Below are positions 1-64,000 of a stretch of DNA of 64,000 nucleotides, one piece after another. Within the stretch, counting starts at the first letter, position 1; each line of letters opens with the position of its first letter. This DNA is from Halobacteriovorax sp. (lineage in GTDB: Bacteria > Bdellovibrionota > Bacteriovoracia > Bacteriovoracales > Bacteriovoracaceae). The notes under the pieces are model-generated. The model searched no databases. It was not told where the DNA came from and worked only from the letters and a program-made list of their open reading frames with translations. The stretch is taken from positions 991,793 through 1,055,792 of the forward strand of contig PBIO01000014.1 in the NCBI GenBank assembly GCA_002720865.1, in the 5' to 3' direction. Both the position numbers and the translations under genes were made by a program.

Positions 1-525
1 AACGATTTGATCTCCAAAGTCGACACCTTTAACTTCAACCATATATCCACTAGGCAGTTCTTTAATAATTTTTGCTTGCATGAATTTAAAGTAACCTGCA
101 CGAAACCTATAGACACCCTTCTTGTTTTTGGAAGCAACGAGAGTGTTTTTTTCGATTTTAAAACTTGAACCATCAACGGTATTCAATTTTAATTTGAGAG
201 TTTTGATAGCTTCTTTAGACAGTTTGAACCCTTTCTTTTCGTCTACATCAACAATGGCTTTGCCTTTACCAATCGCCTTTCCACCACCGTGATTATGTCC
301 ATCATCACCTTCTTTGTGATCATCATGTCCTTTATGATCGTCATGGTCGTCGTGATCTTTGTGGCCAATGGAGTCATGCTTTTTTCCATGATCGTGCCCA
401 TCACCCTCTTTGTGTTCTGCATGTGGTTTGCTTCCATGAGCATGACCACTATGGTCTTCTTCAGAAAAAGCGCTATTTAAATTTAGTAATCCAAAAAACA
501 ATAATAGTAGTGAAATCTTTTTCAT
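1..525 (-). CDS. His-rich periplasmic metal-efflux protein (partial, 3' end outside window)
   Basis: The reading frame starts at ATG 523-525 and stays open to the window edge, giving 175 residues without a stop. Residues 1 to about 21 form a signal peptide ending near NSAFS. Residues 22 to about 75 are extremely rich in His, Asp and Gly (HDHGKKHDS, HDDHDDHKGHDDHK), typical of a divalent-metal sponge. The following part (GFKLSKEAIKTLKLKL and on) resembles the start of the periplasmic adaptor (CusB/CzcB, HlyD-like) of RND metal pumps, in which His-rich N-terminal tails are known. It is the last visible gene of the leftward efflux operon, 11 bases after the TolC-like gene. Adaptor identity is inferred, because the diagnostic lipoyl and beta-barrel domains would lie outside the window. 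A plain metal-binding protein is the alternative. Confidence 0.7.
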   Translation of the reverse strand, partial: MKKISLLLLFFGLLNLNSAFSEEDHSGHAHGSKPHAEHKEGDGHDHGKKHDSIGHKDHDDHDDHKGHDDHKEGDDGHNHGGGKAIGKGKAIVDVDEKKGFKLSKEAIKTLKLKLNTVDGSSFKIEKNTLVASKNKKGVYRFRAGYFKFMQAKIIKELPSGYMVEVKGVDFGDQIV

Positions 526-536
526 ATAATCCTCAT

Positions 537-2177
537 TTAATTGTTGAAGGCTTTACAACCAGTGGCTGCGAAATCTTCAGATTCATAAATCGTCTTTAAA
601 TTTTTAATCAAGTTATCCTTAATCTCGTCATAATCTACAAATGACTGTGGACAGGAGTTAAATCTTCCATCAGAGCATTCTCTGGAGAATTGCTCATTAT
701 TAACTTCTGAAATTAAGATATTTTGACAGAGATTTTTTTTCATACCCTTTCGTCGGATATACTTTCTAAACCTTCTACGATCAGAACTCTTTTTAACCAA
801 TTCGTTTAAATACTCATTTCCCTTTAGAACTGAGTCGGAATAAGTTTTTAAATTTTGTAAATTAAACTCTGCTCCTGCTTTTTCAAGCTTGCTTTGAATT
901 CCAGCAAAGTAATCTACGGCATCTTTAGCTTTGATTTCGGTGGTTGCCTTAGAGAAATTTCTTTTATTGAGATAATCGCCAGTAAAAGTCATTCGTTTAA
1001 GCTTTTCAACTAAATCGGCATATCTTAGTCGGTAAGAAACCTGAAGTATTTTTGATGCGTAGAGGTTGTCTAAAATCTCAATCATCTCAAGAGCATCTAT
1101 CTCACCACCAATCGAAATATAATCAACCATAGCTTGATAGTTTGATTCTGCAAGTGTCGCTCTTTGTTTCATGATATCGAAGTTCTCAATCAGAGAGTTG
1201 TGCTCATTTACAAGTAGATTGACTTGCTTCTTTAAAGTTTCAATTGTTGCCTTTAGCTGAATTTTAAGAATCCTTCCTTCAGATTTACTAATCCTTAAGC
1301 TAGCACCTAGTCCGAAACCTAGGCCGTCTTGAACAGGTATATCTTCAAAAGCTCCATTACCTGAAGAGAAGGTAGAAGCACCCAAGACATTAAAGTAAAT
1401 CTCACCTTTAACTTTCCCTAGGGCGTTAAACATATGCTCAAATTGCTTTGCTTCTGGGGATGCATCAATAACTTTAAAGATTATCTTTGAGAAATCCAAA
1501 AGTTCAGCCTCTTCGAGGTTTGGTAAAGACGGGGGAACAATACTTATTTCTAGCTCATTGTTGATTCCAGTTAGAAATTGAAGCTCCTTTTTTTCAGAGA
1601 AAGTTAAATTCTTCAGGTTTCTTGAATCTTCAACTAGTGCGAGATGCCTATCCTTAATTAGGTTGTAAGCAAAAATATTTCCTTCACCAAAAACATTTCT
1701 AGATTCTGCCAAATCAAGTAACTCACTATATTGACTAGCTTTAGAATTAAGCAGTTTTTGAAATTCCATATCTCTATAAACACTCATATAAAGAAGCTTT
1801 GCTGTACTAACTTCATTGGCCCATACTGCTCTATATTGCTCTTGTTGTGATTTATAAAGATGCTTAGCTTGACCAACCTTGAACCAGTTTGCTGGGACGA
1901 GGAAAGGTGCAACATCTTGAATAATATCTCCTACTGCTAGGGGATCGATAATTATAGCGGGAATTTTTAAGAGATTCCAAATATTGAGTTTTGGAAGTAG
2001 ACCAGCTCTTGAGTACTTAATTTTTTCTTTTCTTTGATAGACTCTTTCTGCATTTTCTAAAACCATATAGTTTTCATTAGAAACTTTTTTAACCACATCT
2101 TCTATTCTTAGCTCTATAGTCTCAGCAAATGAATTAGAAGTTAGAAAAAGGGAAAGAATGAGGATTAACTTTTTCAT
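537..2177 (-). CDS. TolC-like outer-membrane efflux protein with C-terminal extension
   Basis: A 546-residue secreted protein with a signal peptide (residues 1-18, ending SNSFA). The long amphipathic heptad-like helices (residues about 95-210 and 330-420) and the phrase GEGNIFAYNLIKDRHLALVEDS are typical of the TolC/OMF family of trimeric outer-membrane channels. It is longer than the usual 400-480 residues. The last 100 residues are basic and contain four or five Cys (KKNLCQN, SRECSDG, NSCPQS, TGCKAF), absent from ordinary TolC proteins and possibly disulfide-bonded or metal-binding. It follows the lipoprotein gene with a single base between them and precedes the His-rich gene, so it is surely in the efflux operon. 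It is a second channel-like protein in the same operon as a CusC/CzcC relative, which is odd. Family placement is by pattern only. Confidence 0.65.
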   Translation of the reverse strand: MKKLILILSLFLTSNSFAETIELRIEDVVKKVSNENYMVLENAERVYQRKEKIKYSRAGLLPKLNIWNLLKIPAIIIDPLAVGDIIQDVAPFLVPANWFKVGQAKHLYKSQQEQYRAVWANEVSTAKLLYMSVYRDMEFQKLLNSKASQYSELLDLAESRNVFGEGNIFAYNLIKDRHLALVEDSRNLKNLTFSEKKELQFLTGINNELEISIVPPSLPNLEEAELLDFSKIIFKVIDASPEAKQFEHMFNALGKVKGEIYFNVLGASTFSSGNGAFEDIPVQDGLGFGLGASLRISKSEGRILKIQLKATIETLKKQVNLLVNEHNSLIENFDIMKQRATLAESNYQAMVDYISIGGEIDALEMIEILDNLYASKILQVSYRLRYADLVEKLKRMTFTGDYLNKRNFSKATTEIKAKDAVDYFAGIQSKLEKAGAEFNLQNLKTYSDSVLKGNEYLNELVKKSSDRRRFRKYIRRKGMKKNLCQNILISEVNNEQFSRECSDGRFNSCPQSFVDYDEIKDNLIKNLKTIYESEDFAATGCKAFNN

Positions 2178-2178
2178 A

Positions 2179-2814
2179 CTATTTCCTTTCCAATGTTAGG
2201 TTATAGACTTTTGCATTTGAGCGAAGCTTACCTTTTAGAGCTTGAACAAACTTAATTTTTCCTTCACGAACTAGGCCTGCGACATTCTGACCATCTGTCG
2301 ATGCTTCGTTTTCGCTATTTAAGTCATCAGCCAAGTAGAACTTATAAGTGTTCTTCTTACAGTTCTCGGTAATAAGATCAATTATTCCTTTTTCTACATT
2401 AGGTTTGATGTCTTCTAGTATGCAGCTCACTCCTGACAAGTCTGAGTTTGGATTCCATTGAACTACATGTACATTAATTCCAAGGTTCTGAAGCTCATAC
2501 TCTAATTCTGGTAATGTTCTAACTCTGTTATTCTCATATCCAGGAATAGTTGGAGTGATTACAATCCGAACTTTAAAGTTTGAATTACGAAGTTCAAACT
2601 TCCCTTCAAATTCGCCTTCAATTGCGTCAATAAAGGTTCGTCTAACTTTTAAATCAGAAGAAAGTTTTGCAGCCCACATTTCTTGGTTTTCATTTTGAGC
2701 TCTAATTTCTTCACTTGTTTGAATAAAGGTCTGCTCTTTGAGTCCTTCCTCACCGTCGCCACAACCGACTGTAAAAAGAACTATCAATGTTAATAATAGT
2801 AAATTTGCCTTCAT
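2179..2814 (-). CDS. Lipoprotein of the metal-efflux operon
   Basis: A 211-residue protein with a clear lipoprotein signal: hydrophobic residues 3-16 followed by the lipobox FTVGC, so Cys18 should be acylated. The rest is mainly predicted beta and mixed structure with two further Cys (SCILED, ENCKKN) that could form a disulfide. No family is recognised. It is 12 bases after the CusC/CzcC-type channel and 1 base before the second TolC-like protein, so it is probably co-translated with them. The position suggests an envelope accessory of the pump, such as a metal-binding or assembly factor; this is inference from context only. Confidence 0.7.
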   Translation of the reverse strand: MKANLLLLTLIVLFTVGCGDGEEGLKEQTFIQTSEEIRAQNENQEMWAAKLSSDLKVRRTFIDAIEGEFEGKFELRNSNFKVRIVITPTIPGYENNRVRTLPELEYELQNLGINVHVVQWNPNSDLSGVSCILEDIKPNVEKGIIDLITENCKKNTYKFYLADDLNSENEASTDGQNVAGLVREGKIKFVQALKGKLRSNAKVYNLTLERK

Positions 2815-2826
2815 ATTTTTCTCCCC

Positions 2827-4047
2827 TTAAATACTTTTCGTATTTAGCTGTCCTTTCATTTTGTAGATATACCAAAGTGCTTCTACAGCACCAATTTCAA
2901 ATTCAAATCTTGTATTGGAAAATTCGATTAACTGTCTATGTGATTCAATAACTAATGAGGTGGATATTATTCCTCTTTTGAAGAGTGCTTCAATTCTTGT
3001 ATGTTTTTTCTCAAGTTCTTCTTTAGTGGCTATTGTTAAAAGTGAGTCCTTGTATCTGCGATAGGTACTAATCCATGATTCAAGATCAAGTTCACTCTCG
3101 AGTTTTATATTTTTAAGCTGCGAAGATGCTACGATAATTTCTTTTGCAGCCTTTGCTCTTCCTCCACCATTGACATTAAATATTGGTAGATCGAAGGTTA
3201 ATGCAATACCTATGGTCTTGGTATTGCTCACGTTTAGCTTCTCGTATTCGAATGTAGGGCCAATCTTTAAATCAGGATAACTATTCGACTTTTCAAGTTC
3301 GTAATTGGCTTGAGCAAGCTCTAATGCTGACTTGGCATAGTTTAATTTGGAGTATGAATCTGTTTTTTTATTATTATCAAAGCTTTCAGAAAGGTTAACT
3401 TCGTTTGGTAATGAGTTTCTAGGAATAATACAATTTGTTCCAGTAAAAAAAGTAAGGTGTTTGCTTAATTTTATTTTCTCAGAATTTAACTGAGACATTT
3501 TTAACTTATAATCATTGGTGACAAGTTCAAGTGTCTCTCTCTCAACTCTTTGTTCAGGTGAAATAGAACTTCGTCTTTTTAACGTCTTCAGTATTTTGTT
3601 AAAGGCACCAAGAGATTCTTCGTATAAAGGTATGAGTTCGTATATTTGTCGAAGTCGATGCATTCTTTTTATAGAGTCTATCAACGAATCTTCGTTCTCA
3701 AAACGAGCAGCGGCCATACCTAATTTGTAATTTGACTTTGCTACATCTACTCTTGCTCCCTTCTTACCACCCAGCTCAAAGGTATGTTTTAGTGTCACAG
3801 CAGTTGTATAGACATTCCCTTCAATAGAGTCTCCCACGGTACTTTCGGCATCTAACTCTGGATTTGGTGTTTGATCTGCAAAATCGATCGACTTCTCTAG
3901 GGCGTGACCTTTGGACTTATTTATTGAAATGCTAGGATGATTCTTTTTTATCATTTCTAGTAATTCACTAGGTGAATTAATATTGCACTGAGCTTGGATG
4001 CCCGTACTTAGTAAAAAACTTAACAATAAGAAAGCATTGCCTTTCAT
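2827..4047 (-). CDS. CusC/CzcC-type outer-membrane channel (TolC family)
   Basis: A 406-residue protein with a signal peptide (residues 1-19, ending GIQAQ). It shows the features of the OMF family used by tripartite metal pumps: an N-terminal NHPSISINKSKG segment, a TPNPELDAES motif like the NPEL/NPxL of CzcC, long helices carrying L..AN.ELEKSN.YPDLKIGP, and a second repeat with FDLPIFNVNGGGRAKA. In CzcC/CusC relatives the phrase PDxxxGP followed later by xLPLFxxNxG is conserved. The channel forms the outer-membrane exit of an RND pump for Cu, Ag, Co, Zn or Cd. The inner-membrane RND gene is not in the window and probably lies further left. Palindromes at 4090-4132 just upstream may control it separately. 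Confidence 0.85.
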   Translation of the reverse strand: MKGNAFLLLSFLLSTGIQAQCNINSPSELLEMIKKNHPSISINKSKGHALEKSIDFADQTPNPELDAESTVGDSIEGNVYTTAVTLKHTFELGGKKGARVDVAKSNYKLGMAAARFENEDSLIDSIKRMHRLRQIYELIPLYEESLGAFNKILKTLKRRSSISPEQRVERETLELVTNDYKLKMSQLNSEKIKLSKHLTFFTGTNCIIPRNSLPNEVNLSESFDNNKKTDSYSKLNYAKSALELAQANYELEKSNSYPDLKIGPTFEYEKLNVSNTKTIGIALTFDLPIFNVNGGGRAKAAKEIIVASSQLKNIKLESELDLESWISTYRRYKDSLLTIATKEELEKKHTRIEALFKRGIISTSLVIESHRQLIEFSNTRFEFEIGAVEALWYIYKMKGQLNTKSI

Positions 4048-4089
4048 TCTTTTATCCTTTTAAAAATCAACTAATAAAAATCTGTTCGT

Positions 4090-4132
4090 CTCGCTAATTT
4101 AGCGAGTTAGAGTACTCTGTTGATAAATCAAC
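4090..4132. promoter_or_regulatory. Three consecutive palindromes before the CusC-like gene
   Basis: Three perfect inverted repeats sit almost end to end: CTCGCTAA-T-TTAGCGAG (4090-4106), AGAGTACTCT (4109-4118) and GTTGAT-AA-ATCAAC (4119-4132). They lie in the 101-base gap between the His/Cys-rich gene and the channel gene. The first shares its CGCTAA/TTAGCG core with the palindrome TTAGCGCTAA at 4550-4559 upstream of the operon. This suggests operator sites for one or more metal-responsive regulators, or a processing/termination element between the first gene and the rest. None is followed by a clear T run on the minus strand. Confidence 0.55.
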
Positions 4133-4148
4133 ATGAGAAAAATATAGA

Positions 4149-4496
4149 CTATGAATTGGAGGGGGGTCTTAGAGCAGGGTCTAAGACGGGCTTTTGATAA
4201 TGCTTCTGGTAAGACCAATGAGTTCTTGATCTAGAACTCACAATGGGGTTAATTTTGATTGAATTGTTTAATTGGGCGAAGTTATGAATCCCACTACAAT
4301 GATGTGAACAATGACCTTCTTTATCGTGACAGTCATTATCCTGGCACTCTTCATGGCTTTGGTTAAAGGAAATATTATCATCACCATCAACATGACTAAC
4401 TGTAGATTCATCATCTAGATGAATAACATTTGCTTCAGCCATTACTCCAATAGATAAAGTCAAAAGCATGAATATGGTTAAAAGTTTGTTCATCAT
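4149..4496 (-). CDS. Small secreted His/Cys-rich protein, first gene of the efflux operon
   Basis: A 115-residue protein with a signal peptide (residues 1-20, ending GVMAEA). The middle holds a dense His/Cys cluster (residues about 48-70: ECQDNDCHDKEGHCSHHCSG) able to bind soft or borderline metals such as Cu or Zn. The C-terminus (WSYQKHYQKPVLDPALRPPS) is unlike the rest and resembles tails of small proteins that often precede Cus/Czc-type operons; I recall this as a pattern and cannot name a family. Two ATG codons stand at the start (4496 and 4493). It leads the leftward operon and probably acts as a periplasmic metal buffer or sensor. Confidence 0.7.
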   Translation of the reverse strand: MMNKLLTIFMLLTLSIGVMAEANVIHLDDESTVSHVDGDDNISFNQSHEECQDNDCHDKEGHCSHHCSGIHNFAQLNNSIKINPIVSSRSRTHWSYQKHYQKPVLDPALRPPSNS

Positions 4497-4505
4497 TAGT
4501 AACGC

Positions 4506-4559
4506 TAAATATCAATTAAAGTTCGTCATAGTCAACTATAAATATTACATTAGCGCTAA
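4506..4559 (-). promoter_or_regulatory. Promoter and palindromes of the metal-efflux operon
   Basis: On the minus strand TTGACT (4530-4535) and TATTTA (4506-4511) are separated by 18 bases, with the start codon 9 bases after the -10. Upstream lies the perfect palindrome TTAGCGCTAA (4550-4559), and a half copy CGCTAA occurs at 4503-4508 overlapping the -10. The same core is found at 4090-4106, which suggests a shared operator. Confidence 0.55.
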
Positions 4560-4634
4560 GTCTCTATAAATATGTCAATTTAAGGTCAATTCTTTGCCTA
4601 GGTTTATTCAGGGTAAGTAAACATACTTAAAATA

Positions 4635-4910
4635 TCGTTACTTTATTTTTTTCGTTCCAGACATCTGATTAGATACGGAGTCCGACTTTTTGGTAGCGAC
4701 ATCTATATCGGGAGTATTTATCCTTAGTGCAAGGGCTATACCCGAAAAAAGAAGAGAAGCGACTGTGGTCGTGATAGTCCACCCCCGATGAAAAAGGAGC
4801 TACTGACTGTCTAAGCATCTTGCCTTCAGAGGCAGAGGTTATGGAGAATGTAGTGAACATCTTTAAATTTCAATAAGTTACAGGGAGGGGGTTTCCCTCC
4901 CTGTATTTTT
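4635..4910 (+). ncRNA. Candidate structured RNA of unknown family
   Basis: The 531-base gap between the efflux operon and the toxin-antitoxin pair has no convincing coding frame. It ends in a near-perfect rho-independent terminator on the plus strand although no gene precedes it, so something must be transcribed rightward. Short self-complementary elements are visible: CGGA-G-TCCG near 4676, GGG-CTATA-CCC near 4733, CGAC-TGTG-GTCG near 4760, TGCCT-TCAG-AGGCA near 4821, and a longer-range pair ATCGGG (4707-4712) with CCCGAT (4784-4789). A weak -10 (TAAAAT, 4628-4633) would start it near 4640. I do not recognise tmRNA, RNase P RNA, SRP RNA or a group II intron domain. A decayed coding remnant is the alternative. 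The 5' end is approximate. Confidence 0.4.
4880..4910 (+). terminator. Strong rho-independent terminator
   Basis: A perfect 10-bp stem ACAGGGAGGG (4880-4889) / CCCTCCCTGT (4895-4904) with a 5-base loop, followed by ATTTTT. There is no T run for the opposite strand, so it acts rightward. It has no annotated gene upstream on its strand, which is the main evidence for a transcript in 4640-4880. Confidence 0.85.
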
Positions 4911-4972
4911 AAGTAGTTACGATTAAAGAAAATCCTCATAATTCCGATATGTTTAACACTGTTACAACGAGG

Positions 4973-5021
4973 TTGATTCACAATTGGAACGGTGCTATAA
5001 TATACAGGAATAACAGGAGGT
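4973..5021 (+). promoter_or_regulatory. Promoter and ribosome binding site of the toxin-antitoxin operon
   Basis: TTGATT (4973-4978), a 17-base spacer and a perfect TATAAT (4996-5001) form a strong housekeeping-type promoter. AGGAGGT (5015-5021) is an excellent Shine-Dalgarno 5 bases before ATG 5027. The expected transcription start is near 5008. Confidence 0.85.
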
Positions 5022-5026
5022 AGATT

Positions 5027-5317
5027 ATGTCTACGGCTAAAAAGCAAGATACATTTGGTGGAAGAATTAGCTCTGAACATAAGAGTATGCTCAAGTACGC
5101 TGCTGATTGTACAGGCCAAGACCTTACGGCATACATTGTAAGTACAGCTCTTGAGAAAGCTAAGAAGGACATTAAAGAATATCAAGAAATGAAGTCTTTG
5201 GTTCTTAGCAGAAGTGACTTTGATAAAGTTTCAAATGAAATCGCCAGTCCTTCTGAACCTAGTGAAAAGCTGGTAAGTGCGTTTAGGACAAATAAGAGTG
5301 TAATCGAGGATGAGTGA
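5027..5317 (+). CDS. DUF1778 antitoxin (TacA-like)
   Basis: A 96-residue protein. Its N-terminal half (DTFGGRISSEHKSMLKYAAD, then TGQDLTAYIVSTALEKAK) fits the ribbon-helix-helix DNA-binding domain of DUF1778 antitoxins. Its C-terminal part (LSRSDFDKVSNEIASPSEPSEKL) matches the toxin-wrapping tail ending in a proline-rich stretch (xLxxPxxPxxxL) of the family. Such antitoxins repress their own operon and block a GNAT toxin that acetylates aminoacyl-tRNA. The stop codon overlaps the next gene by 8 bases, the usual arrangement. Strong start: AGGAGGT precedes the ATG. Confidence 0.9.
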   Translation: MSTAKKQDTFGGRISSEHKSMLKYAADCTGQDLTAYIVSTALEKAKKDIKEYQEMKSLVLSRSDFDKVSNEIASPSEPSEKLVSAFRTNKSVIEDE

Positions 5318-5837
5318 AAAGTTTGTTCATATAAAAGAACTCTTAGATTTAGAAACTTCAAAAAAAGTAAAAGCCAGGGCTAGTTTTAGTAGCGGAAAGC
5401 AATCTTTAGATGACTACATTCAAAGGTACGCTAAAAATGGCAGCAAAAATCAAGTAGGACAAACACACCTTCTGATAGAGGAAGAGCCCTTAAAAATAAT
5501 TGGCTATTACACATTGAGTACACTCTCTGTTGAAAAGTCTTTACTTGCTAAATTCACATCATACCCAGCTCCTGAAATATCTGGGATGTTGATGGCAAGA
5601 TTAGCAATTGCCACTAGCGAGCAACGTAAAGGCCATGGAAAAAAGCTTTTGGTTCATGCTTTAACTAAGATACAGCGAATAAGCGAGGATGCAGCAGTGA
5701 AAATAGTTGTGGTCGACGCTTTAGACCAGCAGGCTAAGGATTATTACATTCAATTTGGGTTTATTGAGTTTGATAATGAACCTATGAAGTTATTTATATC
5801 TATTGAGACCGTTAACTCTGTTTTGTCTCAAGTTTAA
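5310..5837 (+). CDS. GNAT-family toxin (TacT-like)
   Basis: A 175-residue acetyltransferase. The N-terminus (FSSGKQSLDDYIQRYAKNGSKNQVGQ) matches the F.cG...LD.yl...A......g opening of TacT-type toxins. The CoA-binding loop is MARLAIATSEQRKGHGKKLL (R/Q-x-x-G-x-G/A), and DALDQQAKDYYIQFGFIEF is the usual end of the fold, with the Tyr expected to act in catalysis. These toxins acetylate the amino group of charged tRNA and stop translation. The gene overlaps the DUF1778 antitoxin by 8 bases, so the pair forms a type II toxin-antitoxin module. The N-terminal Cys of some relatives is Ser here. Confidence 0.9.
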   Translation: MSEKFVHIKELLDLETSKKVKARASFSSGKQSLDDYIQRYAKNGSKNQVGQTHLLIEEEPLKIIGYYTLSTLSVEKSLLAKFTSYPAPEISGMLMARLAIATSEQRKGHGKKLLVHALTKIQRISEDAAVKIVVVDALDQQAKDYYIQFGFIEFDNEPMKLFISIETVNSVLSQV

Positions 5838-5841
5838 AATT

Positions 5842-6087
5842 ATGAAGTGTTGTAATGAAGATTCAAAAGGCTCATCTCAAGCAAAGGCTATATTAGGTAG
5901 ACTTTGCTACTGTTTTAAATACTCCGAAGCAGATTTTAAATCTGCCTTGAACGAAGGAAAGGAAACAGAGTTAATAGAAGAAATAAAATCAAAAATGAAA
6001 GACCCAGGCTGCTTTTGCGAAAAAGCTAACCCATCGGGAAAATGTTGTTTAATGGATATCCAAAAATTTATAGAAAAATCAAAATAA
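5842..6087 (+). CDS. Small Cys-rich [2Fe-2S]/CopZ-N-like protein
   Basis: An 81-residue soluble protein. It contains two clusters of Cys: MKCCNED at the start with GRLCYCFKYSEADF (residues about 20-35), and DPGCFCEKANPSGKCCLMD (residues about 55-72). The pattern CxCx(5)NPSGxCC is the signature of the Zn and [2Fe-2S] N-terminal domain of archaeal-type CopZ and of stand-alone putative iron-sulfur metallochaperones; the first part also resembles BFD-like domains. I chose ATG 5842, 4 bases after the toxin stop, over the longer frame from 5803, because the extra residues are unlike the family and would overlap the toxin gene. It may serve copper handling together with the efflux operon to the left. 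No good Shine-Dalgarno is seen; it may be translationally coupled. Confidence 0.7.
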   Translation: MKCCNEDSKGSSQAKAILGRLCYCFKYSEADFKSALNEGKETELIEEIKSKMKDPGCFCEKANPSGKCCLMDIQKFIEKSK

Positions 6088-6110
6088 ATAGTTCTATTCT
6101 CTTCGAGTCT

Positions 6111-6130
6111 TAGACTACGGTCGTAGTCTA
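6111..6130. repeat. Perfect inverted repeat
   Basis: TAGACTAC-GGTC-GTAGTCTA, an 8-bp perfect stem with a 4-base loop, 24 bases after the Cys-rich gene. It lacks a T run on the plus strand, so it is either a weak terminator, an RNA-stabilising 3' hairpin or a protein-binding site. Confidence 0.6.
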
Positions 6131-6220
6131 GTGATCCTAATTGAAAATTGGCTTATCGTGGCTTAGTGCTATGATAAACATTTGAATTGTCGGACTGTCG
6201 GCAGTTTCCACCATCGCGAC

Positions 6221-6255
6221 TTGTTGTGTTGTGAACTTATTGGTATTTAATTTAT
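6221..6255 (+). promoter_or_regulatory. Promoter reaching the start codon of the GNAT gene
   Basis: TTGTTG (6221-6226), 17 bases, TATTTA (6244-6249), then 6 bases to ATG 6256. No Shine-Dalgarno is present, so the transcript would begin at or next to the start codon (leaderless). Confidence 0.5.
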
Positions 6256-6726
6256 ATGGATAAATCAATTACTAAAGTACCTGAAACAAATGATGAAATT
6301 GAACGATGTCATGAAATACGTGAATACGTGTTACGAGAAAGTTTTTCTGATGTGGGTATGAAACTAAATAATTATAATAAAAATCATCCTGTTCATGGAG
6401 CCCCGAATGTTTCTCTTATCTATATTGTAAATAATGAAGTAATTGGTTCAGTCAGAATGGATAAGAAATATGAACACCTGAACCTTCCAGATGGAGAAGT
6501 GCGCTTGGCCTTATTTGCTATTAATCCAAGTGTTCAAAAAGCAGGTCATGGCAGAAAGTTTTTTGAAGAGATTAAAGAATGGTGCAAAGAGAACTCGATT
6601 TATACGATTCATACAAATTCTAGACCAAGCTCTCATATTTTTTGGAGTAAGGTTGGATTTGAAGACAATACCTGGGATGAAAAAGGATTAGTCGATTCTG
6701 AAATACAAATGACTATAAGATTATAG
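6256..6726 (+). CDS. GNAT-family N-acetyltransferase
   Basis: A 156-residue single-domain acetyltransferase. The region VSLIYIVNNEVIGSVRMD forms the central beta-hairpin, and RLALFAINPSVQKAGHGRKFFEEIKEWCKEN is motif A with the CoA pyrophosphate loop (QKAGHGRKF). HTNSRPSSHIFWSKVGFEDNTWDEK is motif B. The opening (ETNDEIERCHEIREYVL) resembles the ElaA/PhnO-like group. The substrate is not predictable. It stands alone, downstream of its own promoter, and is not part of the toxin-antitoxin operon. Confidence 0.85.
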   Translation: MDKSITKVPETNDEIERCHEIREYVLRESFSDVGMKLNNYNKNHPVHGAPNVSLIYIVNNEVIGSVRMDKKYEHLNLPDGEVRLALFAINPSVQKAGHGRKFFEEIKEWCKENSIYTIHTNSRPSSHIFWSKVGFEDNTWDEKGLVDSEIQMTIRL

Positions 6727-6822
6727 CGATTAAATCATTGTGTTTGTAGTAATCTGTAGTCACTTTGAATAATCACTCAACAATATGAATAAGTTATAAG
6801 GCTTCCACCACCTCCACCAATA

Positions 6823-7707
6823 TTAGGTAAAGTAATCGACGAGTTGGTCAAAGACGAATCTGATTCTGCGATTGGTTCTAAGTTCTCTGTGGGAGACGAT
6901 CCATGTGGGAAAACTCATTCCGTCGAATGACTTCAAGACTCTTTCGACGGATTTATCTTTGTCTCCAATATAATGAGGCATCACACCGATTCCTAGTCCT
7001 GCCTTTACGAGATACCAATGCACAAAGTGACTTTCAGTCAATAATTGAAAGTTCTCTTCTGTGAGATTTATTCCGTAAGCTTTCAGACCTTCTATATAGC
7101 CTGATAGATCACCAACACTTACAAAGTTAGCATTTGATAAATCTTTTAATGTTTTAAAAGGACCATTGTTTTTTATAAATTCTTTTGTGGCGTAGAAGTT
7201 TCCTTGAGAGTCCGAAACTTGTTTCATTATAAGGTCAGGTTGTTTCGGTTGAAAGTTTCTAACCGCAATATCGGCTTCTCTTTTTCTAAGATCAGCAGAA
7301 TCATTCTTTGCAACAACTTCAATCTTTATTCCAGGAGCGAGGCTTCGGATTTTTTTAATGAATGGTGGAAGTAAAAAAGCAGAGTTCGCTTCACTGGCAG
7401 TGATGGTGACGGTTCCCTCTAAATCTTCAGACTGCCCCATTGCTGCAAAAGAAACTTTACTCGCACCTTCTGCCATGGATTTTACATGCCCAACTAGATC
7501 TAAGCCTATAGGTGTAATTTGGATTCCTTTTCCTGCTCGCTCAAAAAGAACCACACCCAGTTCATCTTCTAGGGCCTGAACCTGTCTTCCCAAAGTCGAT
7601 TGAGTTAGGTTTAGTGCTTTGGCAGCGGCGGAGTAGCTGCCTTTTTCTGCGGTTACAAGGAAGGCTTTGGCCCTATTCCAATCAAAATTAAGTGTTTTAT
7701 AGTCCAT
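6823..7707 (-). CDS. LysR-family transcriptional regulator
   Basis: A 294-residue regulator with the LysR winged helix at residues about 8-67 (FLVTAEKGSYSAAAKALNLT, then QSTLGRQVQALEDELGVVLF) and a periplasmic-binding-like effector domain from about residue 95 to the end. LysR proteins usually activate a divergent gene in response to a small metabolite and repress themselves. Here the divergent neighbour is the methyltransferase-VOC pair beginning at 7802, and a candidate binding site lies between them. The effector is unknown. The start ATG 7707 lies 19 residues before the conserved helix, as is normal for this subgroup. Confidence 0.93.
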   Translation of the reverse strand: MDYKTLNFDWNRAKAFLVTAEKGSYSAAAKALNLTQSTLGRQVQALEDELGVVLFERAGKGIQITPIGLDLVGHVKSMAEGASKVSFAAMGQSEDLEGTVTITASEANSAFLLPPFIKKIRSLAPGIKIEVVAKNDSADLRKREADIAVRNFQPKQPDLIMKQVSDSQGNFYATKEFIKNNGPFKTLKDLSNANFVSVGDLSGYIEGLKAYGINLTEENFQLLTESHFVHWYLVKAGLGIGVMPHYIGDKDKSVERVLKSFDGMSFPTWIVSHRELRTNRRIRFVFDQLVDYFT

Positions 7708-7725
7708 AGTGATAGTTGCAAATAT

Positions 7726-7740
7726 GCATAGGTTATATGC
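7726..7740. promoter_or_regulatory. Candidate LysR operator in the divergent intergenic region
   Basis: GCATA-GGTTA-TATGC is a 15-base dyad whose size fits the T-N11-A type site of LysR proteins. It lies 19 bases upstream of the regulator gene and about 60 bases upstream of the methyltransferase gene, a typical place for both autorepression and activation. Confidence 0.5.
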
Positions 7741-7801
7741 TTATTTTGGCATTTCATAATATTAATTGCAACCGTATAGTATAGGTAACAGGGAGCTGTA
7801 T

Positions 7802-8431
7802 ATGACAACATCATCAGAGTTTTGGGACAAGGTTTCACAGAAGTATGCAAACAAAGCGGTACCATCTCAAGATATCTATGAGGAGAAACTCGCTAGAACT
7901 CAAAGGCTCTTTGATAGTGATTCAATTGTAATGGAGTTTGGCTGTGGAACGGGGACGACGTCTCTTATTCATGGTCCTCATGTTAAGGAAATTATCGCTT
8001 ACGACTATTCCCCAAAGATGATTGAGATAGCTAACCAAAAAAAGCATGAGAAACAAATTGAAAATGTAACTTTTGAAGTAAAGTCCGTGGAGGAGATACC
8101 ATTTCATACGAATACTTATGATATGATCATGGCCCATAGTATTTTGCATTTAACTCAGAATAATGAGCAAATCTTAAAAAAGTCTTATGAGGCACTAAGG
8201 CCAGGAGGGTTTTTGGTATCTAGCTCTGGTTGTATTAAGGAGATGAATCTTTTTATTCGTGGTCTTATTCCTTTGTTGAAGGCAGTTGGAAAAGCACCGG
8301 AGATAACTGAATTTTCGGCGAATGAGTTGATTGAACTACATAAGAAAATAGGCTTTAAGATTTATGATGCTTGGGCTTATAAAAAAGGTGAGTTATTTTT
8401 AATAGCACAAAAAAAGAAACTTGAAGGATGA
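7802..8431 (+). CDS. Class I SAM-dependent methyltransferase
   Basis: A 209-residue enzyme of the UbiE/Methyltransf_11 type. Motif I is VMEFGCGTG (residues 43-51), binding SAM; YDYSPKMIEIANQK is the acidic loop contacting ribose. YDMIMAHSILHL and LRPGGFLVSSS are motifs II and III. Start 7802 is preceded by a good ribosome site (GGGAG), whereas a 12-residue longer frame has none. The VOC gene follows after 4 bases, so both form one transcription unit, divergent from the LysR regulator. The substrate is unknown. Confidence 0.88.
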   Translation: MTTSSEFWDKVSQKYANKAVPSQDIYEEKLARTQRLFDSDSIVMEFGCGTGTTSLIHGPHVKEIIAYDYSPKMIEIANQKKHEKQIENVTFEVKSVEEIPFHTNTYDMIMAHSILHLTQNNEQILKKSYEALRPGGFLVSSSGCIKEMNLFIRGLIPLLKAVGKAPEITEFSANELIELHKKIGFKIYDAWAYKKGELFLIAQKKKLEG

Positions 8432-8435
8432 AAAT

Positions 8436-8792
8436 ATGAAAATAAGTTACACAGTTCTTGGAACAAATAATATGGATGCGGCAATTAAGTTTTACGAAGC
8501 TTTGTTTGAAGGGAAAGGAAAACCTCATGTTTTTAGAACTGACCGAATGAATTTTTGGCAATTTGAAAGCTTTGCGTTTGCTTTGGCAATTCCTTTTGAT
8601 AATGAACCCGCAACCAATGGCAACGGAACAATGATTGGATTTGATGTTGAAACTGAGGATGAGGTTAAAAGGCTACATGCTTTGGCCATTGAGCTAGGCG
8701 GCTCATGTGAAGGGGAGCCATGTGCTAAAGGTCCAAGGTACTCAGGGTATGTTAGAGATTTAGATAATAACAAATTATGTTTTTATAAGTAG
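8436..8792 (+). CDS. VOC-family (glyoxalase-like) protein
   Basis: A 118-residue protein with one pair of beta-alpha-beta-beta-beta modules of the vicinal oxygen chelate fold. It opens with ISYTVLGTNNMDAAIKFYEALF and ends with GPRYSGYVRDLDNNKLCFYK, the usual edges of a VOC protein. A Glu in EPCAKG and the closing DLDNNKLCFY may take part in metal or ligand binding. The start is ATG 8436, placed 4 bases after the methyltransferase stop and served by GAAGGATG. Possible roles are glyoxalase/dioxygenase-like chemistry or small-molecule binding. It is co-transcribed with the methyltransferase. Confidence 0.85.
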   Translation: MKISYTVLGTNNMDAAIKFYEALFEGKGKPHVFRTDRMNFWQFESFAFALAIPFDNEPATNGNGTMIGFDVETEDEVKRLHALAIELGGSCEGEPCAKGPRYSGYVRDLDNNKLCFYK

Positions 8793-8882
8793 AGTTTTAA
8801 GTTGAGTCGTTTGCGCGGGTAATGGGTTTAGGTAGGTAGGTCTTTTGCCGATAAGTTCTCTAGGGAATTAGGGGATATTGGA

Positions 8883-9671
8883 ATGAGAGATTTTTTTACG
8901 GCCTTGGCTATACTTGTGGTTGGAAGTGGGTATGTGAATGCTGGTACATTTAAGGATGAGTCTTGCATAACTTCCAATATGCAAAAGCTATATAATCGCT
9001 CGGACATAGATGAGAAAATTCAGTCGCTAAGGGATATTCAAATATCTAGTAAGGATAAGGAAGAGGTAAGGCGGGCGCGCTTGGACGAGGAAAAGCTCGA
9101 TCGTGAGCTCATGAAGTTGGCCATGCGTGAATGTAAAAAATCTAAGGGCAATCTTTTATTTTGTGAAGGTCTTCCTACCCCAGGTTATCCTGAACTCGAA
9201 ATTGTATCTGAAAAAATAAATGGAAAAGACTATATTGTTACTTATTTAATCTCTAATAAGGGTAACAGAATGGCCGTTGAATCTTATCCTGATAAAAAGG
9301 GAGAAGGGGATGCGGGAATATCTAAGCCTTCGTTTCATCAATTTAAAATTGGGGATGGAGCAGATTCATGGCAGTTGGTAAATTATAAGAATGCTTTTCC
9401 CGCTGCGGGAGATAGCTGGGATTTTATTCGTGTCGGTGGACATGGATTAACTTCTGAAGAGAAGAAAAAATACCCTAGTGCTAATAACCCAAATCCTAGA
9501 AAGCTTCTAAGCGCTTTTTATAATATGAAGTGTGAAGAGTCCGTCCCTGAAAGAGATGAGACCGAGGTTTCTAAGAAAGTGGTTGATGAATCTAGGAAAG
9601 CTAAGGTGCTTGAGGATGAAGGAAAGGGTTCTCGTTCGTTCAAGGGGTCTCCTGGAAGAATTCCGAAATAA
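8883..9671 (+). CDS. Secreted protein of unknown family
   Basis: A 262-residue protein with a signal peptide (residues 1-20, MRDFFTALAILVVGSGYVNA). A charged helical stretch (residues about 40-80) is followed by a globular part with FHQFKIGDGADSWQLVNYKN and a Lys/Arg-rich tail. Several Cys (SCITS, RECKKS, LFCEGL, KCEESV) could form disulfides in the periplasm. No known family is recognised. Another secreted unknown follows 13 bases after its stop, so the two probably form one unit. Start ATG 8883 has an upstream TAGGGGA. Confidence 0.75.
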   Translation: MRDFFTALAILVVGSGYVNAGTFKDESCITSNMQKLYNRSDIDEKIQSLRDIQISSKDKEEVRRARLDEEKLDRELMKLAMRECKKSKGNLLFCEGLPTPGYPELEIVSEKINGKDYIVTYLISNKGNRMAVESYPDKKGEGDAGISKPSFHQFKIGDGADSWQLVNYKNAFPAAGDSWDFIRVGGHGLTSEEKKKYPSANNPNPRKLLSAFYNMKCEESVPERDETEVSKKVVDESRKAKVLEDEGKGSRSFKGSPGRIPK

Positions 9672-9684
9672 CTCACTATATCTT

Positions 9685-10386
9685 ATGATAAAAAAATATA
9701 TTCTTGCCTTACTCATTTGCTGCTCGACCCAACTTTGGGCGAAGGCACCGCAAATCGAGGGTGAGCTCGTGGTGGTTCATGGATCCTGTAGTTACTTTAG
9801 TAAGAAAGGTCAGAAAGGAATTGGCCAAATTACAGATTCGTTCTTGGAGAAAAACAAGAGAGTTATCTCTTTAGTTGATAGTCAAAAGAGTATTGAGTTT
9901 CTAACGGATATTAAGGAGAAATTTGAGAAGCAAGCTCCTAGGACAACAAAATCCTGCTCAACTAATATAGGAGACAGTTATTATAATTATTATCCCGCTG
10001 TTGCTGAGACTGAATTACGTTATTCTCGGGATGGGGAAAATGATTATGTACCAGTTTCTAATCTCGTAACGGTTACCGGTGGGTACTGGAATATGTGCTA
10101 TAACCGTGCCCTTTTAGATATTATTGAGAACTCTAAGGAGAAGAATGAGCTAAATATCCAAATCCCCATGAAGGCAATCTTTGGTGCCGGTAATTTATCA
10201 GAGGATGCATATAAGTACGAAAATTATGTTAGCTCGTTGGTGCGCGAGGATATTTTTAAGAGGCTCGTAGAGAAAGGCATGACAGATTTTCAAATCCAAA
10301 CTGAATTAGACGGAAGAGTTGATGGCGAGCGCTTTATCAATCAGAGTGGAAAATTTAAGATCAATATTAAATTCTTCTCAGATTAG
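9685..10386 (+). CDS. Secreted protein of unknown family
   Basis: A 233-residue protein beginning with a signal peptide (MIKKYILALLICCSTQLWAKA). I chose ATG 9685 because only this start gives an export signal; the longer frame from 9532 would run inside the preceding gene. The mature protein is mainly beta-like with a conserved-looking Cys set (HGSCSYFSKKG, TKSCSTN, NMCYNR). The opening EGELVVVHGSCSYF recalls small beta-sandwich domains but I cannot assign a family. It follows the secreted protein at 8883 and precedes the broken kinase gene by 5 bases. Confidence 0.7.
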   Translation: MIKKYILALLICCSTQLWAKAPQIEGELVVVHGSCSYFSKKGQKGIGQITDSFLEKNKRVISLVDSQKSIEFLTDIKEKFEKQAPRTTKSCSTNIGDSYYNYYPAVAETELRYSRDGENDYVPVSNLVTVTGGYWNMCYNRALLDIIENSKEKNELNIQIPMKAIFGAGNLSEDAYKYENYVSSLVREDIFKRLVEKGMTDFQIQTELDGRVDGERFINQSGKFKINIKFFSD

Positions 10387-10391
10387 TACCC

Positions 10392-11212
10392 ATGGTGGAC
10401 CAATATCTAAATAAGTATATTCACGATTGGAATCTTAAAAACTGTGAAAAGTTGGCCTCAACTTTTACCAGTGATGTGTATGTGGTTGATTCGAAGTATG
10501 GGAAGGCCGTTCTTAAGATTCTGAATGAAGTTGGTGTGAAGGACGAACTTCCTGGAACTTTTTTCTTGATAATTGCGGTGGAGAGGGAAGTGCCAAGCTA
10601 TACAAGTTTGATGAAAGGGCGCTTCTTATTGAATTTCTTCCTGGGGAGAATTTATATCAATTTTCTAAGATAGGTAATGAGAAGGAAGCCAGCAAAGTCT
10701 TTTGCGAAATCATAAAAAAGATTCATAAGGTGAAGGATATAAAAAATAGGGAAAGGCTTAGCCCTCTTTCTGATCTATTTAAAATTTTTGGAAGAATTGA
10801 TGTCCCTAAGGACTTGGTTGATACTTTTAATAAGGCCGAAGCACTGGCCAAGGAGCTTATGGCCACTCAGACTCATGAGGTTTTACTTCATGGGGATCTT
10901 CATCATGAGAATATTATTTCAAGGGAAGATGGAGAGTTCGTCTGTTTTGACCCTAAAGGAATGATTGGGGATCCCGCTTACGAACTTGGCACGACTTTAA
11001 AGAACCCAAGAGACTATCCTGAAATTTCCCAAAATATCGAATGCTTTGTGGAGAGGGCCAAATTCTTTTCAGACGAGCTAAAGCTTCCCTATGATAGGGT
11101 CGTGGGTTTTGCCTTTATTCATGTCTGCCTCAGTATGGCCTGGTCAATTGAGGATGGCTTTGATTATCTAGCGCAGCTTGATCTAGCAAAAAAAATTGAG
11201 CCTTTAGTTTAA
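10392..11212 (+). pseudogene. APH(6)/hydroxyurea-kinase-like phosphotransferase, frameshifted
   Basis: Two frames together encode a complete 273-residue kinase-fold protein. The first (from ATG 10392) runs through AVLKILNEVGVKDELPG, the ATP-binding Lys region. The second continues from 10568 with NCGGEGSAKLYKFDERALLIEFLPG, then the catalytic HGDLHHENII (near 10900) and the metal-binding CFDPKGMIGDPAYELGTTL. This matches the streptomycin-6-kinase/hydroxyurea phosphotransferase family. The break is at a run of six T after GGAAC (about 10558-10564); one extra T restores the whole frame with no other lesion. It may be a true recent mutation, a phase-variable tract or a sequencing error. Its natural substrate is unknown. 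Confidence 0.8.
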
Positions 11213-11252
11213 GATCATATATAATACGAACTTCTTAGGATAAGGAGAGCTC

Positions 11253-11435
11253 TTGGATTCATCTGAAAATTTTGAAGGTTCATTGGTTTTAGAAAAGCTA
11301 GCTGAAATCGGTAAGGTCGAAGAATTTTATGATGCCATTGATTCGGATGACTTTGCTAAAGTAGCGAGACTTATGCGAGATGCGGGGCTTGAAGAGAGTG
11401 CAATTGAAACTGTTATAAGGAAGGCAAGTGAGTAA
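11253..11435 (+). CDS. Small acidic protein of unknown function
   Basis: A 60-residue acidic, helical protein starting at a TTG codon with AAGGAGAG 5-12 bases upstream. It has no signal peptide and no Cys. The last part (FAKVARLMRDAGLEESAIETVIRKASE) looks like a small helical bundle, perhaps a protein-interaction module. It lies alone between the broken kinase and a methyltransferase gene. I find no family; the good ribosome site is the main support. Confidence 0.5.
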   Translation: MDSSENFEGSLVLEKLAEIGKVEEFYDAIDSDDFAKVARLMRDAGLEESAIETVIRKASE

Positions 11436-11568
11436 GCGAATTTGCTATTGGGGCCTATAAAGGCTAGGTTTAAATATCGAAACTTTTTTATGGTTCACTG
11501 GAATAGGCTTTGACCTGTAATCAACTCGAGACTGTTTAGTCACCGAAGATCTCTTTTAGGGAATGATT

Positions 11569-12249
11569 ATGGGAAAGTTTGTTAAGGGGAAGCCTTTTAT
11601 AAGGAAAGTTTTACTTCGTTATACTTCTGTTGAATTTCCCGATTTTGATATTCATTTAAGAACCTTAAAAAATAAGCAGCAATTTTCTGATGATGATAAG
11701 GAAAGCGAGAAGCTTGGGATCAATTCTACCTTGTGGCCAATCTTTGGGGTTGTTTGGGACTCGGGAAAGGTGATGGCCGATCTTATGTGTACTGAGGAGA
11801 TCGAGGGAAAGAGGATCTTGGAGGTGGGCTGCGGTATTGGTCTTAGTAGCTTGGTTTTGAATCAGCGTTTGGCGAATATTACGGCCACCGATTATCATCC
11901 TGAGGCGAAGGTCTTTTTAGAGGAGAATGTAGAGCTTAATAATAAGGTGAAGATTAAATTTCATCTCCAGGATTGGGCCAGCACGGATTCGACTCTAGGT
12001 AAGTTTGATTTAATTATTGGAAGCGATCTTTTGTATCAGGATGATCATGTCTTGCTTTTATCTTCTTTTATAAACCGCCATGCGGATACTAAGGCTGAAG
12101 TTATAATGGCCTCACCAAAACGTGGTTATCAAAATAAATTCACCACCGAAATGCTAAAGTATGGTTTTTCCCTTGAGGTCTTCTTACCTGATGATCAGGA
12201 GGATCTTGAGGCCCGTCTTCGTTGTCATATTCATAGGTATAAGCGCTAG
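11569..12249 (+). CDS. FAM86/METTL21-like protein methyltransferase
   Basis: A 226-residue class I methyltransferase. The N-terminal part (KLGINSTLWPIFGVVWDSGKVMADLM) matches the W-x-x-x-x-x-L entry of lysine methyltransferases of the PrmA/METTL group. Motif I is ILEVGCGIGLSSLVL, followed by ATDYHPEAKVFLEENVELNN. FDLIIGSDLLYQDDH is the post-I motif carrying the D-x-x-Y variant typical of this group. Such enzymes methylate Lys of proteins such as elongation factors. ATG 11569 is better spaced from AGGG than ATG 11563. The bacterial target is unknown. Confidence 0.8.
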   Translation: MGKFVKGKPFIRKVLLRYTSVEFPDFDIHLRTLKNKQQFSDDDKESEKLGINSTLWPIFGVVWDSGKVMADLMCTEEIEGKRILEVGCGIGLSSLVLNQRLANITATDYHPEAKVFLEENVELNNKVKIKFHLQDWASTDSTLGKFDLIIGSDLLYQDDHVLLLSSFINRHADTKAEVIMASPKRGYQNKFTTEMLKYGFSLEVFLPDDQEDLEARLRCHIHRYKR

Positions 12250-12300
12250 AATCTATGCCTTCTTCTTAAGCTCTGCTATAATGGTGGCGGAGAATTTGTC

Positions 12301-12732
12301 ATGAAGAGAATGAACGCAGAGAATTTTGAATCGATTGTTGAAAGTGAGAAAGGACTTTTTGTGATTAAGTTTTTTTCTCCCACCTGCGGTCCCTGTAAAA
12401 CTATGAGTCCCGTGTTTGAGGCTTTAGAAGAAAATAATCCTAAGGTTAATGTGTATGAGGTGGATACTTCGGAGAGTCCGGAGCTTGGGGCACATTTTGA
12501 GGTGCGAGGGGTTCCCTACACGGCCTTTTGCGAGAATAGGGAGGTGCTCTATGACTTTATTGGAGTCACTCCACTAGGTAATCTTCAATACGTGATCAAT
12601 AATATTGATGATCCTTATTTTAGGGAAACCGGTGAGTTTAAGCAGGAAGAGCAAAAGAAGAGCTGGACCTTTGAGCTTATTCTTGGGGCCGTAGTCTTGG
12701 CCATCATATTGGCGATTACTCTAATAAAATAA
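12301..12732 (+). CDS. Thioredoxin-fold protein with C-terminal membrane anchor
   Basis: A 143-residue protein with a full thioredoxin domain (residues 1-105). The active site is FFSPTCGPCKTMSPVF with CGPC at residues about 29-32, and the cis-proline is in VRGVPYTAF. After a short acidic linker, residues about 121-142 (ELILGAVVLAIILAITLI) form a single membrane segment at the very C-terminus. There is no signal peptide, so the domain should face the cytoplasm as a tail-anchored protein, which is unusual for thioredoxins. A TATAAT at 12278-12283 and GGAG upstream fit a monocistronic gene. Confidence 0.85.
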   Translation: MKRMNAENFESIVESEKGLFVIKFFSPTCGPCKTMSPVFEALEENNPKVNVYEVDTSESPELGAHFEVRGVPYTAFCENREVLYDFIGVTPLGNLQYVINNIDDPYFRETGEFKQEEQKKSWTFELILGAVVLAIILAITLIK

Positions 12733-12851
12733 GTTAGCAAAAAGTTAACTTTGGTGTCTTTTTTAATTTATATTAAATTTACCTCAGTCTGATTTAAATC
12801 TATTCTGGCTTCAGAGATCGCGATGGAGCGTTCTAAAACCTGGAGATAGAA

Positions 12852-14591
12852 ATGAACTTATTAATGAAGAAAATAATTTTGGTGCTGGTGATGAGCTGTA
12901 TGGTTATGACGGCCTACGCTAATGTTGGAAACCCTGGAGTTAAGTACGGTCCTTCTACCACCTGGAATGCGGGCGGGGATACTAAGACTAACTTGGCCAA
13001 TTTGAAAAAGCGAAGCGGGGAGCTTCGTAAGATGAAGAAGGAACTTCAAAAGAAAAAAAGAAAGACTAAGGGAAAGGAAGCTAAAAAAGCAGTTCAAAAG
13101 GAAATTGATGATGTTTCTAAGGAGATGAAAAAAGTCTTTGATGATTATGATTTTGAGGATGGTTTAACGACTAACCCAAGAAAGCCAAAGAAAAAGCCTG
13201 AGGCCAGGGCCTGGAAGCAGAAAATGCGTCAAGAAAGATTAAAGAAGATGCAAGAAAAGCAAAAGAAGTGGGAAGAAAAACAAAAGAAGAAAAGAGAGCG
13301 CGCCAGAAGAGTATCTGATTTAAGTGATCTCGGTGACGTAACAATTGGCGATGTTTCTTCGGCCAATACGGATGTAATGAATTCTCAAAGAGACCTTGAG
13401 GATGTTGAAGATCAGATTGAAGAGGCTAAATGTGAAGAGGTTAATGATGAGAATCAAGAGATTTGTATTGAGCTTGGAAATGCTAGAACTGAGGCTTCAG
13501 CAACTCTAGAGGAATCAGAAAGAGAATTTGGAAGATTGGCCAATGCCCTTCCACCACTTCTTATCGGCGGCGGAACTCTCTATGTTATTTATGATCGAAT
13601 GACAGAATTACGTGAGTCTTATGCCAGAATGAGAGATGTGAATAGAGAGCTAATTAACTGTGAAGAAAACTGTGAAGTAATCAAGCGTCAGGTTGAGAAT
13701 ATTAAGAACTCTCTTCAGGAGCAAGAGGGCCTAGACAAGACTTCATTAGATGAGGCCCAAGATGAAGTTAAGCAAGAAGAGATCGGAGGACCAGTTGATG
13801 CTGAGCTTATTATCCCTTCTTATCTTTCTGAAAATAATGAGATTCCTTTTGGAAATAAGAATGAGCTTCCGATTATTTTAGCAGTTGATTCCACAGAGCT
13901 TGAGGACGTGGTTAAGTCGGCCCAGGCGACAGTTAATGGAAAGGCCATCGAGCTGGTTTATTACCCTGAAAGAGGAATTTTTACGGGGTCATATGCTGGA
14001 TATGGAACAAAAGAAGAGCTAGTTGGAAAAACTGAGATTGAGCTAATAGATGGACAAGTTTTAACAGGAAGCTTCTCAGGAAGAATTAATACTGAAAAAC
14101 CAAATGTAGAAATTAAGTCGACTCCTGGGTCAGTATTTAAGAAAGGAAAGTTTAAGATTCATGTTACAGGTGAGTTCGATAAAATTGAAATCTCTGGGGA
14201 TAATGTGAAGTCTCAGACGATTAAGTTTGAAACAATGAAAACTTCTCATAAGATGACGGTTAAGGCGAGTAAGAAGGGATCGGCGACGATTAATGTTGTG
14301 GCCACGAGAACTTCTAAAAACGTGAGAATGCCTGAATTTGACGGAGAAACTCTTGCGACTGACGAAGAGGGGAGAGTTTTAAGAGAAGATGATTACTTCC
14401 AAGAAATTGACCTTGGTAGAAGTAAGGCAAAAGAATTAGGTTTTTGTTGTGAAGATATGAATGAGTTAACATGTGAAGGTTGTATAGCTGGCAAGCGTTC
14501 AAGAAAATCTTGTAAAGCTTTAAATAAACTTCCAGGTTATAACTTTAAGGCTTTTTTAGTAGCGAAGAGCCTTTCATGTACTAAACTCTAG
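12852..14591 (+). CDS. Large secreted Lys-rich coiled-coil protein
   Basis: A 579-residue protein with a signal peptide (residues 1-24, ending MTAYA). Residues about 45-155 are an extremely Lys/Arg/Glu-rich helix (runs such as MQEKQKKWEEKQKKKRERAR), predicted as a long coiled coil. A second helical part follows (residues about 165-310), with a weakly hydrophobic stretch PPLLIGGGTLYVIYD near residue 235. The C-terminal third is beta-rich, looks like one or two Ig-like domains (FKIHVTGEFDKIEISGDNV), and ends in a Cys-rich patch (FCCEDMNELTCEGCIAGKRSRKSC). The family is not recognised. It may be a surface or periplasmic structural protein. GGAG precedes the start; a terminator follows the stop. 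Confidence 0.75.
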   Translation: MNLLMKKIILVLVMSCMVMTAYANVGNPGVKYGPSTTWNAGGDTKTNLANLKKRSGELRKMKKELQKKKRKTKGKEAKKAVQKEIDDVSKEMKKVFDDYDFEDGLTTNPRKPKKKPEARAWKQKMRQERLKKMQEKQKKWEEKQKKKRERARRVSDLSDLGDVTIGDVSSANTDVMNSQRDLEDVEDQIEEAKCEEVNDENQEICIELGNARTEASATLEESEREFGRLANALPPLLIGGGTLYVIYDRMTELRESYARMRDVNRELINCEENCEVIKRQVENIKNSLQEQEGLDKTSLDEAQDEVKQEEIGGPVDAELIIPSYLSENNEIPFGNKNELPIILAVDSTELEDVVKSAQATVNGKAIELVYYPERGIFTGSYAGYGTKEELVGKTEIELIDGQVLTGSFSGRINTEKPNVEIKSTPGSVFKKGKFKIHVTGEFDKIEISGDNVKSQTIKFETMKTSHKMTVKASKKGSATINVVATRTSKNVRMPEFDGETLATDEEGRVLREDDYFQEIDLGRSKAKELGFCCEDMNELTCEGCIAGKRSRKSCKALNKLPGYNFKAFLVAKSLSCTKL

Positions 14592-14598
14592 AAAGGGG

Positions 14599-14632
14599 AC
14601 CGGTTGCTCAAGGGCAATCGGTCTTTTATTTT
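14599..14632 (+). terminator. Rho-independent terminator of the coiled-coil gene
   Basis: ACCGGTTGC (14599-14607) pairs with GCAATCGGT (14614-14622), 9 bp with one G-T pair and a 6-base loop, followed by CTTTTATTTT. It overlaps the end of the opposing TIGR02147 gene. Confidence 0.85.
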
Positions 14633-15465
14633 GTTTCCGTCCAAGAAAATAAATCAAAATTCATCTGAAAAACTTCTTTAGATTCACTCGGACCAACTAG
14701 CTTTTTAACTTTAGTAAGAAACTTCATGAATTGAGAATTAATTTCTTTTCTAACCTCATCGTCTCCGGAAAAGATGACACTTAGGTTATAAGTTTTAGAT
14801 TCTTCTATTTGCTTTAAGCGATTCATCGTATTGGTATAACACTGCGATTTATAGGAATGAAAAATGGCAGAGTCTTTAGGAAGATGAAGCTCAATATCAA
14901 TTAGCTCTATTCCCTTCGCCCCCATCTGTATGATGCCCATCCTTTGAAGACTATTTATATACTCTGAGATTCTTTTTTTCGGTAAAAAAAGCTTGGCCGC
15001 TAACTTCATAGGGTCTTTTCTAAACTCTTCACAATGAAGTCCCATATGAACCACCTGATTCATGGGATCTAAATAATAGTCTTCCCGGTTGATCTCCCTT
15101 TGGGTGAGCTCTTCTACATCAATATACTGAGAGGTTTTATTCTTTTGTTTTTGCCAAATCTTAATTTCTCTTAGAAGTACTTTTTCTCGGTCAGCTAGTC
15201 CGCAGCGTGAATAATCCAGAAGCAGTTTTAGGTACTCGGATTCCTCCGGCGAAAAGCCTAAATACTGAGTTGCTAGAAATAGCTGATCTTGGCTTAAATC
15301 CCGAATTCCTTTGATAACTTGAGATAGATAGGCCTTTTGGATTCTCATATGTGAGGCCATGGCCTGAAAAGTGATGGAGGAGTCGATTTTTTTACGCTCT
15401 TCCACGGTTTTCTTTAAAACTTCTCTATAGTCTAACTCATTGAAAATATTCATCATTTGGCTCAT
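14626..15465 (-). CDS. TIGR02147-family regulator
   Basis: A 279-residue protein of a family found mostly in Fibrobacter and Bdellovibrio relatives. The N-terminus has the hallmark FNELDYREVLKKTVEERK, followed by a helix-turn-helix of XRE type (FQAMASHMRIQKAYLSQVIKG) and RDLSQDQLFLATQYLGFS with EESEYLKLLLDYSR. The C-terminal half is the family's own domain, with a second winged-helix-like part (LAAKLFLPKKRISEYINSL). Members are thought to regulate nearby secreted or lipoprotein genes. The divergent neighbour at 15605 is a secreted protein, which agrees. The exact start is uncertain among Met 1, 4 and 5. Confidence 0.88.
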   Translation of the reverse strand: MSQMMNIFNELDYREVLKKTVEERKKIDSSITFQAMASHMRIQKAYLSQVIKGIRDLSQDQLFLATQYLGFSPEESEYLKLLLDYSRCGLADREKVLLREIKIWQKQKNKTSQYIDVEELTQREINREDYYLDPMNQVVHMGLHCEEFRKDPMKLAAKLFLPKKRISEYINSLQRMGIIQMGAKGIELIDIELHLPKDSAIFHSYKSQCYTNTMNRLKQIEESKTYNLSVIFSGDDEVRKEINSQFMKFLTKVKKLVGPSESKEVFQMNFDLFSWTETK

Positions 15466-15564
15466 TTTTTGGAATTTGTTAATAAATTGTATACCACGTC
15501 GTCTAGATAAATAAATAATAAATTTACGCGTGTATAAAGGTGACGGTAGATTGTTCTTAGAGAG

Positions 15565-15584
15565 AGGGATTGGTATGAATCCCT
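15565..15584 (+). promoter_or_regulatory. Hairpin in the leader of the 15605 gene
   Basis: AGGGATT-GGTATG-AATCCCT forms a perfect 7-bp stem 10 bases before the AAGGAG ribosome site of the GTG start at 15605. It could be an operator for the divergent regulator or a leader structure affecting translation. Confidence 0.45.
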
Positions 15585-15604
15585 TAGGTATTTAAGGAGT
15601 AAAA

Positions 15605-16687
15605 GTGAAGACTTTAACACTACTGATTCTATTAACTTTTTCTCAGTCGGCAATTGCCGGGGGCTGGGCCAGTGGCGGGGGAGACCCGAAAGAAGTTGAA
15701 GCAAAAGTTTTTCCATTTATGGGAAAGATCATCGATGCTGTGAATCTGCTTAAATCTAACCTTGATAAAACACCGTTTAATGAAAATTTTAAAAATGCCT
15801 TTAAAAAGGATCTCGATCTTCTTTTAAAGAATGGACGTTTTTATTATGTGCCAGAGCTTTTTGCTGTGGGCTTTAATAGACATCCAGGTGATTACACAAA
15901 GCTATACTCTAACGGTGCCATGACTGAGTTTAAGCTTGGAGCGCCTATTTATTTTTCTAAGCAAGCGATTAAATACGATGTAAGAACTCTTGCTAGAGTT
16001 ATTGGACAAGAAGTGCCTCACCATATTTTCAAAGGTCGCTTTCAAAGAGATGAGACCTTTGCCAATAACTTAGGAACTTACCTAGTTTTACTAGATAAAA
16101 TTCCAACGGAGCCTTATTCAGCAGCTCAAATTATTTATGAGGAATTTGATCACGAGCTAAGAGATGATTCTTCAAAAAGAATTATCCAAAAGGCCCGTGA
16201 TGAATTTAATGCTGGGGAAAATGTATTAGAGGTTCTTTATAATCTTGCTCATAGACTTTATAAAAATAGAGGGAGCTTTAGCGACTATCATGTGGAAACC
16301 GCTGCACCGATGACGAGACCAGAGATGTATAGACTTTGGCCAAAGACTGCAGATATTTCGGCCCTAACAAAGCTAAAGAAAACTAAGATTGCCGAATGTA
16401 TGTTTGCGACCTATCAAGATGGTGCCTCTGGAATTACTAAGCAGTACCAAGCTCTTCTTACAGATACATTTCTAAAGCTAATGGATGAGTTTAAATCTAA
16501 AATTAAAAAAGTTTATACCACCGAGGAGTTCTATCTTCCCATGGAAAAAGTGGTAACAACCTGTGGCTTTGGGATCGAAGATGATGCAGGAAAGGTATAC
16601 TTATACAAGGCCATAATCCGCCATGAAGATAATCAATGCGGTGGTGAGGACAACCCCTGCGATATACCGCCCCCTATAGGCCTTTAA
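15605..16687 (+). CDS. Secreted protein of unknown family, possible metal site
   Basis: A 360-residue protein starting at GTG 15605 with AAGGAG upstream. Residues 1-18 are a signal peptide (ending SAIA), followed by GGWASGGGDPKE, a Gly-rich opening that recurs in secreted proteins of this bacterial group. The sequence VIGQEVPHHIFKGRFQRDE (residues about 132-150) places Glu and two His like a distorted metallo-site, but no true HExxH is present. The C-terminus has Cys pairs (DNQCGGEDNPCDI). It is divergent from the TIGR02147 regulator, which may control it. The family is not recognised. Confidence 0.75.
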   Translation: MKTLTLLILLTFSQSAIAGGWASGGGDPKEVEAKVFPFMGKIIDAVNLLKSNLDKTPFNENFKNAFKKDLDLLLKNGRFYYVPELFAVGFNRHPGDYTKLYSNGAMTEFKLGAPIYFSKQAIKYDVRTLARVIGQEVPHHIFKGRFQRDETFANNLGTYLVLLDKIPTEPYSAAQIIYEEFDHELRDDSSKRIIQKARDEFNAGENVLEVLYNLAHRLYKNRGSFSDYHVETAAPMTRPEMYRLWPKTADISALTKLKKTKIAECMFATYQDGASGITKQYQALLTDTFLKLMDEFKSKIKKVYTTEEFYLPMEKVVTTCGFGIEDDAGKVYLYKAIIRHEDNQCGGEDNPCDIPPPIGL

Positions 16688-16730
16688 ATACCAAAGAAGT
16701 TATTTTCATTTTCTGTTAGAATAAAGTTCT

Positions 16731-17690
16731 ATGAAAATAACTTTATTTTTTTTAACGCTTATATTTCTTTCAAACCCGCTATTTGCAAAAGGATCCTTTG
16801 AGCAGTGGAAAAAGGATTACGCCAAAAGGGCCTCTCGCCACGGCATTCCAACAAAATTCACAGCAAAAATGTTGGCCGGCATAAAGCCTGATCCCTCAGT
16901 TATTAAAAAAGATCGCAATCAGGTAACGTCTAGCAAAGTCATAGATTATCAAAAATTTATAAAACGCTGGCTTAGAAAATCTCCTAGCCGATTGGACCAG
17001 GCAAAAGTAGCACTAAAAGAAAATTTAGAGCTTCTTAAAAAGGTTGAGAAAAAATATGGAGTTGATAAAGAAGTTATTGTTTCAATATGGGGAACGGAAA
17101 CTTTCTTTGGAAAAATAACTGGCGACTATGATCTTTTGACCTCACTTTCAACCCTTGCTTGGGATGGAAGAAGAAGAGGTTTTTTTGAAACTCAGCTAAA
17201 TGCGGCCTTAAGGCATATAAAGCAGGGCCATGTTAAAAGAGAGGACTTAAAAGGGTCCTGGGCCGGGGCCACGGGACATTGCCAGTTTATGCCTTCAAAT
17301 ATTCCCGTTTACGGGCAGGATTTTGATGGGGATGGAAGGATTGATATCTGGAATACAAAAGCAGATATCTTCGCCTCTATTGCTAATTACTTAAAGAAAG
17401 TTGGTTGGAAAAAAGGAAAAAGTATTGGCTCTCTTGCTTATAAAAAAGGAAAGAGCCGTATAAAGTTTGGAAAATACTATTCAAAGAAGTCCTATAATAA
17501 GCTGGGATATCGAAACTTAGACGGATCAAAAATTAGGGCCGGAAACTGGAAAAAGAGAAGGGCAGCTAAGATTTCCATGAAAAATTCCCCCATTGTTCTA
17601 AGGGGAAGTAATTATACTCCTCTAATGAAATGGAATGGTTCTAGCCTCTTTGCGGCCTTTAATATCCTAATAATCGATGCCTTAAAATAA
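16731..17690 (+). CDS. mltB: MltB-type lytic murein transglycosylase
   Basis: A 319-residue exported enzyme of family GH103, which cleaves the glycan strands of peptidoglycan and leaves 1,6-anhydro ends. It has a signal peptide (residues 1-19, ending LFAKG) without lipobox. The catalytic Glu lies in VSIWGTETFFG (residues about 118-128). The family signatures SWAGATGHCQFMPSNI and FDGDGRIDIWNTKADIFASIANYL follow. In predatory bacteria such enzymes could also act on prey wall; that is inference. A -10 like TAGAAT ends 8 bases before the ATG and no Shine-Dalgarno is present, so the message may be leaderless. Confidence 0.93.
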   Translation: MKITLFFLTLIFLSNPLFAKGSFEQWKKDYAKRASRHGIPTKFTAKMLAGIKPDPSVIKKDRNQVTSSKVIDYQKFIKRWLRKSPSRLDQAKVALKENLELLKKVEKKYGVDKEVIVSIWGTETFFGKITGDYDLLTSLSTLAWDGRRRGFFETQLNAALRHIKQGHVKREDLKGSWAGATGHCQFMPSNIPVYGQDFDGDGRIDIWNTKADIFASIANYLKKVGWKKGKSIGSLAYKKGKSRIKFGKYYSKKSYNKLGYRNLDGSKIRAGNWKKRRAAKISMKNSPIVLRGSNYTPLMKWNGSSLFAAFNILIIDALK

Positions 17691-17834
17691 CTATCTAATT
17701 TTAAGATAGGTACAAAATAATCATTGCACTTTTGTTAAGCAAGTTACTGGAGTATAACACTCGGGAATTGGTGTCCTCCAGGCTTTTAGGCCTGCCAGAA
17801 AATAGGAAAATTTAACTTAATTTGGAGTTTTTCT

Positions 17835-18914
17835 ATGAAGTCGTTATTTTTAGTTAGTTTAATTGTTTCAATGTTTGGCCTTAGTGCTCAGGCAAGAGTT
17901 TACAAGAATGTTAAAGTTGGTGAGTACAAGTCAGTAATCGATCTTAATGATTATATAGGACAGCCTTTCTTTGATGTTATGAGAGACGTAATCTACCCAG
18001 AGCTTAATGAGCAGGCCCTTAACCGTACCGGTGGAAAGCATCTTGATGGAATCAAAAAAGGTGAGGGTGTAGAAGTTATTCTTGGAAAAGATGTAACTAC
18101 TTACCATGTTAAGTACAAAGCAGATCATGAAGATAAAGTTGAAAGATCAGGGCGTAGCTTTGGAGCGGTTGGATATGGTTCAATAAAGAAGTACGTGGCA
18201 GATGCTTCTTATAAGCACTACCTAAGAACTCTTGAAAGAGTCCTACGCGGAAGCGATGAAGAAGTAGAAGCTTTTTATAGCGCTATCATTAAATTGATCA
18301 CAGATTCTGACCCTACTGAATTAGCTCAGCTAGAAACTAAATCAAAGCAAGTTGCTTCTGACTTTGTTGCTATTTATATTGCTGAACAATATAGAAGATT
18401 AACGGCCACTCAAGGAGAGTACCTTGGACGTAGCCACCGTTGGGACGATGCTTTAATGCAAGTTACCTTAGTCGCTGCCTTTCATTCTGGACAAGATCAA
18501 ATGCAGATGTTCTATGAAGGTGAGTTCACTGGCGAAGTCTATAATCAAAATGCATGTCTATATAAGGCGCCAGGAAAAGAAGAAGAACGTGCGAATACAG
18601 AAAAAAGAGAAGCTCGTCTTTATGACTACTGGCAATTTACTGTGAGAAGTGAATGCCCAGGAAGAAGTGGAGTTAACTTAACAAGAAGAGATTTTGAAAA
18701 ACTTGGACGCGCTCTAACTGATCACTTAGGAAGCTCTATTAAGGAATTAGACCTTGGAGCAGCTTATGATAAGAACTTTTTTAAAGCTGCCACAAAAGAT
18801 CTTCTTACTGGAACTTTTGAGTACGAAGCAAAAGATTTCTCATCTATCTTAGTTGATACAATTATGCAGGTAAGAGCTGAAGCTAATCTTATTAGTGAAG
18901 AGCTTTCAAATTAA
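17835..18914 (+). CDS. Secreted protein of unknown family
   Basis: A 359-residue protein with a signal peptide (residues 1-20, ending SAQA). The mature part is mostly helical, with GRSFGAVGYGSIKKYVADASYKH and a segment RSHRWDDALMQVTLVAAFHSGQDQM in the middle. Two Cys (QNACLYK and RSECPGR) may pair. The codon usage is strongly AT-rich but regular, and the leader of about 140 bases before it holds a small hairpin (CAGGC/GCCTG near 17780), suggesting a well-expressed gene. The terminator after it is very strong. The family is not recognised. Confidence 0.75.
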   Translation: MKSLFLVSLIVSMFGLSAQARVYKNVKVGEYKSVIDLNDYIGQPFFDVMRDVIYPELNEQALNRTGGKHLDGIKKGEGVEVILGKDVTTYHVKYKADHEDKVERSGRSFGAVGYGSIKKYVADASYKHYLRTLERVLRGSDEEVEAFYSAIIKLITDSDPTELAQLETKSKQVASDFVAIYIAEQYRRLTATQGEYLGRSHRWDDALMQVTLVAAFHSGQDQMQMFYEGEFTGEVYNQNACLYKAPGKEEERANTEKREARLYDYWQFTVRSECPGRSGVNLTRRDFEKLGRALTDHLGSSIKELDLGAAYDKNFFKAATKDLLTGTFEYEAKDFSSILVDTIMQVRAEANLISEELSN

Positions 18915-18940
18915 TAAATAATTAAATTCTAAATATTAAG

Positions 18941-18967
18941 GGCCAGTCATCGACTGGCCTTTTTTTG
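18941..18967 (+). terminator. Strong rho-independent terminator
   Basis: GGCCAGTC-ATC-GACTGGCC, a perfect 8-bp stem (18941-18959), followed by TTTTTTT. It ends the gene at 17835 and abuts the opposing CBS gene. Confidence 0.9.
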
Positions 18968-18970
18968 GTT

Positions 18971-19525
18971 CTAGGCGAATGTTTCAAGAGGCATCGAGCG
19001 AACGATAAAGTTTAAAAGATCACTTCGAGTAATAATACCTTCGAGGTCATTCTTTTCATCGCCGATAAGAATACTAGAGATCTGCTCTTCATAAAGAACC
19101 TTTGCAATTAATCGAACTTCTGTATTCCTCGTACACATAAGTACTTTCGGGCTCATGACCTCTCGAACTTTTTTATCAAGGGAATGGATTTGTTTAAAAA
19201 TATCTCGATCTGTAATAAGGCCCACAAGCTCACGATCTTCGAGCACAGCAAGATGGTGAACACCTAATTCATTCATCCTTGTTATGGCATAGTTAATGGA
19301 CTCATCCGAGGAGATGACCTGAACGGTCTTACTCATAAGATCTCTAGCATAGAAGTGCTTTAAGCTATTTTGTTTTTCGTTATACTTATTTGATACCGAA
19401 CTTGCTTTAGAAGGCTCGGTATTAGCTCCAAATTTACGAAACTTCTTTTTTTGGTTTAGGGTTCCAATATACTTTGGAGAGTAATAAGAATCATAGGTTT
19501 TATTAACGGCAACGATTAGACTCAT
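18971..19525 (-). CDS. CBS-domain pair protein
   Basis: A 184-residue cytoplasmic protein. The last 125 residues hold two CBS motifs: ARDLMSKTVQVISSDESINYAITRMNELG with LVGLITDRDIF, and VREVMSPKVLMCTRNTEVRLIAKVLYEEQ with LEGIITRSDLL. CBS pairs bind adenine nucleotides and tune partner proteins. The first 60 residues are basic and of unknown fold. I chose ATG 19525 because GAGGAA precedes it; the frame extends 59 codons further but that part is unlike coding sequence. The partner is unknown. Confidence 0.85.
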   Translation of the reverse strand: MSLIVAVNKTYDSYYSPKYIGTLNQKKKFRKFGANTEPSKASSVSNKYNEKQNSLKHFYARDLMSKTVQVISSDESINYAITRMNELGVHHLAVLEDRELVGLITDRDIFKQIHSLDKKVREVMSPKVLMCTRNTEVRLIAKVLYEEQISSILIGDEKNDLEGIITRSDLLNFIVRSMPLETFA

Positions 19526-19634
19526 CGTGTGTTCCTCGAAATAGTGTGTCTTAAGCTTAGTTGAAAATGATAAAAATGACGAGTGGCCTTTTCTTTTTGA
19601 TTGAATAAAGGGTAGAATAGTCTCTGGAGGCTTA

Positions 19635-20702
19635 TTGGAGCTATCAGAGAAGACCTTTCTCAAATTTCTTAATGAACCAAATTTAGAACTAACTGAAACC
19701 ACCGAACTATCTGCTGAAGAGATGGGAGAGCTATATATTTACTCAGCTTTGCTTAGTACGATTATGGGTTTTTTAAAAGAACAGCTTTGGTTAAGTGATA
19801 AGGAAGATTTAGTAAATAATATAGAAACCACTTATGAAGAGTTTATTAATAAATTTTTATTAAAGGAGCTTAAACCCCTAGGTTTTCTAGAGGATTTTTT
19901 AATAAAAAGCGGTGCCTCAGAAATAAAAACATTAAAAAAGAGTAGCTTACTTATAGAGAAAAAAGTTCTTTCACTAATTATGAATCGAAGTCCAATGGAG
20001 CAAAAAACTTTTTTAATACACGCTCTTAAGGATATGAGTAAAAAGTTTTTAAAAGAAGAAAGTGATCAAGAGGGCTTCGCTCAAAACTTAGGCCATCAAG
20101 GTCTAAGGCTTTATAGAACATTTGATGGACTTGATAAAATCTTTAAGCTCGACTATCAGCTCGATTTAGATATGGATGTCGATTACCACGAAAAAGAAAG
20201 AATCTATCAAAGTGGTGGCGTTGGTGTTCAGTCTGGTTATTCAACCATTCTTTTGTCTCTTGACGCAATCGAAGTAAAGAGTGGCGACTTGATTGTTGAT
20301 CTTGGCTCTGGATATGGAAGGGTTGGCCTAGTTTACGCTTTATTAAGACCTGATACTCAGTCAATTGGTTATGAGTTCGTACCTCACCGAGTTCAGGTGG
20401 CCAATGAAGCAAGTGAGCTTTTTGAGCTAAGTGAAAGTCTTAATTTTAAAACTCAAGACTTATCTCTTGAGTCTTTTAAGATTCCAGAGGCAGCTGTTTA
20501 TTATATGTATGACCCTTTTACCGAAGATACTTATAAGTATGTCCTCGATCAGATCGTGGCCTTTAGCCAAAAAAGAAAATTGACCATCGTCACTAAAGGA
20601 AACGGAAGCAAGTGGTTAGATCGAGTCGCCTCAGAAAATCATTGGCCAGCTCCTAAGGTTCTTGATGAGGGCAATCTTTGTATCTACCATTCTTCAAAGT
20701 AG
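19635..20702 (+). CDS. Class I SAM-dependent methyltransferase with helical N-terminal domain
   Basis: A 355-residue protein starting at TTG with GGAGG four bases upstream. Residues 1 to about 170 are helical and of unknown fold. From about residue 185 a Rossmann methyltransferase follows: LIVDLGSGYGRVGLVYALL is motif I, IGYEFVPHRVQVANEASEL contains the ribose-binding acidic residue, and AAVYYMYDPFTEDTYKYVL replaces the usual motif II with Y-D-P-F. This resembles DOT1-like or tRNA methyltransferase-like proteins seen in several bacteria. The substrate is unknown. It lies divergently opposite the CBS gene. Confidence 0.75.
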   Translation: MELSEKTFLKFLNEPNLELTETTELSAEEMGELYIYSALLSTIMGFLKEQLWLSDKEDLVNNIETTYEEFINKFLLKELKPLGFLEDFLIKSGASEIKTLKKSSLLIEKKVLSLIMNRSPMEQKTFLIHALKDMSKKFLKEESDQEGFAQNLGHQGLRLYRTFDGLDKIFKLDYQLDLDMDVDYHEKERIYQSGGVGVQSGYSTILLSLDAIEVKSGDLIVDLGSGYGRVGLVYALLRPDTQSIGYEFVPHRVQVANEASELFELSESLNFKTQDLSLESFKIPEAAVYYMYDPFTEDTYKYVLDQIVAFSQKRKLTIVTKGNGSKWLDRVASENHWPAPKVLDEGNLCIYHSSK

Positions 20703-20787
20703 AACTGTCCTTCGGAAGCCGTATAACTAACTGAAATAATTGAAAAAACTCATTAAAGATAAATTCAGCACGGCCCGATAAGTAAGG

Positions 20788-23700
20788 GTGAAATTCAGGG
20801 TCTTACTTTTACTTATTTTAATGGGTCTATTTTCTTGTAGCTCCGTCAATCAAAGAAATCTTTCATTTAGATCACCAGCTTCAATTTTAAATTGTAAAAA
20901 TTTGGTTCGCTCACTCTTTGGTCTTTCTCCAACAAAGGCCACGACCAGTGAATTATCTAGCGGCGTAGTTGAGGCAAAGTCCGTAGATAATCTTGTTGAG
21001 GCCATCTTCGATATGAAGACGACCCATTCAGAACAGGATGTTTATGTACGCTCTCTTGAGGAATCAAAGCTATTAAAGGATTTTGATCTTGATCGAGAGC
21101 ATTTGGATAATATTATTCAAACTCTTGGAAGTGCAAATAAGCAAGGTGAAGTTAGGGACTGGCTTAAAAATACCCTTTCTCATGCACTATCTGAAAAACT
21201 AGCACGAACTTCGAGTAAGTTTGATGATTCTCTTGAGCATCTTAGAAGGTTAGCAAGTCTTGACTTAGATGAGGCTGGCATTGAAAAAATTCTAAAAGAA
21301 TCTGATGAGCTTAAAAGGCTTGGTTTTGATTTAGATGAATACAAGTCACTGGCTTATTTATTTAAGGGAACAGAAGATCCAAGCACAGATAAAATTAGAG
21401 AGCGTTTACTTAAGCAATTTGCAAAACTAGGAAGCTCTGAAGAAGAAGAGTTTATTGACTTTTCAAAACTTATAGAAGGAATTGATTATTATAAAATGAG
21501 CGATGAAGAGGTCTCTTCTTTTTTTAAGGATGCAGATCTTATTCGGGTATTAGGTCTTAGAAAAGATACCTTAAGAAAAGTCTTAGCTGGCCTTAAGGAA
21601 GGCAAAGACTTAAAGGCTATTAAAGCAAAGATAATTCCTGATTTTTCAACAATGGGAATTGAATTTGAGGGAGCAATCCCAGGTAGTATGACCTATGGGG
21701 ACGTTTTAAAAAAGATAGGGGAAACCCTCGAAGAGCTTTATCCCGGGACTAAGGTTACTTATAAGGATGGTGGAAGTTATTCTAGCCAGCTTGTGTATAA
21801 GAGAAATGATATTGAGTACGTTTATGACGTAGGGGGAGACTCTTCTCTATCTTTTCCAGATAGTAAAAGGGGAGTAGAGATTGCTTCACCTATTTTAAGA
21901 GATCAAAAAGATGTGGCCGTACATTTTGAAATTCTCTCAAGATTAAAAAAGATCGGCATGGATCAAAGACCTGATCAAGCAGGGATTCATATTCATTATG
22001 GAATCGATGCAGCTAATACGACGAATGAGCAGATGCTTGAAATCTACGAGCTCTTCTACAAAATTGATGGTCCTCTTAGAAAGTTCTTTTTCGTAAATGA
22101 GAATAGGGGCTATATCAATTTAAAAAATATGGAAGGCGCTATTGCAGACTTAAAGGATAGGATTAGAATCAAGCCGGGAACTTCAGTTAAGGAGCCGATT
22201 AAAACAGGAACCCAAGATTGGGCCAGACCTAATGCTTTTAATGCAACCCGTTCCACCCTACGTTACGTGGGGAGATACGGAACTTTAGAAAGCCGCTTTT
22301 TTAATAGCTCTCTGGATACAGGTGTTCTTGAAATGTATACGGATTTTACTATTAAGCTTATGGAAGCTTGGAAATCTGGAAACTCGGAAGTCTTTACTTA
22401 TGTTAAAGAAACTCCTGCCGATCAAATTTCAATGGGCCGTATCGCAGAGCTTGTAGATGCACGGCTAGCTAAAGAAATCGATAAGTTTGATAATCTTCCT
22501 AACGAAAATATAAATGCTAACGCCATTGCTAAGTTTGAAAAAGAAGGTGTTGAGATAAGTGAGGATATTGTTCCAAACAAGCCAACTTTTGAACAAGTTG
22601 AAGAGGGAATCACTAGTTATAGGTCCGATAGAGAGCTAGGTTTGGTGGCCAGAAAAATGAATAGCTTATCCGAAGAGGACTTTAAAAAAGCAGCAAAAAG
22701 CCTAATTGAAAACGAATACGCTGGAGAGTTTACTTTGCAATCAATTGGAAAGGCTTTTGTTAATGAGAATTTAAGTGAAGAGACTATTATGGAGATAACA
22801 TCGGCTCTTATAAAAAAATCTCGCGGTGATGCTTTTGAAGGAATAGTACCAGGCCTTTATGGAACTCTTGGCCCAGATAAGGCTCATAAGTTTTTAGAAG
22901 ATAGTATTCTACCTTCGGCTACAGATCTTCAAAAGATGTCGATCCTAAATGGTATTAAAGCAAGAACTATGAAAGTACCAAGTGTTCAAGATTTTGTCTT
23001 GAAGAACTTTGTAGATAAGAAACATTCCATGCCTGTAATGGAGCTTGTTCCAAGTGTCTTTTTGGCGAAGCAAGACCTTCCCAATCGTCCTCTGGCCATG
23101 CAGAAATTAATTTTAAAGGATATAGATTTTTCAGAATCTGTTAAGCAAGAATTAATGAACTATTGCTTACTTAATCATAAGCACTTTCCTGATACTTTTA
23201 ATACAAGTATCAATTTTATGCTTTCAACTTCTAGTAAAAAAGATACTTATTTTAGTCAGTTTCTAACTTACTTAAATAATGATTTAGAGGAATTAATTCC
23301 AGGTATGGAAAAATGGATACAAATGGGAATGGACAATTCTTTTAATTCAAGAATGGTAGATAGCAATGCGATCTTAAATGTTTTTAAAAAATGGGATGGA
23401 AAGTTTTATAATCATTCCCATGAAGGACGAAGTGCTGGAGGAGTCTTTTCCAATTTTGTAAGAAAAATCGTAGACTTTTCTGAAGCTGGAAATAGAGTAC
23501 AGTACCAATTGCTCTCTAGTATTATTGGTCATATTGATAGAGGCTTTATTTTTGTGCCCGACAAAGAAGTTCACTTTCTTGACCTTTTAAAACTTCATAA
23601 AGAAGATTTTACGACGGATAGTTTTCAAAACCTTCTCAGTCTATTTAGTAAGGTCAAGGGTCATAATAAGATTAACCCACATTTTGTAGCGAGAGACTTT

Positions 23701-23940
23701 CTTGATAGCTTTGAAACTCTCTCCAACTGGGGAAGATCAGAAAACGCAAAGAGATTAGAGAATCTTATTATCAGGCTTAAAGAAGAAGTTATTAAGCCCC
23801 TACCTAAAGGAGATAATAGGTCCAAGCTCTTAGCCGACGCCAATGCCCGCTTAAAGGAAGTGAGGGAGGCTATTAAAAAGAATATAGCAGATGAAGAGAA
23901 GGCTAAAGCCGAAAGAGCTGCTAGAGCTCAACAGGAATAG
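20788..23940 (+). CDS. Giant lipoprotein with amidoligase (COOH-NH2 ligase) domain
   Basis: A 1050-residue protein starting at GTG with a lipoprotein signal: residues 4-15 are hydrophobic and LFSCSS gives the acylated Cys17. Residues about 290-560 resemble the amidoligase_2 family, an ATP-grasp-like COOH-NH2 ligase: MGIEFEGAIPG, YVYDVGGDSSLSF, GVEIASPILRDQ, QAGIHIHYGID and FNATRSTLRYVGRYGTLESR with FFNSSLDTGVL. Those positions carry the Glu, Asp and His expected to bind Mg-ATP. About 280 residues before and 490 after it are helical. An ATP-dependent ligase in an exported lipoprotein is unexpected, because ATP is absent from the periplasm. It may act after entry into another cell, or it may have changed function. 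Confidence 0.72.
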   Translation: MKFRVLLLLILMGLFSCSSVNQRNLSFRSPASILNCKNLVRSLFGLSPTKATTSELSSGVVEAKSVDNLVEAIFDMKTTHSEQDVYVRSLEESKLLKDFDLDREHLDNIIQTLGSANKQGEVRDWLKNTLSHALSEKLARTSSKFDDSLEHLRRLASLDLDEAGIEKILKESDELKRLGFDLDEYKSLAYLFKGTEDPSTDKIRERLLKQFAKLGSSEEEEFIDFSKLIEGIDYYKMSDEEVSSFFKDADLIRVLGLRKDTLRKVLAGLKEGKDLKAIKAKIIPDFSTMGIEFEGAIPGSMTYGDVLKKIGETLEELYPGTKVTYKDGGSYSSQLVYKRNDIEYVYDVGGDSSLSFPDSKRGVEIASPILRDQKDVAVHFEILSRLKKIGMDQRPDQAGIHIHYGIDAANTTNEQMLEIYELFYKIDGPLRKFFFVNENRGYINLKNMEGAIADLKDRIRIKPGTSVKEPIKTGTQDWARPNAFNATRSTLRYVGRYGTLESRFFNSSLDTGVLEMYTDFTIKLMEAWKSGNSEVFTYVKETPADQISMGRIAELVDARLAKEIDKFDNLPNENINANAIAKFEKEGVEISEDIVPNKPTFEQVEEGITSYRSDRELGLVARKMNSLSEEDFKKAAKSLIENEYAGEFTLQSIGKAFVNENLSEETIMEITSALIKKSRGDAFEGIVPGLYGTLGPDKAHKFLEDSILPSATDLQKMSILNGIKARTMKVPSVQDFVLKNFVDKKHSMPVMELVPSVFLAKQDLPNRPLAMQKLILKDIDFSESVKQELMNYCLLNHKHFPDTFNTSINFMLSTSSKKDTYFSQFLTYLNNDLEELIPGMEKWIQMGMDNSFNSRMVDSNAILNVFKKWDGKFYNHSHEGRSAGGVFSNFVRKIVDFSEAGNRVQYQLLSSIIGHIDRGFIFVPDKEVHFLDLLKLHKEDFTTDSFQNLLSLFSKVKGHNKINPHFVARDFLDSFETLSNWGRSENAKRLENLIIRLKEEVIKPLPKGDNRSKLLADANARLKEVREAIKKNIADEEKAKAERAARAQQE

Positions 23941-24037
23941 GTATAATTTATGCTTATTACAGATATTGTAATTGCTAATTTTATTTATATTTAAAACCAT
24001 GCCATAAAGGCTCCAGAGACAACAACCGGAGCTATTT

Positions 24038-24523
24038 ATGAAAAACCTAACCATTTTATTATCACTACTTTTAAGCTTTAACTTATTCGCAGCCGAAGAT
24101 ATCAATCTAAGATTTTGGGATGGAACCTTTGCCTATAACCAACTTATCGTTAAATCTCATCCGCACCAGGATAATATCCTAACTCTATCTTTAAGCGGCT
24201 CACAAATTAATTTAGGGGCGCAGCTAGAGGGCCTTGGGGAGACTTGGAGCTCGAAGGATCTTGTGGAGATCACCTTAAGAAAGAGCGACTGTACTGTTGA
24301 TGTGGAAGGAATGAGAGTTAACTGTAAGAGTGATCGTCTTCTAGCAACTGTTCGCTGGACCGTTAATTCGACGATTACTAAAACCTTTCATGGTTTAGTA
24401 AATAATCTCAATGTGGCCGCATCAAAACAAGTTGTAAGCTTTAACTTTAAGATGGAAACGACTGATGATTTTCAGCCCCATAATGAAGATATAAGCGTTA
24501 CTTTCTTTGGAACACATTTTTAA
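24038..24523 (+). CDS. Small secreted beta-rich protein
   Basis: A 161-residue protein with a signal peptide (residues 1-18, ending NLFAAE). The mature part alternates beta strands (LILSLSGSQINLG, ITLRKSDCTVDVEGMRVNCKSD, VSFNFKMET) with one Cys pair, as in a small beta-sandwich or lipocalin-like fold. The family is not recognised. GGAG precedes ATG 24038. It is followed by the hairpin at 24573-24599, which could also serve as its terminator. Confidence 0.7.
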   Translation: MKNLTILLSLLLSFNLFAAEDINLRFWDGTFAYNQLIVKSHPHQDNILTLSLSGSQINLGAQLEGLGETWSSKDLVEITLRKSDCTVDVEGMRVNCKSDRLLATVRWTVNSTITKTFHGLVNNLNVAASKQVVSFNFKMETTDDFQPHNEDISVTFFGTHF

Positions 24524-24543
24524 TTGACCAAAAAGGTCACTTC

Positions 24544-24571
24544 TTGAAAAAAGCCATTAACTGAGTATAAT
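24544..24571 (+). promoter_or_regulatory. Promoter directly upstream of the 24579 gene
   Basis: TTGAAA (24544-24549), 16 bases, perfect TATAAT (24566-24571). The predicted start of transcription (about 24578) coincides with ATG 24579. Confidence 0.65.
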
Positions 24572-24572
24572 C

Positions 24573-24605
24573 AGCCATATGAGAATTTATCATATGGCTT
24601 TTTTT
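24573..24605 (+). terminator. Terminator-like hairpin placed over a start codon
   Basis: AGCCATATGA (24573-24582), loop GAATTTA, TCATATGGCT (24590-24599) form a perfect 10-bp stem, with seven T at 24599-24605. The start ATG (24579) of the next gene is inside the left arm and the T run encodes Phe-Phe. It may end transcription of the upstream gene, regulate the downstream one, or both. Confidence 0.7.
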
Positions 24606-25247
24606 ATGCTCTTTAGTACCGGCATCTTTGCTAAAGAGATTGAGCTCGGAGTAACAGAACTTACTCTTAAATCCCATTATGGAAAATACTCAAAAAAACT
24701 TTTAACAGATGTTTTTAAAGAACTAGGTCATAATCTAAAAGTTTCCGTCTTACCCCATGATAAATTAGAAAAGAATGTACTTGAAAAAAAGCTCGATGGG
24801 GAATTGATTCGTATGTCTAAGTACGGCGATGATAGACCATATCTCGTAAAAGCGGATGTACCCCAGTTTTTCTATAACGTAGCCGTCTATGGAAAAAAAG
24901 ATGAAAAGATTTCTGATTGGTCAGAGTTAAAAGGCAAGAAGATTGGCTTTAGAAAAGGTTTAAAAATAATAGAAATTGAGCTGTTAAAGCATTTTAAAAA
25001 AGGTGATATCTTTCACCTAAGTAAGTTTAACCAGGCCAATATATTAATAGGTCTTGGTCGAATAGATTATTTCGTTGAAGTAGAGAAAGTGTTTGATGAT
25101 TACTTAAAATTTGAAAGCCCTATTAATCTAAAAAATGTAAAGAAAATTGGAATCCTTAAAAAGGACACAGCTCATCTTTATTTAAGAAAAGAGCTCTCCC
25201 ATCTTATCCCCAGCATAAATAAAGAATTGAAGAAAAGAGTTAAGTAA
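24579..25247 (+). CDS. Periplasmic solute-binding-like protein (SBP_bac_3 type)
   Basis: A 222-residue protein with a short signal peptide (residues 1-18, ending IFAKE). Its two lobes show the SBP_bac_3 pattern: EIELGVTELTLKSHYGKYSK at the start, DGELIRMSKYGDDRPYLVKAD, then the hinge phrase SDWSELKGKKIGFRKGLK and IGLGRIDYFVEVE. Such proteins bind amino acids or similar ligands, but there is no transporter gene nearby, so it may be a stand-alone sensor or scavenger. There is no Shine-Dalgarno, and the start codon lies inside a terminator-like hairpin just after a promoter. Its 3' end overlaps the opposing yghU gene by 8 bases. Confidence 0.75.
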   Translation: MRIYHMAFFMLFSTGIFAKEIELGVTELTLKSHYGKYSKKLLTDVFKELGHNLKVSVLPHDKLEKNVLEKKLDGELIRMSKYGDDRPYLVKADVPQFFYNVAVYGKKDEKISDWSELKGKKIGFRKGLKIIEIELLKHFKKGDIFHLSKFNQANILIGLGRIDYFVEVEKVFDDYLKFESPINLKNVKKIGILKKDTAHLYLRKELSHLIPSINKELKKRVK

Positions 25248-26091
25248 GAACTTTTCCTTCAAAGTCTGTAGCGTCATGGCGCTCTATTAGCTTTTCGTTA
25301 TCATCTCCCCAGCTACGATTGACAATTTTTCCACGCTTAACAGCTGGCCTTTGCCCAATAAGTTCACTCCAGCGTAAGAGATTCTTATAGGATTTTGAGT
25401 CTAAGAATTCTCCTGCATCATAAAGGTTCCCACTAACGAGTGCTCCGTACCAAGGCCAGATAGCCATATCAGCAATACTATACTCTTCACCGGCAATATA
25501 AGTTCTGTTGCCTAAGACTTTATCTAAAACATCCATTTGGCGTTTTGCTTCCATGGTAAATCGATTAATACAATATTCGAGCTTCTCAGGGGCATAAGCA
25601 TAGAAATGCCCAAAGCCTCCACCAATATAAGGAGCACTTCCCATTTGCCAAAATAGCCAATTTAGAACCTCTGTTCTCTTTGGATGTTCCTCGGGAAGAA
25701 ACCGATTAAATTTTTCTGCTAGGTATAAAAGCATTGATCCTGATTCAAACAAGCTGACTGGCGTCTCACCAGACTTGTCTAAAAGAGCAGGAATCTTTGA
25801 GTTTGGATTGATTTTTACGAATCCAGAAGAGAATTGGTCACCTTCTAAAATATTAATCAAGAAGGCATCATATTCAGCTTCCTTGATTCCAAGTTCTAAA
25901 AGCTCTTCAAACATAATTGTTACTTTTACGCCATTAGGAGTTCCTAAAGAGTAAAGCTGAAAGGGGTGCTTACCAACGGGTAGCTCTTTTTCATGAGTGG
26001 AGCCCGAGATAGGGCGATTGATATTTGCAAATTTCCCCTCGCCCTTGCTTTCATGTTTCCATACTTTTGGGGGGTTATAGCTAGTGGTCAT
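25240..26091 (-). CDS. yghU: Glutathione-dependent disulfide-bond oxidoreductase YghU
   Basis: A 283-residue glutathione S-transferase of the Nu class. The N-terminal extension TSYNPPKVWKHESKGEGKFANINRP is the family's hallmark, followed by the thioredoxin-like domain with LPVGKHPFQLYSLGTPNGVKVTIMFEEL and IPALLD. The helical C-terminal domain contains WLFWQMGSAPYIGGGFGHFYAYAPEK and EEYSIADMAIWPWYG. YghU binds two glutathiones, reduces disulfides of glutathionyl substrates and has peroxidase activity. ATG 26091 has AAGGATGAG upstream. It is a single gene. Confidence 0.93.
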   Translation of the reverse strand: MTTSYNPPKVWKHESKGEGKFANINRPISGSTHEKELPVGKHPFQLYSLGTPNGVKVTIMFEELLELGIKEAEYDAFLINILEGDQFSSGFVKINPNSKIPALLDKSGETPVSLFESGSMLLYLAEKFNRFLPEEHPKRTEVLNWLFWQMGSAPYIGGGFGHFYAYAPEKLEYCINRFTMEAKRQMDVLDKVLGNRTYIAGEEYSIADMAIWPWYGALVSGNLYDAGEFLDSKSYKNLLRWSELIGQRPAVKRGKIVNRSWGDDNEKLIERHDATDFEGKVLT

Positions 26092-26145
26092 TTCTCATCC
26101 TTTTTTAACATTCATATCCTATAGGAATAGGCTAAAATACATGAA

Positions 26146-26757
26146 ATGAAAAATCTAAGATTTGTCGAAGAAAACATGCTTAAAACTTACGAGGAAAATG
26201 CCCAAGAGTTTGATAGACAACGGTCGAAAAACCTTTTTGAGGAGAAGTGGCTAAATAAGTTCAGTGAGCTTATAGGTCCAAGTGGAGAAGTATTAGATAT
26301 TGGTTGCGGTGCAGGCGAGCCGATCGCAAAGTATTTTATTGAGAAGGGATTCTCCATAACTGGAGCGGATTTTTCCTCAGAGATGATAAAAATTGCTCGT
26401 AAAAGATTCCCAAAGCAATCTTGGATTATTGAGGATATGAGAACCTTAAATTTAAAAAGAGAATTTGATGGATTGATTGCCTGGAATAGCTTTTTTCATT
26501 TGAATCAAGAAGACCAAAGAAAAGCAATCCCTCTTTTTTGTAAACTGGTTAAGGATGAGGGAGTCTTGATGATGACGGTTGGCCCTGAAGAAGGGGAAGT
26601 TTTGGGAAAGGTTAATAATTGTGATGTTTATCACTCTAGTCTTAGTGAAAAAGAGTACAGAAGCATCTTTGAAAAGATGAACTTTGATATTATTGAGTTT
26701 ATGGCCAATGATAGTGAGTGTAATGGACATTCAATATTGCTTGCTAAGAAAAGATAG
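26146..26757 (+). CDS. Class I SAM-dependent methyltransferase
   Basis: A 203-residue enzyme. Motif I is VLDIGCGAGEPIAKYFIEKG, followed by ITGADFSSEMIKIARKRFPKQ, the acidic ribose loop, and EFDGLIAWNSFFHL as motif II. It resembles Methyltransf_25/11 small-molecule enzymes. TAAAAT (26133-26138) lies 7 bases before the start and there is no Shine-Dalgarno, so it may be leaderless. Met at 26176 is an alternative start. chrA follows after 13 bases and may be co-transcribed. The substrate is unknown. Confidence 0.85.
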   Translation: MKNLRFVEENMLKTYEENAQEFDRQRSKNLFEEKWLNKFSELIGPSGEVLDIGCGAGEPIAKYFIEKGFSITGADFSSEMIKIARKRFPKQSWIIEDMRTLNLKREFDGLIAWNSFFHLNQEDQRKAIPLFCKLVKDEGVLMMTVGPEEGEVLGKVNNCDVYHSSLSEKEYRSIFEKMNFDIIEFMANDSECNGHSILLAKKR

Positions 26758-26770
26758 GTAGGGAAGAGAA

Positions 26771-27859
26771 ATGAAAAATCTAAAAGAAATTATTCAGCTG
26801 TTTTTTCATCTTGGACTCGTCGCCTTCGGTGGTCCCGCTGCTCATATTGCCATGATTCATAAAGAAGTTGTGGATAAAAGAAAGTGGATGGAAGAGGATC
26901 ATTTTTTAGATCTAGTTGGAGCGACATCACTTATTCCGGGACCAAACTCAACAGAGATGGTTATTCATTGCGGTTATCAAAGAGGTGGTGTGGCCGGGCT
27001 TTTCGCATCTGGAATCTCGTTTATCCTTCCTGCTTGTGTGCTCACAGGTATTTTAGCCTACCTTTATACTTTGGCCTTTCAGATACCAAATTTTGAAGCC
27101 TATATGATTGGAATAAAACCAGTGGTCTTAATTCTTATTTTCCAGGCATTACAAAAGCTTTGGAAAAAAGCGATTAAAAGCTATGAGCTTGGTATTATTG
27201 CAGCAGTAGTTGTGCTTCTAGGATTTTTAGGCATTAGTGAGGCTCTTTGTTTACTTATTGGAGGTCTTCTAGGTTTTGGATTCTTAAAAATTAGAAATTC
27301 TTTTACACTTAATTCCGTCGCCATTCCGGCAATCTTTTGGGTCTTTGCTAAAATCGGATCTATTTTATTTGGCAGTGGCTATGTTCTTATTGCTTATCTT
27401 CAGGATGAAATCGTTGAGCAAAGAGGCTGGCTGACAAGTGCTCAAATCGCAGATGCTGTGGCCATTGGTCAATTTACCCCTGGACCAGTTTTATCAACCT
27501 CCACATTTATTGGTTATCTTTTAAATGGTCCCTATGGAGCTATTGCCGCCTCTGTGGGAATATTCCTACCTTCTTTTTTATTTGTTTTACTCCTTAATCC
27601 GTTAATTCCAAAGATGAGAAGTTCAAAAAACTTTTCTTTATTACTAGATAGTGTAAATGCAGGAGCACTTGGTTTAATGGCCTATGCCTTGTTTCCTCTT
27701 GGTAAAGTGGCTTTTTTAAATCCAATTGGAATTATTGTTTTTTTAGTTATCTGCGGGGTGCTTTGGAAGTTTCCAAAATTAAGCTCATTAAAACTTGTGA
27801 CTCTTGGAATTTTATTGGGAGTTATTTTAGTTAAGAGCCTCCCCTCATTAGTGCTTTAG
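26771..27859 (+). CDS. chrA: Chromate transporter ChrA family
   Basis: A 362-residue inner-membrane protein with two homologous halves, each of five to six membrane segments, as in long-chain CHR proteins. The half-signatures are FHLGLVAFGGPAAHIAMIHKE with LVGATSLIPGPNSTEMVIH, and FGSGYVLIAYLQDEIVEQRG with AIGQFTPGPVLSTSTFIGYL. CHR proteins export chromate by a proton-coupled mechanism in characterised cases. The protein is shorter than typical long-chain ChrA (about 400 residues). It is 13 bases downstream of a methyltransferase gene. A 9-bp stem overlaps its stop codon. Confidence 0.92.
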   Translation: MKNLKEIIQLFFHLGLVAFGGPAAHIAMIHKEVVDKRKWMEEDHFLDLVGATSLIPGPNSTEMVIHCGYQRGGVAGLFASGISFILPACVLTGILAYLYTLAFQIPNFEAYMIGIKPVVLILIFQALQKLWKKAIKSYELGIIAAVVVLLGFLGISEALCLLIGGLLGFGFLKIRNSFTLNSVAIPAIFWVFAKIGSILFGSGYVLIAYLQDEIVEQRGWLTSAQIADAVAIGQFTPGPVLSTSTFIGYLLNGPYGAIAASVGIFLPSFLFVLLLNPLIPKMRSSKNFSLLLDSVNAGALGLMAYALFPLGKVAFLNPIGIIVFLVICGVLWKFPKLSSLKLVTLGILLGVILVKSLPSLVL

Positions 27860-27867
27860 GGAGGCTC
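27835..27867. repeat. Inverted repeat at the chrA stop codon
   Basis: GAGCCTCCC (27835-27843) pairs perfectly with GGGAGGCTC (27859-27867) across a 15-base loop containing the chrA stop. It lacks T runs on both sides, so it is more likely an RNA 3' stability element between convergent genes than a classical terminator. Confidence 0.5.
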
Positions 27868-27884
27868 AAAGCTTTGGGGGCTTC

Positions 27885-28172
27885 TTATTTACAATTGTTT
27901 ACATTAGAAATTGAACTTCTAAATGCAAATCCTACTTTAACAGTAAAAGTACATTGTCCTGAAACAGCTAGGTAGTTAGTTGTTAGGCCTGACTCGCTAA
28001 CTTTTCTAACTTTAACATTTGTTCCACCTACGAAGTTTTGAGCTTTTTTCGTAGCGATGTTGTGAGCTGTTCTTTCAAGTTGATCCCAATCTACTGATGG
28101 CATATCAGGTGTTGTAAAAGCAGCAGCATTTAATCCAGTAAGTAATCCAGCAATTAATAATAGTTTTTTCAT
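27885..28172 (-). CDS. Small secreted protein of unknown family
   Basis: A 95-residue protein with a signal peptide (residues 1-18, ending AAAF). The mature part (about 77 residues) has a helix (VDWDQLERTAHNIATKKAQN) and beta strands carrying two Cys (SGQCTFTVKVG and VNNCK) that likely form a disulfide. A good GGAGG precedes ATG 28172. The family is unknown. Its position is isolated, convergent with chrA. Confidence 0.7.
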   Translation of the reverse strand: MKKLLLIAGLLTGLNAAAFTTPDMPSVDWDQLERTAHNIATKKAQNFVGGTNVKVRKVSESGLTTNYLAVSGQCTFTVKVGFAFRSSISNVNNCK

Positions 28173-28375
28173 GATGTCCTCCGAACGTTAATAAATATGT
28201 TGAGACTTAATTAGCAAAAATTGAGAGCGAGAGATTTTTTTGGAATTTTTTTCAAAAGGAGTTTCGTCATGGGCCCAAATATGTAGGGCGTGATGAAGCT
28301 TATCCTGTAAAAATAGGGGAGAAGCCCCCTTAAATCACCCTTTTAGGCTAGTTTAGGGCAAAACCGAGGAGCCCA

Positions 28376-28906
28376 ATGAAAATCATACTGATCTTTTTTC
28401 TTTTAAGTCTTGTTTATATAGGAACGGCCGTGGCCGCCGTAGATTATAGCGGCTTTGAGCTAAAGCCCCATCAGATAAGCTTATTGAAAAAGCTAGAAGC
28501 AAAGGGAAAAGATGAAGCCTATCTTTTAAAGATGGCAAAAGGTTTTCATTTATATAATACGACAGGTTCTTCTATAGAAGAGGAGGAGACGGAATATATA
28601 CCTCCTCATACTGACGAAGAGTTAAAAGAAGTTCAGCAGTGGGCAAAAGGGGGCGCTTTTTCTGCCTTTTTATCATACACAAAATTAAGTTTCGATAGTA
28701 AGTCTTATCAAGCTGATTGCCCGAATTGGGCCCTTTTTAATTTTGGTAGGGCCACCGGAGTTGAATATCTAAAAAGAGATGTTCTTAAAGGTGCCATCAA
28801 TATGATGAGTGAACTTCAGTATCACTACGCTAAAGATAGTGAAAATTTTCAAGAAAAATTTCTAGAGCTCGCTAAAAGAGAAGGGCTCGGAACTTATTTT
28901 TACTAG
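28376..28906 (+). CDS. Secreted protein of unknown family
   Basis: A 176-residue protein with a signal peptide (residues 1-20, ending AVAAV). It is helical and acidic in the middle (SSIEEEETEYIPPHTDEELKE), with one Cys (DCPNWALFNFG). The phrase FSAFLSYTKLSFDSKSY looks structured. GAGGAG precedes ATG 28376. The 3' end overlaps the opposing SGNH hydrolase by 4 bases. The family is not recognised. Confidence 0.7.
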   Translation: MKIILIFFLLSLVYIGTAVAAVDYSGFELKPHQISLLKKLEAKGKDEAYLLKMAKGFHLYNTTGSSIEEEETEYIPPHTDEELKEVQQWAKGGAFSAFLSYTKLSFDSKSYQADCPNWALFNFGRATGVEYLKRDVLKGAINMMSELQYHYAKDSENFQEKFLELAKREGLGTYFY

Positions 28907-29604
28907 GGAAGTAAGGGAAGAATCATTTTAAAAAATTCTGAAGCGCCTTTTTTACTTAGGTGAATTCGGTCCCCAAGATAGTTTTCTCTATCGTGAGCAT
29001 AGGTCGCAAGGCTTTCTTCTGTGACGCCTTTAAGTACCTTACAGCGACTTCCAATGGCCTTTAAAAAGTATTCCTGCGTCTCTACACGAAGCTTATTCTT
29101 TTCAATAAGATCTTTATAGTAAGGAGGGGAAGTTATAAATAAACATTGCTGTTCATCTGAAAGTGCTCCTAAAAGATTCCCTACTTTCTTTGATATATAA
29201 TTTTCATTAAAACCCATGGAGTTACCAAGGAATTGGAAAATGACCAATTGAGGTTTTTTTCTATTGAGATACTTAAAAGCGGAGTCTCCATTGGTGCTTA
29301 AGCAAACCTCATTTTTCATCGGAACGCGAGAGCTATCGTTTTTTCTTCCATTTCTTTTACAAAGCCATTTAGAGTTTTTTGAATCCCTCTCATCTCCCCA
29401 ATGTCTTGGAGAGCTTGAGCCAACTCCATAAAGTCTGACCTCTTCAATCTTTGAACTCTCTTTTAAATGCTTGTAAACCATTCCTCCTAGAAAGCCCTCA
29501 CTTTGAGAGTCTCCAATATAAAGAACAGAACTAACCGAGCTAGGGGCTCTTTTGAACTGAGAACAAGAAGCAAAAATAAGACTTAATAGTATGGCTAGTT
29601 TCAT
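28903..29604 (-). CDS. SGNH/GDSL-type hydrolase, lipoprotein
   Basis: A 233-residue protein with a lipobox (IFASCSQF, Cys14). The SGNH fold is shown by VLYIGDSQSEGFLGGMV with the nucleophile Ser in GDSQS (block I), RLYGVGSSSPRHWG (Gly, block II), VIFQFLGNSMG (Asn, block III) and LGDRIHLSKKGASEFF with D-x-x-H (block V). Such esterases act on lipids or on acetyl groups of cell-wall glycans. The start codon follows a perfect TATAAT by 6 bases with no Shine-Dalgarno, so the mRNA is probably leaderless. It is convergent with the gene at 28376. Confidence 0.82.
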   Translation of the reverse strand: MKLAILLSLIFASCSQFKRAPSSVSSVLYIGDSQSEGFLGGMVYKHLKESSKIEEVRLYGVGSSSPRHWGDERDSKNSKWLCKRNGRKNDSSRVPMKNEVCLSTNGDSAFKYLNRKKPQLVIFQFLGNSMGFNENYISKKVGNLLGALSDEQQCLFITSPPYYKDLIEKNKLRVETQEYFLKAIGSRCKVLKGVTEESLATYAHDRENYLGDRIHLSKKGASEFFKMILPLLP

Positions 29605-29631
29605 AATCAGATTATAGCAGAAATCTTGAAA

Positions 29632-30786
29632 CTAGCTATCAGTGCTCTTTTGGGGCTTTGCTGCCGTTAAAACTAAGGATGGGATAATACTATTTAAAAG
29701 AGTGTAAATTAGTAGGGCATAAATCATAACGGGAGGTAAGCCCCCTCTTTCTTTTAGGATCCCAGCAATGACAAGACCAAAAATTAGTGTTGGCATAAGG
29801 GATAGGGAAATCTTGTAAGGATCCTTTTTTACCTTATCCATAAAAAACTTCATACTCGAACCAATTACAAGAAGTCTTAGTGGGATAAAAATTACTAGCA
29901 TTATTGAACCGATTTTTAAGGCCTCTAAAGTAATTTCGTTGAAGTAGATTCCAAGTCCTGCGTAGAAGAAGTAAAAAGGTAAAAAGGTTTTAAAAAAGCT
30001 AGAAAGTGAGTGAAGCATATTCTCTTCACCTTCTTTAAAAATTTCTCTCTTAAATCGCCCGCCAACAAGACCAACAACGAAGGCTCCGACTAAATAATAA
30101 GCGCCCATTTCTTTAGAGAGGACTCCTGCAATTAATGATAGCACCACAAGAAAGGGAACTTCAGAATTTGGGGCATAGGGAGAAACAAACTTAAAAAATA
30201 ATCTAAAGACGACCGGTAGGATTAAGAATAAAAAGATAAAAAATGCTGAGGAGACAAGTAAAGACTTTATATCCCCACTTTGTAAGGCAAAGAATAATAA
30301 CACAATGGCGATAAGTTCCTTACTAATGGCCTTTGATTTAATCCAGTATTCTTGATCCCCGCCCATTTCAAATGATTTTAGCGAGTTTAATATAAAGCCC
30401 GCTGAAGGTGTAAAAATCCCTAATGAATAAATAAAGGATTCTTGAAAGGGTAGGCTAAAGTATTTTGAGATCCCAAACGCTATCGTAATAAGAATAAGTA
30501 GGGATTTTGTTAAGAACTTGGTTAAATATATCTTGTCTTGCTTGAGTTCTTCAAACTCAACCTCAAGACCTGCAAATAAAAAGAGTGAGGTGATCCCAAT
30601 TTGCGATAAAAACCTAAACAAAGTATCGCTTTTTAAAGTTGGGTCAAAGGCCGTAAGAATGACCCCGATCAAGAGGGCCGTAATACCAGAGGGGATCTTA
30701 AAACGCATAAGGACTTTTGGAAGAATAAGGACGAGTGAAAATACCGCCAAATATTCTAAATCATGCGTAATCGATAGATCTGGCAT
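29632..30786 (-). CDS. Cation:proton antiporter, CPA2 family
   Basis: A 384-residue inner-membrane protein with about 11-12 membrane segments. It matches the Na/H exchanger family of KefB/GerN type: LILPKVLMRFKIPSGITALLIG, ITSLFLFAGLEVEFEEL (the conserved F-A-G-x-E segment), FTPSAGFILNSLK, and FVVGLVGGRF. It lacks the C-terminal TrkA-N domain of KefB/C and is therefore probably a plain antiporter for K or Na. AGGGGGG three bases before the ATG is a strong ribosome site. Confidence 0.85.
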   Translation of the reverse strand: MPDLSITHDLEYLAVFSLVLILPKVLMRFKIPSGITALLIGVILTAFDPTLKSDTLFRFLSQIGITSLFLFAGLEVEFEELKQDKIYLTKFLTKSLLILITIAFGISKYFSLPFQESFIYSLGIFTPSAGFILNSLKSFEMGGDQEYWIKSKAISKELIAIVLLFFALQSGDIKSLLVSSAFFIFLFLILPVVFRLFFKFVSPYAPNSEVPFLVVLSLIAGVLSKEMGAYYLVGAFVVGLVGGRFKREIFKEGEENMLHSLSSFFKTFLPFYFFYAGLGIYFNEITLEALKIGSIMLVIFIPLRLLVIGSSMKFFMDKVKKDPYKISLSLMPTLIFGLVIAGILKERGGLPPVMIYALLIYTLLNSIIPSLVLTAAKPQKSTDS

Positions 30787-30860
30787 TGTCCCCCCCTAAA
30801 CATAAAACCTAACCCTATTATCGAGTCAAATACACGGTTTTACTAGCTAAAATGATAGAT

Positions 30861-32237
30861 TCAGCTAAATTGCTTTAGCCGCTCTATAAGCTTCATTTGG
30901 AGCTTTTCGCTGGCTTTTGTGAACCAGAAAAAGTGTGTTTTCACCTTTTTCCGATCAAAATATAGGCCTCCAGAGTCAATGTCCTTGTGGGTTCCAAGGA
31001 GCCAGAGGATAGTGTCAGCCCCTTGCAATGGGGTTCTTAGTCGACCCTTCATCTTCTTATCAAATTCCGGGATGGCGGAGCTAACACCAGGTGTCTCTGC
31101 CCAGCCAGGATGCATCGCCATAACTTTTTGATTTGGAAACATATTTTTAAAATAAGGAAGTAGGGTTACCTGCGCCCTTTTTACATTGGCATAGGTCGCA
31201 ACTTTGTCATACTTAGGATTTTCAAAAATCGTCTCTAAGTCTAGTTTAGCAAGATACATCCCACCTGATGTGACCCAAACAATTCTAGCATTCTCCTTGA
31301 GCTTTCCCTCTTCTTTTAATTTTTCGACCAGAAAATAATGACCAAAGAGCTGGGAGGCGAATTGAAGCTCGACTCCATTTTTATTTTTCGTAAACTTCTC
31401 AGGCATTCCACCAGCGTTTAGAACCACATAGTCTAAGGGCTCAAGTTTATCGACTACTGTCTTTAATTCGTCCCAGTTTGCCATATCCCAAGAAAGAAAA
31501 GATAACTTCTCATGTTCTTGAGCCGCCGCTTCTCCCTTTTCTTGGTTTCTTCCTGTGATAAAAACATGGACTCCCTGTTTAGCAAGTTCAAGAGAGGCCG
31601 CTTGGCCGATACCTGAAGTTCCCCCGGTGATGATGGCCTTAGCGCCATCTCTAAATTGATACTCTTCATCGAAAAATTTCTCATGTCTTAAATACCCACT
31701 TTTATCAAAACTATAATAAATACTTGCGTCTAAAATTTTGTTCCACATAAAACCTTCATAAAAAACCTTGATACTTAGAGGAAAGAAAATTCCCCAGCCT
31801 ATTCCTACGGCTAAATAATAAAAAGGAGAGAGTACTTCAATTGGAGATAACTTAGATCCACCATAGTATGCGCTAATACCACCCAGGGCACCAATAAGAG
31901 CAAGAAGAGGAATAGGTTTTTTTGAAAGATAGTTTAGAAGATCCCCGTAGTATCCAATGAACACAAAATAAAGGGCCGTTAGCCATAAGGGGAAACTCTC
32001 TTGACCATAATTAACCAGGCCTAAGCTTTCAAAGAGACCCTCTTGGATAAGTCCATAAATAACAAAGAAGCCTAGAGAAAAAACATAATGGCCTCGAGTT
32101 ATATTAGGTTTATATATAAAGTAGTTTGCTGCAGCTAATCCTATAGAAGCTAGAAAGATCGGCAATTGATATTTATAACCAAAGGCGACACTTACATACC
32201 AAAACCCTTGAAGAATGATGACTTTAAGTGCGGTCAT
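30861..32237 (-). CDS. DUF2878-like membrane domain fused to DHRS12-type short-chain dehydrogenase
   Basis: A 458-residue protein. Residues 1 to about 155 form five to six membrane helices resembling DUF2878 (QGFWYVSVAFGYKYQ, YGLIQEGLFESLGLV). From about residue 175 a short-chain dehydrogenase follows: SFDKSGYLRHEKFFDEE matches the DHRS12 entry, AIITGGTSGIGQAASLELAKQG is the nucleotide site, VLNAGG the strand 4 motif, and the catalytic residues are in VTSGGMY and TYANVKRAQ (Tyr-x-x-x-Lys as YANVK). In other bacteria DUF2878 and this dehydrogenase are separate neighbours in lipid stress clusters, so the fusion is notable. It may act on membrane lipids. Gene order with the next two genes supports that. 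Confidence 0.78.
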   Translation of the reverse strand: MTALKVIILQGFWYVSVAFGYKYQLPIFLASIGLAAANYFIYKPNITRGHYVFSLGFFVIYGLIQEGLFESLGLVNYGQESFPLWLTALYFVFIGYYGDLLNYLSKKPIPLLALIGALGGISAYYGGSKLSPIEVLSPFYYLAVGIGWGIFFPLSIKVFYEGFMWNKILDASIYYSFDKSGYLRHEKFFDEEYQFRDGAKAIITGGTSGIGQAASLELAKQGVHVFITGRNQEKGEAAAQEHEKLSFLSWDMANWDELKTVVDKLEPLDYVVLNAGGMPEKFTKNKNGVELQFASQLFGHYFLVEKLKEEGKLKENARIVWVTSGGMYLAKLDLETIFENPKYDKVATYANVKRAQVTLLPYFKNMFPNQKVMAMHPGWAETPGVSSAIPEFDKKMKGRLRTPLQGADTILWLLGTHKDIDSGGLYFDRKKVKTHFFWFTKASEKLQMKLIERLKQFS

Positions 32238-32245
32238 ATCTCGGT

Positions 32246-32719
32246 TTAGTTAAGTGAGAGGAGTTTCTTTTTGAGATCTTTATCAACTGGTACCTCACCA
32301 AGCCAAGGCTCAAAAACCATTGAAGCAATAATTTTGTCATCGATTTCTCCTACGAGTTTGCCATTTTTAAGCATGCTTACTTTTGTGTTTTCTTTTCTGA
32401 TGACGTAAAGATCACCTTCTTTTAGATCTACAACTTGATTGATAATCCAATTGTACTTGTCTTTATGCTCAGGGTTTTTCTTTAGGAATGGTTCAAGACC
32501 TTCTTCCCAACCCATAATGGAGTATTTCTTTTTTACTTCCCTTTTGTAATCCAGGTGAAGCTCCTCTTTTCCATTCTTCCCTTTAAAGTAGGAGATCTGA
32601 TAAATATCGATCTTAAAAATTGAAAACTCTGCCAAAGCAGTACCAACCATTTTAAGTTCATCGGCCTTAGATGAAGGCATAAAAAGAAAGAGAAAAAGAA
32701 CAAGTATGATGTTTTTCAT
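32246..32719 (-). CDS. Chalcone-isomerase-like secreted protein
   Basis: A 157-residue protein with a signal peptide (residues 1-19, ending SKADE). It follows the chalcone-isomerase-like pattern: LKMVGTALAEFSIFKIDIYQISYF, then LDYKREVKKKYSIMGWEEGLEP, VDLKEGDLYVIRKENTKVSM and SMVFEPWLGEVPVDKDLKKKLL. This domain occurs in bacterial membrane-lipid clusters with DUF3833, DUF2878 and lipocalin. I chose ATG 32719 because only it gives a signal peptide. TATACT lies 6 bases upstream and no Shine-Dalgarno exists, suggesting a leaderless message. It is followed after 8 bases by the fusion gene at 30861 and is divergent from the lipocalin. Confidence 0.8.
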   Translation of the reverse strand: MKNIILVLFLFLFMPSSKADELKMVGTALAEFSIFKIDIYQISYFKGKNGKEELHLDYKREVKKKYSIMGWEEGLEPFLKKNPEHKDKYNWIINQVVDLKEGDLYVIRKENTKVSMLKNGKLVGEIDDKIIASMVFEPWLGEVPVDKDLKKKLLSLN

Positions 32720-32809
32720 AGATCTAGTATAACAGACTCTGTCGAAGATTTGCCTTATGCATGTCTTAGACAATATTGCCTCTTTGTAGAATTGCTATAC
32801 ATTAGGAGC

Positions 32810-33331
32810 ATGAAAACAATCTTTATAATATTGGTATGCCTTATGAACTTTAGTTGCGCTGCTGGAGGGGACTTTAGACGGACTGTCGACTACGTGGATA
32901 TGAATCGTTTTATGACCAAGTGGTATGTGATCGCAGGAAGATTGACCTCTTTTGAAGATGGGGCCCATAACGCCATAGAAAACTACTCTTGGAATGATGA
33001 GAAGAATAGAATTGATATAAGTTTCACTTTTAGGAAAGACTCATTTGATGGCAAAGAAAAAGCTATTCCTCAAAAGGGCTGGATAGAAAATCATAAGACC
33101 AATGCTCACTGGAAGATAAGTCCTTTTTGGCCATTAAAGTTTCATTACCTGGTGATTGATTTAGCCGAAGATTACTCTTGGACTGTTATAGGTGTCCCAA
33201 GCGAAAAGTGGGTTTGGATCATGGCCAAAGACTGGAACATGTCACAAGCTAAGTTGGATTCTATTATCAAAAGAGTAGATGAAATGGGTTATTCAATTAA
33301 AGATATAAAACGAGTTCCCCAAAAGTGGTAA
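32810..33331 (+). CDS. blc: Bacterial lipocalin (Blc-like) lipoprotein
   Basis: A 173-residue lipocalin with a lipobox (LMNFSCAAG, Cys14). The first conserved block is FMTKWYVIAGRLTSFE (G-x-W replaced by T-K-W), followed by AHNAIENYSWNDE, NAHWKISPFWPLKFHYLVIDLAEDYSWTVIGVPSEKWVWIMA with the typical Y-x-W and W-I-x-x-R-like end, and a C-terminal helix. Bacterial lipocalins bind fatty acids or lysophospholipids at the outer membrane. The start is ATG 32810 with AGGAGC upstream. The gene is divergent from the chalcone-isomerase-like gene, 90 bases apart, so both may share control. Confidence 0.85.
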   Translation: MKTIFIILVCLMNFSCAAGGDFRRTVDYVDMNRFMTKWYVIAGRLTSFEDGAHNAIENYSWNDEKNRIDISFTFRKDSFDGKEKAIPQKGWIENHKTNAHWKISPFWPLKFHYLVIDLAEDYSWTVIGVPSEKWVWIMAKDWNMSQAKLDSIIKRVDEMGYSIKDIKRVPQKW

Positions 33332-33382
33332 GTGATTTCAGCGACTTAGAGGGCTAATGACCTGAAGAGCTTATACCTTTAA

Positions 33383-33406
33383 GGGCTAATATGATAACTC
33401 TAGCCC
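33383..33406. promoter_or_regulatory. Inverted repeat over the modA promoter
   Basis: GGGCTA (33383-33388) and TAGCCC (33401-33406) flank a -10-like TATGAT (33390-33395), and the right arm touches ATG 33407. GGGCTAATGA occurs again at 33351-33360. This is a candidate operator for molybdate control, unlike the E. coli ModE site in sequence. Confidence 0.45.
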
Positions 33407-34126
33407 ATGAGATTATTTATTTGTCTTATTTTTGGGCTTAGCTTTACACCTGTATTTGGCAGTGAAGTCAGACTCGCAGTTGCAAGTAATTTTGCAAATC
33501 CCATAAAAGAGCTTATCCGAGAGTTTGAGAAAAACTCAGATATAAAAATAAAGCTATCTTTAGGCTCTACAGGTAAGCAGTATGCACAGATTCTTCAAGG
33601 CGCACCATTTGATCTTTTCTTAAGTGCTGATTCATTAAGGCCAAAACTACTTGAAGAAAAAGGAATTGGAGTTCGAAGCACAAGAAGTACCTACGCTGTA
33701 GGTAAGCTAGTTCTATGGACTCCTAAAATAAGAACTAGTTCCGAGCTTTTAAAGGATTTAAAAAATATTAACTTTAAGTATATATCTATAGCTAAACCAA
33801 AATTGGCACCCTATGGAAAACTGGCGAAAAACTATCTTCGGGAATTAGGGATTTGGAAGAAACTAAATAATAAAATGGTTCAAGGGCAAAATATCAATCA
33901 GGCCATGCAATTTGTTTTAAGTGGAAATGCACAGCTAGGACTTTTGGCTTATTCGCAGGTTAAGAACTTAAAGGGGAGCCTCATCAAATTAGATGACCGG
34001 TATAAAATAGCCCAACAGGTAATCTTACTCAAAGAGAGTACCTCAAATAGAAAATTTTTAAGTTTTTTAAAGTCTAATCAGGCTAAAAAAATTATTCAAG
34101 ACTTAGGCTATGAGGTTAGGCCGTGA
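33407..34126 (+). CDS. modA: Molybdate ABC transporter, substrate-binding protein
   Basis: A 239-residue periplasmic protein with a signal peptide (residues 1-17, ending VFGSE). It carries the ModA signatures VRLAVASNFANPIKELIREFE, LSLGSTGKQYAQILQGAPFDLFLSADSLRP and ISIAKPKLAPYGKLAKNYL. ModA captures molybdate or tungstate, using Ser residues in the ASN and GST loops. It is the first gene of modABC and overlaps modB by 4 bases. Molybdate would supply molybdenum-cofactor enzymes elsewhere in the genome. Confidence 0.94.
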   Translation: MRLFICLIFGLSFTPVFGSEVRLAVASNFANPIKELIREFEKNSDIKIKLSLGSTGKQYAQILQGAPFDLFLSADSLRPKLLEEKGIGVRSTRSTYAVGKLVLWTPKIRTSSELLKDLKNINFKYISIAKPKLAPYGKLAKNYLRELGIWKKLNNKMVQGQNINQAMQFVLSGNAQLGLLAYSQVKNLKGSLIKLDDRYKIAQQVILLKESTSNRKFLSFLKSNQAKKIIQDLGYEVRP

Positions 34127-34761
34127 GCGAGCAAGATTTAAATGCCATTTTCTTAACACTTAAGCTTGCGGGCCTATCGACGATCATTTTATTATTAGTC
34201 GGAACACCAATTGCTTGGTGGTTATCTAGAAGTAAGTTTAAATATAAGTTTTTAGTCGAAGCTTTTCTTACTCTTCCTTTGGTTCTACCTCCCACTGTCT
34301 TAGGCTTTTATTTATTATTGGCCCTAAGTCCTGTTGGTCTGGCCTTTAGCTTTACTGGCTTAGTTATTGGTTCAGTGGTTTACTCACTTCCTTTTGTCGT
34401 CGGTCCCTTACAAGATACTTTTGTCTCCCTTGGAAACAGACCTTTAGAAGTAGCGGCCACCCTAAGAGCGAAACCGATGGATCAATTCTTTTCTATTGTA
34501 TTACCCCTTTCTAGGTCCGGTTTTATTACTGGAGGTGTGCTTGGTTTTGCTCATACTTTAGGAGAGTTTGGGGTGGTCTTAATGATCGGTGGAAATATTC
34601 CTGGAGTTAGTCAGGTCTTATCCATTTCAATTTACGATCATGTAGAGTCGATGAATTACCAAGAGGCACATGTTTTGGCGGCTGGATTAATGGGGCTTTC
34701 TTTACTCATGTTAATCATTGTTTATTTTGTGAATAAACGCTTTAAGGTGGTTAAACTATGA
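34123..34761 (+). CDS. modB: Molybdate ABC transporter, permease
   Basis: A 212-residue inner-membrane protein with about five membrane segments. It starts at GTG overlapping the modA stop. LVLPPTVLGFYLLLALSPVG and the permease loop EVAATLRAKPMDQFFSIVLPLSRSGFITG (EAA motif, contacting ModC) are clear, and GFAHTLGEFGVVLMIGGNIPG is typical of ModB. It forms the channel with ModC as the motor. It overlaps modC by 4 bases. Confidence 0.94.
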   Translation: MSEQDLNAIFLTLKLAGLSTIILLLVGTPIAWWLSRSKFKYKFLVEAFLTLPLVLPPTVLGFYLLLALSPVGLAFSFTGLVIGSVVYSLPFVVGPLQDTFVSLGNRPLEVAATLRAKPMDQFFSIVLPLSRSGFITGGVLGFAHTLGEFGVVLMIGGNIPGVSQVLSISIYDHVESMNYQEAHVLAAGLMGLSLLMLIIVYFVNKRFKVVKL

Positions 34762-35813
34762 GTCTTGAAATTAAAGTCAATTATCATATTGAAAATTTTA
34801 TTTTGGATTTAGATTTAAGGCTCCCAAGTTCAGGCATCTCTGTCATCTTTGGGCCTTCCGGTTGTGGTAAGACAACTTTACTAAGAATTCTTGCAGGGTT
34901 GATTACCTCCTCTAAAAGCTCGATTAAAATAAATGATGAGTACTGGCAATCAGATTCACTTTTTTTAAAAGCCTATGAGAGAAGAGTTGGATATGTTTTT
35001 CAAGAACCAAGTCTCTTTTCACATTTAGATGTTAGAGGAAATATTCTCTATGGGTTCAATAGAATTCCTAGTGAAGAGAGAATTATTTCTGTGGATAAAG
35101 TCCTCAAGGTTCTTGAGTTAGAGCCACTATTGGATAGAAGAATCGAAGGTCTCTCAGGAGGAGAACAGCAAAGAGTCTCTATTGCTCGAGCTCTACTTAG
35201 TGGACCTGAGCTTTTATTAATGGATGAACCACTTTCAGGACTAGACTATAATCTTAAGAAAGAAATTATGCCTTATATGGAGTCTCTTTCAAAAGAATTT
35301 CTGATACCAATCATTTATGTAACGCATTCAATTGATGAAGTTGCACGTTTGGCTGATGAATTGGTTCTGTTAGATAGAGGTAGAGTTCATTCACAAGGCT
35401 CTGTTTTTGAGCAATTGAGTAAAATCGAAAGTGATCAAAGTAGATTAAATCTTATCGAAGGAAAAATTGAAAAGATAGACAAGCAAATGAGCTACTCGAC
35501 TTTAAAATTTGGAAATTCCGATTTTCTTATTCCGGGCATTGACTTTGAGCTTGGCCAAAGATTTAGACTACAGATTAAAGCTAAAGACATAAGCTTAGCT
35601 TTAGAAAGGCAGTTGGGCACAAGCATTCTAAATATCTTTGAATCGACCATTTTATCTCTTACTGAATTGGATACAGGGCAATGCCTAGTTAAGCTTAAAG
35701 TTGAAGAAGAGATTTTTTATTGCGAAATTACTAAGCTATCAAAAGAAAATTTAAGACTTGGCCCGCAAATGACTATTTTTGCGCAGATTAAAGCGGCTTC
35801 GATAACAAGGTAA
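34758..35813 (+). CDS. modC: Molybdate ABC transporter, ATP-binding protein
   Basis: A 351-residue ATPase. Walker A is FGPSGCGKTTLLRILAGL, the Q-loop is GYVFQEPSLFSH, the signature is LSGGEQQRVSIARALLSGPELLLMDEPLSGLD with Walker B, and the H-loop His follows in VTHSIDEVAR. After about residue 225 a regulatory domain follows; the C-terminal part (LQIKAKDISLALERQLGTSILNIFESTI) is a MOP/TOBE domain that senses molybdate. The length fits ModC (about 350). It ends the modABC operon. Confidence 0.94.
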   Translation: MSLEIKVNYHIENFILDLDLRLPSSGISVIFGPSGCGKTTLLRILAGLITSSKSSIKINDEYWQSDSLFLKAYERRVGYVFQEPSLFSHLDVRGNILYGFNRIPSEERIISVDKVLKVLELEPLLDRRIEGLSGGEQQRVSIARALLSGPELLLMDEPLSGLDYNLKKEIMPYMESLSKEFLIPIIYVTHSIDEVARLADELVLLDRGRVHSQGSVFEQLSKIESDQSRLNLIEGKIEKIDKQMSYSTLKFGNSDFLIPGIDFELGQRFRLQIKAKDISLALERQLGTSILNIFESTILSLTELDTGQCLVKLKVEEEIFYCEITKLSKENLRLGPQMTIFAQIKAASITR

Positions 35814-35871
35814 AAAGGTCGGATTTTGTTCTATTTCTAAATTCCCCTTGTTTATTTACCGATAAATACAG

Positions 35872-37482
35872 GTGAGAGTTTTTTTATTATTTTTACTATT
35901 TCTGGCTAGCTTTGAAGCGTTCTCTTGTGAGAAAGGAGTACAGGCCGTGGCAAGCGTTTGGAGCAAATTCTTTGGAAAAGCAGACGATGCTAAGGTCGTT
36001 GGAGCCAGTACTAGAGATATCAAAAAATATAAAAAGATAGTAAGCACCTCACCCGATAGTAAAAAAGCCTTGGCCTTACAAGAGAAAATTCTAAGTGACG
36101 ATGGAGTTTTAGATTTTTATAAAGGCCTTGATAAGTCTAATCAAAATGTGGTTCTTCGATTATCAACGAGTGACAATCCTGTAGATAAGAAAATTATAAA
36201 CTTTTTATCTAAGGCCGATAAAACGGAACTTAATAACTATATAAAAGAAATTCCTGGCCCAGGTATGGAGAGAATTAGGAATAAAGTATTATCAGGTTTT
36301 CCTGAAGATCAAATCCTAAAGGCCTTATCTCTTGAGGCCAAAGCATCAAGAATGTCACTCTATACTAAAATTTCTAAAGGAGAAGTGGAGTTGCTTAACT
36401 CTAATCTCTTTGCAAAAGTAGAAGTGGACCTTGGTCTGCCCGCCGGACTTCTAAAGACAGATGCAAGAGGAGTTCTTACCTTGGGAGATTTGAGTAAGGT
36501 TGATCCTAAGAAGTTAGATTCTCTTAGCGATTTTATTTCAAAATTTAATAAATTCAAATCGAATGTAAATTCCAATGACCTAGATAAGTTTTCAAAATAT
36601 GATGAACTTTTTGAAGTTTTGGGAATTCAAGATAAAGCTTTAAGACTCTCTTTAAAACAGAATGCCCTTGGGGACTTTGTTGTTCCAATGAGAAACTCTT
36701 GGGAAGTTCCAACTATTGTTGAACCTGTAGAGTCGATTTTAGGGGTAACTACTAAATACGATGGAACAAATTTGATAATAAAGGCCAAAGATGTACCGGA
36801 AGACCAATTAAGGGTTTTAGACAAAGCGATAAATGGGTTTAAAGAAACTCCAGATGCCTCGTTAAAATCTAAAACTTTGATTGAACAAGCTAGACAAAAG
36901 AAGTTTTTAGAGGCCTTTGAGTCACCACAATCCGTGAGAGAAAGTTTAGGTGTGAGAAAGGCATTAGCACCAACATCTGCTGATGACTTAAACTACCGAA
37001 TCCCACATTCGGATGCGCCAAAAGTTGGCTGGGAAAGAATAGATGTAACAAATGTTAATGGTAAAACCTCAGCTCTATCAGCAGATGAGATTAGCGAGGG
37101 TTACAAGAGAGTTATCTATAGAAATAATGGAGAGGGAAGATCAATAATTGAATTAAGAGACCCTAGTGGAAAAATTATTTCTCAAGAGATGATTGTCGCA
37201 AGAAATCCAAAAGACCCTGGTAAAGGAGTGGCCTTCTTTAGCTATGAAGATGGAAAACTCTCTAAAACATTTAGACCAAACCCTAGGGGAGGTCATATGG
37301 ATACGGGACATGGGTGTATGTCTTGTCATGGGGCCATGGAAAGAGCGACGGGTAAAATTATATCCTCATTCTTACCAAATGGAACAAAACGCTCACTGGG
37401 ATCTGTTCAGCATCCAACAGGAGAACTTCTTGATAAGGCCAATAGCAGTACAATTAAAGCCTTCGAGGAAGCTGCTAAATAG
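35872..37482 (+). CDS. Secreted protein with C-terminal CxxCH heme motif
   Basis: A 536-residue protein starting at GTG, with a signal peptide (residues 1-18, ending EAFSC). Most of the protein (residues about 30-400) is helical and of unknown family. Near residue 481 it has GHGCMSCHGAMERATG, a CxxCH c-type heme-attachment site, preceded by RPNPRGGHMDTGHG whose His or Met could be the second ligand. The region around the motif (residues about 380-530) begins with IPHSDAPKVGWERIDVTNVNG and looks like a separate domain. A single heme at the end of a long secreted protein is unusual. It is convergent with the OsmC-YcaO gene (8-base overlap). Confidence 0.75.
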   Translation: MRVFLLFLLFLASFEAFSCEKGVQAVASVWSKFFGKADDAKVVGASTRDIKKYKKIVSTSPDSKKALALQEKILSDDGVLDFYKGLDKSNQNVVLRLSTSDNPVDKKIINFLSKADKTELNNYIKEIPGPGMERIRNKVLSGFPEDQILKALSLEAKASRMSLYTKISKGEVELLNSNLFAKVEVDLGLPAGLLKTDARGVLTLGDLSKVDPKKLDSLSDFISKFNKFKSNVNSNDLDKFSKYDELFEVLGIQDKALRLSLKQNALGDFVVPMRNSWEVPTIVEPVESILGVTTKYDGTNLIIKAKDVPEDQLRVLDKAINGFKETPDASLKSKTLIEQARQKKFLEAFESPQSVRESLGVRKALAPTSADDLNYRIPHSDAPKVGWERIDVTNVNGKTSALSADEISEGYKRVIYRNNGEGRSIIELRDPSGKIISQEMIVARNPKDPGKGVAFFSYEDGKLSKTFRPNPRGGHMDTGHGCMSCHGAMERATGKIISSFLPNGTKRSLGSVQHPTGELLDKANSSTIKAFEEAAK

Positions 37483-39661
37483 GTTTTAAAGCTTTGGCCT
37501 TTTGAAGTTTTTGATAACTTTCAATTAGCCTTAGGTGCTTATCAAGACCTGACAAGTTTGAGTCTGTTGGTGTAAGTCCAAAAAAACGAATTTCACCGGA
37601 AAGGCTTTTAACCACTTTAGAAATCATATCAGTACCAAACATTCTATTTAGATTAGGTAGATAGTCTTCTAATGAAAGCTCTTCATCTAGTTCAATATCG
37701 AGCATTGTATTTAAGGCCCTATAATAGGATTTTCTCTCTGGAGAATTTTCATTAAAGGCATTGATAGCTTCAGCAAGTGGTTTGGCCTCTTCAAAGTTTT
37801 TAAGGGCCAGATAGTTAAGACATTTTAGCTCACCAATATTTAATTGTCCCCAAGCATCGTTCTCGTCGAACTCTATGCCGATTAACTCTGAGATTTTCAT
37901 AAAATCATCGATTTCACTTTCTTCTAGCTTTTCAGTTAGTTTCTCTAGTCTCGCCTCATCAAGAGAATGCAGGTTCAAGATATCCTCTCTAAAAAGAAGG
38001 GCCTGATTATGATTATCCCAAATAAGATCTTCGACTGGATAAATTTCTGAATAACCTGGAACGATTATTCTACAAGCACTGGCCCCGAGCTCTTCGTAGT
38101 CCGCAATATAAACTTCTTTTTCAAGCTGATTAAGAATATTCATTAAATAGTCATACTCTTCTTTGGTATCGCCAGAAAAATCCCATTCACAAAATTCATA
38201 CTCAGCTTTTTCACTAAAGAACTTCCAAGAGATAACCCCTGTCGAGTCGATAAAATGATCAATAATATTATTATGCTCGCTTACAGCAGCAGAGTTAAAA
38301 GTAGGTGGCTGAACATCGTTAAGACCTTCAAAACTTCTTCCTTGTAGTAACTCGGTAAGGCTTCTTTCAAGGGCCACTTCAAATTTCGGATGAGCACCAA
38401 AGGAGGGGAAGACCCCACCATTTTTTGGGTTCATTAAGGTGACACACATCACTGGAAATCGACCACCTAAAGAAGCATCTTTAACAACTATGGGAAAGCC
38501 TCTTTCTTCTAGTGTTTTTATCCCTTCCATAATCTTTGGATACTTATTTAGTACTTCTTGTGGCACATCAGGAAGTACGATTTCTTCAAGAATGATTTGA
38601 TTCTTAACAGCTCTTTCAAAAATCTCAGAGAGACATTGAACTCTGGCTTCGTACTTTGTATTTCCAGCACTCATACCATTGCTCACAAAGAGATTGGCTA
38701 TTAAGTTGACGGGAATAAAAACTTCTTTTTGATCTGATTGACGGATATAAGGAACAGCGCAAATTCCTCTGTCTTTTCTTCCAGAGTTTGTATCAATTAA
38801 GTGAGAGGCTAATAAATCTCCATCAGGATTGTAAAGAGAGTGCATTCTCTCATCCATAAGATCGATTGGAAGTTCATCTTTTTCGTTTGGTAAAAACCAT
38901 TTCTCCGTTGGATAATGAACGAAGTCTGAATTAGCAATCTCTTCACCAAGGTAATAATCACTATAAAAATAATTATTACTAATTCGTTCTAGATATTCAC
39001 CAAGAGCCGAACAAAGTGCAGCATCTTTTGTTGCTCCTTTCCCATTTGAAAAACACATGGGAGAGTCCGCGTCTCTTATATGAACAGACCAAACATTAGG
39101 AACAAGATTTCTCCAAGAAGCAATTTCGATTTTAATCCCAAGCTTGGTTAGAATCTCTGTCATATTCTCGATAGTTTCTTCAAGAGAGCAGTCTTTCCCA
39201 AGAATCATGGTTTGGGCTCCATCATTTGAGCCACTCTCGTACATAAGGGCAGAGTCATCTTTACCCAATACGTTTTGAGTTTCGATCTTAAAAGTTGGTC
39301 CCGTTTGAATGGTCTTTTTAACTGTACAGCGGTCGATAGATCTTAGAATTCCTTCGCGGTCTTTTTCAGAAATACTTTCAGGCAGCTCTACTTGAATATG
39401 AAAAGTTTGATTATATCTATTCTCTGGATCGATAATATTATTTTGAGTTAGCTTTATATCTTCTGTTGGAATCTTACGAGCTAGACAATAAACCTTAACA
39501 AAATAGGCCGCGCATAATGCTGATGAAGCCAGGAAGTAATCAAAGGGTCCCGGTGCAGTACCATCACCTTTGTAGCGAACGGGTTGATCCGTAACAACTC
39601 TAAAGTCGTCAAAGAGGGCCTCAAGCCTAAGATTGTCTAAGAAACGTACGTTTATTTGCAT
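37475..39661 (-). CDS. OsmC-YcaO fusion protein
   Basis: A 728-residue protein. Residues about 1-130 form an OsmC-like domain (VTDQPVRYKGDGTAPGPFDYF, SSALCAAYFVKVYCLARKI with the redox Cys). From about residue 160 the YcaO domain follows: SPMCFSNGKGATKDAALCSALGEYLERISNNYF holds the ATP/Mg-binding Glu and Arg, and SAGNTKYEARVQCLSEIFERAVKNQ is the second conserved block. YcaO ATPases activate amides of peptide backbones; E. coli YcaO supports methylthiolation of ribosomal protein S12. OsmC domains reduce organic hydroperoxides. The same fusion is known in other proteobacteria. Start 39661 gives the conserved N-terminus; a GTG at 39679 is possible. Confidence 0.88.
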   Translation of the reverse strand: MQINVRFLDNLRLEALFDDFRVVTDQPVRYKGDGTAPGPFDYFLASSALCAAYFVKVYCLARKIPTEDIKLTQNNIIDPENRYNQTFHIQVELPESISEKDREGILRSIDRCTVKKTIQTGPTFKIETQNVLGKDDSALMYESGSNDGAQTMILGKDCSLEETIENMTEILTKLGIKIEIASWRNLVPNVWSVHIRDADSPMCFSNGKGATKDAALCSALGEYLERISNNYFYSDYYLGEEIANSDFVHYPTEKWFLPNEKDELPIDLMDERMHSLYNPDGDLLASHLIDTNSGRKDRGICAVPYIRQSDQKEVFIPVNLIANLFVSNGMSAGNTKYEARVQCLSEIFERAVKNQIILEEIVLPDVPQEVLNKYPKIMEGIKTLEERGFPIVVKDASLGGRFPVMCVTLMNPKNGGVFPSFGAHPKFEVALERSLTELLQGRSFEGLNDVQPPTFNSAAVSEHNNIIDHFIDSTGVISWKFFSEKAEYEFCEWDFSGDTKEEYDYLMNILNQLEKEVYIADYEELGASACRIIVPGYSEIYPVEDLIWDNHNQALLFREDILNLHSLDEARLEKLTEKLEESEIDDFMKISELIGIEFDENDAWGQLNIGELKCLNYLALKNFEEAKPLAEAINAFNENSPERKSYYRALNTMLDIELDEELSLEDYLPNLNRMFGTDMISKVVKSLSGEIRFFGLTPTDSNLSGLDKHLRLIESYQKLQKAKALKPI

Positions 39662-39744
39662 AGTAAGGAGTTTTAGCACCTTAGGAATGGCTTAAAAAAC
39701 GAGCAGGAATTAATTACAAGGGGTTGCTATAACGGCCTGTGCGC

Positions 39745-40149
39745 CTAGTCATTAACTACGCATTCGGCCTGATACTGCTTACCCTTATAGGTTAAATAGG
39801 AGTTTCCTGTAGGAATAGGGTGGTTTGCGGCCAGTGAGAGAAAGTCGTACTTATAACTCTGTCCACCTGCCGGTCTTAATTCAAAGATAAGAACCCTCTT
39901 TCCTTCAAGCCTATCAATAAAAAAGGCTCCGTAGCTAAAGACAGAATTGATACTCTGAACCGTTTGTCCAGACTCAAAAACCTTCATGGTTACCCAGGCA
40001 TCAGTGTAGTTCCCACCGGCCAGCTCCACTTCTGCCTCAAGAGAAAAGTTCAATTTTGAATCTTCCCAGGGGCTACATTTAACAACATAGTCATTGGCGA
40101 AGGATGATTGAAGGGCAAAAAGGCATAATAGTGGGATTAGAGTTTTCAT
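39745..40149 (-). CDS. Small secreted beta-rich protein
   Basis: A 134-residue protein with a signal peptide (residues 1-18, ending SSFAN). The mature part is beta-rich (LNFSLEAEVELAGG, AWVTMKVFESGQTV, KRVLIFELRPAGGQSYKYDF) with a Cys pair (VKCSPW and AECVVND). It may be a small periplasmic binding domain. The start follows TATTCT by 6 bases without Shine-Dalgarno, so it may be leaderless. The family is not recognised. It lies downstream of the lipid operon, 30 bases from it, but has its own promoter. Confidence 0.65.
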   Translation of the reverse strand: MKTLIPLLCLFALQSSFANDYVVKCSPWEDSKLNFSLEAEVELAGGNYTDAWVTMKVFESGQTVQSINSVFSYGAFFIDRLEGKRVLIFELRPAGGQSYKYDFLSLAANHPIPTGNSYLTYKGKQYQAECVVND

Positions 40150-40178
40150 GAAAATAGAATAGGAATAAAAACCTAAAA

Positions 40179-40601
40179 TTAAAAGTAAGTATTCACAATA
40201 TCCAAGGTAATCCCTTGGTCTCCGAAGTGATCGGCATGAAAGATTTCAATAGCTTGCATTTGATTTTTTTTGATCAACGCGCAAGTTTCATCTTTTATTG
40301 TGACCAGTGAATAGTTCATTTTATTAGCCTCTGTTAAAGACTCAATTGGTTTTACGTCACCAAATGCGGAGGCGAGTAGGCTCGCGGCCACATGACTTCC
40401 TGAGGATTCATTTTTTGGGATCAGTTTTTTAGCTTCTTCAAAATTTGAATCATCAATGGGAATAATTTTAAGACCCTCTTTTTCTAAGGTAAAACCATAG
40501 GGACAGTGAAGGCACTTAGTTTTACAACAGGAGCCTCTATTGCGTAGAAACTTAGAGGTTTTTACATCAAGGCCATCTTTTCTATATGTGAGCTCATCCA
40601 T
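40179..40601 (-). CDS. Cys-rich protein with DUF5522-like motif
   Basis: A 140-residue cytoplasmic protein, last gene of the five-gene lipid operon. RNRGSCCKTKCLHCPYGF (residues about 21-38) has five Cys in the order CC-x3-C-x2-C and resembles the DUF5522 pattern (G-x-C-C-x-x-x-C-x-H-C-P-Y). The remaining part is unlike that family. It begins with the TAATG overlap of the acyltransferase stop. It may bind a metal or an iron-sulfur cluster and serve as redox partner or regulator of the P450 or desaturase; this is inference. Confidence 0.65.
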   Translation of the reverse strand: MDELTYRKDGLDVKTSKFLRNRGSCCKTKCLHCPYGFTLEKEGLKIIPIDDSNFEEAKKLIPKNESSGSHVAASLLASAFGDVKPIESLTEANKMNYSLVTIKDETCALIKKNQMQAIEIFHADHFGDQGITLDIVNTYF

Positions 40602-41716
40602 TAATAATTACCTTTTAAGAATCGATCAATCATCTTTTCCTTAACCACAAAGTGAAAAATTAAGGTGGAACCAATAAGGCTTGTGATTGTTACAAGGGGA
40701 AACTTTATCATCCAATTCATATCAATTCGATTAAAAATGATATGAAGAACTATAATAATTGGCAGGTGTATTAAATAGACAAAATAAGAAGCATCTACAA
40801 AATAACTAATACTTTTATTGGGCTTATTAAAATAATTTTTAAACGAGTAGATAGTTCCTAGCACCATTGTCCATGTGGCCAGCCCTCCCATTAAATTCAA
40901 AATCCAAATAGGAAGATTATGACCTGCAAAACCTAGATGAGTATCAACTTCCAGGTAGGCCCTTAAAGTTGCAAAGCCAACTCCCGCTGCAAGTAAGGCG
41001 AGGGAGGCTGTTTTAGATAAGCTATGCTCTTTAAAATTAAAGAGCTTCCAGCCAAAGAAAAAGAAAGTCCCATAGTAGGTGAATAGTGAAATCATAGGAT
41101 ACATCTTAAAGGGCTGATCAACCCAATGGGATTTCATTAAAAAGAGGCTAAGAAAACTTGCTGAAAAACAAATAAGTATTAAAAGTGAATACCTTGGAAT
41201 TTTGAAATTGATTAAATTTCTTAAAGGAACACTGATTAATGAAAAGACGTATAAATACATAAGGAACCAGAGATGTCCCCAATTTGGAGGATGTCTAAAT
41301 TTCTCCTCTGTGGCAGGGGCGAAGAAGTTCTCCATGCCGTATTGAATGAGAAAAGGAAAATCAAGAGCGTAGAGCTTATCTGGAACTTCCATCAAGACCC
41401 AGGCCATTTTGAGAGGAACGATTAGGAGAATAAAGAAAACCAGTAAGGGGTAAAGCAGTCTTCGAGTTCTTTTTTGAAGGAACAAACCACTATCAATTGT
41501 AAGCGCGGTAAAGAAACCACTGATCACGAAAAATAAGGGCATTCTAAAGAGTCTAAGAAAATCTAATCCAATATCAATTAAGTATGAATGGCTTGGGTCT
41601 TTTAAAACCCAGTGATACTCAATTTGTCCGTAGGCCAAACAGGCATGGAGGGGAATTCCCAGCAACATGGCAATGGCCCTTAGATAATCAAAGTAGTGAT
41701 ATCTAACTTTATTCAT
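40601..41716 (-). CDS. Acyltransferase-3 family membrane protein (OpgC-like)
   Basis: A 371-residue inner-membrane protein with about ten membrane segments. The N-terminus YFDYLRAIAMLLGIPLHACLAYGQ contains the D-x-x-R-A and the catalytic His of the acyl_transf_3 family. FFVISGFFTALTIDSGLFLQKRTRRLLYPLLVF is the next signature, and NWGHLWFLMYLYVFSLISVPL is the third. Such proteins O-acylate glycans or lipid headgroups. I chose ATG 41716, which overlaps the previous stop by ATGA. The partner genes suggest a fatty-acyl or isoprenoid-lipid substrate. Confidence 0.85.
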   Translation of the reverse strand: MNKVRYHYFDYLRAIAMLLGIPLHACLAYGQIEYHWVLKDPSHSYLIDIGLDFLRLFRMPLFFVISGFFTALTIDSGLFLQKRTRRLLYPLLVFFILLIVPLKMAWVLMEVPDKLYALDFPFLIQYGMENFFAPATEEKFRHPPNWGHLWFLMYLYVFSLISVPLRNLINFKIPRYSLLILICFSASFLSLFLMKSHWVDQPFKMYPMISLFTYYGTFFFFGWKLFNFKEHSLSKTASLALLAAGVGFATLRAYLEVDTHLGFAGHNLPIWILNLMGGLATWTMVLGTIYSFKNYFNKPNKSISYFVDASYFVYLIHLPIIIVLHIIFNRIDMNWMIKFPLVTITSLIGSTLIFHFVVKEKMIDRFLKGNY

Positions 41717-42321
41717 AGGGCCTGCACCAAGGTGAAAAGATGAATCCATAGGAAAATATTTAAAAGTTCGGCCACCCAGGGCTTTAGAAAAAGTGTACTA
41801 AACATGATTAAAAAACCATAGGTAACTAAGTTATAACCAATTGTGGGACTAGTTCCCACATAGATAAATGTAGCCCCTAAAACAAATGAAGAGAGGACTA
41901 TGAAAATGCCTCCGTACAGATCTTTTTTTTCGTCACCAAAGAAATGAAGGATCAGCCAAAGAAGAATTGAGACTGCGGTTAGAATATTGAAGAGCAAAGC
42001 CTTTTCCGGAAGTATGCTTATGGCCAAGTGAAATCTAACAACTATGGCCAAGGCAAAACTTACGACAGAGAAAGTTATCAAAGTTGAGGGCTCAAAGTAT
42101 TTAACTTGAAAGTTTCCTTCCTCAACAGCTCTTTTATTTTCCCATGCAAAAAATATTTGACCTACCCCTTCAAACATAAAGAGTAGGAGAAAATGAACCT
42201 GATCTTTCATAAGAAAAGCTAGAATGATGAAGACAATGGCGGATAGTGCTTGGAAGAGTGCCGTTAGCTCCTTTCCTTTTTTTCCATATGAACGTTTATA
42301 GATTGTCTCCATCAAACTCAT
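41713..42321 (-). CDS. Membrane protein of unknown family
   Basis: A 202-residue inner-membrane protein with about six membrane segments (for example ALSAIVFIILAFLM, LITFSVVSFALAIVV and FNILTAVSILLWLIL). There is no signal peptide. It overlaps both neighbours through ATGA, so its production is tied to the P450 upstream and the acyltransferase downstream. No family is recognised. It may present or transport the lipid handled by the operon, or serve as an electron-transfer partner; the latter has no sequence support (no heme or Cys motifs). Confidence 0.7.
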   Translation of the reverse strand: MSLMETIYKRSYGKKGKELTALFQALSAIVFIILAFLMKDQVHFLLLFMFEGVGQIFFAWENKRAVEEGNFQVKYFEPSTLITFSVVSFALAIVVRFHLAISILPEKALLFNILTAVSILLWLILHFFGDEKKDLYGGIFIVLSSFVLGATFIYVGTSPTIGYNLVTYGFLIMFSTLFLKPWVAELLNIFLWIHLFTLVQAL

Positions 42322-43700
42322 GCTTCAATCCTTGTAAGCTTAATTGGCATACCATTTTCTGGCTTAAGGCTCACATGAGAAACGGCTCTCGGAAGAGAAG
42401 TTCCTTCAAGTTCAAGCTTATAGCTTTTTAAAACTTCAGATACAATGATGGCCACCTCAATCAACGAGAAGTTTTCTCCGACACATCTTCTTTCACCTTT
42501 TGAAAAAGGAAGGTAGTGATCTAATCTATTAACTTCAACACCTTCAAATCTTTTAGGGTTAAAACGAAGAGCGTCGTCCCAGTGTTTTTCACTTCGGTGG
42601 ATATTCCAAACGGGGATAACAATACTGGTTCCTTTTGGAACTTTGTATTCCCCAAATTGATCATCTTCTAAATTCTTTCTAGAGGACATGGGAATGGTGG
42701 TATAAAGCCTAATACCTTCGACAATGGCACGGTAGAGTTTAGGATGCGAGTTTTTAAAATTGATGGAGGTAATCTCTTCAGCGTTTCTAAGCTCTTCTCT
42801 TAATTCATCCTGAATATCAATATGATTTGCAAGAAGCCCGAAGATCCAGGCCAAGGAATTTGAAGTTGTTTCATAACCGGCAATCAATAAAGTTATCACT
42901 TCGTCCTTTAATTCACGGTCACTAAGGCCTTCTCCAGTATCTGGATTCTTAGCGTATACAAGTCTTTGTAAAATACTTTTGGCCTTAGCCTCATCTGAAT
43001 GAGCTTTTTCTTGGTTTAATAATCTTTTAACAATTGAAGAGAGGTTATTATTATGACGATGAAACTCTCTATTCTTTTTCGTTGGTACCCAGTAGGGAAG
43101 TGGAAAAAGCTCGAACATATGATCATGGGCCATTTTTGAAGTATAGAGGACGGCCTCATCCACTATTCTGGCGTCTTCTTCCGTTAAATCAGAACCTAGG
43201 AGCGTTTTTCCGGCTATGGCAAAAGTTAAGTTTCTCATCTCTAGTGAGAAGTCTAAATTAGAGGATCCGTTTTCTTTCCAGCTATTAATTCTCTTTTTAG
43301 TTAGCTCGTATATTATCCTTGAAAATCCCGTTATCGCAGCAGGACCAAGCTCTTTAGAAACTATGACTCTACTTCTAAGCCAAGATTTTCGATCATTATT
43401 AGTAACAAGGCCATTGCCCATGACAACTTTCATTTCGTCTGTTTGAGCACCTTTTACGTAGATCTTTCTTTTATCACCAAGGACCTGCTTAATAAGTTTT
43501 GTATCGTAAATTATGATGGTATTGATGGGCCAACCGTAGCTGGCAATAGTTCCGAATTTTTTTTCGGTTTCTTCTAATGCACCTAAACTATCTCTTTTAA
43601 AATGAAACATGAGCTTTACGAACTCAAGTCCTCTCGGTCCAGGGATATGCCTTATACCGGAGAGGCTAAAAGAGTTTCTTAAGTTTTTAAAAAATGGCAT
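42318..43700 (-). CDS. Cytochrome P450
   Basis: A 460-residue P450. The heme ligand motif is LPFSKGERRCVGENFSLIEVA with the Cys of FSKGERRCVG, the I-helix oxygen-activating motif is LLIAGYETTSNSL (A-G-x-E-T-T), the K-helix E-x-x-R is EGIRLY, and the PERF-like region is FNPKRFEG. The length and the N-terminal proline motif (IPGPRGLEFVKL) resemble CYP4/CYP102-like fatty-acid hydroxylases. It overlaps the desaturase stop through TAATG at 43700, which decides the start. It probably hydroxylates a long-chain acyl substrate; the electron donor is not encoded here. Confidence 0.9.
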   Translation of the reverse strand: MPFFKNLRNSFSLSGIRHIPGPRGLEFVKLMFHFKRDSLGALEETEKKFGTIASYGWPINTIIIYDTKLIKQVLGDKRKIYVKGAQTDEMKVVMGNGLVTNNDRKSWLRSRVIVSKELGPAAITGFSRIIYELTKKRINSWKENGSSNLDFSLEMRNLTFAIAGKTLLGSDLTEEDARIVDEAVLYTSKMAHDHMFELFPLPYWVPTKKNREFHRHNNNLSSIVKRLLNQEKAHSDEAKAKSILQRLVYAKNPDTGEGLSDRELKDEVITLLIAGYETTSNSLAWIFGLLANHIDIQDELREELRNAEEITSINFKNSHPKLYRAIVEGIRLYTTIPMSSRKNLEDDQFGEYKVPKGTSIVIPVWNIHRSEKHWDDALRFNPKRFEGVEVNRLDHYLPFSKGERRCVGENFSLIEVAIIVSEVLKSYKLELEGTSLPRAVSHVSLKPENGMPIKLTRIEA

Positions 43701-44605
43701 TAATGCGAGCCCTTTTCTCCCCATACCTGGTCAAGGTTGAAGTACTGACGTAATGAGGAAGTATCACTAGATAATTCTACATGAGATACGGTCCTATTGG
43801 TAATAGGTTTTAAAGTCAGTAGGCGCTCTTTTTGATTATTCAGCTTTCTTGGGTCGAAAAGACTCAAGTTTTGGTGATGATTTTTATGGTAGTACCCGCC
43901 CATGGTCACAAAGTTGGCAAACTTATAATAAAGATTATGATCCATATTAAAAACTTCGACGGAGCCATCTTCTAAGTCCCTATGACAGACATAATTGATA
44001 TGAGCAAGAATAGCTATATTACTTAGAACTGCAGGTAGATAAAAGAAGAGAAAAAGACCAGGTCCAAAAATTAAACACCAGCAAACTAGTCTTAGAATCA
44101 TATTCATATGAAAGACTAGGGTTTGTTGATCAAGAATTCTTTCATAGTTCTCGGTTTTAGAATGAATATCCCTTAAGTATTCTTTGGTATGCTCAATCAT
44201 GTATTTATTCGGAGAAATAAAATAACGAAAAAAGCTCATTCCCCTGGGAGAAACCGGGTCATACTTATGATCAGAATATAAATGATGAAGAGTATGAACC
44301 ATTATAAAATTATTAAAGCCGTAGCCAACAAAATGCCCGACAAATTCACCGATAATTCTATTAACTGGTCCCTTGGTCACATTCTGATGTCCGGCCTTAT
44401 GTAAAAAGGCGGCCACTAACCAGCCCGCTGGAATAGCGATAACAAAACTTAAAAAATAATACCAATGGAGCTCTAAACTTAGTTCAGATCTTAAAAGAAG
44501 AAGCCCGCCTAAAAGAAGGCTTAAAAAGAGAAAGTCTCTTATATAATCCTTAAGCAAAAAATAAGGATCTTCCTTAATATTTTTAAAAACCTGAGCTGGT
44601 GCCAT
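43700..44605 (-). CDS. Fatty acid desaturase family protein
   Basis: A 301-residue membrane enzyme with four or more membrane segments and the three His boxes of FA_desaturase: AFLHKAGHQN, VHTLHHLYSDHKYD and YYHKNHHQNLS, which bind the di-iron centre. It should insert double bonds or a related oxidation into fatty-acyl or carotenoid-like substrates. It is the first of five overlapping genes (TAATG to the P450). A TTAGAC-17-TATAAT promoter starts about 43 bases upstream; a second -10 (TAAAAT) lies 7 bases before the ATG. Confidence 0.88.
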   Translation of the reverse strand: MAPAQVFKNIKEDPYFLLKDYIRDFLFLSLLLGGLLLLRSELSLELHWYYFLSFVIAIPAGWLVAAFLHKAGHQNVTKGPVNRIIGEFVGHFVGYGFNNFIMVHTLHHLYSDHKYDPVSPRGMSFFRYFISPNKYMIEHTKEYLRDIHSKTENYERILDQQTLVFHMNMILRLVCWCLIFGPGLFLFFYLPAVLSNIAILAHINYVCHRDLEDGSVEVFNMDHNLYYKFANFVTMGGYYHKNHHQNLSLFDPRKLNNQKERLLTLKPITNRTVSHVELSSDTSSLRQYFNLDQVWGEKGSH

Positions 44606-44654
44606 AGGCCCTATTTTATCTAATTAGCTTATTTAGAAGTTGATTTGAGAAAAG

Positions 44655-44683
44655 ATTATAGGCTGCCATGTAAGGCCGTCTAA
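44655..44683 (-). promoter_or_regulatory. Promoter of the desaturase-P450-acyltransferase operon
   Basis: Minus strand: TTAGAC (44678-44683), 17 bases, perfect TATAAT (44655-44660), with a leader of about 43 bases to ATG 44605. It lies between the fbp stop and the desaturase start. Confidence 0.7.
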
Positions 44684-44702
44684 ACATAATACAGTGTGTA
44701 AC

Positions 44703-45695
44703 TTATTGATTTTTATGGTATTTTTCGAGGAGATCGATCTCACTGGAGCTACCCATAGCAAAGGGAGTTCTTTCGTGAAGATCACTGGCCTCTAAATCAA
44801 GCACTCTTGTTTTTCCATCAGTGGCCTTACCGCCAGCGGCCTCAACTAAATAGGCCATGGGCCAAGCCTCATAAAGCTTTCTTAATACTCCCTGAGGTTT
44901 TCCATTAGAGCAGGCCGGATAGATAAAGACGCCACCACGAACGAGAATTCTATTTAATTCAGCGGCAGCGCTAGCGTACCAGCGGGTATTAAAATACTTT
45001 TGGCGAGGGCCTTCTTTTCCAAGAAAGCATTCATCAACATATCGAGTGATGGCCTTATTCCAATAGTTTTTATTAGAAAAGTTAATGGCCACTTCTTTCG
45101 CTTCATCTGAAATTTTCATATAGGGATGAGTATAGAAAAAAGCACCAGACTCTAGATCTTGAGAAAAACCGTGAACTCCATCACCAGTACAAAAGGCAAA
45201 GGTCGTGGCCAATCCATAGAGGCATATTCCAGCGGCCACAGGATCTTTTCCCGCTTTTAAGACTTCTTCGGTTGTTGGTTTTGTGTTTGAGGGATTTCTG
45301 ACGATGGAAAATATCGAGGAAACGGGAGCATTTATATCTAAGTTTCCAGAGCCATCAAGTGGATCAAGAATAACGATATACTTTTGATCTTCTGAGCCTT
45401 CAAAATAATGAATTTCTTCAAGCTCTTCACTTACAAGTGCTGCAACACTTCCATTATTCTTTAAAATATTTAAAAAGATATTATTGGCCTGAATATCTAA
45501 GGGGGCCTGCTGATCGCCGCTACTATTTGTGCTTGCTCCTTTACTTAAGTCGCCAGTAAAGTTTCCCTTTCTAAGAAGGGCAGCGGTCATTCTGCAAGAA
45601 AGTCCAAGATCAGACATAATGGAAGAAAAAATACCTGAAGCCCCAGGAGCTTCATTACTTTGAATAAATTGCTCTAAGGTGAGGGCGAGTTTCAC
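44703..45695 (-). CDS. fbp: Fructose-1,6-bisphosphatase class 1
   Basis: A 330-residue gluconeogenic enzyme. The metal site is ILDPLDGSGNLDINAPVSSIFSI (D-P-L-D-G-S), with the preceding VAALVSEELEEIHYFEG giving further Glu residues. SDLGLSCRMTAALLRKGNFTG and the later ARWY-like NTRWYASAAAELNRILVRGGVFIYPA and GKPQGVLRKLYEAWPMAYLVEAAGG are typical class 1 blocks. It overlaps yebC by 4 bases (ATGA), so both are translated together. It removes phosphate from fructose-1,6-bisphosphate. Confidence 0.95.
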   Translation of the reverse strand: MKLALTLEQFIQSNEAPGASGIFSSIMSDLGLSCRMTAALLRKGNFTGDLSKGASTNSSGDQQAPLDIQANNIFLNILKNNGSVAALVSEELEEIHYFEGSEDQKYIVILDPLDGSGNLDINAPVSSIFSIVRNPSNTKPTTEEVLKAGKDPVAAGICLYGLATTFAFCTGDGVHGFSQDLESGAFFYTHPYMKISDEAKEVAINFSNKNYWNKAITRYVDECFLGKEGPRQKYFNTRWYASAAAELNRILVRGGVFIYPACSNGKPQGVLRKLYEAWPMAYLVEAAGGKATDGKTRVLDLEASDLHERTPFAMGSSSEIDLLEKYHKNQ

Positions 45696-46414
45696 TCCTC
45701 GTCTTCTTCCATATTGTGATAAACCGTCACAACATCTTCGTCGTCTTCAAGCAGACCAATAAGTTTTTCTATTTGCTCTTTCGTTTCTTCGTCTACGGCC
45801 TTTGTGGTGAGGGGGGCCCGATCTAGTGACGCTTCTTCCGGAGTGATATTTATTTCTTGAAGCTTCTCTTGAATGGCACCAAAGGTTTCCATGGGTCCAA
45901 CAACTTCATAAAATTCTTCTTCTTTTTCAACTTCTTCGGCTCCGGCATCGATCATATGAAGAGTAAAATCATCTTCATCTGAAACTGCTTCAACTGGCAC
46001 GGTGTAAACGGCCTTATGATCAAAGACAAACTCAAGAGAACCAGTAACACCAAGAGAGCCTCCACATTTTTTAAAATAGCTTCGAACATTTGCAACAGTT
46101 CTTGTGACATTATTAGTAGAAGTTTCAACAAAAACTGCTACACCATTTGGTCCATAACCTTCGTAGTTAACGTCATCATAACCAACACCGTCTGAGCCTT
46201 GTCCTTTCTTGATGGCCTTTTCGATATTGTCTTTTGGCACATTAAATTTTTTACAGCGATCAACCGCGACTTTTAATAAGAAGTTGGTACCAATATCTGG
46301 ACTTCCACTTTTAGAAGCGAGAAACACGTCTTTTAGTGCTTTGGTGAATAACTGGCCCCTGGCCTTATCTGCGGCGCCTTTTTTAACGGCAATCTTGGCG
46401 GATTTTCTTCCCAT
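45692..46414 (-). CDS. yebC: YebC/PmpR-family protein
   Basis: A 240-residue protein with the family features GRKSAKIAVKKGAADKARGQ at the start, then DNIEKAIKKGQGSDGVGYDDVNYEGYGPNGVAVFVE and TNNVTRTVANVRSYFKKCGGSLGVTGSLEFVFDHK, all hallmarks of YebC. Members were described as transcription regulators, and more recently some have been shown to relieve ribosome stalling. The C-terminus is acidic (LEDDEDVVTVYHNMEEDEE). It is the first gene of the yebC-fbp pair. Confidence 0.95.
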   Translation of the reverse strand: MGRKSAKIAVKKGAADKARGQLFTKALKDVFLASKSGSPDIGTNFLLKVAVDRCKKFNVPKDNIEKAIKKGQGSDGVGYDDVNYEGYGPNGVAVFVETSTNNVTRTVANVRSYFKKCGGSLGVTGSLEFVFDHKAVYTVPVEAVSDEDDFTLHMIDAGAEEVEKEEEFYEVVGPMETFGAIQEKLQEINITPEEASLDRAPLTTKAVDEETKEQIEKLIGLLEDDEDVVTVYHNMEEDEE

Positions 46415-46517
46415 TTTAAACCTGCTTGCATGATGTCATTTTTCCTAAGGAGTATAGCTAGTTTTTTTAACTTTTTCTAGAAATCATGATTAAATGGGGC
46501 CTGCTTGTGAGGGTTTC

Positions 46518-47540
46518 TTGAAAAAGTCGTTTTATAGTTTAGATTTTAAGCAGTTAGAAATGGAACTTAGTCCATCCGCCGCAGCAATCTTATTTAACCA
46601 CCATTATAAGAAGAGAATTCAAGAGCAAGATTATAAAGATGTATCTAAGGAGGCCCTTAGCTATATAAAAGAGAATTATTGCTTTAAGCTTCCAGTGATA
46701 GATAAGGTCGTCGAGTCTGAAGATCGAACGGTTAAGTTTTTGATCGAACTAGCTGACGGATCAAAAGTTGAATCAGTCCTTATTCCTTTTCAGAATAAGT
46801 ACTCCCTTTGTCTCTCCTCTCAAGTTGGCTGTGCTATGAACTGCTCATTTTGTTTTACGGGCACACAGGGATTAAAAAGAAATTTAAAAGTAGAAGAAAT
46901 AATCGGTCAGTTTTTATTGGCCCATCAGTGGCTACGTGAAAACCGCGCCGGTGATGAGAGGATTTTAAATTTAGTTTTTATGGGACAAGGGGAGCCCCTT
47001 CATAATTTTGATGCCGTAAAAACGGCCTGTGATATCTTTCTATCAAAATATGGCGCCTCAATTGGTCATCAGAAAATTACTATCTCAACTTCTGGTTACT
47101 TACCTGGATTAAAAAGATGGTCAAAAGAAATTCCAGGAGTAAACCTGGCCCTCTCACTTCATTCACCTTTTTCTCAAAAAAGAGATGAGCTTATTCCTAT
47201 TAATAAAAAGTACCCTTTAGAAGAAGTCTTAAAAACTATTGAAAATATTCCCTTAGCAAGAAAACAGTTTATCACTTACGAGTATCTTCTTATTAAGGAT
47301 TTTAATGACTCTGAAGAAGATGCAAGAAAAACCGGTGAATTATTAAAGGGTAAGACGGCCTATATAAATCTAATCCCTTTTAATCCTTTTCCAGGCAGCG
47401 CTTTTAAGAGACCTGAACTTAAAATCACTGAGCGATTTAAAGAAGTACTTGATGAGTACCAAATTCCTACACTTATTAGAGTTGTAAAAGGGGATGATGT
47501 ATTAGCGGCCTGTGGTCAGCTTAACTCTTCGCCTTCTTAA
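46518..47540 (+). CDS. rlmN: 23S rRNA (adenine-2503-C2)-methyltransferase RlmN
   Basis: A 340-residue radical SAM enzyme. The [4Fe-4S] motif is CAMNCSFCFTG (C-x3-C-x2-C). SSQVGCAMNC, NLVFMGQGEPLHNFD, ISTSGYLPGLKRW and LALSLHS are RlmN signatures, and the catalytic Cys lies in VLAACGQL at the C-terminus. It methylates A2503 of 23S rRNA and A37 of some tRNAs. TTG 46518 (GAGGG upstream) matches the family start better than ATG 46494, eight codons earlier. It is convergent with the DUF808 gene (20-base overlap). Confidence 0.93.
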   Translation: MKKSFYSLDFKQLEMELSPSAAAILFNHHYKKRIQEQDYKDVSKEALSYIKENYCFKLPVIDKVVESEDRTVKFLIELADGSKVESVLIPFQNKYSLCLSSQVGCAMNCSFCFTGTQGLKRNLKVEEIIGQFLLAHQWLRENRAGDERILNLVFMGQGEPLHNFDAVKTACDIFLSKYGASIGHQKITISTSGYLPGLKRWSKEIPGVNLALSLHSPFSQKRDELIPINKKYPLEEVLKTIENIPLARKQFITYEYLLIKDFNDSEEDARKTGELLKGKTAYINLIPFNPFPGSAFKRPELKITERFKEVLDEYQIPTLIRVVKGDDVLAACGQLNSSPS

Positions 47541-48333
47541 TATATTTTGTATAAAGCTCAAAAGGAATCACACAAATAAGCCCCGCAAGAACGCCAATGA
47601 TTAGATTTTGAAGGATCTCAGGCATTATATATTCGATATGAAAAGTATGATCAACGATTCCGCCGCCCACAAGAAACATGGCTAAAGTTCCAATAATCCC
47701 AAGGCCTTTCATAATAAAGGGCATGGCCTGAACAAGAGAGTTTCCTATTTTAATATGGCCTTTTTTCATAAGGAAAAGCCCAAAGTCGTCAATCTTAACT
47801 AAAAAGGCCACAAGTCCATAAATTAAAATAGAAGCTAAGAGGCCGATTACAATTAAAGTGATAACCTGATTGATAAAGGCTCCTTTAACGGCAGATTTGG
47901 CGATGACAATAATTTCAATAGATAAAATAAGATCGGTTCTTATGGCACCTTTTATTTTTTGCTTTTCATTAACTTCTTGTTCTTCTCCCTTGTGATCCGA
48001 GTGATGAAAAAGTTTTTCTATAACTTTATGAGCCCCTTCAAAGGAAAGATAAAGGCCCCCAATTAATAAAACTAATTTTAAAACCGGAGGATAAACCGCC
48101 ATTAAGATAATGGTGCCGGTGATAGCGTATACTTTATTATAAAGCGAGCCGATGAAAATCTTTTTGACCATGGGAAGTTCACGGTCAGGATTAACTCCAT
48201 CGATGACGCCAGCATTTACCGCCAGGTCATCGGACATAAGCGCGCTGGTTTTCTTCAAGGCCACTTTACTCATGACGGCCACGTCATCTAGAGTACTTGC
48301 GACATCGTCTAGGAGTGTCAAAAGGCTAAACAT
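47521..48333 (-). CDS. DUF808 inner-membrane protein (YedI-like)
   Basis: A 270-residue protein with about six membrane segments. The family blocks are [65 protein letters not shown] and [18 protein letters not shown]. The function of DUF808 is unknown. Promoter: TTGGTA-17-TATGAT, with the start codon 6 bases after the -10 and no Shine-Dalgarno, so the message is probably leaderless. Divergent from radD, 57 bases apart. Confidence 0.88.
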
Positions 48334-48339
48334 GTCTTA

Positions 48340-48384
48340 ATCATACGCCAAAACCTAGCGCCTACCAAAATAAAATTATATGAT
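48340..48384. promoter_or_regulatory. Divergent promoters of the DUF808 and radD genes
   Basis: Leftward: TTGGTA (48363-48368), 17 bases, TATGAT (48340-48345), 6 bases to ATG 48333. Rightward: TATGAT (48379-48384), 6 bases to ATG 48391, without a clear -35. Both -10 elements are identical in sequence and in distance to the start codon. Confidence 0.6.
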
Positions 48385-48390
48385 TCCAGT

Positions 48391-50130
48391 ATGTACACAC
48401 TGCGTCCATATCAACGTGAGGCCGTTGATAACACCATCGATTTCTTTAAGAAGAAGCGTGACCCTGCGGTTATCGTTTTACCTACCGGTGCGGGAAAAAG
48501 CTTAGTCATCGCCGAGCTGGCCCGAATTGCTAAGGGAAGAGTTTTAGTTTTGGCCCATGTTAAGGAGCTTGTAGAGCAGAATCACGAAAAGTATGAAAGC
48601 TATGGACTAAAAGCAGGAATTTATTCAGCTGGTCTTAATAAAAAAGAAACAGATGAAAAGGTCATCTTTGGAAGCATTCAATCTGTGGCCAGGGCCAAAA
48701 AATCTTTTTTTGATAATTTCTCACTATTAATAATAGATGAATGCCACCGAGTTAACTCAGATGAAGAAACTCAGTATGGCGATGTTATTAAACAGTTAAG
48801 AGAAAAAAATGAAGGTCTATGTATTTTAGGTCTGACGGCCACGCCCTACCGCTTAGGACTTGGGTGGATTTATGAATATAATCATCAAGGGGAGTTAAAA
48901 TCCCAAGAAGAAAGATTCTTTAAACAATGTGTTTTTGAGTTACCACTTGAGTATATGATTAAAAATAAATTTCTTACTCAGCCAGTTAAAGTTGATATCC
49001 CTGTGACCAGCTATGATTTTTCTGAACTGACTGAATCGGGAAGAATGTATAGCACCTCTGAAGTTGAGGAGCTTTTAAATCAGCAAAAAAGATTAACCCC
49101 GCTTATTATAAAAAATATTATCGATATTACAGAAAGCTATAACCGCCAAGGGGTGATGATTTTCAGCAGTACGGTAAAGCACGCCCATGAAATTCTAGAA
49201 TGTCTTCCTAGTGGTCAGGCAAAAATCATTATTGGTGATACAGATAATAACGAACGCGATAAAATTATTGAGGAATTTAAGAATAAAGAATTTAAATATC
49301 TTGTAAATGTTTCCGTTCTAACCACTGGCTTTGATGCTCCCCATGTGGATGTCATCGCCATTCTTCGTCCCACTGAATCGGTAAGTTTATACCAGCAAAT
49401 TATTGGGCGAGGGCTTCGTCTCGATGATAATAAAAAAGATTGCTATGTTTTGGACTATACCGGAATGGGACATGATATTTATACTCCCGAGATAAGTGAT
49501 AAAAAACCTTCAAAAGAAAGTGAAGCGGTTATTGTTCCATGCCCTAAATGTGGTTTTGAAAATAATTTCTGGGGGCATTTAAATTTGGATGGGGATATTG
49601 TTGAGCACTTTGGGCGTAAGTGCCGAGGGGCCACTCAGGATGCAAACTCCCTTGAGATCTTTCCATGTGGTTATCGTTTTCGTTTCAAAATTTGTCATTC
49701 TTGCGGGATGGAAAATGATATTACCGCAAGAGAATGCACGGAGTGCTCTGCGGTACTTATCGACGCTGATTCAAAATTAAAACAAGCTAAGCTCTCAAAG
49801 AACGCCCACGTCTTAACGCCTGACTCTGTTGACCTTGAAGAAAAGGTGGACAAGAACGGGAATCCTTATTTAGACGTGCGCTACTACGACTTTGATTCAA
49901 AATATTTTAATGAGATTCACTATTTAAGTAATAGCACTAGCCTTAAAAAGTTTAATATTAACTTTCTTCGCTCTCACTTAAAGAGACCGGAGTTTAGTGC
50001 CTATATCAAAAATGTAGATGATGTTCTTGAGCATAGTCATTTACTTCGAAAGCCAAAGTTTATTATCGCTCGTAAACAAGATAAATTTTGGAAAATTACT
50101 GAAAAGATTTTTGCAGAAGAATTAAGATAA
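48391..50130 (+). CDS. radD: DEAD/DEAH-box helicase RadD
   Basis: A 579-residue superfamily 2 helicase of RadD type. The Q-motif is LRPYQREAV, motif [16 protein letters not shown], motif II DECH (IIDECHRVN), motif III LTATPYR, motif IV-V STVKHA and [12 protein letters not shown], and motif [10 protein letters not shown]. Zinc-binding Cys pairs follow ([16 protein letters not shown] with [10 protein letters not shown]). RadD acts in double-strand-break repair and template-switching with RecA in E. coli. The length fits (586 in E. coli). No Shine-Dalgarno; -10 TATGAT lies 6 bases upstream. Confidence 0.93.
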
Positions 50131-50158
50131 AGGTGCCGAAGCACCTTTATCTTTTTAT
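50129..50158. terminator. Bidirectional terminator between radD and the SWIB gene
   Basis: AAAGGTGC-CGAA-GCACCTTT is a perfect 8-bp stem (50129-50136 / 50141-50148). Rightward it is followed by ATCTTTTTATTTTT. On the other strand the loop reads TTCG closed by C-G, the extra-stable UUCG tetraloop, with a weaker T-rich tail. Confidence 0.88.
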
Positions 50159-50487
50159 TTTTCGATATTTGCACCAACAACAGCAGCCATTTGCATCATG
50201 TTGATAGTTTGACCTTCTTGAAGATTAGTAAGGTCAGTTAATTTTCCTGACTTACTTGTCGATTTAGTTTTCTTGAAGATCGGAAGAAGTGTGGCGTCAG
50301 CAACAATATACTTTCCAGCATTTTCCGGAGCACCATTTTCTGTTTTTGTTTGTAGTTTATTCTCTTTGATATAATCCCAAAGTTTTTTTGTAATTTCAGT
50401 ACGTGGAAGTTCAGTTGCTCCAAGCATTGAGGCAAGCTCTGCTTTAAGGGTAACTGGTTTCTTAAGTCCTTTTGGTTCGTCAGCCAT
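50155..50487 (-). CDS. SWIB/MDM2-domain protein
   Basis: A 110-residue protein. Residues about 10-75 form the SWIB fold (KKPVTLKAELASMLGATELPRTEITKKLWDYIKENKLQ, then ADATLLPIFK). SWIB domains are common in eukaryotic chromatin factors and occur as single-domain proteins in some bacteria, including Chlamydia. The bacterial role is unknown; DNA compaction has been suggested. GGAG precedes ATG 50487. Followed by a UUCG-type terminator. Confidence 0.85.
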   Translation of the reverse strand: MADEPKGLKKPVTLKAELASMLGATELPRTEITKKLWDYIKENKLQTKTENGAPENAGKYIVADATLLPIFKKTKSTSKSGKLTDLTNLQEGQTINMMQMAAVVGANIEK

Positions 50488-50634
50488 ATATGTCTCCTTT
50501 TGAGTTAATTCATCTTATTATTTCCGATGGAGAGGGCATACGTCCAAAAAGAATGGGGATTTAAGGGCAATTTAAGGGATTTTTGCGCTAATTTGCTCTA
50601 ATTTACCCAAAATAAGGTTTCTTGGACCGCCTAG

Positions 50635-51531
50635 TCACATTCTCGCCGGTGCTTTGGGATAGACTCCTTCAGGGGTTCCCGCGATCCAATGTTTTATGGT
50701 TTTTAAAATTTCGTCCTTATCTCGCGGAAGGTTACCTCCGAGGGGATTAGCATTTGAAACATGATTCGCCCTAAAAATGACTTGATTTAAATCAAAGCTA
50801 GAGAGCTCTAGGATATCGTGCATTTCAATAAGAAGTTCTTTTGAAGTTAAAGGCTCGATCAAGCCTCTTTCAATCATGGTGTGGTAGGGAGTTCCAGGTA
50901 CTGAAAAAGTTGTTAAAAAAGAAAAGAATTGAGGATTTGTAGCGCTTAACATTTTGGCCGTGTTTTCCACGTGCTGCCTAGAATATTTTTTTCCTCCAAC
51001 ACCAAGCATAGCAATGGTGGAGAGTTTAAAACCGCAATCTTTAATTTTTAAAGAGGCCGTTTTCATATCGAGGGCAGTATTTCCTTTTACGATCATATGA
51101 AGAACTTTATCATCACCGCTTTCAAGTCCGAGGTAGGCGATATCTAGTTTTTTTGAAGCGAGAGTTTTAAGCTCGGCTTCAGATTTTTCTAAGATATTTT
51201 CTGCTGTTGCATATATTCCTACTCTTCGATTGTTAGGAAAAATCTTATTGATATGATCAAGAGTCTCCTCAAGAACTTCCATAGGGGCCCCAAGAGCGTC
51301 TCCATCACATAAAAAAATCTTGTCTGGATTCATTCCACTAGCAGCGCATTTATCGAGGTCCTCTTTTATTTTTTCAATTGGTCTAACTCGATAAGTTTTA
51401 GAGCGGTACATATCGCAGTAGGTGCATTTATTATTGGAACAACCAATCGTCACTTGAATAAGAAGAGAGCGCCACTCTGATGGCGGTCTGTAAACTGGGG
51501 GCTCGTAAGCAATAGGTGGTTCAAAAAACAT
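50635..51531 (-). CDS. Radical SAM protein
   Basis: A 298-residue enzyme. The SAM-cluster motif is TIGCSNNKCTYCDMYRSKTYRV (C-x4-C-x2-C, a spacing of C-S-N-N-K-C). FLCDGDALGAP and IAYLGLESGDDKVLHMI are the GGE-like and glycyl blocks of the radical SAM barrel. The N-terminal PPIAYEPPVYRPPSEWRS is typical of a group of bacterial radical SAM proteins of unknown function. It follows the histidine kinase gene after 2 bases, so both are made together. Confidence 0.85.
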   Translation of the reverse strand: MFFEPPIAYEPPVYRPPSEWRSLLIQVTIGCSNNKCTYCDMYRSKTYRVRPIEKIKEDLDKCAASGMNPDKIFLCDGDALGAPMEVLEETLDHINKIFPNNRRVGIYATAENILEKSEAELKTLASKKLDIAYLGLESGDDKVLHMIVKGNTALDMKTASLKIKDCGFKLSTIAMLGVGGKKYSRQHVENTAKMLSATNPQFFSFLTTFSVPGTPYHTMIERGLIEPLTSKELLIEMHDILELSSFDLNQVIFRANHVSNANPLGGNLPRDKDEILKTIKHWIAGTPEGVYPKAPARM

Positions 51532-51533
51532 AG

Positions 51534-53183
51534 CTATACCACGGGAAGAGTTAGGACAAAGGCAGTATGCCCGTCTCTTAGCTCGTAGTTTAGACTACCA
51601 CCATGTTGTTCGGCAATACTGCGCGAAATGGATAGACCTAAGCCGGTACCCTCGCCAACTTCTTTGGTTGTAAAAAAAGGATTAAACAGATTTTCTATGA
51701 CTGAATCTTCAATTCCTTTTCCTGAGTCCTTAATAATAACTTCCACCAACTCATCTGATTTTTTCATTTCGACTTGAACCCAGGAATCAGTTTTTTGTGC
51801 GTTTTCTTGAATGGCATTATTAATTAGGTTTACTAAAATTTGCTGAATTTCCATTGAGTCACAATTGACGTCTACGTCTTGCAAGTTATGAGGCTTTATT
51901 TCAACGAACTCACTTTTTGCTTTGAATTCAATAAGCTCCAAAGTTTCGCTTACTATCGTATGAAGATTATTTCGCTGCTTTGAAAAATCATCTGATACTC
52001 TAGTAAATTTTCTAAGACCATTAACAATCTTTGAAATTCTCTCTACGGATTGATCGATTTGTTGGGCCACTTTTTCTTTAGTTCCTTCTTTATCGGATCT
52101 TTTTAATAAAAGGTTGGCATTTGAAATAATGGCTAGGGGATTATTGATTTCATGGGCGACCCCTGCGGCCATTTGACCTAGGGTAGCAAGCTTTGAAGAG
52201 TGAACTAATTTAAGCTTTTCATTTTCAAGATCCGCCTGAAGTTTTTCAAGAATACTAAAGTCAAAATGAGTACCATTAAAGAAAAGGGGATTTCCTTGCT
52301 GATCCCATTCTAGAATTTTTCCCTTTGAGATAATCGGAACCCAATGACCGTCTTTATGTTTCATTCTAAATTTAACTTCATAATGGGGAACTTTTCCCTC
52401 TAAATAGTCAGTAAAAGCGGCTTTTGATTTATCAAGATCCTCTGGATGAACTAGCTTCTCCCAGTTCTCATAGGAGTTTTCGATTTGAGCTTCATCATAG
52501 CCTAGGATCTCTTTCCATCTTTTATCAAAGATCACTTCATTTGTTTGAAGATTCCATTGCCAGGTTCCAAGTTCTGATGAGTTTAGGATAAGATTAGCTT
52601 TCTCGTTAAACTGTCTTAACTCCTTCGAGCTAACGGTTTGTCTGTAAACATAGTAAATGATGACTATACCAATAAAGTAAACTACGGCCTGTCTTTCGAT
52701 AACGTCTTTAAGAACTATATGCTCGTACTGAAAACTTAAAGTAGTGGGAATCGTGACAATAAGAAAAATGAGAATGAGGTTCCATCTAAGAGTCCCGAGA
52801 GTGGTAACAAAGATAATGGTACAAAGCTGTGCATAAACCCAAATATAAGGTCGAGCAGTGTGGAATTCTTGATGAGTTAAAAAATGATAAGAGGCAAATA
52901 GTGCACCAAAGGCAGGAAGGCAAAGGACAATATCCTTTTTTAACTTCTTACTAAAAAGAATGCTTAAGACAAAACCACCTAGGACAAAGTTTCCTGCGAA
53001 TAGATCTTCTTTGAATTGTATAGAATCTATTCCGTAGTTTGGAATTAGGATGAGGGTGTAATAGGGGAGAAAGAATAGAACCGCGAATAAGAGGGTGGTC
53101 GGAAGCTGCTGTCTTTTTTCTTCGAAAGTCTCGGGAGAAGACTCAAGCGCCTCTTTTAAAAATAATTTGAATCCTTTTTCCAT
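51534..53183 (-). CDS. PAS-domain membrane histidine kinase
   Basis: A 549-residue sensor kinase. The first 185 residues hold about six to seven membrane segments. A PAS/PAC domain follows (residues about 190-320: [40 protein letters not shown]). HisKA is [27 protein letters not shown] with the phospho-His in AHEINNP. The ATPase domain has [13 protein letters not shown] (N-box), [13 protein letters not shown] (G1) and [22 protein letters not shown] (F and G2). No response regulator is adjacent; the partner is unknown. A TATAAT lies 10 bases before ATG 53183. A radical SAM gene follows after 2 bases. Confidence 0.92.
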
Positions 53184-53257
53184 GGGTAACTATATTATAT
53201 TTATAACTATTTTTTAAAGTGCTCGATGCGTTAAATTCATAAGATGGTGAACATGGG

Positions 53258-53286
53258 TTGACGGCAACGCAATGAGTTCATATACA
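53258..53286 (+). promoter_or_regulatory. Near-consensus promoter ending at the start codon
   Basis: TTGACG (53258-53263), 17 bases, TATACA (53281-53286), then 5 bases to ATG 53292. Transcription is expected to begin at the ATG, giving a leaderless message. AAGGG between them is too close to act as a normal Shine-Dalgarno. Confidence 0.7.
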
Positions 53287-53291
53287 AGGGC

Positions 53292-53786
53292 ATGCAAGAA
53301 ACCATTGAAGCCATTTTAGAGCGAGTAGAACTCAACAAAAAAGATAACTTAGCAAAATGGTTAGGGCGCGCCATTAGTGTAAGCGACGATTCAACCACAA
53401 GAACAACTCAAACCTATCAAAATATTCTCTTCAAAACGGATGTTTTTTTTGAAGGCCTTAATCAGGCCCTTAATGAAACGGTAAAGGAAGAAAAACTTCT
53501 AACCGGTGTAGGTCTTGTTGAAATTGTTTTAGATGAGCTTGGTTTTGAAATCGAAAAAGAAGACGCTTTTATCGTTTATCATTTAAGAGATTTAGGAAAA
53601 TTTAAGATTACAGATAAGAAACTTAAAGAACAGCTTAAAGGTCTTTGGGGTCAACATAAAGACTATGCCTTAGATGATCAAGAGTTTGCTAGAACATTAA
53701 AACATCTAATGCGCATGGGATTACTTGATTTTCGAAAAGGAAATATGACCATGAAAAAAAGCGTCATTATCCGTTATAAAGACTAA
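53292..53786 (+). CDS. Protein of unknown family
   Basis: A 164-residue cytoplasmic protein, no signal peptide, no Cys. It is charged and helical, with a TLKHLMRMGLLDFRKGNMTMKKSV end that looks like a winged-helix hairpin. The segment LLTGVGLVEIVLDELGFE is hydrophobic enough for a folded core. It has a strong, near-consensus promoter and probably a leaderless mRNA. It overlaps the opposing JmjC gene by 4 bases. I find no family. Confidence 0.65.
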   Translation: MQETIEAILERVELNKKDNLAKWLGRAISVSDDSTTRTTQTYQNILFKTDVFFEGLNQALNETVKEEKLLTGVGLVEIVLDELGFEIEKEDAFIVYHLRDLGKFKITDKKLKEQLKGLWGQHKDYALDDQEFARTLKHLMRMGLLDFRKGNMTMKKSVIIRYKD

Positions 53787-54694
53787 TCCTCTAAGTTTTC
53801 CGCTTCTGTGGCCCCTAAAATATCCATTGCCTTCCAGGTCGGAACATCTTCAGAGAGTTCTTTCAAAAGAAAATCAAATTTATCAATGGCATGGGTATGT
53901 AAGTCAGGCTCATTCACAAAATCTGCAGTCTCTCTCCATAGAGGTGACTGGGCCAATCTTCCTCTAAGGGCCGTAGTTAAAACATCGATCCAAGTAGGAG
54001 CGGAGTAAGTAAAATTCAAAGATAGACTATCGCTTAGGGCCTGAGTTTTATGCCAAGCCCCTCTGGGTAAAAACATAAATGACCCGGGTTCAAGAGTGAA
54101 CTCCTCAGCACCCTCTGTTGGAAAGTCTTCTGGCATTAAGGTTTCCGCATAGGACGCTAGCTCTGGGTCTATTGGATGACCTAGAGTATGCCTGGTCATA
54201 GGATTTTGAACACTTGTATTTGGAGCAACCCACCATTTTTTAGTTCCACTTACCTGATAGACGAAATTAATATTTTGATCAAAGTGAGCGGCGGTTCCGC
54301 CACCACTTGGAATGGCGTAGAGCAGACTTCTTGAATAAGTAAGATTTGATAAACCAAGATCCATTCTTAAAACATGCAACCATTCATCAATTAATTTATC
54401 AAAGCGATTAGGGTCATCAAAATATAAACCTCTTCCTTTATTAAAAAGATCAAAGGCCTCTACGGGGGAGCATTTTGAAGAATTAACTTCGTCAGGAGTT
54501 CCCTCATTATAAACATTAACCGTTTCAGGCCATTTTTCAATTAAGCTGCTCATTTTTAAAAAAGGAAGATCTGTTAGCTCTTTAAATTTATCTTCTAAAC
54601 CGTGAACGACAATAGGCTTGTTTGAAATATAACTTTCAAAAAACTGCGGTCGGTTCATGGGGGCAAAAAGAGATTCAATTGAGATTTCGTTCAT
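53783..54694 (-). CDS. JmjC/cupin-4 type oxygenase
   Basis: A 303-residue protein of the 2-oxoglutarate/iron oxygenase group that includes ribosomal-protein hydroxylases (YcfD-like) and bacterial JmjC proteins. The metal triad is HFDQN (H-x-D) at about residue 138 and the distal His in PRGAWHKTQAL at about residue 213. YAIPSGGGTAAHFDQNINFVYQVSGTKKWWVAP is typical. TATAAA lies 6 bases before ATG 54694 without a Shine-Dalgarno, so it may be leaderless. The target (protein, tRNA or small molecule) is unknown. Confidence 0.85.
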   Translation of the reverse strand: MNEISIESLFAPMNRPQFFESYISNKPIVVHGLEDKFKELTDLPFLKMSSLIEKWPETVNVYNEGTPDEVNSSKCSPVEAFDLFNKGRGLYFDDPNRFDKLIDEWLHVLRMDLGLSNLTYSRSLLYAIPSGGGTAAHFDQNINFVYQVSGTKKWWVAPNTSVQNPMTRHTLGHPIDPELASYAETLMPEDFPTEGAEEFTLEPGSFMFLPRGAWHKTQALSDSLSLNFTYSAPTWIDVLTTALRGRLAQSPLWRETADFVNEPDLHTHAIDKFDFLLKELSEDVPTWKAMDILGATEAENLED

Positions 54695-54710
54695 CCCAGA
54701 TTTATAGCAT

Positions 54711-54738
54711 AAAAAAGGGGGCCAAGGCGAGGGCCCCC
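54711..54738 (-). terminator. Terminator of the HPF-like gene cluster
   Basis: GGGGGCC / GGCCCCC, a 7-bp GC stem (54717-54723 / 54732-54738) with an 8-base loop, followed on the minus strand by six T (54711-54716). It ends the cluster of three leftward genes and lies just upstream of the JmjC gene's -10. Confidence 0.85.
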
Positions 54739-54753
54739 TCTTTGAAAGAAAAG

Positions 54754-55035
54754 CTAGGCGGCAACCATGGGAAATTTGTATCGCTTTGGTTTAGCTTTTC
54801 TTTTGAAGAGCTGCTTAAGTATGGCCTGGTGACCTTTTAGCAAGCTCGAATAAGGGTCGAGACCTCTTTTAAAGGCCAGCAGTGACTTCTTCCTCGGCAA
54901 GTTGACCCTTATTTTTGATTCAAAAATTCCAGGTTTCTTTTCATTAATTTTTATCTTTACGTCCGTCGCCTCCGGGGCAAGTTCCTTTAAATGCTCTTTA
55001 ATTTTTTGCACCTCTTCAACAATTTCGTCAGTCAT
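54754..55035 (-). CDS. Small HPF/RaiA-like ribosome-associated protein
   Basis: A 93-residue protein. ATDVKIKINEKKPGIFESKIRVNLPRKKSLLAFKRG followed by DPYSSLLKGHQAILKQLFKRK has the beta-beta-alpha order and the basic C-terminal helix of the S30AE domain, which binds the decoding site of idle 70S ribosomes. It is a shortened version and lacks a dimerisation tail. GGAGGTTATT precedes the ATG. It is the last of three leftward genes divergent from hsp20. Assignment is by pattern; the fold is likely but not proven. Confidence 0.62.
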   Translation of the reverse strand: MTDEIVEEVQKIKEHLKELAPEATDVKIKINEKKPGIFESKIRVNLPRKKSLLAFKRGLDPYSSLLKGHQAILKQLFKRKAKPKRYKFPMVAA

Positions 55036-55047
55036 AATAACCTCCAG

Positions 55048-55413
55048 TTATCCGGCCATTGAAAATTCATCATAAGGAATATGCACTGGATACTCCTCAA
55101 AATGATCGTAGTTATCGTAGGTATAGGGCTGTGCTTCCGCGGGGGCACCTCCTGGATAGCCAACCAAGCTCAATTTTTTTAAGCTTAAAAACTTATCCCC
55201 ATCATCGTTTTTATGGATATATCCATAAGCTTCAACAACTCTGTTAACAAAGGGCTTTAACATGGATTCTTGATCCTTATTAATAACGATGTAATCCTCT
55301 CCCCATTCTGTGAAGATACTAAATTTTTTAGGTTTTCCAAACTTATCCCACTCAATAGGGCTAACCGCCCCAACCACCTTAGAGAAGGATTTAGGAATAA
55401 AGCTGTGCTTCAT
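55048..55413 (-). CDS. Protein of unknown family in the stress cluster
   Basis: A 121-residue cytoplasmic protein without Cys. It contains KFSIFTEWGEDYIVINKDQESMLKP and ends in an acidic, Tyr-rich tail (PYTYDNYDHFEEYPVHIPYDEF). The start overlaps the preceding gene by 23 bases and AGGAGGTT is just upstream (minus strand). The family is unknown. Its place between two HPF-like genes suggests a role in ribosome or protein protection; this is inference. Confidence 0.65.
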   Translation of the reverse strand: MKHSFIPKSFSKVVGAVSPIEWDKFGKPKKFSIFTEWGEDYIVINKDQESMLKPFVNRVVEAYGYIHKNDDGDKFLSLKKLSLVGYPGGAPAEAQPYTYDNYDHFEEYPVHIPYDEFSMAG

Positions 55414-55738
55414 GATAAACCTCCTTAGGAAAGCGAGTTTGTTTCCAATCTAATATTTGTTGATTAATGTCTTCCTCGAGATTTTCATAGATACTCTGGG
55501 GATGACGACCAAAAGAGATGGCACTAAACGTCCTGTTTAATGTTCTGATTTTAAGACAACCTCGAAGCTTTGCTCCTTCATCGAAAAAATGTAGATCAAT
55601 TGAAGCATTGACCGGGAGTTTTTCTCGAAGAAGGTCGAGTCTTCTAGAAAGTGAAGTCCTAGCCTTTTTAGGCATTGGAACTCCAAAATCAAGAGACGCT
55701 TCTAAAACTTCTTCGAAGTCAAAAAACGCATTTCTCAT
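55391..55738 (-). CDS. HPF/RaiA-like protein, first gene of the stress cluster
   Basis: A 115-residue protein. The middle (VNASIDLHFFDEGAKLRGCLKIRTLNRTFSAISFGRHPQS) and the following helix IYENLEEDINQQILDWKQTR have the strand-strand-helix order of the S30AE domain, and the first part carries a basic helix (KKARTSLSRRLDLLREKL). It lacks a known catalytic residue. GGAGGT precedes ATG 55738. It overlaps the next gene by 23 bases. It is divergent from hsp20, and the shared region carries repeated TTGAC motifs. Confidence 0.6.
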   Translation of the reverse strand: MRNAFFDFEEVLEASLDFGVPMPKKARTSLSRRLDLLREKLPVNASIDLHFFDEGAKLRGCLKIRTLNRTFSAISFGRHPQSIYENLEEDINQQILDWKQTRFPKEVYHEAQLYS

Positions 55739-55865
55739 ACAGACCTCCTATGTCTAAAGTTAAGTTTAGACTTTAATTATCTATGAATTTGATTAGGGAG
55801 CTTTGAGGGACAATTACAATCTCAGCTACTAACCAAAATCATATGAATAATCATCGTCCAAAAAT

Positions 55866-55981
55866 AGAATAATATCTCCAAAAAAAATGTCAATATTTGC
55901 TGCTTAAATTTGCAATTTCTTGACATTAATTTTGACAAAAAATATCAGAAAACTTTTTTTTTGCCTTACCCTTGACGTCAA
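55866..55981. promoter_or_regulatory. Divergent promoter region with repeated TTGAC motifs
   Basis: The 302-base gap between the HPF-like and hsp20 genes holds four copies of TTGAC(A/G). Minus strand: TTGACA (55888-55893), 16 bases, TATTCT (55866-55871). Plus strand: TTGACA (55920-55925), 17 bases, TATCAG (55943-55948); then TTTTGACA (55930-55937) and the palindrome TTGACGTCAA (55972-55981). AATGTCAA and TTGACATT form a 34-base-apart inverted pair. They may be promoters, or repressor sites of a heat or stress regulator. The rest of the gap is AT-rich with nothing else seen. Confidence 0.55.
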
Positions 55982-56039
55982 AAAAAGGACTACCAACTTA
56001 TAGGTAGGAAAGAAATACAACCAATTATAGGAGGTTTAT

Positions 56040-56498
56040 ATGTATACATTTTCGCCAACAAGAAGAGTTCACTTTAAGCCGGCCTTTTGGGGCGTGGATA
56101 GGGACCTTAAGGAAGTTATGGAAAATATGGAAAATATTTGGGAAGGCGCACGTCCCCAAACGACCACCCATAACTTTAAAGAAACAGACAAAGCTTTCTT
56201 GTTAAGCCTTGATATGCCAGGAGTTAATAAATCAACTCTAGAACTTCAGCAAGAAGAAAACTGGATTCATATTAAAGGTAAAAGAAAGGATGCTTTTTCT
56301 GATGAAGAGGAAGCGCAGGCCGTAGAGGTTAGCCGAACGGTAACGATTCCTAAAGACGTGGATATTGAAAAGATCGAAGCGCATTTAGAAGATGGCGTGC
56401 TTTATCTAGCTCTCCCAAAACAAGAGAAAGCGCAGCCAAGAAAAATCAGCCTGACAGAAGGTGGTGGCTCCTGGAATAAACTACTTTCTGATGCGTAA
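56040..56498 (+). CDS. Small heat-shock protein Hsp20
   Basis: A 152-residue alpha-crystallin protein. The crystallin domain (residues about 45-135) includes FKETDKAFLLSLDMPGVNKSTLELQ, WIHIKGKRKD, VSRTVTIPKDVDIEKIEAHLEDGVLYLALPKQEK, the typical D-G-V-L-x-L-x-L-P-K. The C-terminal KISL stands in place of the IxI anchor. These proteins hold unfolding proteins in a refoldable state. AGGAGG precedes the ATG. A strong terminator follows. It is divergent from the HPF-like cluster, suggesting a common stress regulon. Confidence 0.92.
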   Translation: MYTFSPTRRVHFKPAFWGVDRDLKEVMENMENIWEGARPQTTTHNFKETDKAFLLSLDMPGVNKSTLELQQEENWIHIKGKRKDAFSDEEEAQAVEVSRTVTIPKDVDIEKIEAHLEDGVLYLALPKQEKAQPRKISLTEGGGSWNKLLSDA

Positions 56499-56503
56499 AG
56501 AAG

Positions 56504-56530
56504 AAGGGGGCTCGTCCGGCCCCCTTTTTT
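56504..56530 (+). terminator. Rho-independent terminator of hsp20
   Basis: AAGGGGGC (56504-56511) pairs with GCCCCCTT (56519-56526) around a 7-base loop, followed by T through 56530. It reaches the stop of the opposing gene at 56529. Confidence 0.9.
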
Positions 56531-57557
56531 ACTTATTGATATTTTTGATTTCTTTATATTCTTCGTAGATATCCTCAAAAGGACCACGGCGATCAGGTGA
56601 GCGAAGCTCATTGATTTTAATCCCTTGATCTCGCATGACTTCTTCCGTGGCAGCGAAGCAAGCGTTAAGTCTGTCTTGTTCTTTACAAAGAGCTCCTAGT
56701 AATCTGCCTGGCGATCTTGTTACACCGGTAACGGTTCCAGAGGAAATCTCATTTTTTTGAGCCACTTCTGTACAGCTTAGCTTATCGTAGTCGATCTGAG
56801 ACTTTCCATTAAACCAAGTATTATAAAGTTCTGTATTGAGAACCTTATGAAGCTGCCCTAGGGTTCGAACACTTGTTAATTGCTCAATATGTCCTTTGCT
56901 ATTTGAGGCCTTCGCATTTTCAAGGTCTGATTCACAAACATCAGCTCGCTCCTTATACTTTTCTTTTAGCGCCTTAATTTTTGCTTGTGTTTCTGGGTCC
57001 ATATTTCTCATATCATTAACTGCCGTGCTCATAAACGCATCGATCGTAACGGCAGCACCACTGGCCGCAATAATAGCGGGGATAATAAACACAAGGGGAA
57101 GTAAAGCATGGGCATCTTGAATAAAAGGATTATGTGAGGCTGTTCTTTTCTTTAGAATTTTTAGCATCCCATCTATATGGGCCCTAAGGCTTTTATCCTT
57201 ACTAAAAATATATTCTTTGCCATTCACTAAAACAGTTCGACTAAAGTAATCTACTAGAACCACTTCAATCTTGAGCCCTTTGGCCTTAACAATAAAAGTA
57301 TTCTCATCAATTTGAATGGCAGCTTTTTTCTTATTCATCTCTTCTAAGATTTTTTTACTTAATTCTGGATCAGAAGATTTCCATTCAAGCTTTGAAGGAT
57401 TTTTTAATCCCTTTAATAATTTCTTATGGGCCTTAGGAACAGATTTATTGGCAAGCTTTGTGACAAAGCCCCTTACAGGAGAAAGACTGGTTCCTGCATA
57501 CCCATTTAAACTAAGACAAAGACTTAAAAACAAAAATAAATATTTTGTACTTTTCAT
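56529..57557 (-). CDS. Secreted protein of unknown family
   Basis: A 342-residue protein with a signal peptide (residues 1-20, ending NGYAG). I chose ATG 57557, preceded by GAGAGG, over the longer frame. A weak hydrophobic segment (HALLPLVFIIPAIIAASGAAVTIDAF, residues about 150-175) may be membrane-associated. The remainder is charged, with Cys (ADVCESD, SCTEVA, LCKEQDRLNACFA) that could pair. The family is not recognised. It is convergent with hsp20. Confidence 0.7.
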   Translation of the reverse strand: MKSTKYLFLFLSLCLSLNGYAGTSLSPVRGFVTKLANKSVPKAHKKLLKGLKNPSKLEWKSSDPELSKKILEEMNKKKAAIQIDENTFIVKAKGLKIEVVLVDYFSRTVLVNGKEYIFSKDKSLRAHIDGMLKILKKRTASHNPFIQDAHALLPLVFIIPAIIAASGAAVTIDAFMSTAVNDMRNMDPETQAKIKALKEKYKERADVCESDLENAKASNSKGHIEQLTSVRTLGQLHKVLNTELYNTWFNGKSQIDYDKLSCTEVAQKNEISSGTVTGVTRSPGRLLGALCKEQDRLNACFAATEEVMRDQGIKINELRSPDRRGPFEDIYEEYKEIKNINK

Positions 57558-57662
57558 ACTGACCTCTCTATTTAATTTATCGGTATAAAGAAGAACCAAC
57601 TAAAGGAGTCAAAAGTAAATTACTCAAGTACTTTTAGGCTATACTTAAAGGAAGGAGAACTT

Positions 57663-58049
57663 ATGAATATTGCTATCTTATGTGTGTTTATCGCCAGTTT
57701 ATTACCGGTGATTTTTATTGCTTATGCCAAAGTTACCGGAGGCTTTAAGGCCGGGAAACATAATTCTGACCCAAGGGCCTATATGGCAAAGCTTGAAGGG
57801 AAGGCCCATCGTGCTCGCTGCGCCCATGATAATTCTTGGGAAAACTTCGCACCCTTTGCGGCCGCTGTGACTTTATCGATGATCGCCGGAACCGATCAAT
57901 CCTGTATTGATATGGTAGCGGTTGGCTTTATTGTTCTTAGAGTTGCCTACGGTCTAAGCTATATATATGACAAAGATAAGTTGAGAACTATTTTATATAC
58001 AGGTGGTCTTGTCTGTACGGGAAGCTTGTTTGTTATGGCCGCTTTTTAG
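57663..58049 (+). CDS. MAPEG-family membrane protein
   Basis: A 128-residue protein with four membrane helices (residues about 3-23, 60-78, 82-100 and 108-126). KLEGKAHRARCAHDNSWENFAPFAAAVTLS carries the N-x-x-E/F pattern of MAPEG proteins (membrane-associated eicosanoid and glutathione metabolism). Members act on lipophilic electrophiles, some with glutathione. The bacterial role is unknown. GGAG precedes the ATG, and its 3' end overlaps the yaaA gene by 4 bases. Confidence 0.85.
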   Translation: MNIAILCVFIASLLPVIFIAYAKVTGGFKAGKHNSDPRAYMAKLEGKAHRARCAHDNSWENFAPFAAAVTLSMIAGTDQSCIDMVAVGFIVLRVAYGLSYIYDKDKLRTILYTGGLVCTGSLFVMAAF

Positions 58050-58804
58050 CGAGTAAAAACGGGCTCTAACTCTGTAGAGAATTTCTTATTGAATTTATAT
58101 CCATCAACGTCAAAGTCTGATAAATCTTTGGCGTTTTCAATTCGGTTATCAATAATATAGCGAGACATCATGCCGCGGGCCTTTTTTGCAAAAAAGCTAA
58201 CAATCTTAAAGTCGTCCCCTTTCTTTTCTTTAAAAATGGGGGTGATAACCTTTCCGTCGAGTTTTTTAAAATTAATGGCCGTAAAATATTCCTTGCTCGC
58301 AAGGTTAACAAGAGTTTCTTCTTTTTCTAAAAGCTTATTTAATTTCCCAGTAATAGAGTCACTCCAGAAATCATAAAGATTTTTTGAGCCATCAGCGGAA
58401 AACTTGGTTCCCATCTCAAGGCGGTAAGGTTGAACTAAATCAAGAGGAGAGACCAGCCCATAGAGCCCAGAAAGAATTCTTAAATGATCTTGGGCATATT
58501 CAATATCATCTTCTTTCATGGTCTCAGCATTAAGGCCCACATAAGTATCGCCCTTAAAGGCGAACATGGCCTGCTTAGCATTTTTTAAATTAAAGGGAGT
58601 TTTAAATTCTTTATAACGTTTAATATTTAATTCCGTGAGGGAATCACTTAGCTTCATCATATTGGCGATGGTCTTAGCATCCGTCTTCTTTAATTTCTCA
58701 ATAAGAATCTTAGAGCGCTCAAGCTCTGTGAGCTGAGTGAACTTCTTAGTGGGGGCAGGATTTTCAAAGTCTAATTTCTTAGCAGGTGATACAACAACAA
58801 GCAT
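58046..58804 (-). CDS. yaaA: Peroxide stress protein YaaA
   Basis: A 252-residue protein of the UPF0246/DUF328 family. MLVVVSPAKKLDFENPAPTKKFT at the start, AMFAFKGDTYVGLNAETM, HLRILSGLYGLVSPLDLVQPYRLEMGTKF and IVSFFAKKARGMMSRYIID are the family blocks. In E. coli YaaA lowers free iron during peroxide stress and limits oxidative DNA damage; a DNA-binding fold has been found. AAGGAG precedes the ATG. Confidence 0.95.
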   Translation of the reverse strand: MLVVVSPAKKLDFENPAPTKKFTQLTELERSKILIEKLKKTDAKTIANMMKLSDSLTELNIKRYKEFKTPFNLKNAKQAMFAFKGDTYVGLNAETMKEDDIEYAQDHLRILSGLYGLVSPLDLVQPYRLEMGTKFSADGSKNLYDFWSDSITGKLNKLLEKEETLVNLASKEYFTAINFKKLDGKVITPIFKEKKGDDFKIVSFFAKKARGMMSRYIIDNRIENAKDLSDFDVDGYKFNKKFSTELEPVFTR

Positions 58805-58852
58805 TTAATACTCCTTGTCATAATCCTACTAAAACCTTAAAACTTTGTCACT

Positions 58853-60985
58853 TTATTCAAAAGGAAGTTGGAGTTTGTAGTTTGCTTCAGGAGAACTAAT
58901 CTGTTCAAGAGATTTAATATACACCCTGTCTGCTTCAGAGAGCTTACAGTCTTTAGCGAGGGAAAGGTTAGAGTTTGCTAGGGACAGAGGTATTATTTTT
59001 GAACTTTGAAGACGATTACATTTAGAATTCATTTCAATCATTAAATGCTCTACGGCCTCTTGGGCGTCTTTAAGCTTTGCTAAATGCTTATGCATTCCAT
59101 CTCGAGCTGTACTTAATTTACTGGAGAGATCTTCCATAGAGGCGATTGATTTTTTTCTTTTATCAATTTCTAGTTGTCGCTGGGCCATATCCCAGTCTGC
59201 AGCTTTTTCAAGAAGAAAATGAGTCATACCACCGACAAGCTGTACAAGTCCTTTTCGTTTTTTTGGATCTTTGAGATCGACCTTAAGTAAATCTACACCT
59301 TGTTTTCCTTCCTTAGCGTTATCTACAAGAATTCCCTTGGCATCGTTTACAAATGAAACGGCAGAAAAACCATCGTGGTCATCTAGTGCATCAGCTTTTT
59401 CAGTAATCCAATTAACGACCTCACTAGATACACCTGAGCTACTCATAATCTCTTCATTGCTTCTAAACTTTGGAACTTCTTCACCTTGTAAACCTTGTTC
59501 CTTGGCTTTTCTTTCAATTTGTCTTTGAGCGCCACCATAGTTTTCTTTAAATCGATTAAAGATAGTGATTCCATCAGAGAGAACTTTTCCGCAGTCACCT
59601 GCTTTTGAAATAGTTCCTACCTTATCAACGGCAGCACCACCTAAATGTTTTAAAACCCCTTTGCCCCCTTCCTTTAAAGCCTCTTTGGCCTCTTCAAGAT
59701 CAAAGCAGCTGGCCATGGACATAACTAAAGAAGAAACGGTTTTGAAGTCCTCGCCAACCTGATTGGCGAATTCATCTTGAATTAAACTTAATTCCTCCTG
59801 GGCAATGGCAGGAGTCAGCATCCCTGAATCTAATGAGGTTTGACTTATTCTTCCGGCAAACTCTCTTAAAGGAATATCATTTGGAATAGGGGTCTTGTCT
59901 TTTGAATCTTCTGAGTTACATGAGTTTCTCGAACAGTATAAATGCTCGTGATCTATCACGACCACTTCTTGTCTTCCACTGACCCACCAAGCGAATTTCT
60001 CTCTGTAGGTTTCTGGCTTTTCTTTGAAATCCTCGGACCTGTTACTTGGACATTCACTGGCTGCTTTATTTTTTGAGTTATCTGAAGATAAGTTTTTACC
60101 ATTATATATTTCCGCTGGAATACAATAGTCTCCTCTGAACCCTTGGTAGTAATTAATTCCTTTTTTAATATTCGCGAGAAGATTCTCTAAACTTTCTTTA
60201 ACTTTTCCTGGTTCTAGACAAGCGAGGTCTTTATTTAAATGAGAGAATAAACCTCTTTTAAAATCAGAAGGATTTCTTTCTTTTTCAAGTCCCTTTATCT
60301 TTCCTTTTTTGGCTTTTCCTTTTTCATCATATTTATAAATAAGTTCGAGTATATTTCCTTGCCCTGCAATTGAAACAGAGGGATCAAAGCCGCTCGTTAA
60401 GCCACTCTTTGAAGACTTGGTTTTAAAGTTAAACTCTTTAAGTCTTTCACTGTAGATAAGCTTTTTATTTTCTAGGTTTGATGAATTTGTTCCCATGCCT
60501 TTATTAAGGTCTTTTAAGTGAGAGCGCATTTTATCTTTTTGGAGACTACAAAAAATTTCTTCAAAGGTGTTGCTATTATCCTTAAACGGATCGAGCTCAG
60601 TTCTAAGACTTTGCAAGCAGTCTCTTGAAGCCCCATGGCGGGCAAGGCGTTCAATTTTTTCCTCAAACTGTCTTTTTCTCTTTTCTTCTCTTTTTTTCGT
60701 TTTCAATAGACTATCAGCGAGGGCCGCGGTGGCTTCATCTCTTTTGGCGATTCTTTGAGCCTCTGCGCTACTAGGCTTGATCATGACCTTTGATTCTATA
60801 TCTTGAGTCTGTACGGGAAACCTGCCGTTCTCAAGCTTTATCCAGGTCTGCCCGTTTCTACTTTCTTCTAGCTGTCCCGTGTAGGTATATCCATCTCTTG
60901 TCGTGATCTTGTAAACAGCGTCGGTTTCACTTAAAGCAAAAAGTGAGCAAGACCAGAAAAATGAAAGAATCAATAGAATGCGCAT
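58853..60985 (-). CDS. Large secreted protein of unknown family
   Basis: A 710-residue protein with a signal peptide (residues 1-18, ending LFALSE). The first part (YKITTRDGYTYTGQLEESRNGQTWIKLENG, residues about 25-55) is a small SH3-like or Sm-like beta domain. The rest is helical and charged, with coiled-coil stretches (residues about 90-120 and 610-660) and Cys (ASRDCLQS, EIFCSLQ, CLEPG, YCIPAE and others). It may be a periplasmic structural or surface protein. The start codon follows TATATAAG closely, so the true start or leader is uncertain. A palindrome ATAAGATCTTAT lies just upstream. No family recognised. Confidence 0.72.
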   Translation of the reverse strand: MRILLILSFFWSCSLFALSETDAVYKITTRDGYTYTGQLEESRNGQTWIKLENGRFPVQTQDIESKVMIKPSSAEAQRIAKRDEATAALADSLLKTKKREEKRKRQFEEKIERLARHGASRDCLQSLRTELDPFKDNSNTFEEIFCSLQKDKMRSHLKDLNKGMGTNSSNLENKKLIYSERLKEFNFKTKSSKSGLTSGFDPSVSIAGQGNILELIYKYDEKGKAKKGKIKGLEKERNPSDFKRGLFSHLNKDLACLEPGKVKESLENLLANIKKGINYYQGFRGDYCIPAEIYNGKNLSSDNSKNKAASECPSNRSEDFKEKPETYREKFAWWVSGRQEVVVIDHEHLYCSRNSCNSEDSKDKTPIPNDIPLREFAGRISQTSLDSGMLTPAIAQEELSLIQDEFANQVGEDFKTVSSLVMSMASCFDLEEAKEALKEGGKGVLKHLGGAAVDKVGTISKAGDCGKVLSDGITIFNRFKENYGGAQRQIERKAKEQGLQGEEVPKFRSNEEIMSSSGVSSEVVNWITEKADALDDHDGFSAVSFVNDAKGILVDNAKEGKQGVDLLKVDLKDPKKRKGLVQLVGGMTHFLLEKAADWDMAQRQLEIDKRKKSIASMEDLSSKLSTARDGMHKHLAKLKDAQEAVEHLMIEMNSKCNRLQSSKIIPLSLANSNLSLAKDCKLSEADRVYIKSLEQISSPEANYKLQLPFE

Positions 60986-61093
60986 CTTATATATTGCCTT
61001 TGATATAAGATCTTATCGGATAAATAAAAAATACCCTAAAAAGTGGCTATCTAGCTGAAATATCGGAAAAAGAGGCCCCTCAAAAGTGGGCAG

Positions 61094-61870
61094 TTAACTT
61101 AAGTTTGGGATATCTTCCGAATAAAGCCCCATGGGAAGAACTGACACAAGAGTGGTGTAAAGCTCAAGCTCGTTTTTCCCATAAATACGCTCCTCCCTAT
61201 CAGATTCCTTGGCGTATTTTTCGGCCAGCTCATCAAGCTCCATTCGGTAACGTTTAACCGTCTCTTTTTTAAGGTAGAGCTCGCTAATTCGAAAGCTTCC
61301 TTCTTTTCCCTTAAGCTCTTTTTCTAGGGCCCCATCAGTTAGGATAAGATCAGAAAAATTCCTCATGGAAGTTCGCATAAGATGTTTTCCAAGTCCTGTA
61401 AGTTCGGGAAGAGCAGTGCTCCCTTGGATAAGCCATTTGATTTTGTTATTTGGATGGCGCTCTAGCATCTCTAAATCTTCTAACTTCTTTAGGTACTTCA
61501 TCATAGATTTTTCAGTGAGCTTATACTTTTTCTTGATTTGAGAAAGAGAGTAAAATTCTTCATAGATTAAAGTGAAGAAATAAAAGTAATGAGTGTTCTT
61601 TGCAAAGAAAGCATCTTGCTCTTTAGTAAGATAAAAATTTCTTGGCTTATCTTCTTTAGCAAGAAGGGCCAGATCAAAAAAATTGATTCCCACAGCTTCA
61701 CAGATGGCCTCTATCTTTGAAAGGGATCCATCATCAGCGGACATTAACCTCTTGATAGAGGACTCGCTCATATCAAGTTCTAGGGCCAAGTCTGAGTATT
61801 TGATCTTCTTTCGCTTTAAGATCTTTTTAAGTTCGGCCATTAAAAGTGGGTAATTTGAAGCATTTTTCAT
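61094..61870 (-). CDS. XRE-type regulator facing a 44-residue gene
   Basis: A 258-residue protein. Residues about 5-60 form a lambda-repressor-like helix-turn-helix (IKYSDLALELDMSESSIKRLM, then ICEAVGINFFDLALLAKE). The middle part (residues about 75-150) is helical with a second winged-helix-like motif (LSQIKKKYKLTEKSMMKYLKKLEDLEML). The C-terminal part is of unknown fold. It resembles the TIGR02147-like group in architecture but is not clearly a member. ATG 61870 is preferred to 61903 because the extra residues are unlike the family. A probable operator in the divergent gap suggests it controls the microprotein gene and itself. Confidence 0.75.
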   Translation of the reverse strand: MKNASNYPLLMAELKKILKRKKIKYSDLALELDMSESSIKRLMSADDGSLSKIEAICEAVGINFFDLALLAKEDKPRNFYLTKEQDAFFAKNTHYFYFFTLIYEEFYSLSQIKKKYKLTEKSMMKYLKKLEDLEMLERHPNNKIKWLIQGSTALPELTGLGKHLMRTSMRNFSDLILTDGALEKELKGKEGSFRISELYLKKETVKRYRMELDELAEKYAKESDREERIYGKNELELYTTLVSVLPMGLYSEDIPNLS

Positions 61871-61907
61871 ATAAAAGTACCGTTTTTTAATACTTTTTAA
61901 CATTCTA

Positions 61908-61945
61908 TTGAGAAAAGTTCAAGGTCTGGTACAAAGGTTTCAGAC
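61908..61945 (+). promoter_or_regulatory. Promoter and operator of the 44-residue gene
   Basis: TTGAGA (61908-61913), 16 bases, TACAAA (61930-61935). A 22-base dyad GTCTG-N2-AC-N4-GT-N2-CAGAC (61924-61945) covers the -10 and the start region. This position suits repression by the divergent XRE-type regulator. Confidence 0.6.
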
Positions 61946-61963
61946 AAAACTTTGGAGGAACAA

Positions 61964-62098
61964 ATGAACTATGACTCAAACATCTTAAATAGAATTTTTA
62001 AACTGATTTTTGCAGGACCGAAGCTTATTAGAAAATCAGCTCCTGGAAAATACGAGGTAGTATCCTCCCATAGAGGGGGATACTATTTCTTAAATTAA
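61964..62098 (+). CDS. 44-residue microprotein
   Basis: ATG 61964 to TAA 62098 encodes 44 residues (MNYDSNILNRIFKLIFAG, then KLIRKSAPGKYEVVSSHRGG and YYFLN). The ribosome site TTGGAGGAAC is excellent and 5 bases before the ATG. It has its own promoter, a dyad over the -10, and a terminator inside its 3' end. The first half is amphipathic or weakly hydrophobic, the second basic and aromatic. It overlaps the opposing 62090 gene by 9 bases. I do not recognise a family. A small signalling or toxin-like peptide controlled by the neighbouring regulator is possible. Confidence 0.7.
   Translation: MNYDSNILNRIFKLIFAGPKLIRKSAPGKYEVVSSHRGGYYFLN
62058..62094 (+). terminator. Terminator inside the 3' end of the microprotein gene
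   Basis: TAGTATCCTCC (62058-62068) pairs over 11 bp with GGGGGATACTA (62075-62085), one T-G pair, loop CATAGA, followed by TTTCTTAAATT. The stem is part of the coding sequence. Confidence 0.75.
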
Positions 62099-63049
62099 GT
62101 CTTTGACCTTTGCGACACAAGCTTTAGAACAACAGGCCTTCTCTTTTAGAAATTTTTTGAACTTAAAACGGTTCTTATCACTACGGGAGCAATGACGATT
62201 GCTTCCCCATTTATGACCTTTTCCCCATGGGGCATAAGCACTTTGCTTATAGAGTTTTAGAGCGCAGGTGGCATTGGCAACTTGGACTTCATAATTCTCA
62301 TAACGTTTAGATTCTTTTATCTCTCTACCTTTTGAGTCACGAACAACCGCCTTACTTGGGTAACAGAGTTGATTCTTTTTTAGAGTAACGGTCTTGCCAC
62401 CTGTGTAGGCCCTAGTGCCTTTAGGCTGATTATGCATGGGGTGGATTCCCCAAGGGCCACGACCACCAATTCCAATATTATCACGACCAAATGTTGATTC
62501 AGAATTAGAAATACATAAAAAATGCTCGAGAAGATCGTCATGATTTTTAACATCAATGCCATGGCTTGTGTTATCGGATTTAATAGCCGCCTTACAAATT
62601 CCGGCCTCTTTTAAGGCTTCGGCTAACTTCTTAAGTCTTTTAATTGTTGAATGATTATCTGGAAGGGCAGAAAACTGTTTACTGGTATAGGCAATCCTTT
62701 GAAAGCATGCGTTTGATTCTCCGAGAGTCTGGCGGTTAAGTGAATCGACCACATCGAAAAAGGATAGGGCGGTAAAGCTAAGAGGATCTAAAAAACTAAC
62801 ACCTCTTTCTCTAAGCTCTGTTTCAATATCATCAGCAATAATTGGTTCCACTTCTTTTACAAAGGCCTGATCACCTTCTTGTAAAAACCAGGCTGAGTCA
62901 TCACCCTTAGTCCGGTTTAAACATTTAAATTGAGTAAGCTCCCCGCTATTGTCGATAGTACAGGTATAATTACTAAAGTCCTGCCTTGACTCCATTGCCA
63001 TAAGGGAAAAAGAAAAAAGAAGACTGATAATTCCGAGTAGTTTTGTCAT
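62090..63049 (-). CDS. Secreted lysozyme-like (SLT-fold) protein
   Basis: A 319-residue protein with a signal peptide (residues 1-17, ending SLMAM). The segment HFLCISNSESTFGRDNIGIGGRGPWGIHPMHN (residues about 175-207) resembles the transglycosylase SLT fold: a catalytic-type Glu in NSESTFG, then a G-x-G-P-W-G-I-H-P loop like the AxGLMQI block of lytic transglycosylases. The C-terminus has Cys (RHCSRSDKN, KACCSKACVAK) in a basic tail. No exact family is recognised. If active, it would cut peptidoglycan. It overlaps the microprotein gene by 9 bases. Confidence 0.6.
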   Translation of the reverse strand: MTKLLGIISLLFSFSLMAMESRQDFSNYTCTIDNSGELTQFKCLNRTKGDDSAWFLQEGDQAFVKEVEPIIADDIETELRERGVSFLDPLSFTALSFFDVVDSLNRQTLGESNACFQRIAYTSKQFSALPDNHSTIKRLKKLAEALKEAGICKAAIKSDNTSHGIDVKNHDDLLEHFLCISNSESTFGRDNIGIGGRGPWGIHPMHNQPKGTRAYTGGKTVTLKKNQLCYPSKAVVRDSKGREIKESKRYENYEVQVANATCALKLYKQSAYAPWGKGHKWGSNRHCSRSDKNRFKFKKFLKEKACCSKACVAKVKDLI

Positions 63050-63166
63050 AGAACCTTATCGTCAGATGTTGCTTATTTACTTATATTAAATGGATACCTG
63101 TCTTAGGCCTAAAAAAGGGGTAAGTGGCTGTTTATTTGATAAATTAGGTGCCTTGTTTCTAGGAAA

Positions 63167-64000
63167 TTAGAAAATAATATTCCAAATAGAATAGATATTC
63201 ATAAAGAAGGGGTTCCACTTATTGCGGCGAACCTGCTCTTCTTCTCGTTTCCAAAGTCTTAAGTCTTTTGCGTACTCCCCATAGCCAAGCTGATAGCTGG
63301 TTGGGTTTTTATGTTTTGAGAAAACCTTGGCCTTAGGGTAACGCTCAAATTCATTAACATGAGTGTCCATTAAAGGTTTAGCTTTGGCCCTGTACTCTCG
63401 GGCTTTTTGGATATGCTCAGCTCTTCGCGGGGACTTCTTTTGATAACGAAGGGCCATTCTTAACTGGCGAGCGTGATGAATCCTAAGGAAAGTCACATCC
63501 ATTAAATCCCTTAGTTCTTTATTTTTAATTTTAGCCGTGCTTGGTAGCTCATCAATGGCATTTGATAATTTTAAAATTTCTTCTTCATTAAGCTCTGGAT
63601 TCTTGGCCAGCTCTTTTAAAAGATTCCTGTCGTGAATTCTATGTTTTTTAGAAATCTCATCTTGAAAATTCGCCGCGGTGATCATGGAGATGATCCCATT
63701 CTTTTTAATATGTTTTGTTTGAAAGTCGACGATGGCCTTCCACGATTCCTGGTCTTCCCCAAGAAGTTTAAGCCCAATCATAGGATCAAAAGCGTACTCC
63801 TTATTGGACATAAGCGCCACGGTCCAGTCCATTAGCCAGTAGCCTAGCTCGTGACCAGTGGTGAAATTAATATGCCCCTCGAGATTTTCCAAAGAAAGAT
63901 TTTTCATATCTTCTGCTCTGGAGGTGAGGTAGTCCGTCAAAAGTAGGGGAACATCCACATCCATAAAAATAAAATAGCTTGTTTCCGGGTAATACCAGGT
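63167..64000 (-). CDS. Protein of unknown family (partial, 5' end outside window)
   Basis: The frame is open from 63167 to the window edge (ATG 63964 is internal or an alternative start; 12 more codons upstream have no stop). The visible 277 residues include LEGHINFTTGHELGYWLMDWTVALMS, IHHARQLRMALRYQKKSPRR and a basic C-terminal region. The His-rich phrase GHELGYW could be catalytic, but no family is clear. It lies next to the lysozyme-like gene, leftward, 117 bases upstream of it. Confidence 0.6.
   Translation of the reverse strand, partial: TWYYPETSYFIFMDVDVPLLLTDYLTSRAEDMKNLSLENLEGHINFTTGHELGYWLMDWTVALMSNKEYAFDPMIGLKLLGEDQESWKAIVDFQTKHIKKNGIISMITAANFQDEISKKHRIHDRNLLKELAKNPELNEEEILKLSNAIDELPSTAKIKNKELRDLMDVTFLRIHHARQLRMALRYQKKSPRRAEHIQKAREYRAKAKPLMDTHVNEFERYPKAKVFSKHKNPTSYQLGYGEYAKDLRLWKREEEQVRRNKWNPFFMNIYSIWNIIF

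Follow-up and report, generated by a model that had tools for sequence, protein, structure and literature searches.

The window that we analysed, a stretch of 64,000 nucleotides of Halobacteriovorax sp., was checked for open reading frames, and five of these lie on its minus strand between positions 40179 and 44605 (Table 1). The four junctions between them read exactly TAATG, ATGA, ATGA and TAATG, so that the five overlapping genes described in an earlier note on this DNA were borne out in their coordinates and in every junction. Junctions one to three are also present in genomes G037 and G038, and the fourth only in G037. Comparison with G037 gave pN/pS values of 0.09 for the desaturase, 0.10 for the P450, 0.15 for the 202-aa protein, 0.14 for the acyltransferase-3 protein and 0.25 for the DUF5522 protein, the least constrained of the five; these values indicate purifying selection on all of them, and we therefore regard all five as real genes. 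The P450 and the acyltransferase probably start at 43700 and 41716, respectively, as the earlier note implied. Its gene families also held for the desaturase, the P450, the acyltransferase-3 protein and the family-less 202-aa protein, whereas its "Cys-rich protein" belongs to a known Pfam family, DUF5522.

Table 1. Features of the five-gene locus, in window coordinates.
Feature	Position	Strand	Basis or context
Short PF00487 desaturase-like membrane di-iron enzyme, 301 aa, core gene 1	43700..44605	-	Pfam and ligand residues
Cytochrome P450, core gene 2, 460 aa from the TAATG start	42318..43700	-	PF00067; ORF readable from 43724
202-aa protein, 7 predicted transmembrane helices	41713..42321	-	Accessory confined to the Halobacteriovorax-like version
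Membrane-bound acyltransferase-3 protein (PF01757) carrying an R-X10-H motif, probably for capping	40601..41716	-	Pfam, NCBIfam
DUF5522 protein	40179..40601	-	PF17653, 43 bits; overlaps the acyltransferase stop
Probable operon -10 element, TATAAT	44655..44660	-	Gap after the fructose-bisphosphatase gene; G037 counterpart

Transcription of the operon had been attributed to a TTAGAC-17-TATAAT promoter. The -10 element is real, and G037 has TATAAA at an equal distance. The -35 hexamer TTAGAC, by contrast, shares only 2 of its 6 letters with TTGACA, which is a weak match and one that is not conserved. Because the -35 is poor and promoter-like sites in the region barely exceed those in shuffled sequence (36 vs. 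28.4 ± 5.4), this candidate operon promoter is plausible and no more.

The first core gene belongs to the PF00487 superfamily (51 bits vs. a cut-off of 29.7), and the three His boxes previously noted are present and largely invariant across relatives. In 16 homologues the ligand-type residues of HxxxH (69, 73), HxxHH (104, 107, 108), NxxxH (204, 208) and a second HxxHH (240, 243, 244) are invariant. The subfamily forms a clade of its own (support 98/97) in a tree that has two long outgroup branches and an unreliable root. No sequence match to any solved desaturase was detectable; the best fold match, SCD1, is weak and not significant (E 0.3), and box 1 reads HxxxH rather than the HxxxxH of stearoyl-CoA-type delta-9 desaturases. 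Six PF00487 loci in the genome score above the cut-off, this one the lowest, and it is not the housekeeping desaturase. Since PF00487 also includes hydroxylases, ketolases and acetylenases, "desaturase" is used here as a family name only.

The second core gene encodes a P450 (PF00067, 235 bits vs. a cut-off of 22.8), in which the motifs AGYETTSN and FSKGERRCVG were found as the earlier note had read them. The P450 motif residues are largely invariant across relatives, with E336/R339 (ExxR), C414 and the I-helix acid/alcohol pair E285 and T286 identical in 14 sequences. No second P450 was found in the source genome. By profile, the nearest solved P450s are CYP97A3 (206 bits) and then CYP102A (about 185 bits), yet at 460–468 aa, with a match to the heme domain only and without a fused diflavin reductase, the protein is not a self-sufficient CYP102 (BM3) enzyme.

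The 202-aa protein matched no Pfam or NCBIfam family. Its AlphaFold2 model (pLDDT 90.3) consists of seven long helices, and a fold search with this model returned only non-significant 7-helix matches. The acyltransferase falls within PF01757 (119 bits vs. a cut-off of 31), and its R-X10-H motif reads FDYLRAIAMLLGIPLH. Its closest NCBIfam, MdoC/OpgC, requires 338 bits and was matched at 117, so that it is not assigned to the OpgC/MdoC succinyltransferases. It is a probable capping enzyme, keeping in mind that acyltransferase-3 proteins modify glycans too.

Conservation was assessed in 369 genomes, 129 of Bacteriovoracaceae type (the order- and class-level sets comprise the same 129) and 240 others of the phylum. 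Subfamily members were well separated from the next match for both the P450 (at least 378 bits vs. 234) and the desaturase (at least 401 bits vs. 257). The P450 subfamily occurs in 14 and the desaturase subfamily in 15 of the 129 family genomes, and the latter was not found in the other 240; one of the 129 has the desaturase without the P450 and none has the reverse. In all 14 genomes that share them the two genes are adjacent, head-to-tail in 6 and convergent in 8, among differing neighbours, and the sister genomes G086 and G104 have retained adjacency with opposite choices of orientation. Desaturase distances track P450 distances (Mantel r 0.85, p 0.0001), also within the non-operon group (r 0.70, p 0.001). 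Shared descent may be a partial cause of this linkage within one bacterial family. Within genera the pair is patchily distributed.

The conserved unit is thus the desaturase and the P450 alone. The 7-TM protein, found in 5 of the 369 genomes and each time beside the pair, and the acyltransferase, whose orthologues adjoin the pair in 4 genomes, are part of the Halobacteriovorax-like version; in G119 a 45% homologue of the acyltransferase lies beside paralogous desaturases. The DUF5522 gene is about 3.2 kb from the unit in G038, behind opposite-strand genes, and in G050 and G013 it was not observed in the neighbourhood of the pair; we rejected it as a core member, and it probably lies outside the pathway. 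YcaO/OsmC (37475-39679) was likewise set aside: four related genomes have it close to the pair, yet at shifting positions, and its annotation is housekeeping. An operon-like unit of lipid-type oxygenases, as originally described, is supported, and the expectation that the genes stay together in relatives holds for the core in 14 of 14 genomes but fails for the full set of five, which do not form a single conserved pathway.

We surveyed 148 neighbouring proteins of the 14 loci and listed their 25 commonest families. The satellites are exchanged between genomes: an alpha/beta-hydrolase stands beside the pair in four (G002, G012, G053, G054), a macrolide-type GT1 glycosyltransferase in two (G048, G049) and an XRE-like regulator in several. 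Paralogous tandem desaturases adjoin an AurF-like oxygenase with a hydrolase, a GT2, or, in G119, a member of the acyltransferase subfamily found here. Glycosyltransferases resembling HpnB/CruG were also observed next to paralogous desaturases.

From this we infer, with a probability of roughly 55%, a two-enzyme oxidation module acting on one fatty-acyl or other lipid chain, with satellites that process the new oxygen function. The short di-iron desaturase and the P450, both oxygen-dependent, would share the chain as substrate; the former would most likely introduce a double bond and the latter a hydroxyl (or epoxide). Because neither core gene adjoins a redox partner gene, electrons would come from general cellular partners. 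The acyltransferase-3 protein would probably then esterify the hydroxyl while the 7-TM protein serves as a membrane accessory, and where a glycosyltransferase or alpha/beta-hydrolase replaces the acyltransferase in relatives, the product would be glycosylated or released. The satellites appear to work on or beside oxygen functions, which we count in favor of the module. Also in its favor are the strict pairing, the desaturase clade with distances in step with those of the P450, the ligand pattern of stearoyl-CoA desaturase type with its NxxxH, the P450's proximity to CYP97A3 and CYP102A, a desaturase distinct from the housekeeping one, and the purifying selection. The locus points to an undescribed route of oxidation and then probable capping of a fatty or lipid molecule. 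The "lipid of the envelope" proposed earlier is a guess, both for an acyl lipid as the substrate and for the envelope as the place of the product.

The patchy occurrence within genera, the exchanged satellites, the XRE-like regulator and the macrolide-type GT1 would also suit a specialised metabolite in place of a membrane lipid. The pair would then make an oxylipin- or acetylene-like oxidised fatty acid for secretion, finished by hydrolase, glycosyltransferase or acyltransferase and perhaps aimed at prey or competitors; polyyne clusters likewise join PF00487 desaturases with a thioesterase and, in some, a P450 (PMC8406139). We consider this unlikely, though worth keeping in view: the cluster has a single desaturase, and the families listed around the 14 loci include no recurring dedicated exporter, and no recurring rubredoxin, acyl carrier protein or fatty acyl-AMP ligase, the lack of these last three being the ground on which a polyyne cluster was rejected. 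P450s and membrane di-iron enzymes often initiate alkane and fatty acid degradation and the hosts are predators, so that the pair might instead oxidise hydrophobic molecules of foreign or prey origin, either to use or to detoxify them. That role seems improbable, given that the same list has no recurrent family for beta-oxidation, acyl-CoA ligase or alcohol/aldehyde dehydrogenase and that capping enzymes (acyltransferase, glycosyltransferase) suit synthesis better.

Two more specific substrates fare worse. Sphingolipid tailoring would accord with a sphingolipid-desaturase-like protein (Lipid_DES/PF00487) and an SPT-like enzyme encoded elsewhere in the genome, and with the sphingophosphonolipids (phosphonate sphingolipids) reported for Bacteriovorax stolpii (PMC6148460). 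However, serine-palmitoyltransferase relatives fail to track the pair, being widespread in the family without it and lacking a strong match in carriers G012, G086, G104 and G117; we rejected this substrate as very unlikely. Tailoring of carotenoids or hopanoids, with a CrtW/CrtR-like ketolase/hydroxylase and a P450 carotene hydroxylase, might be read from CYP97A3, itself a carotene hydroxylase and the top solved relative of the P450, from weak CrtW/CrtR matches of the desaturase and one paralogue, and from the HpnB/CruG-like neighbours of the paralogues. The CrtW model, however, gave the desaturase 17.6 bits against a cut-off of 350, which does not make it a carotenoid ketolase/hydroxylase. 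Moreover, phytoene/squalene synthase (PF00494) is absent from the source genome (completeness 100) and from 13 of the 14 carriers, G104 being the exception, although the same search was positive in 15 non-carrier family genomes and 7 of 14 control genomes; such substrates are for this reason extremely improbable.

Going beyond this module, we offer the tentative and rather doubtful proposal that predatory Bacteriovoracaceae make an undescribed, lineage-specific class of oxidised lipids or fatty-acid-derived metabolites. Their short-desaturase core would pair with a P450, replaced in paralogous clusters by an AurF-like di-iron oxygenase, and the products would be finished by acylation, glycosylation or hydrolysis according to species. 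To our knowledge, little is known of predator-specific lipids and small molecules, and so tightly linked a gene pair opens a direct way to study one. The pair is present in Bacteriovorax sp. BSW11_IV and DB6_IX, two records of apparently cultured strains, and the product can therefore be sought. The satellite exchange suggests a modular pathway whose chemistry is comparable between species.

Among known systems, the desaturase resembles the stearoyl-CoA/acyl-lipid delta-9 desaturases (SCD1) in its three His boxes and NxxxH, its membrane helices and a DPxxP-type stretch after box 2; it differs in being short, in the spacing of box 1 and in forming a lineage-specific clade almost always beside a P450. 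CYP97A3 (LUT5) and CYP102A (P450 BM3) both act as hydroxylases of long hydrophobic chains or rings, but the locus P450 has no fused reductase and its host no carotenoid pathway. The acyltransferase shares the R-X10-H motif with OpgC/MdoC, from which it departs by its low score and by keeping company with desaturases instead of glucan synthesis genes. Polyyne and alkyne clusters combine a fatty acyl-AMP ligase, acyl carrier protein and desaturase with two more desaturases, a thioesterase and rubredoxin, and the JamABC-type, caryoynencin and protegencin clusters resemble our locus in their PF00487 desaturases and, in some, a P450 (PMC8406139). Our locus differs in its single desaturase and in that ligase, carrier protein and rubredoxin are not among the recurring neighbour families listed. 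Searches of the open-licence literature yielded nothing relevant on a P450-desaturase pair in these bacteria, in agreement with the earlier note, whose author knew of no described system with this exact gene set. The kinds of enzyme are known already; it is their combination that appears to be undescribed.

The five open reading frames at 40179-44605 form a real operon: the four junctions described in the earlier note (TAATG, ATGA, ATGA and TAATG) are all present, and because pN/pS against the nearest relative, G037, ranges from 0.09 to 0.25 across the five genes, we consider all of them to be maintained. Of the proposed promoter, TATAAT is matched by a similar element at the equivalent position in G037, but the -35 element is poor and unconserved, and sites as good are common across the region. 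The five-gene lipid pathway proposed for this operon was, however, drawn with too wide a boundary and too exact a function.

Features of the operon, its surroundings and related loci
Feature	Location	Strand	Residues	Family or motif
Desaturase (ORF1)	43700-44605	minus	301	PF00487
Cytochrome P450 (ORF2)	42318-43700	minus	460-468	PF00067
202-residue protein (ORF3)	41713-42321	minus	202	no family matched in domain search
Acyltransferase-3 (ORF4)	40601-41716	minus	371-382	PF01757
Cys-rich protein (ORF5)	40179-40601	minus	140	DUF5522
OsmC-YcaO protein	37475-39679	minus		TIGR03549
536-residue protein	35872-37482	plus	536	C-terminal CMSCH, heme-binding-like; no Pfam match
Tandem short desaturases, then 340-residue protein	window genome, contig C9, L087:7166-9748		340 (last protein)	last protein: no Pfam match
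Protein resembling sphingolipid delta-4 desaturase	window genome, contig C17, L144, 238096-238773			PF08557 + PF00487
Serine-palmitoyltransferase-like enzyme	window genome, contig C31, 148023
Second desaturase-subfamily copy	G013, L073:1660-2685

The desaturase and the P450 are well supported as a functional unit (probability about 0.8). Among 129 family genomes, 14 have a P450 scoring at least 378 bits, the next one scoring 234; the desaturase profile likewise sets 16 proteins in 15 genomes, at 401 bits or more, apart from the next match at 257 bits. The upper-group genes adjoin each other in 14 of 14 cases, which include shared descent and do not amount to 14 independent events, and G001 has the desaturase without the P450. 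Five genomes show the window's arrangement (the window genome itself, G000, with G037, G038, G050 and G013), the pair is head-to-tail among different neighbours in G104, and it is convergent, with overlapping ends in some genomes, in eight (G002, G012, G048, G049, G053, G054, G086, G117). Although G086 and G104 group as sisters in the tree, the pair is oriented differently in the two, so adjacency outlived a rearrangement. The 240 further phylum genomes held distant desaturases only (168 bits or less), and a scan of 84,980 species genomes, which relies on a pair of peptide patterns and could miss near copies, matched only records of this lineage.

The remaining three genes are not conserved with the pair in this way. 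The 202-residue protein occurs in 5 of 369 phylum genomes, every time at the same place beside the pair. In four genomes the acyltransferase adjoins the pair; the relative that comes next (G119, 45% identical) adjoins two tandem paralogous short desaturases. DUF5522 comes after the acyltransferase in G000 and G037, and was rejected as a pathway member since in G038 it lies about 3.2 kb away, beyond opposite-strand genes, and in G050 and G013 none was seen close to the pair. The OsmC-YcaO gene adjoins the operon in the window and G037, lies upstream in G038 and nearby in G050; the 536-residue protein is absent beside the pair in other genomes.

Elsewhere the pair is accompanied by an alpha/beta-hydrolase (G002, G012, G053, G054), a GT1 glycosyltransferase (G048, G049) or an HTH regulator (G086, G104, G117), the last also standing divergently by the second desaturase copy in G013 (3.1 kb contig, no P450; genome contamination 9%). 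The paralogous tandem desaturases, which form separate clades, adjoin GT2 proteins (L088, L167, L168, L171), the acyltransferase (L160) or a distant relative of it (L169), and a 340-residue protein stands beside them in the window genome, G087 and G088. In many Bacteriovoracaceae genomes they belong to four-gene operons, in the order AurF-like oxygenase (PF11583), alpha/beta-hydrolase and two short PF00487 desaturases (e.g. L161-L166, L169, L170, L174), apparently another uncharacterised lipid-oxidation cluster; in G087 an AurF-like protein and a hydrolase occur together with two desaturases and a P450. These loci repeatedly bring together a di-iron enzyme that modifies a chain, an oxygenase and an enzyme making or breaking esters or glycosides, and chiefly from this gene company we infer that the product would bear an oxygen function, afterwards capped or released.

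The window genome (4.9 Mb; closest relatives by operon locus are Halobacteriovorax and Bacteriovorax records) contains six PF00487 loci above cut-off, the operon's scoring lowest, so this desaturase is unlikely to be the cell's general one; the operon P450 is the sole P450 found. Carotenoids, hopanoids and sterols are unlikely substrates because phytoene/squalene synthase, found in 16 of 129 family genomes, is missing from the window genome and 13 of 14 carriers of the pair (the exception being G104). A sphingolipid route was rejected for the pair, as serine-palmitoyltransferase relatives are widespread without it and a strong match is missing in four carriers; sphingolipid synthesis in the window bacterium itself is possible, given the delta-4-desaturase-like protein and the palmitoyltransferase-like enzyme. 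No alkyne or polyyne genes recurred among the 25 commonest families of 148 neighbours at 14 loci. This leaves a fatty-acyl chain or something similar, whether free, activated or lipid-bound; on balance we favour action of the pair on a fatty chain, and regard acylation by the acyltransferase as an even chance.

The 202-residue protein is confidently predicted to contain seven long helices (pLDDT 90), its model giving no significant match in the fold search. The desaturase motifs HxxxH, HxxHH, NxxxH and HxxHH are kept in 16 of 16 members, a ligand pattern that resembles the stearoyl-CoA desaturase set minus one residue in the first box; mouse SCD1 is the first, non-significant, fold match of its AlphaFold2 model, which is of moderate quality (pLDDT 74). 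The P450 ExxR, Cys and I-helix residues are kept across homologues, and among named solved structures its profile search ranked CYP97A3 first, followed by CYP102A.
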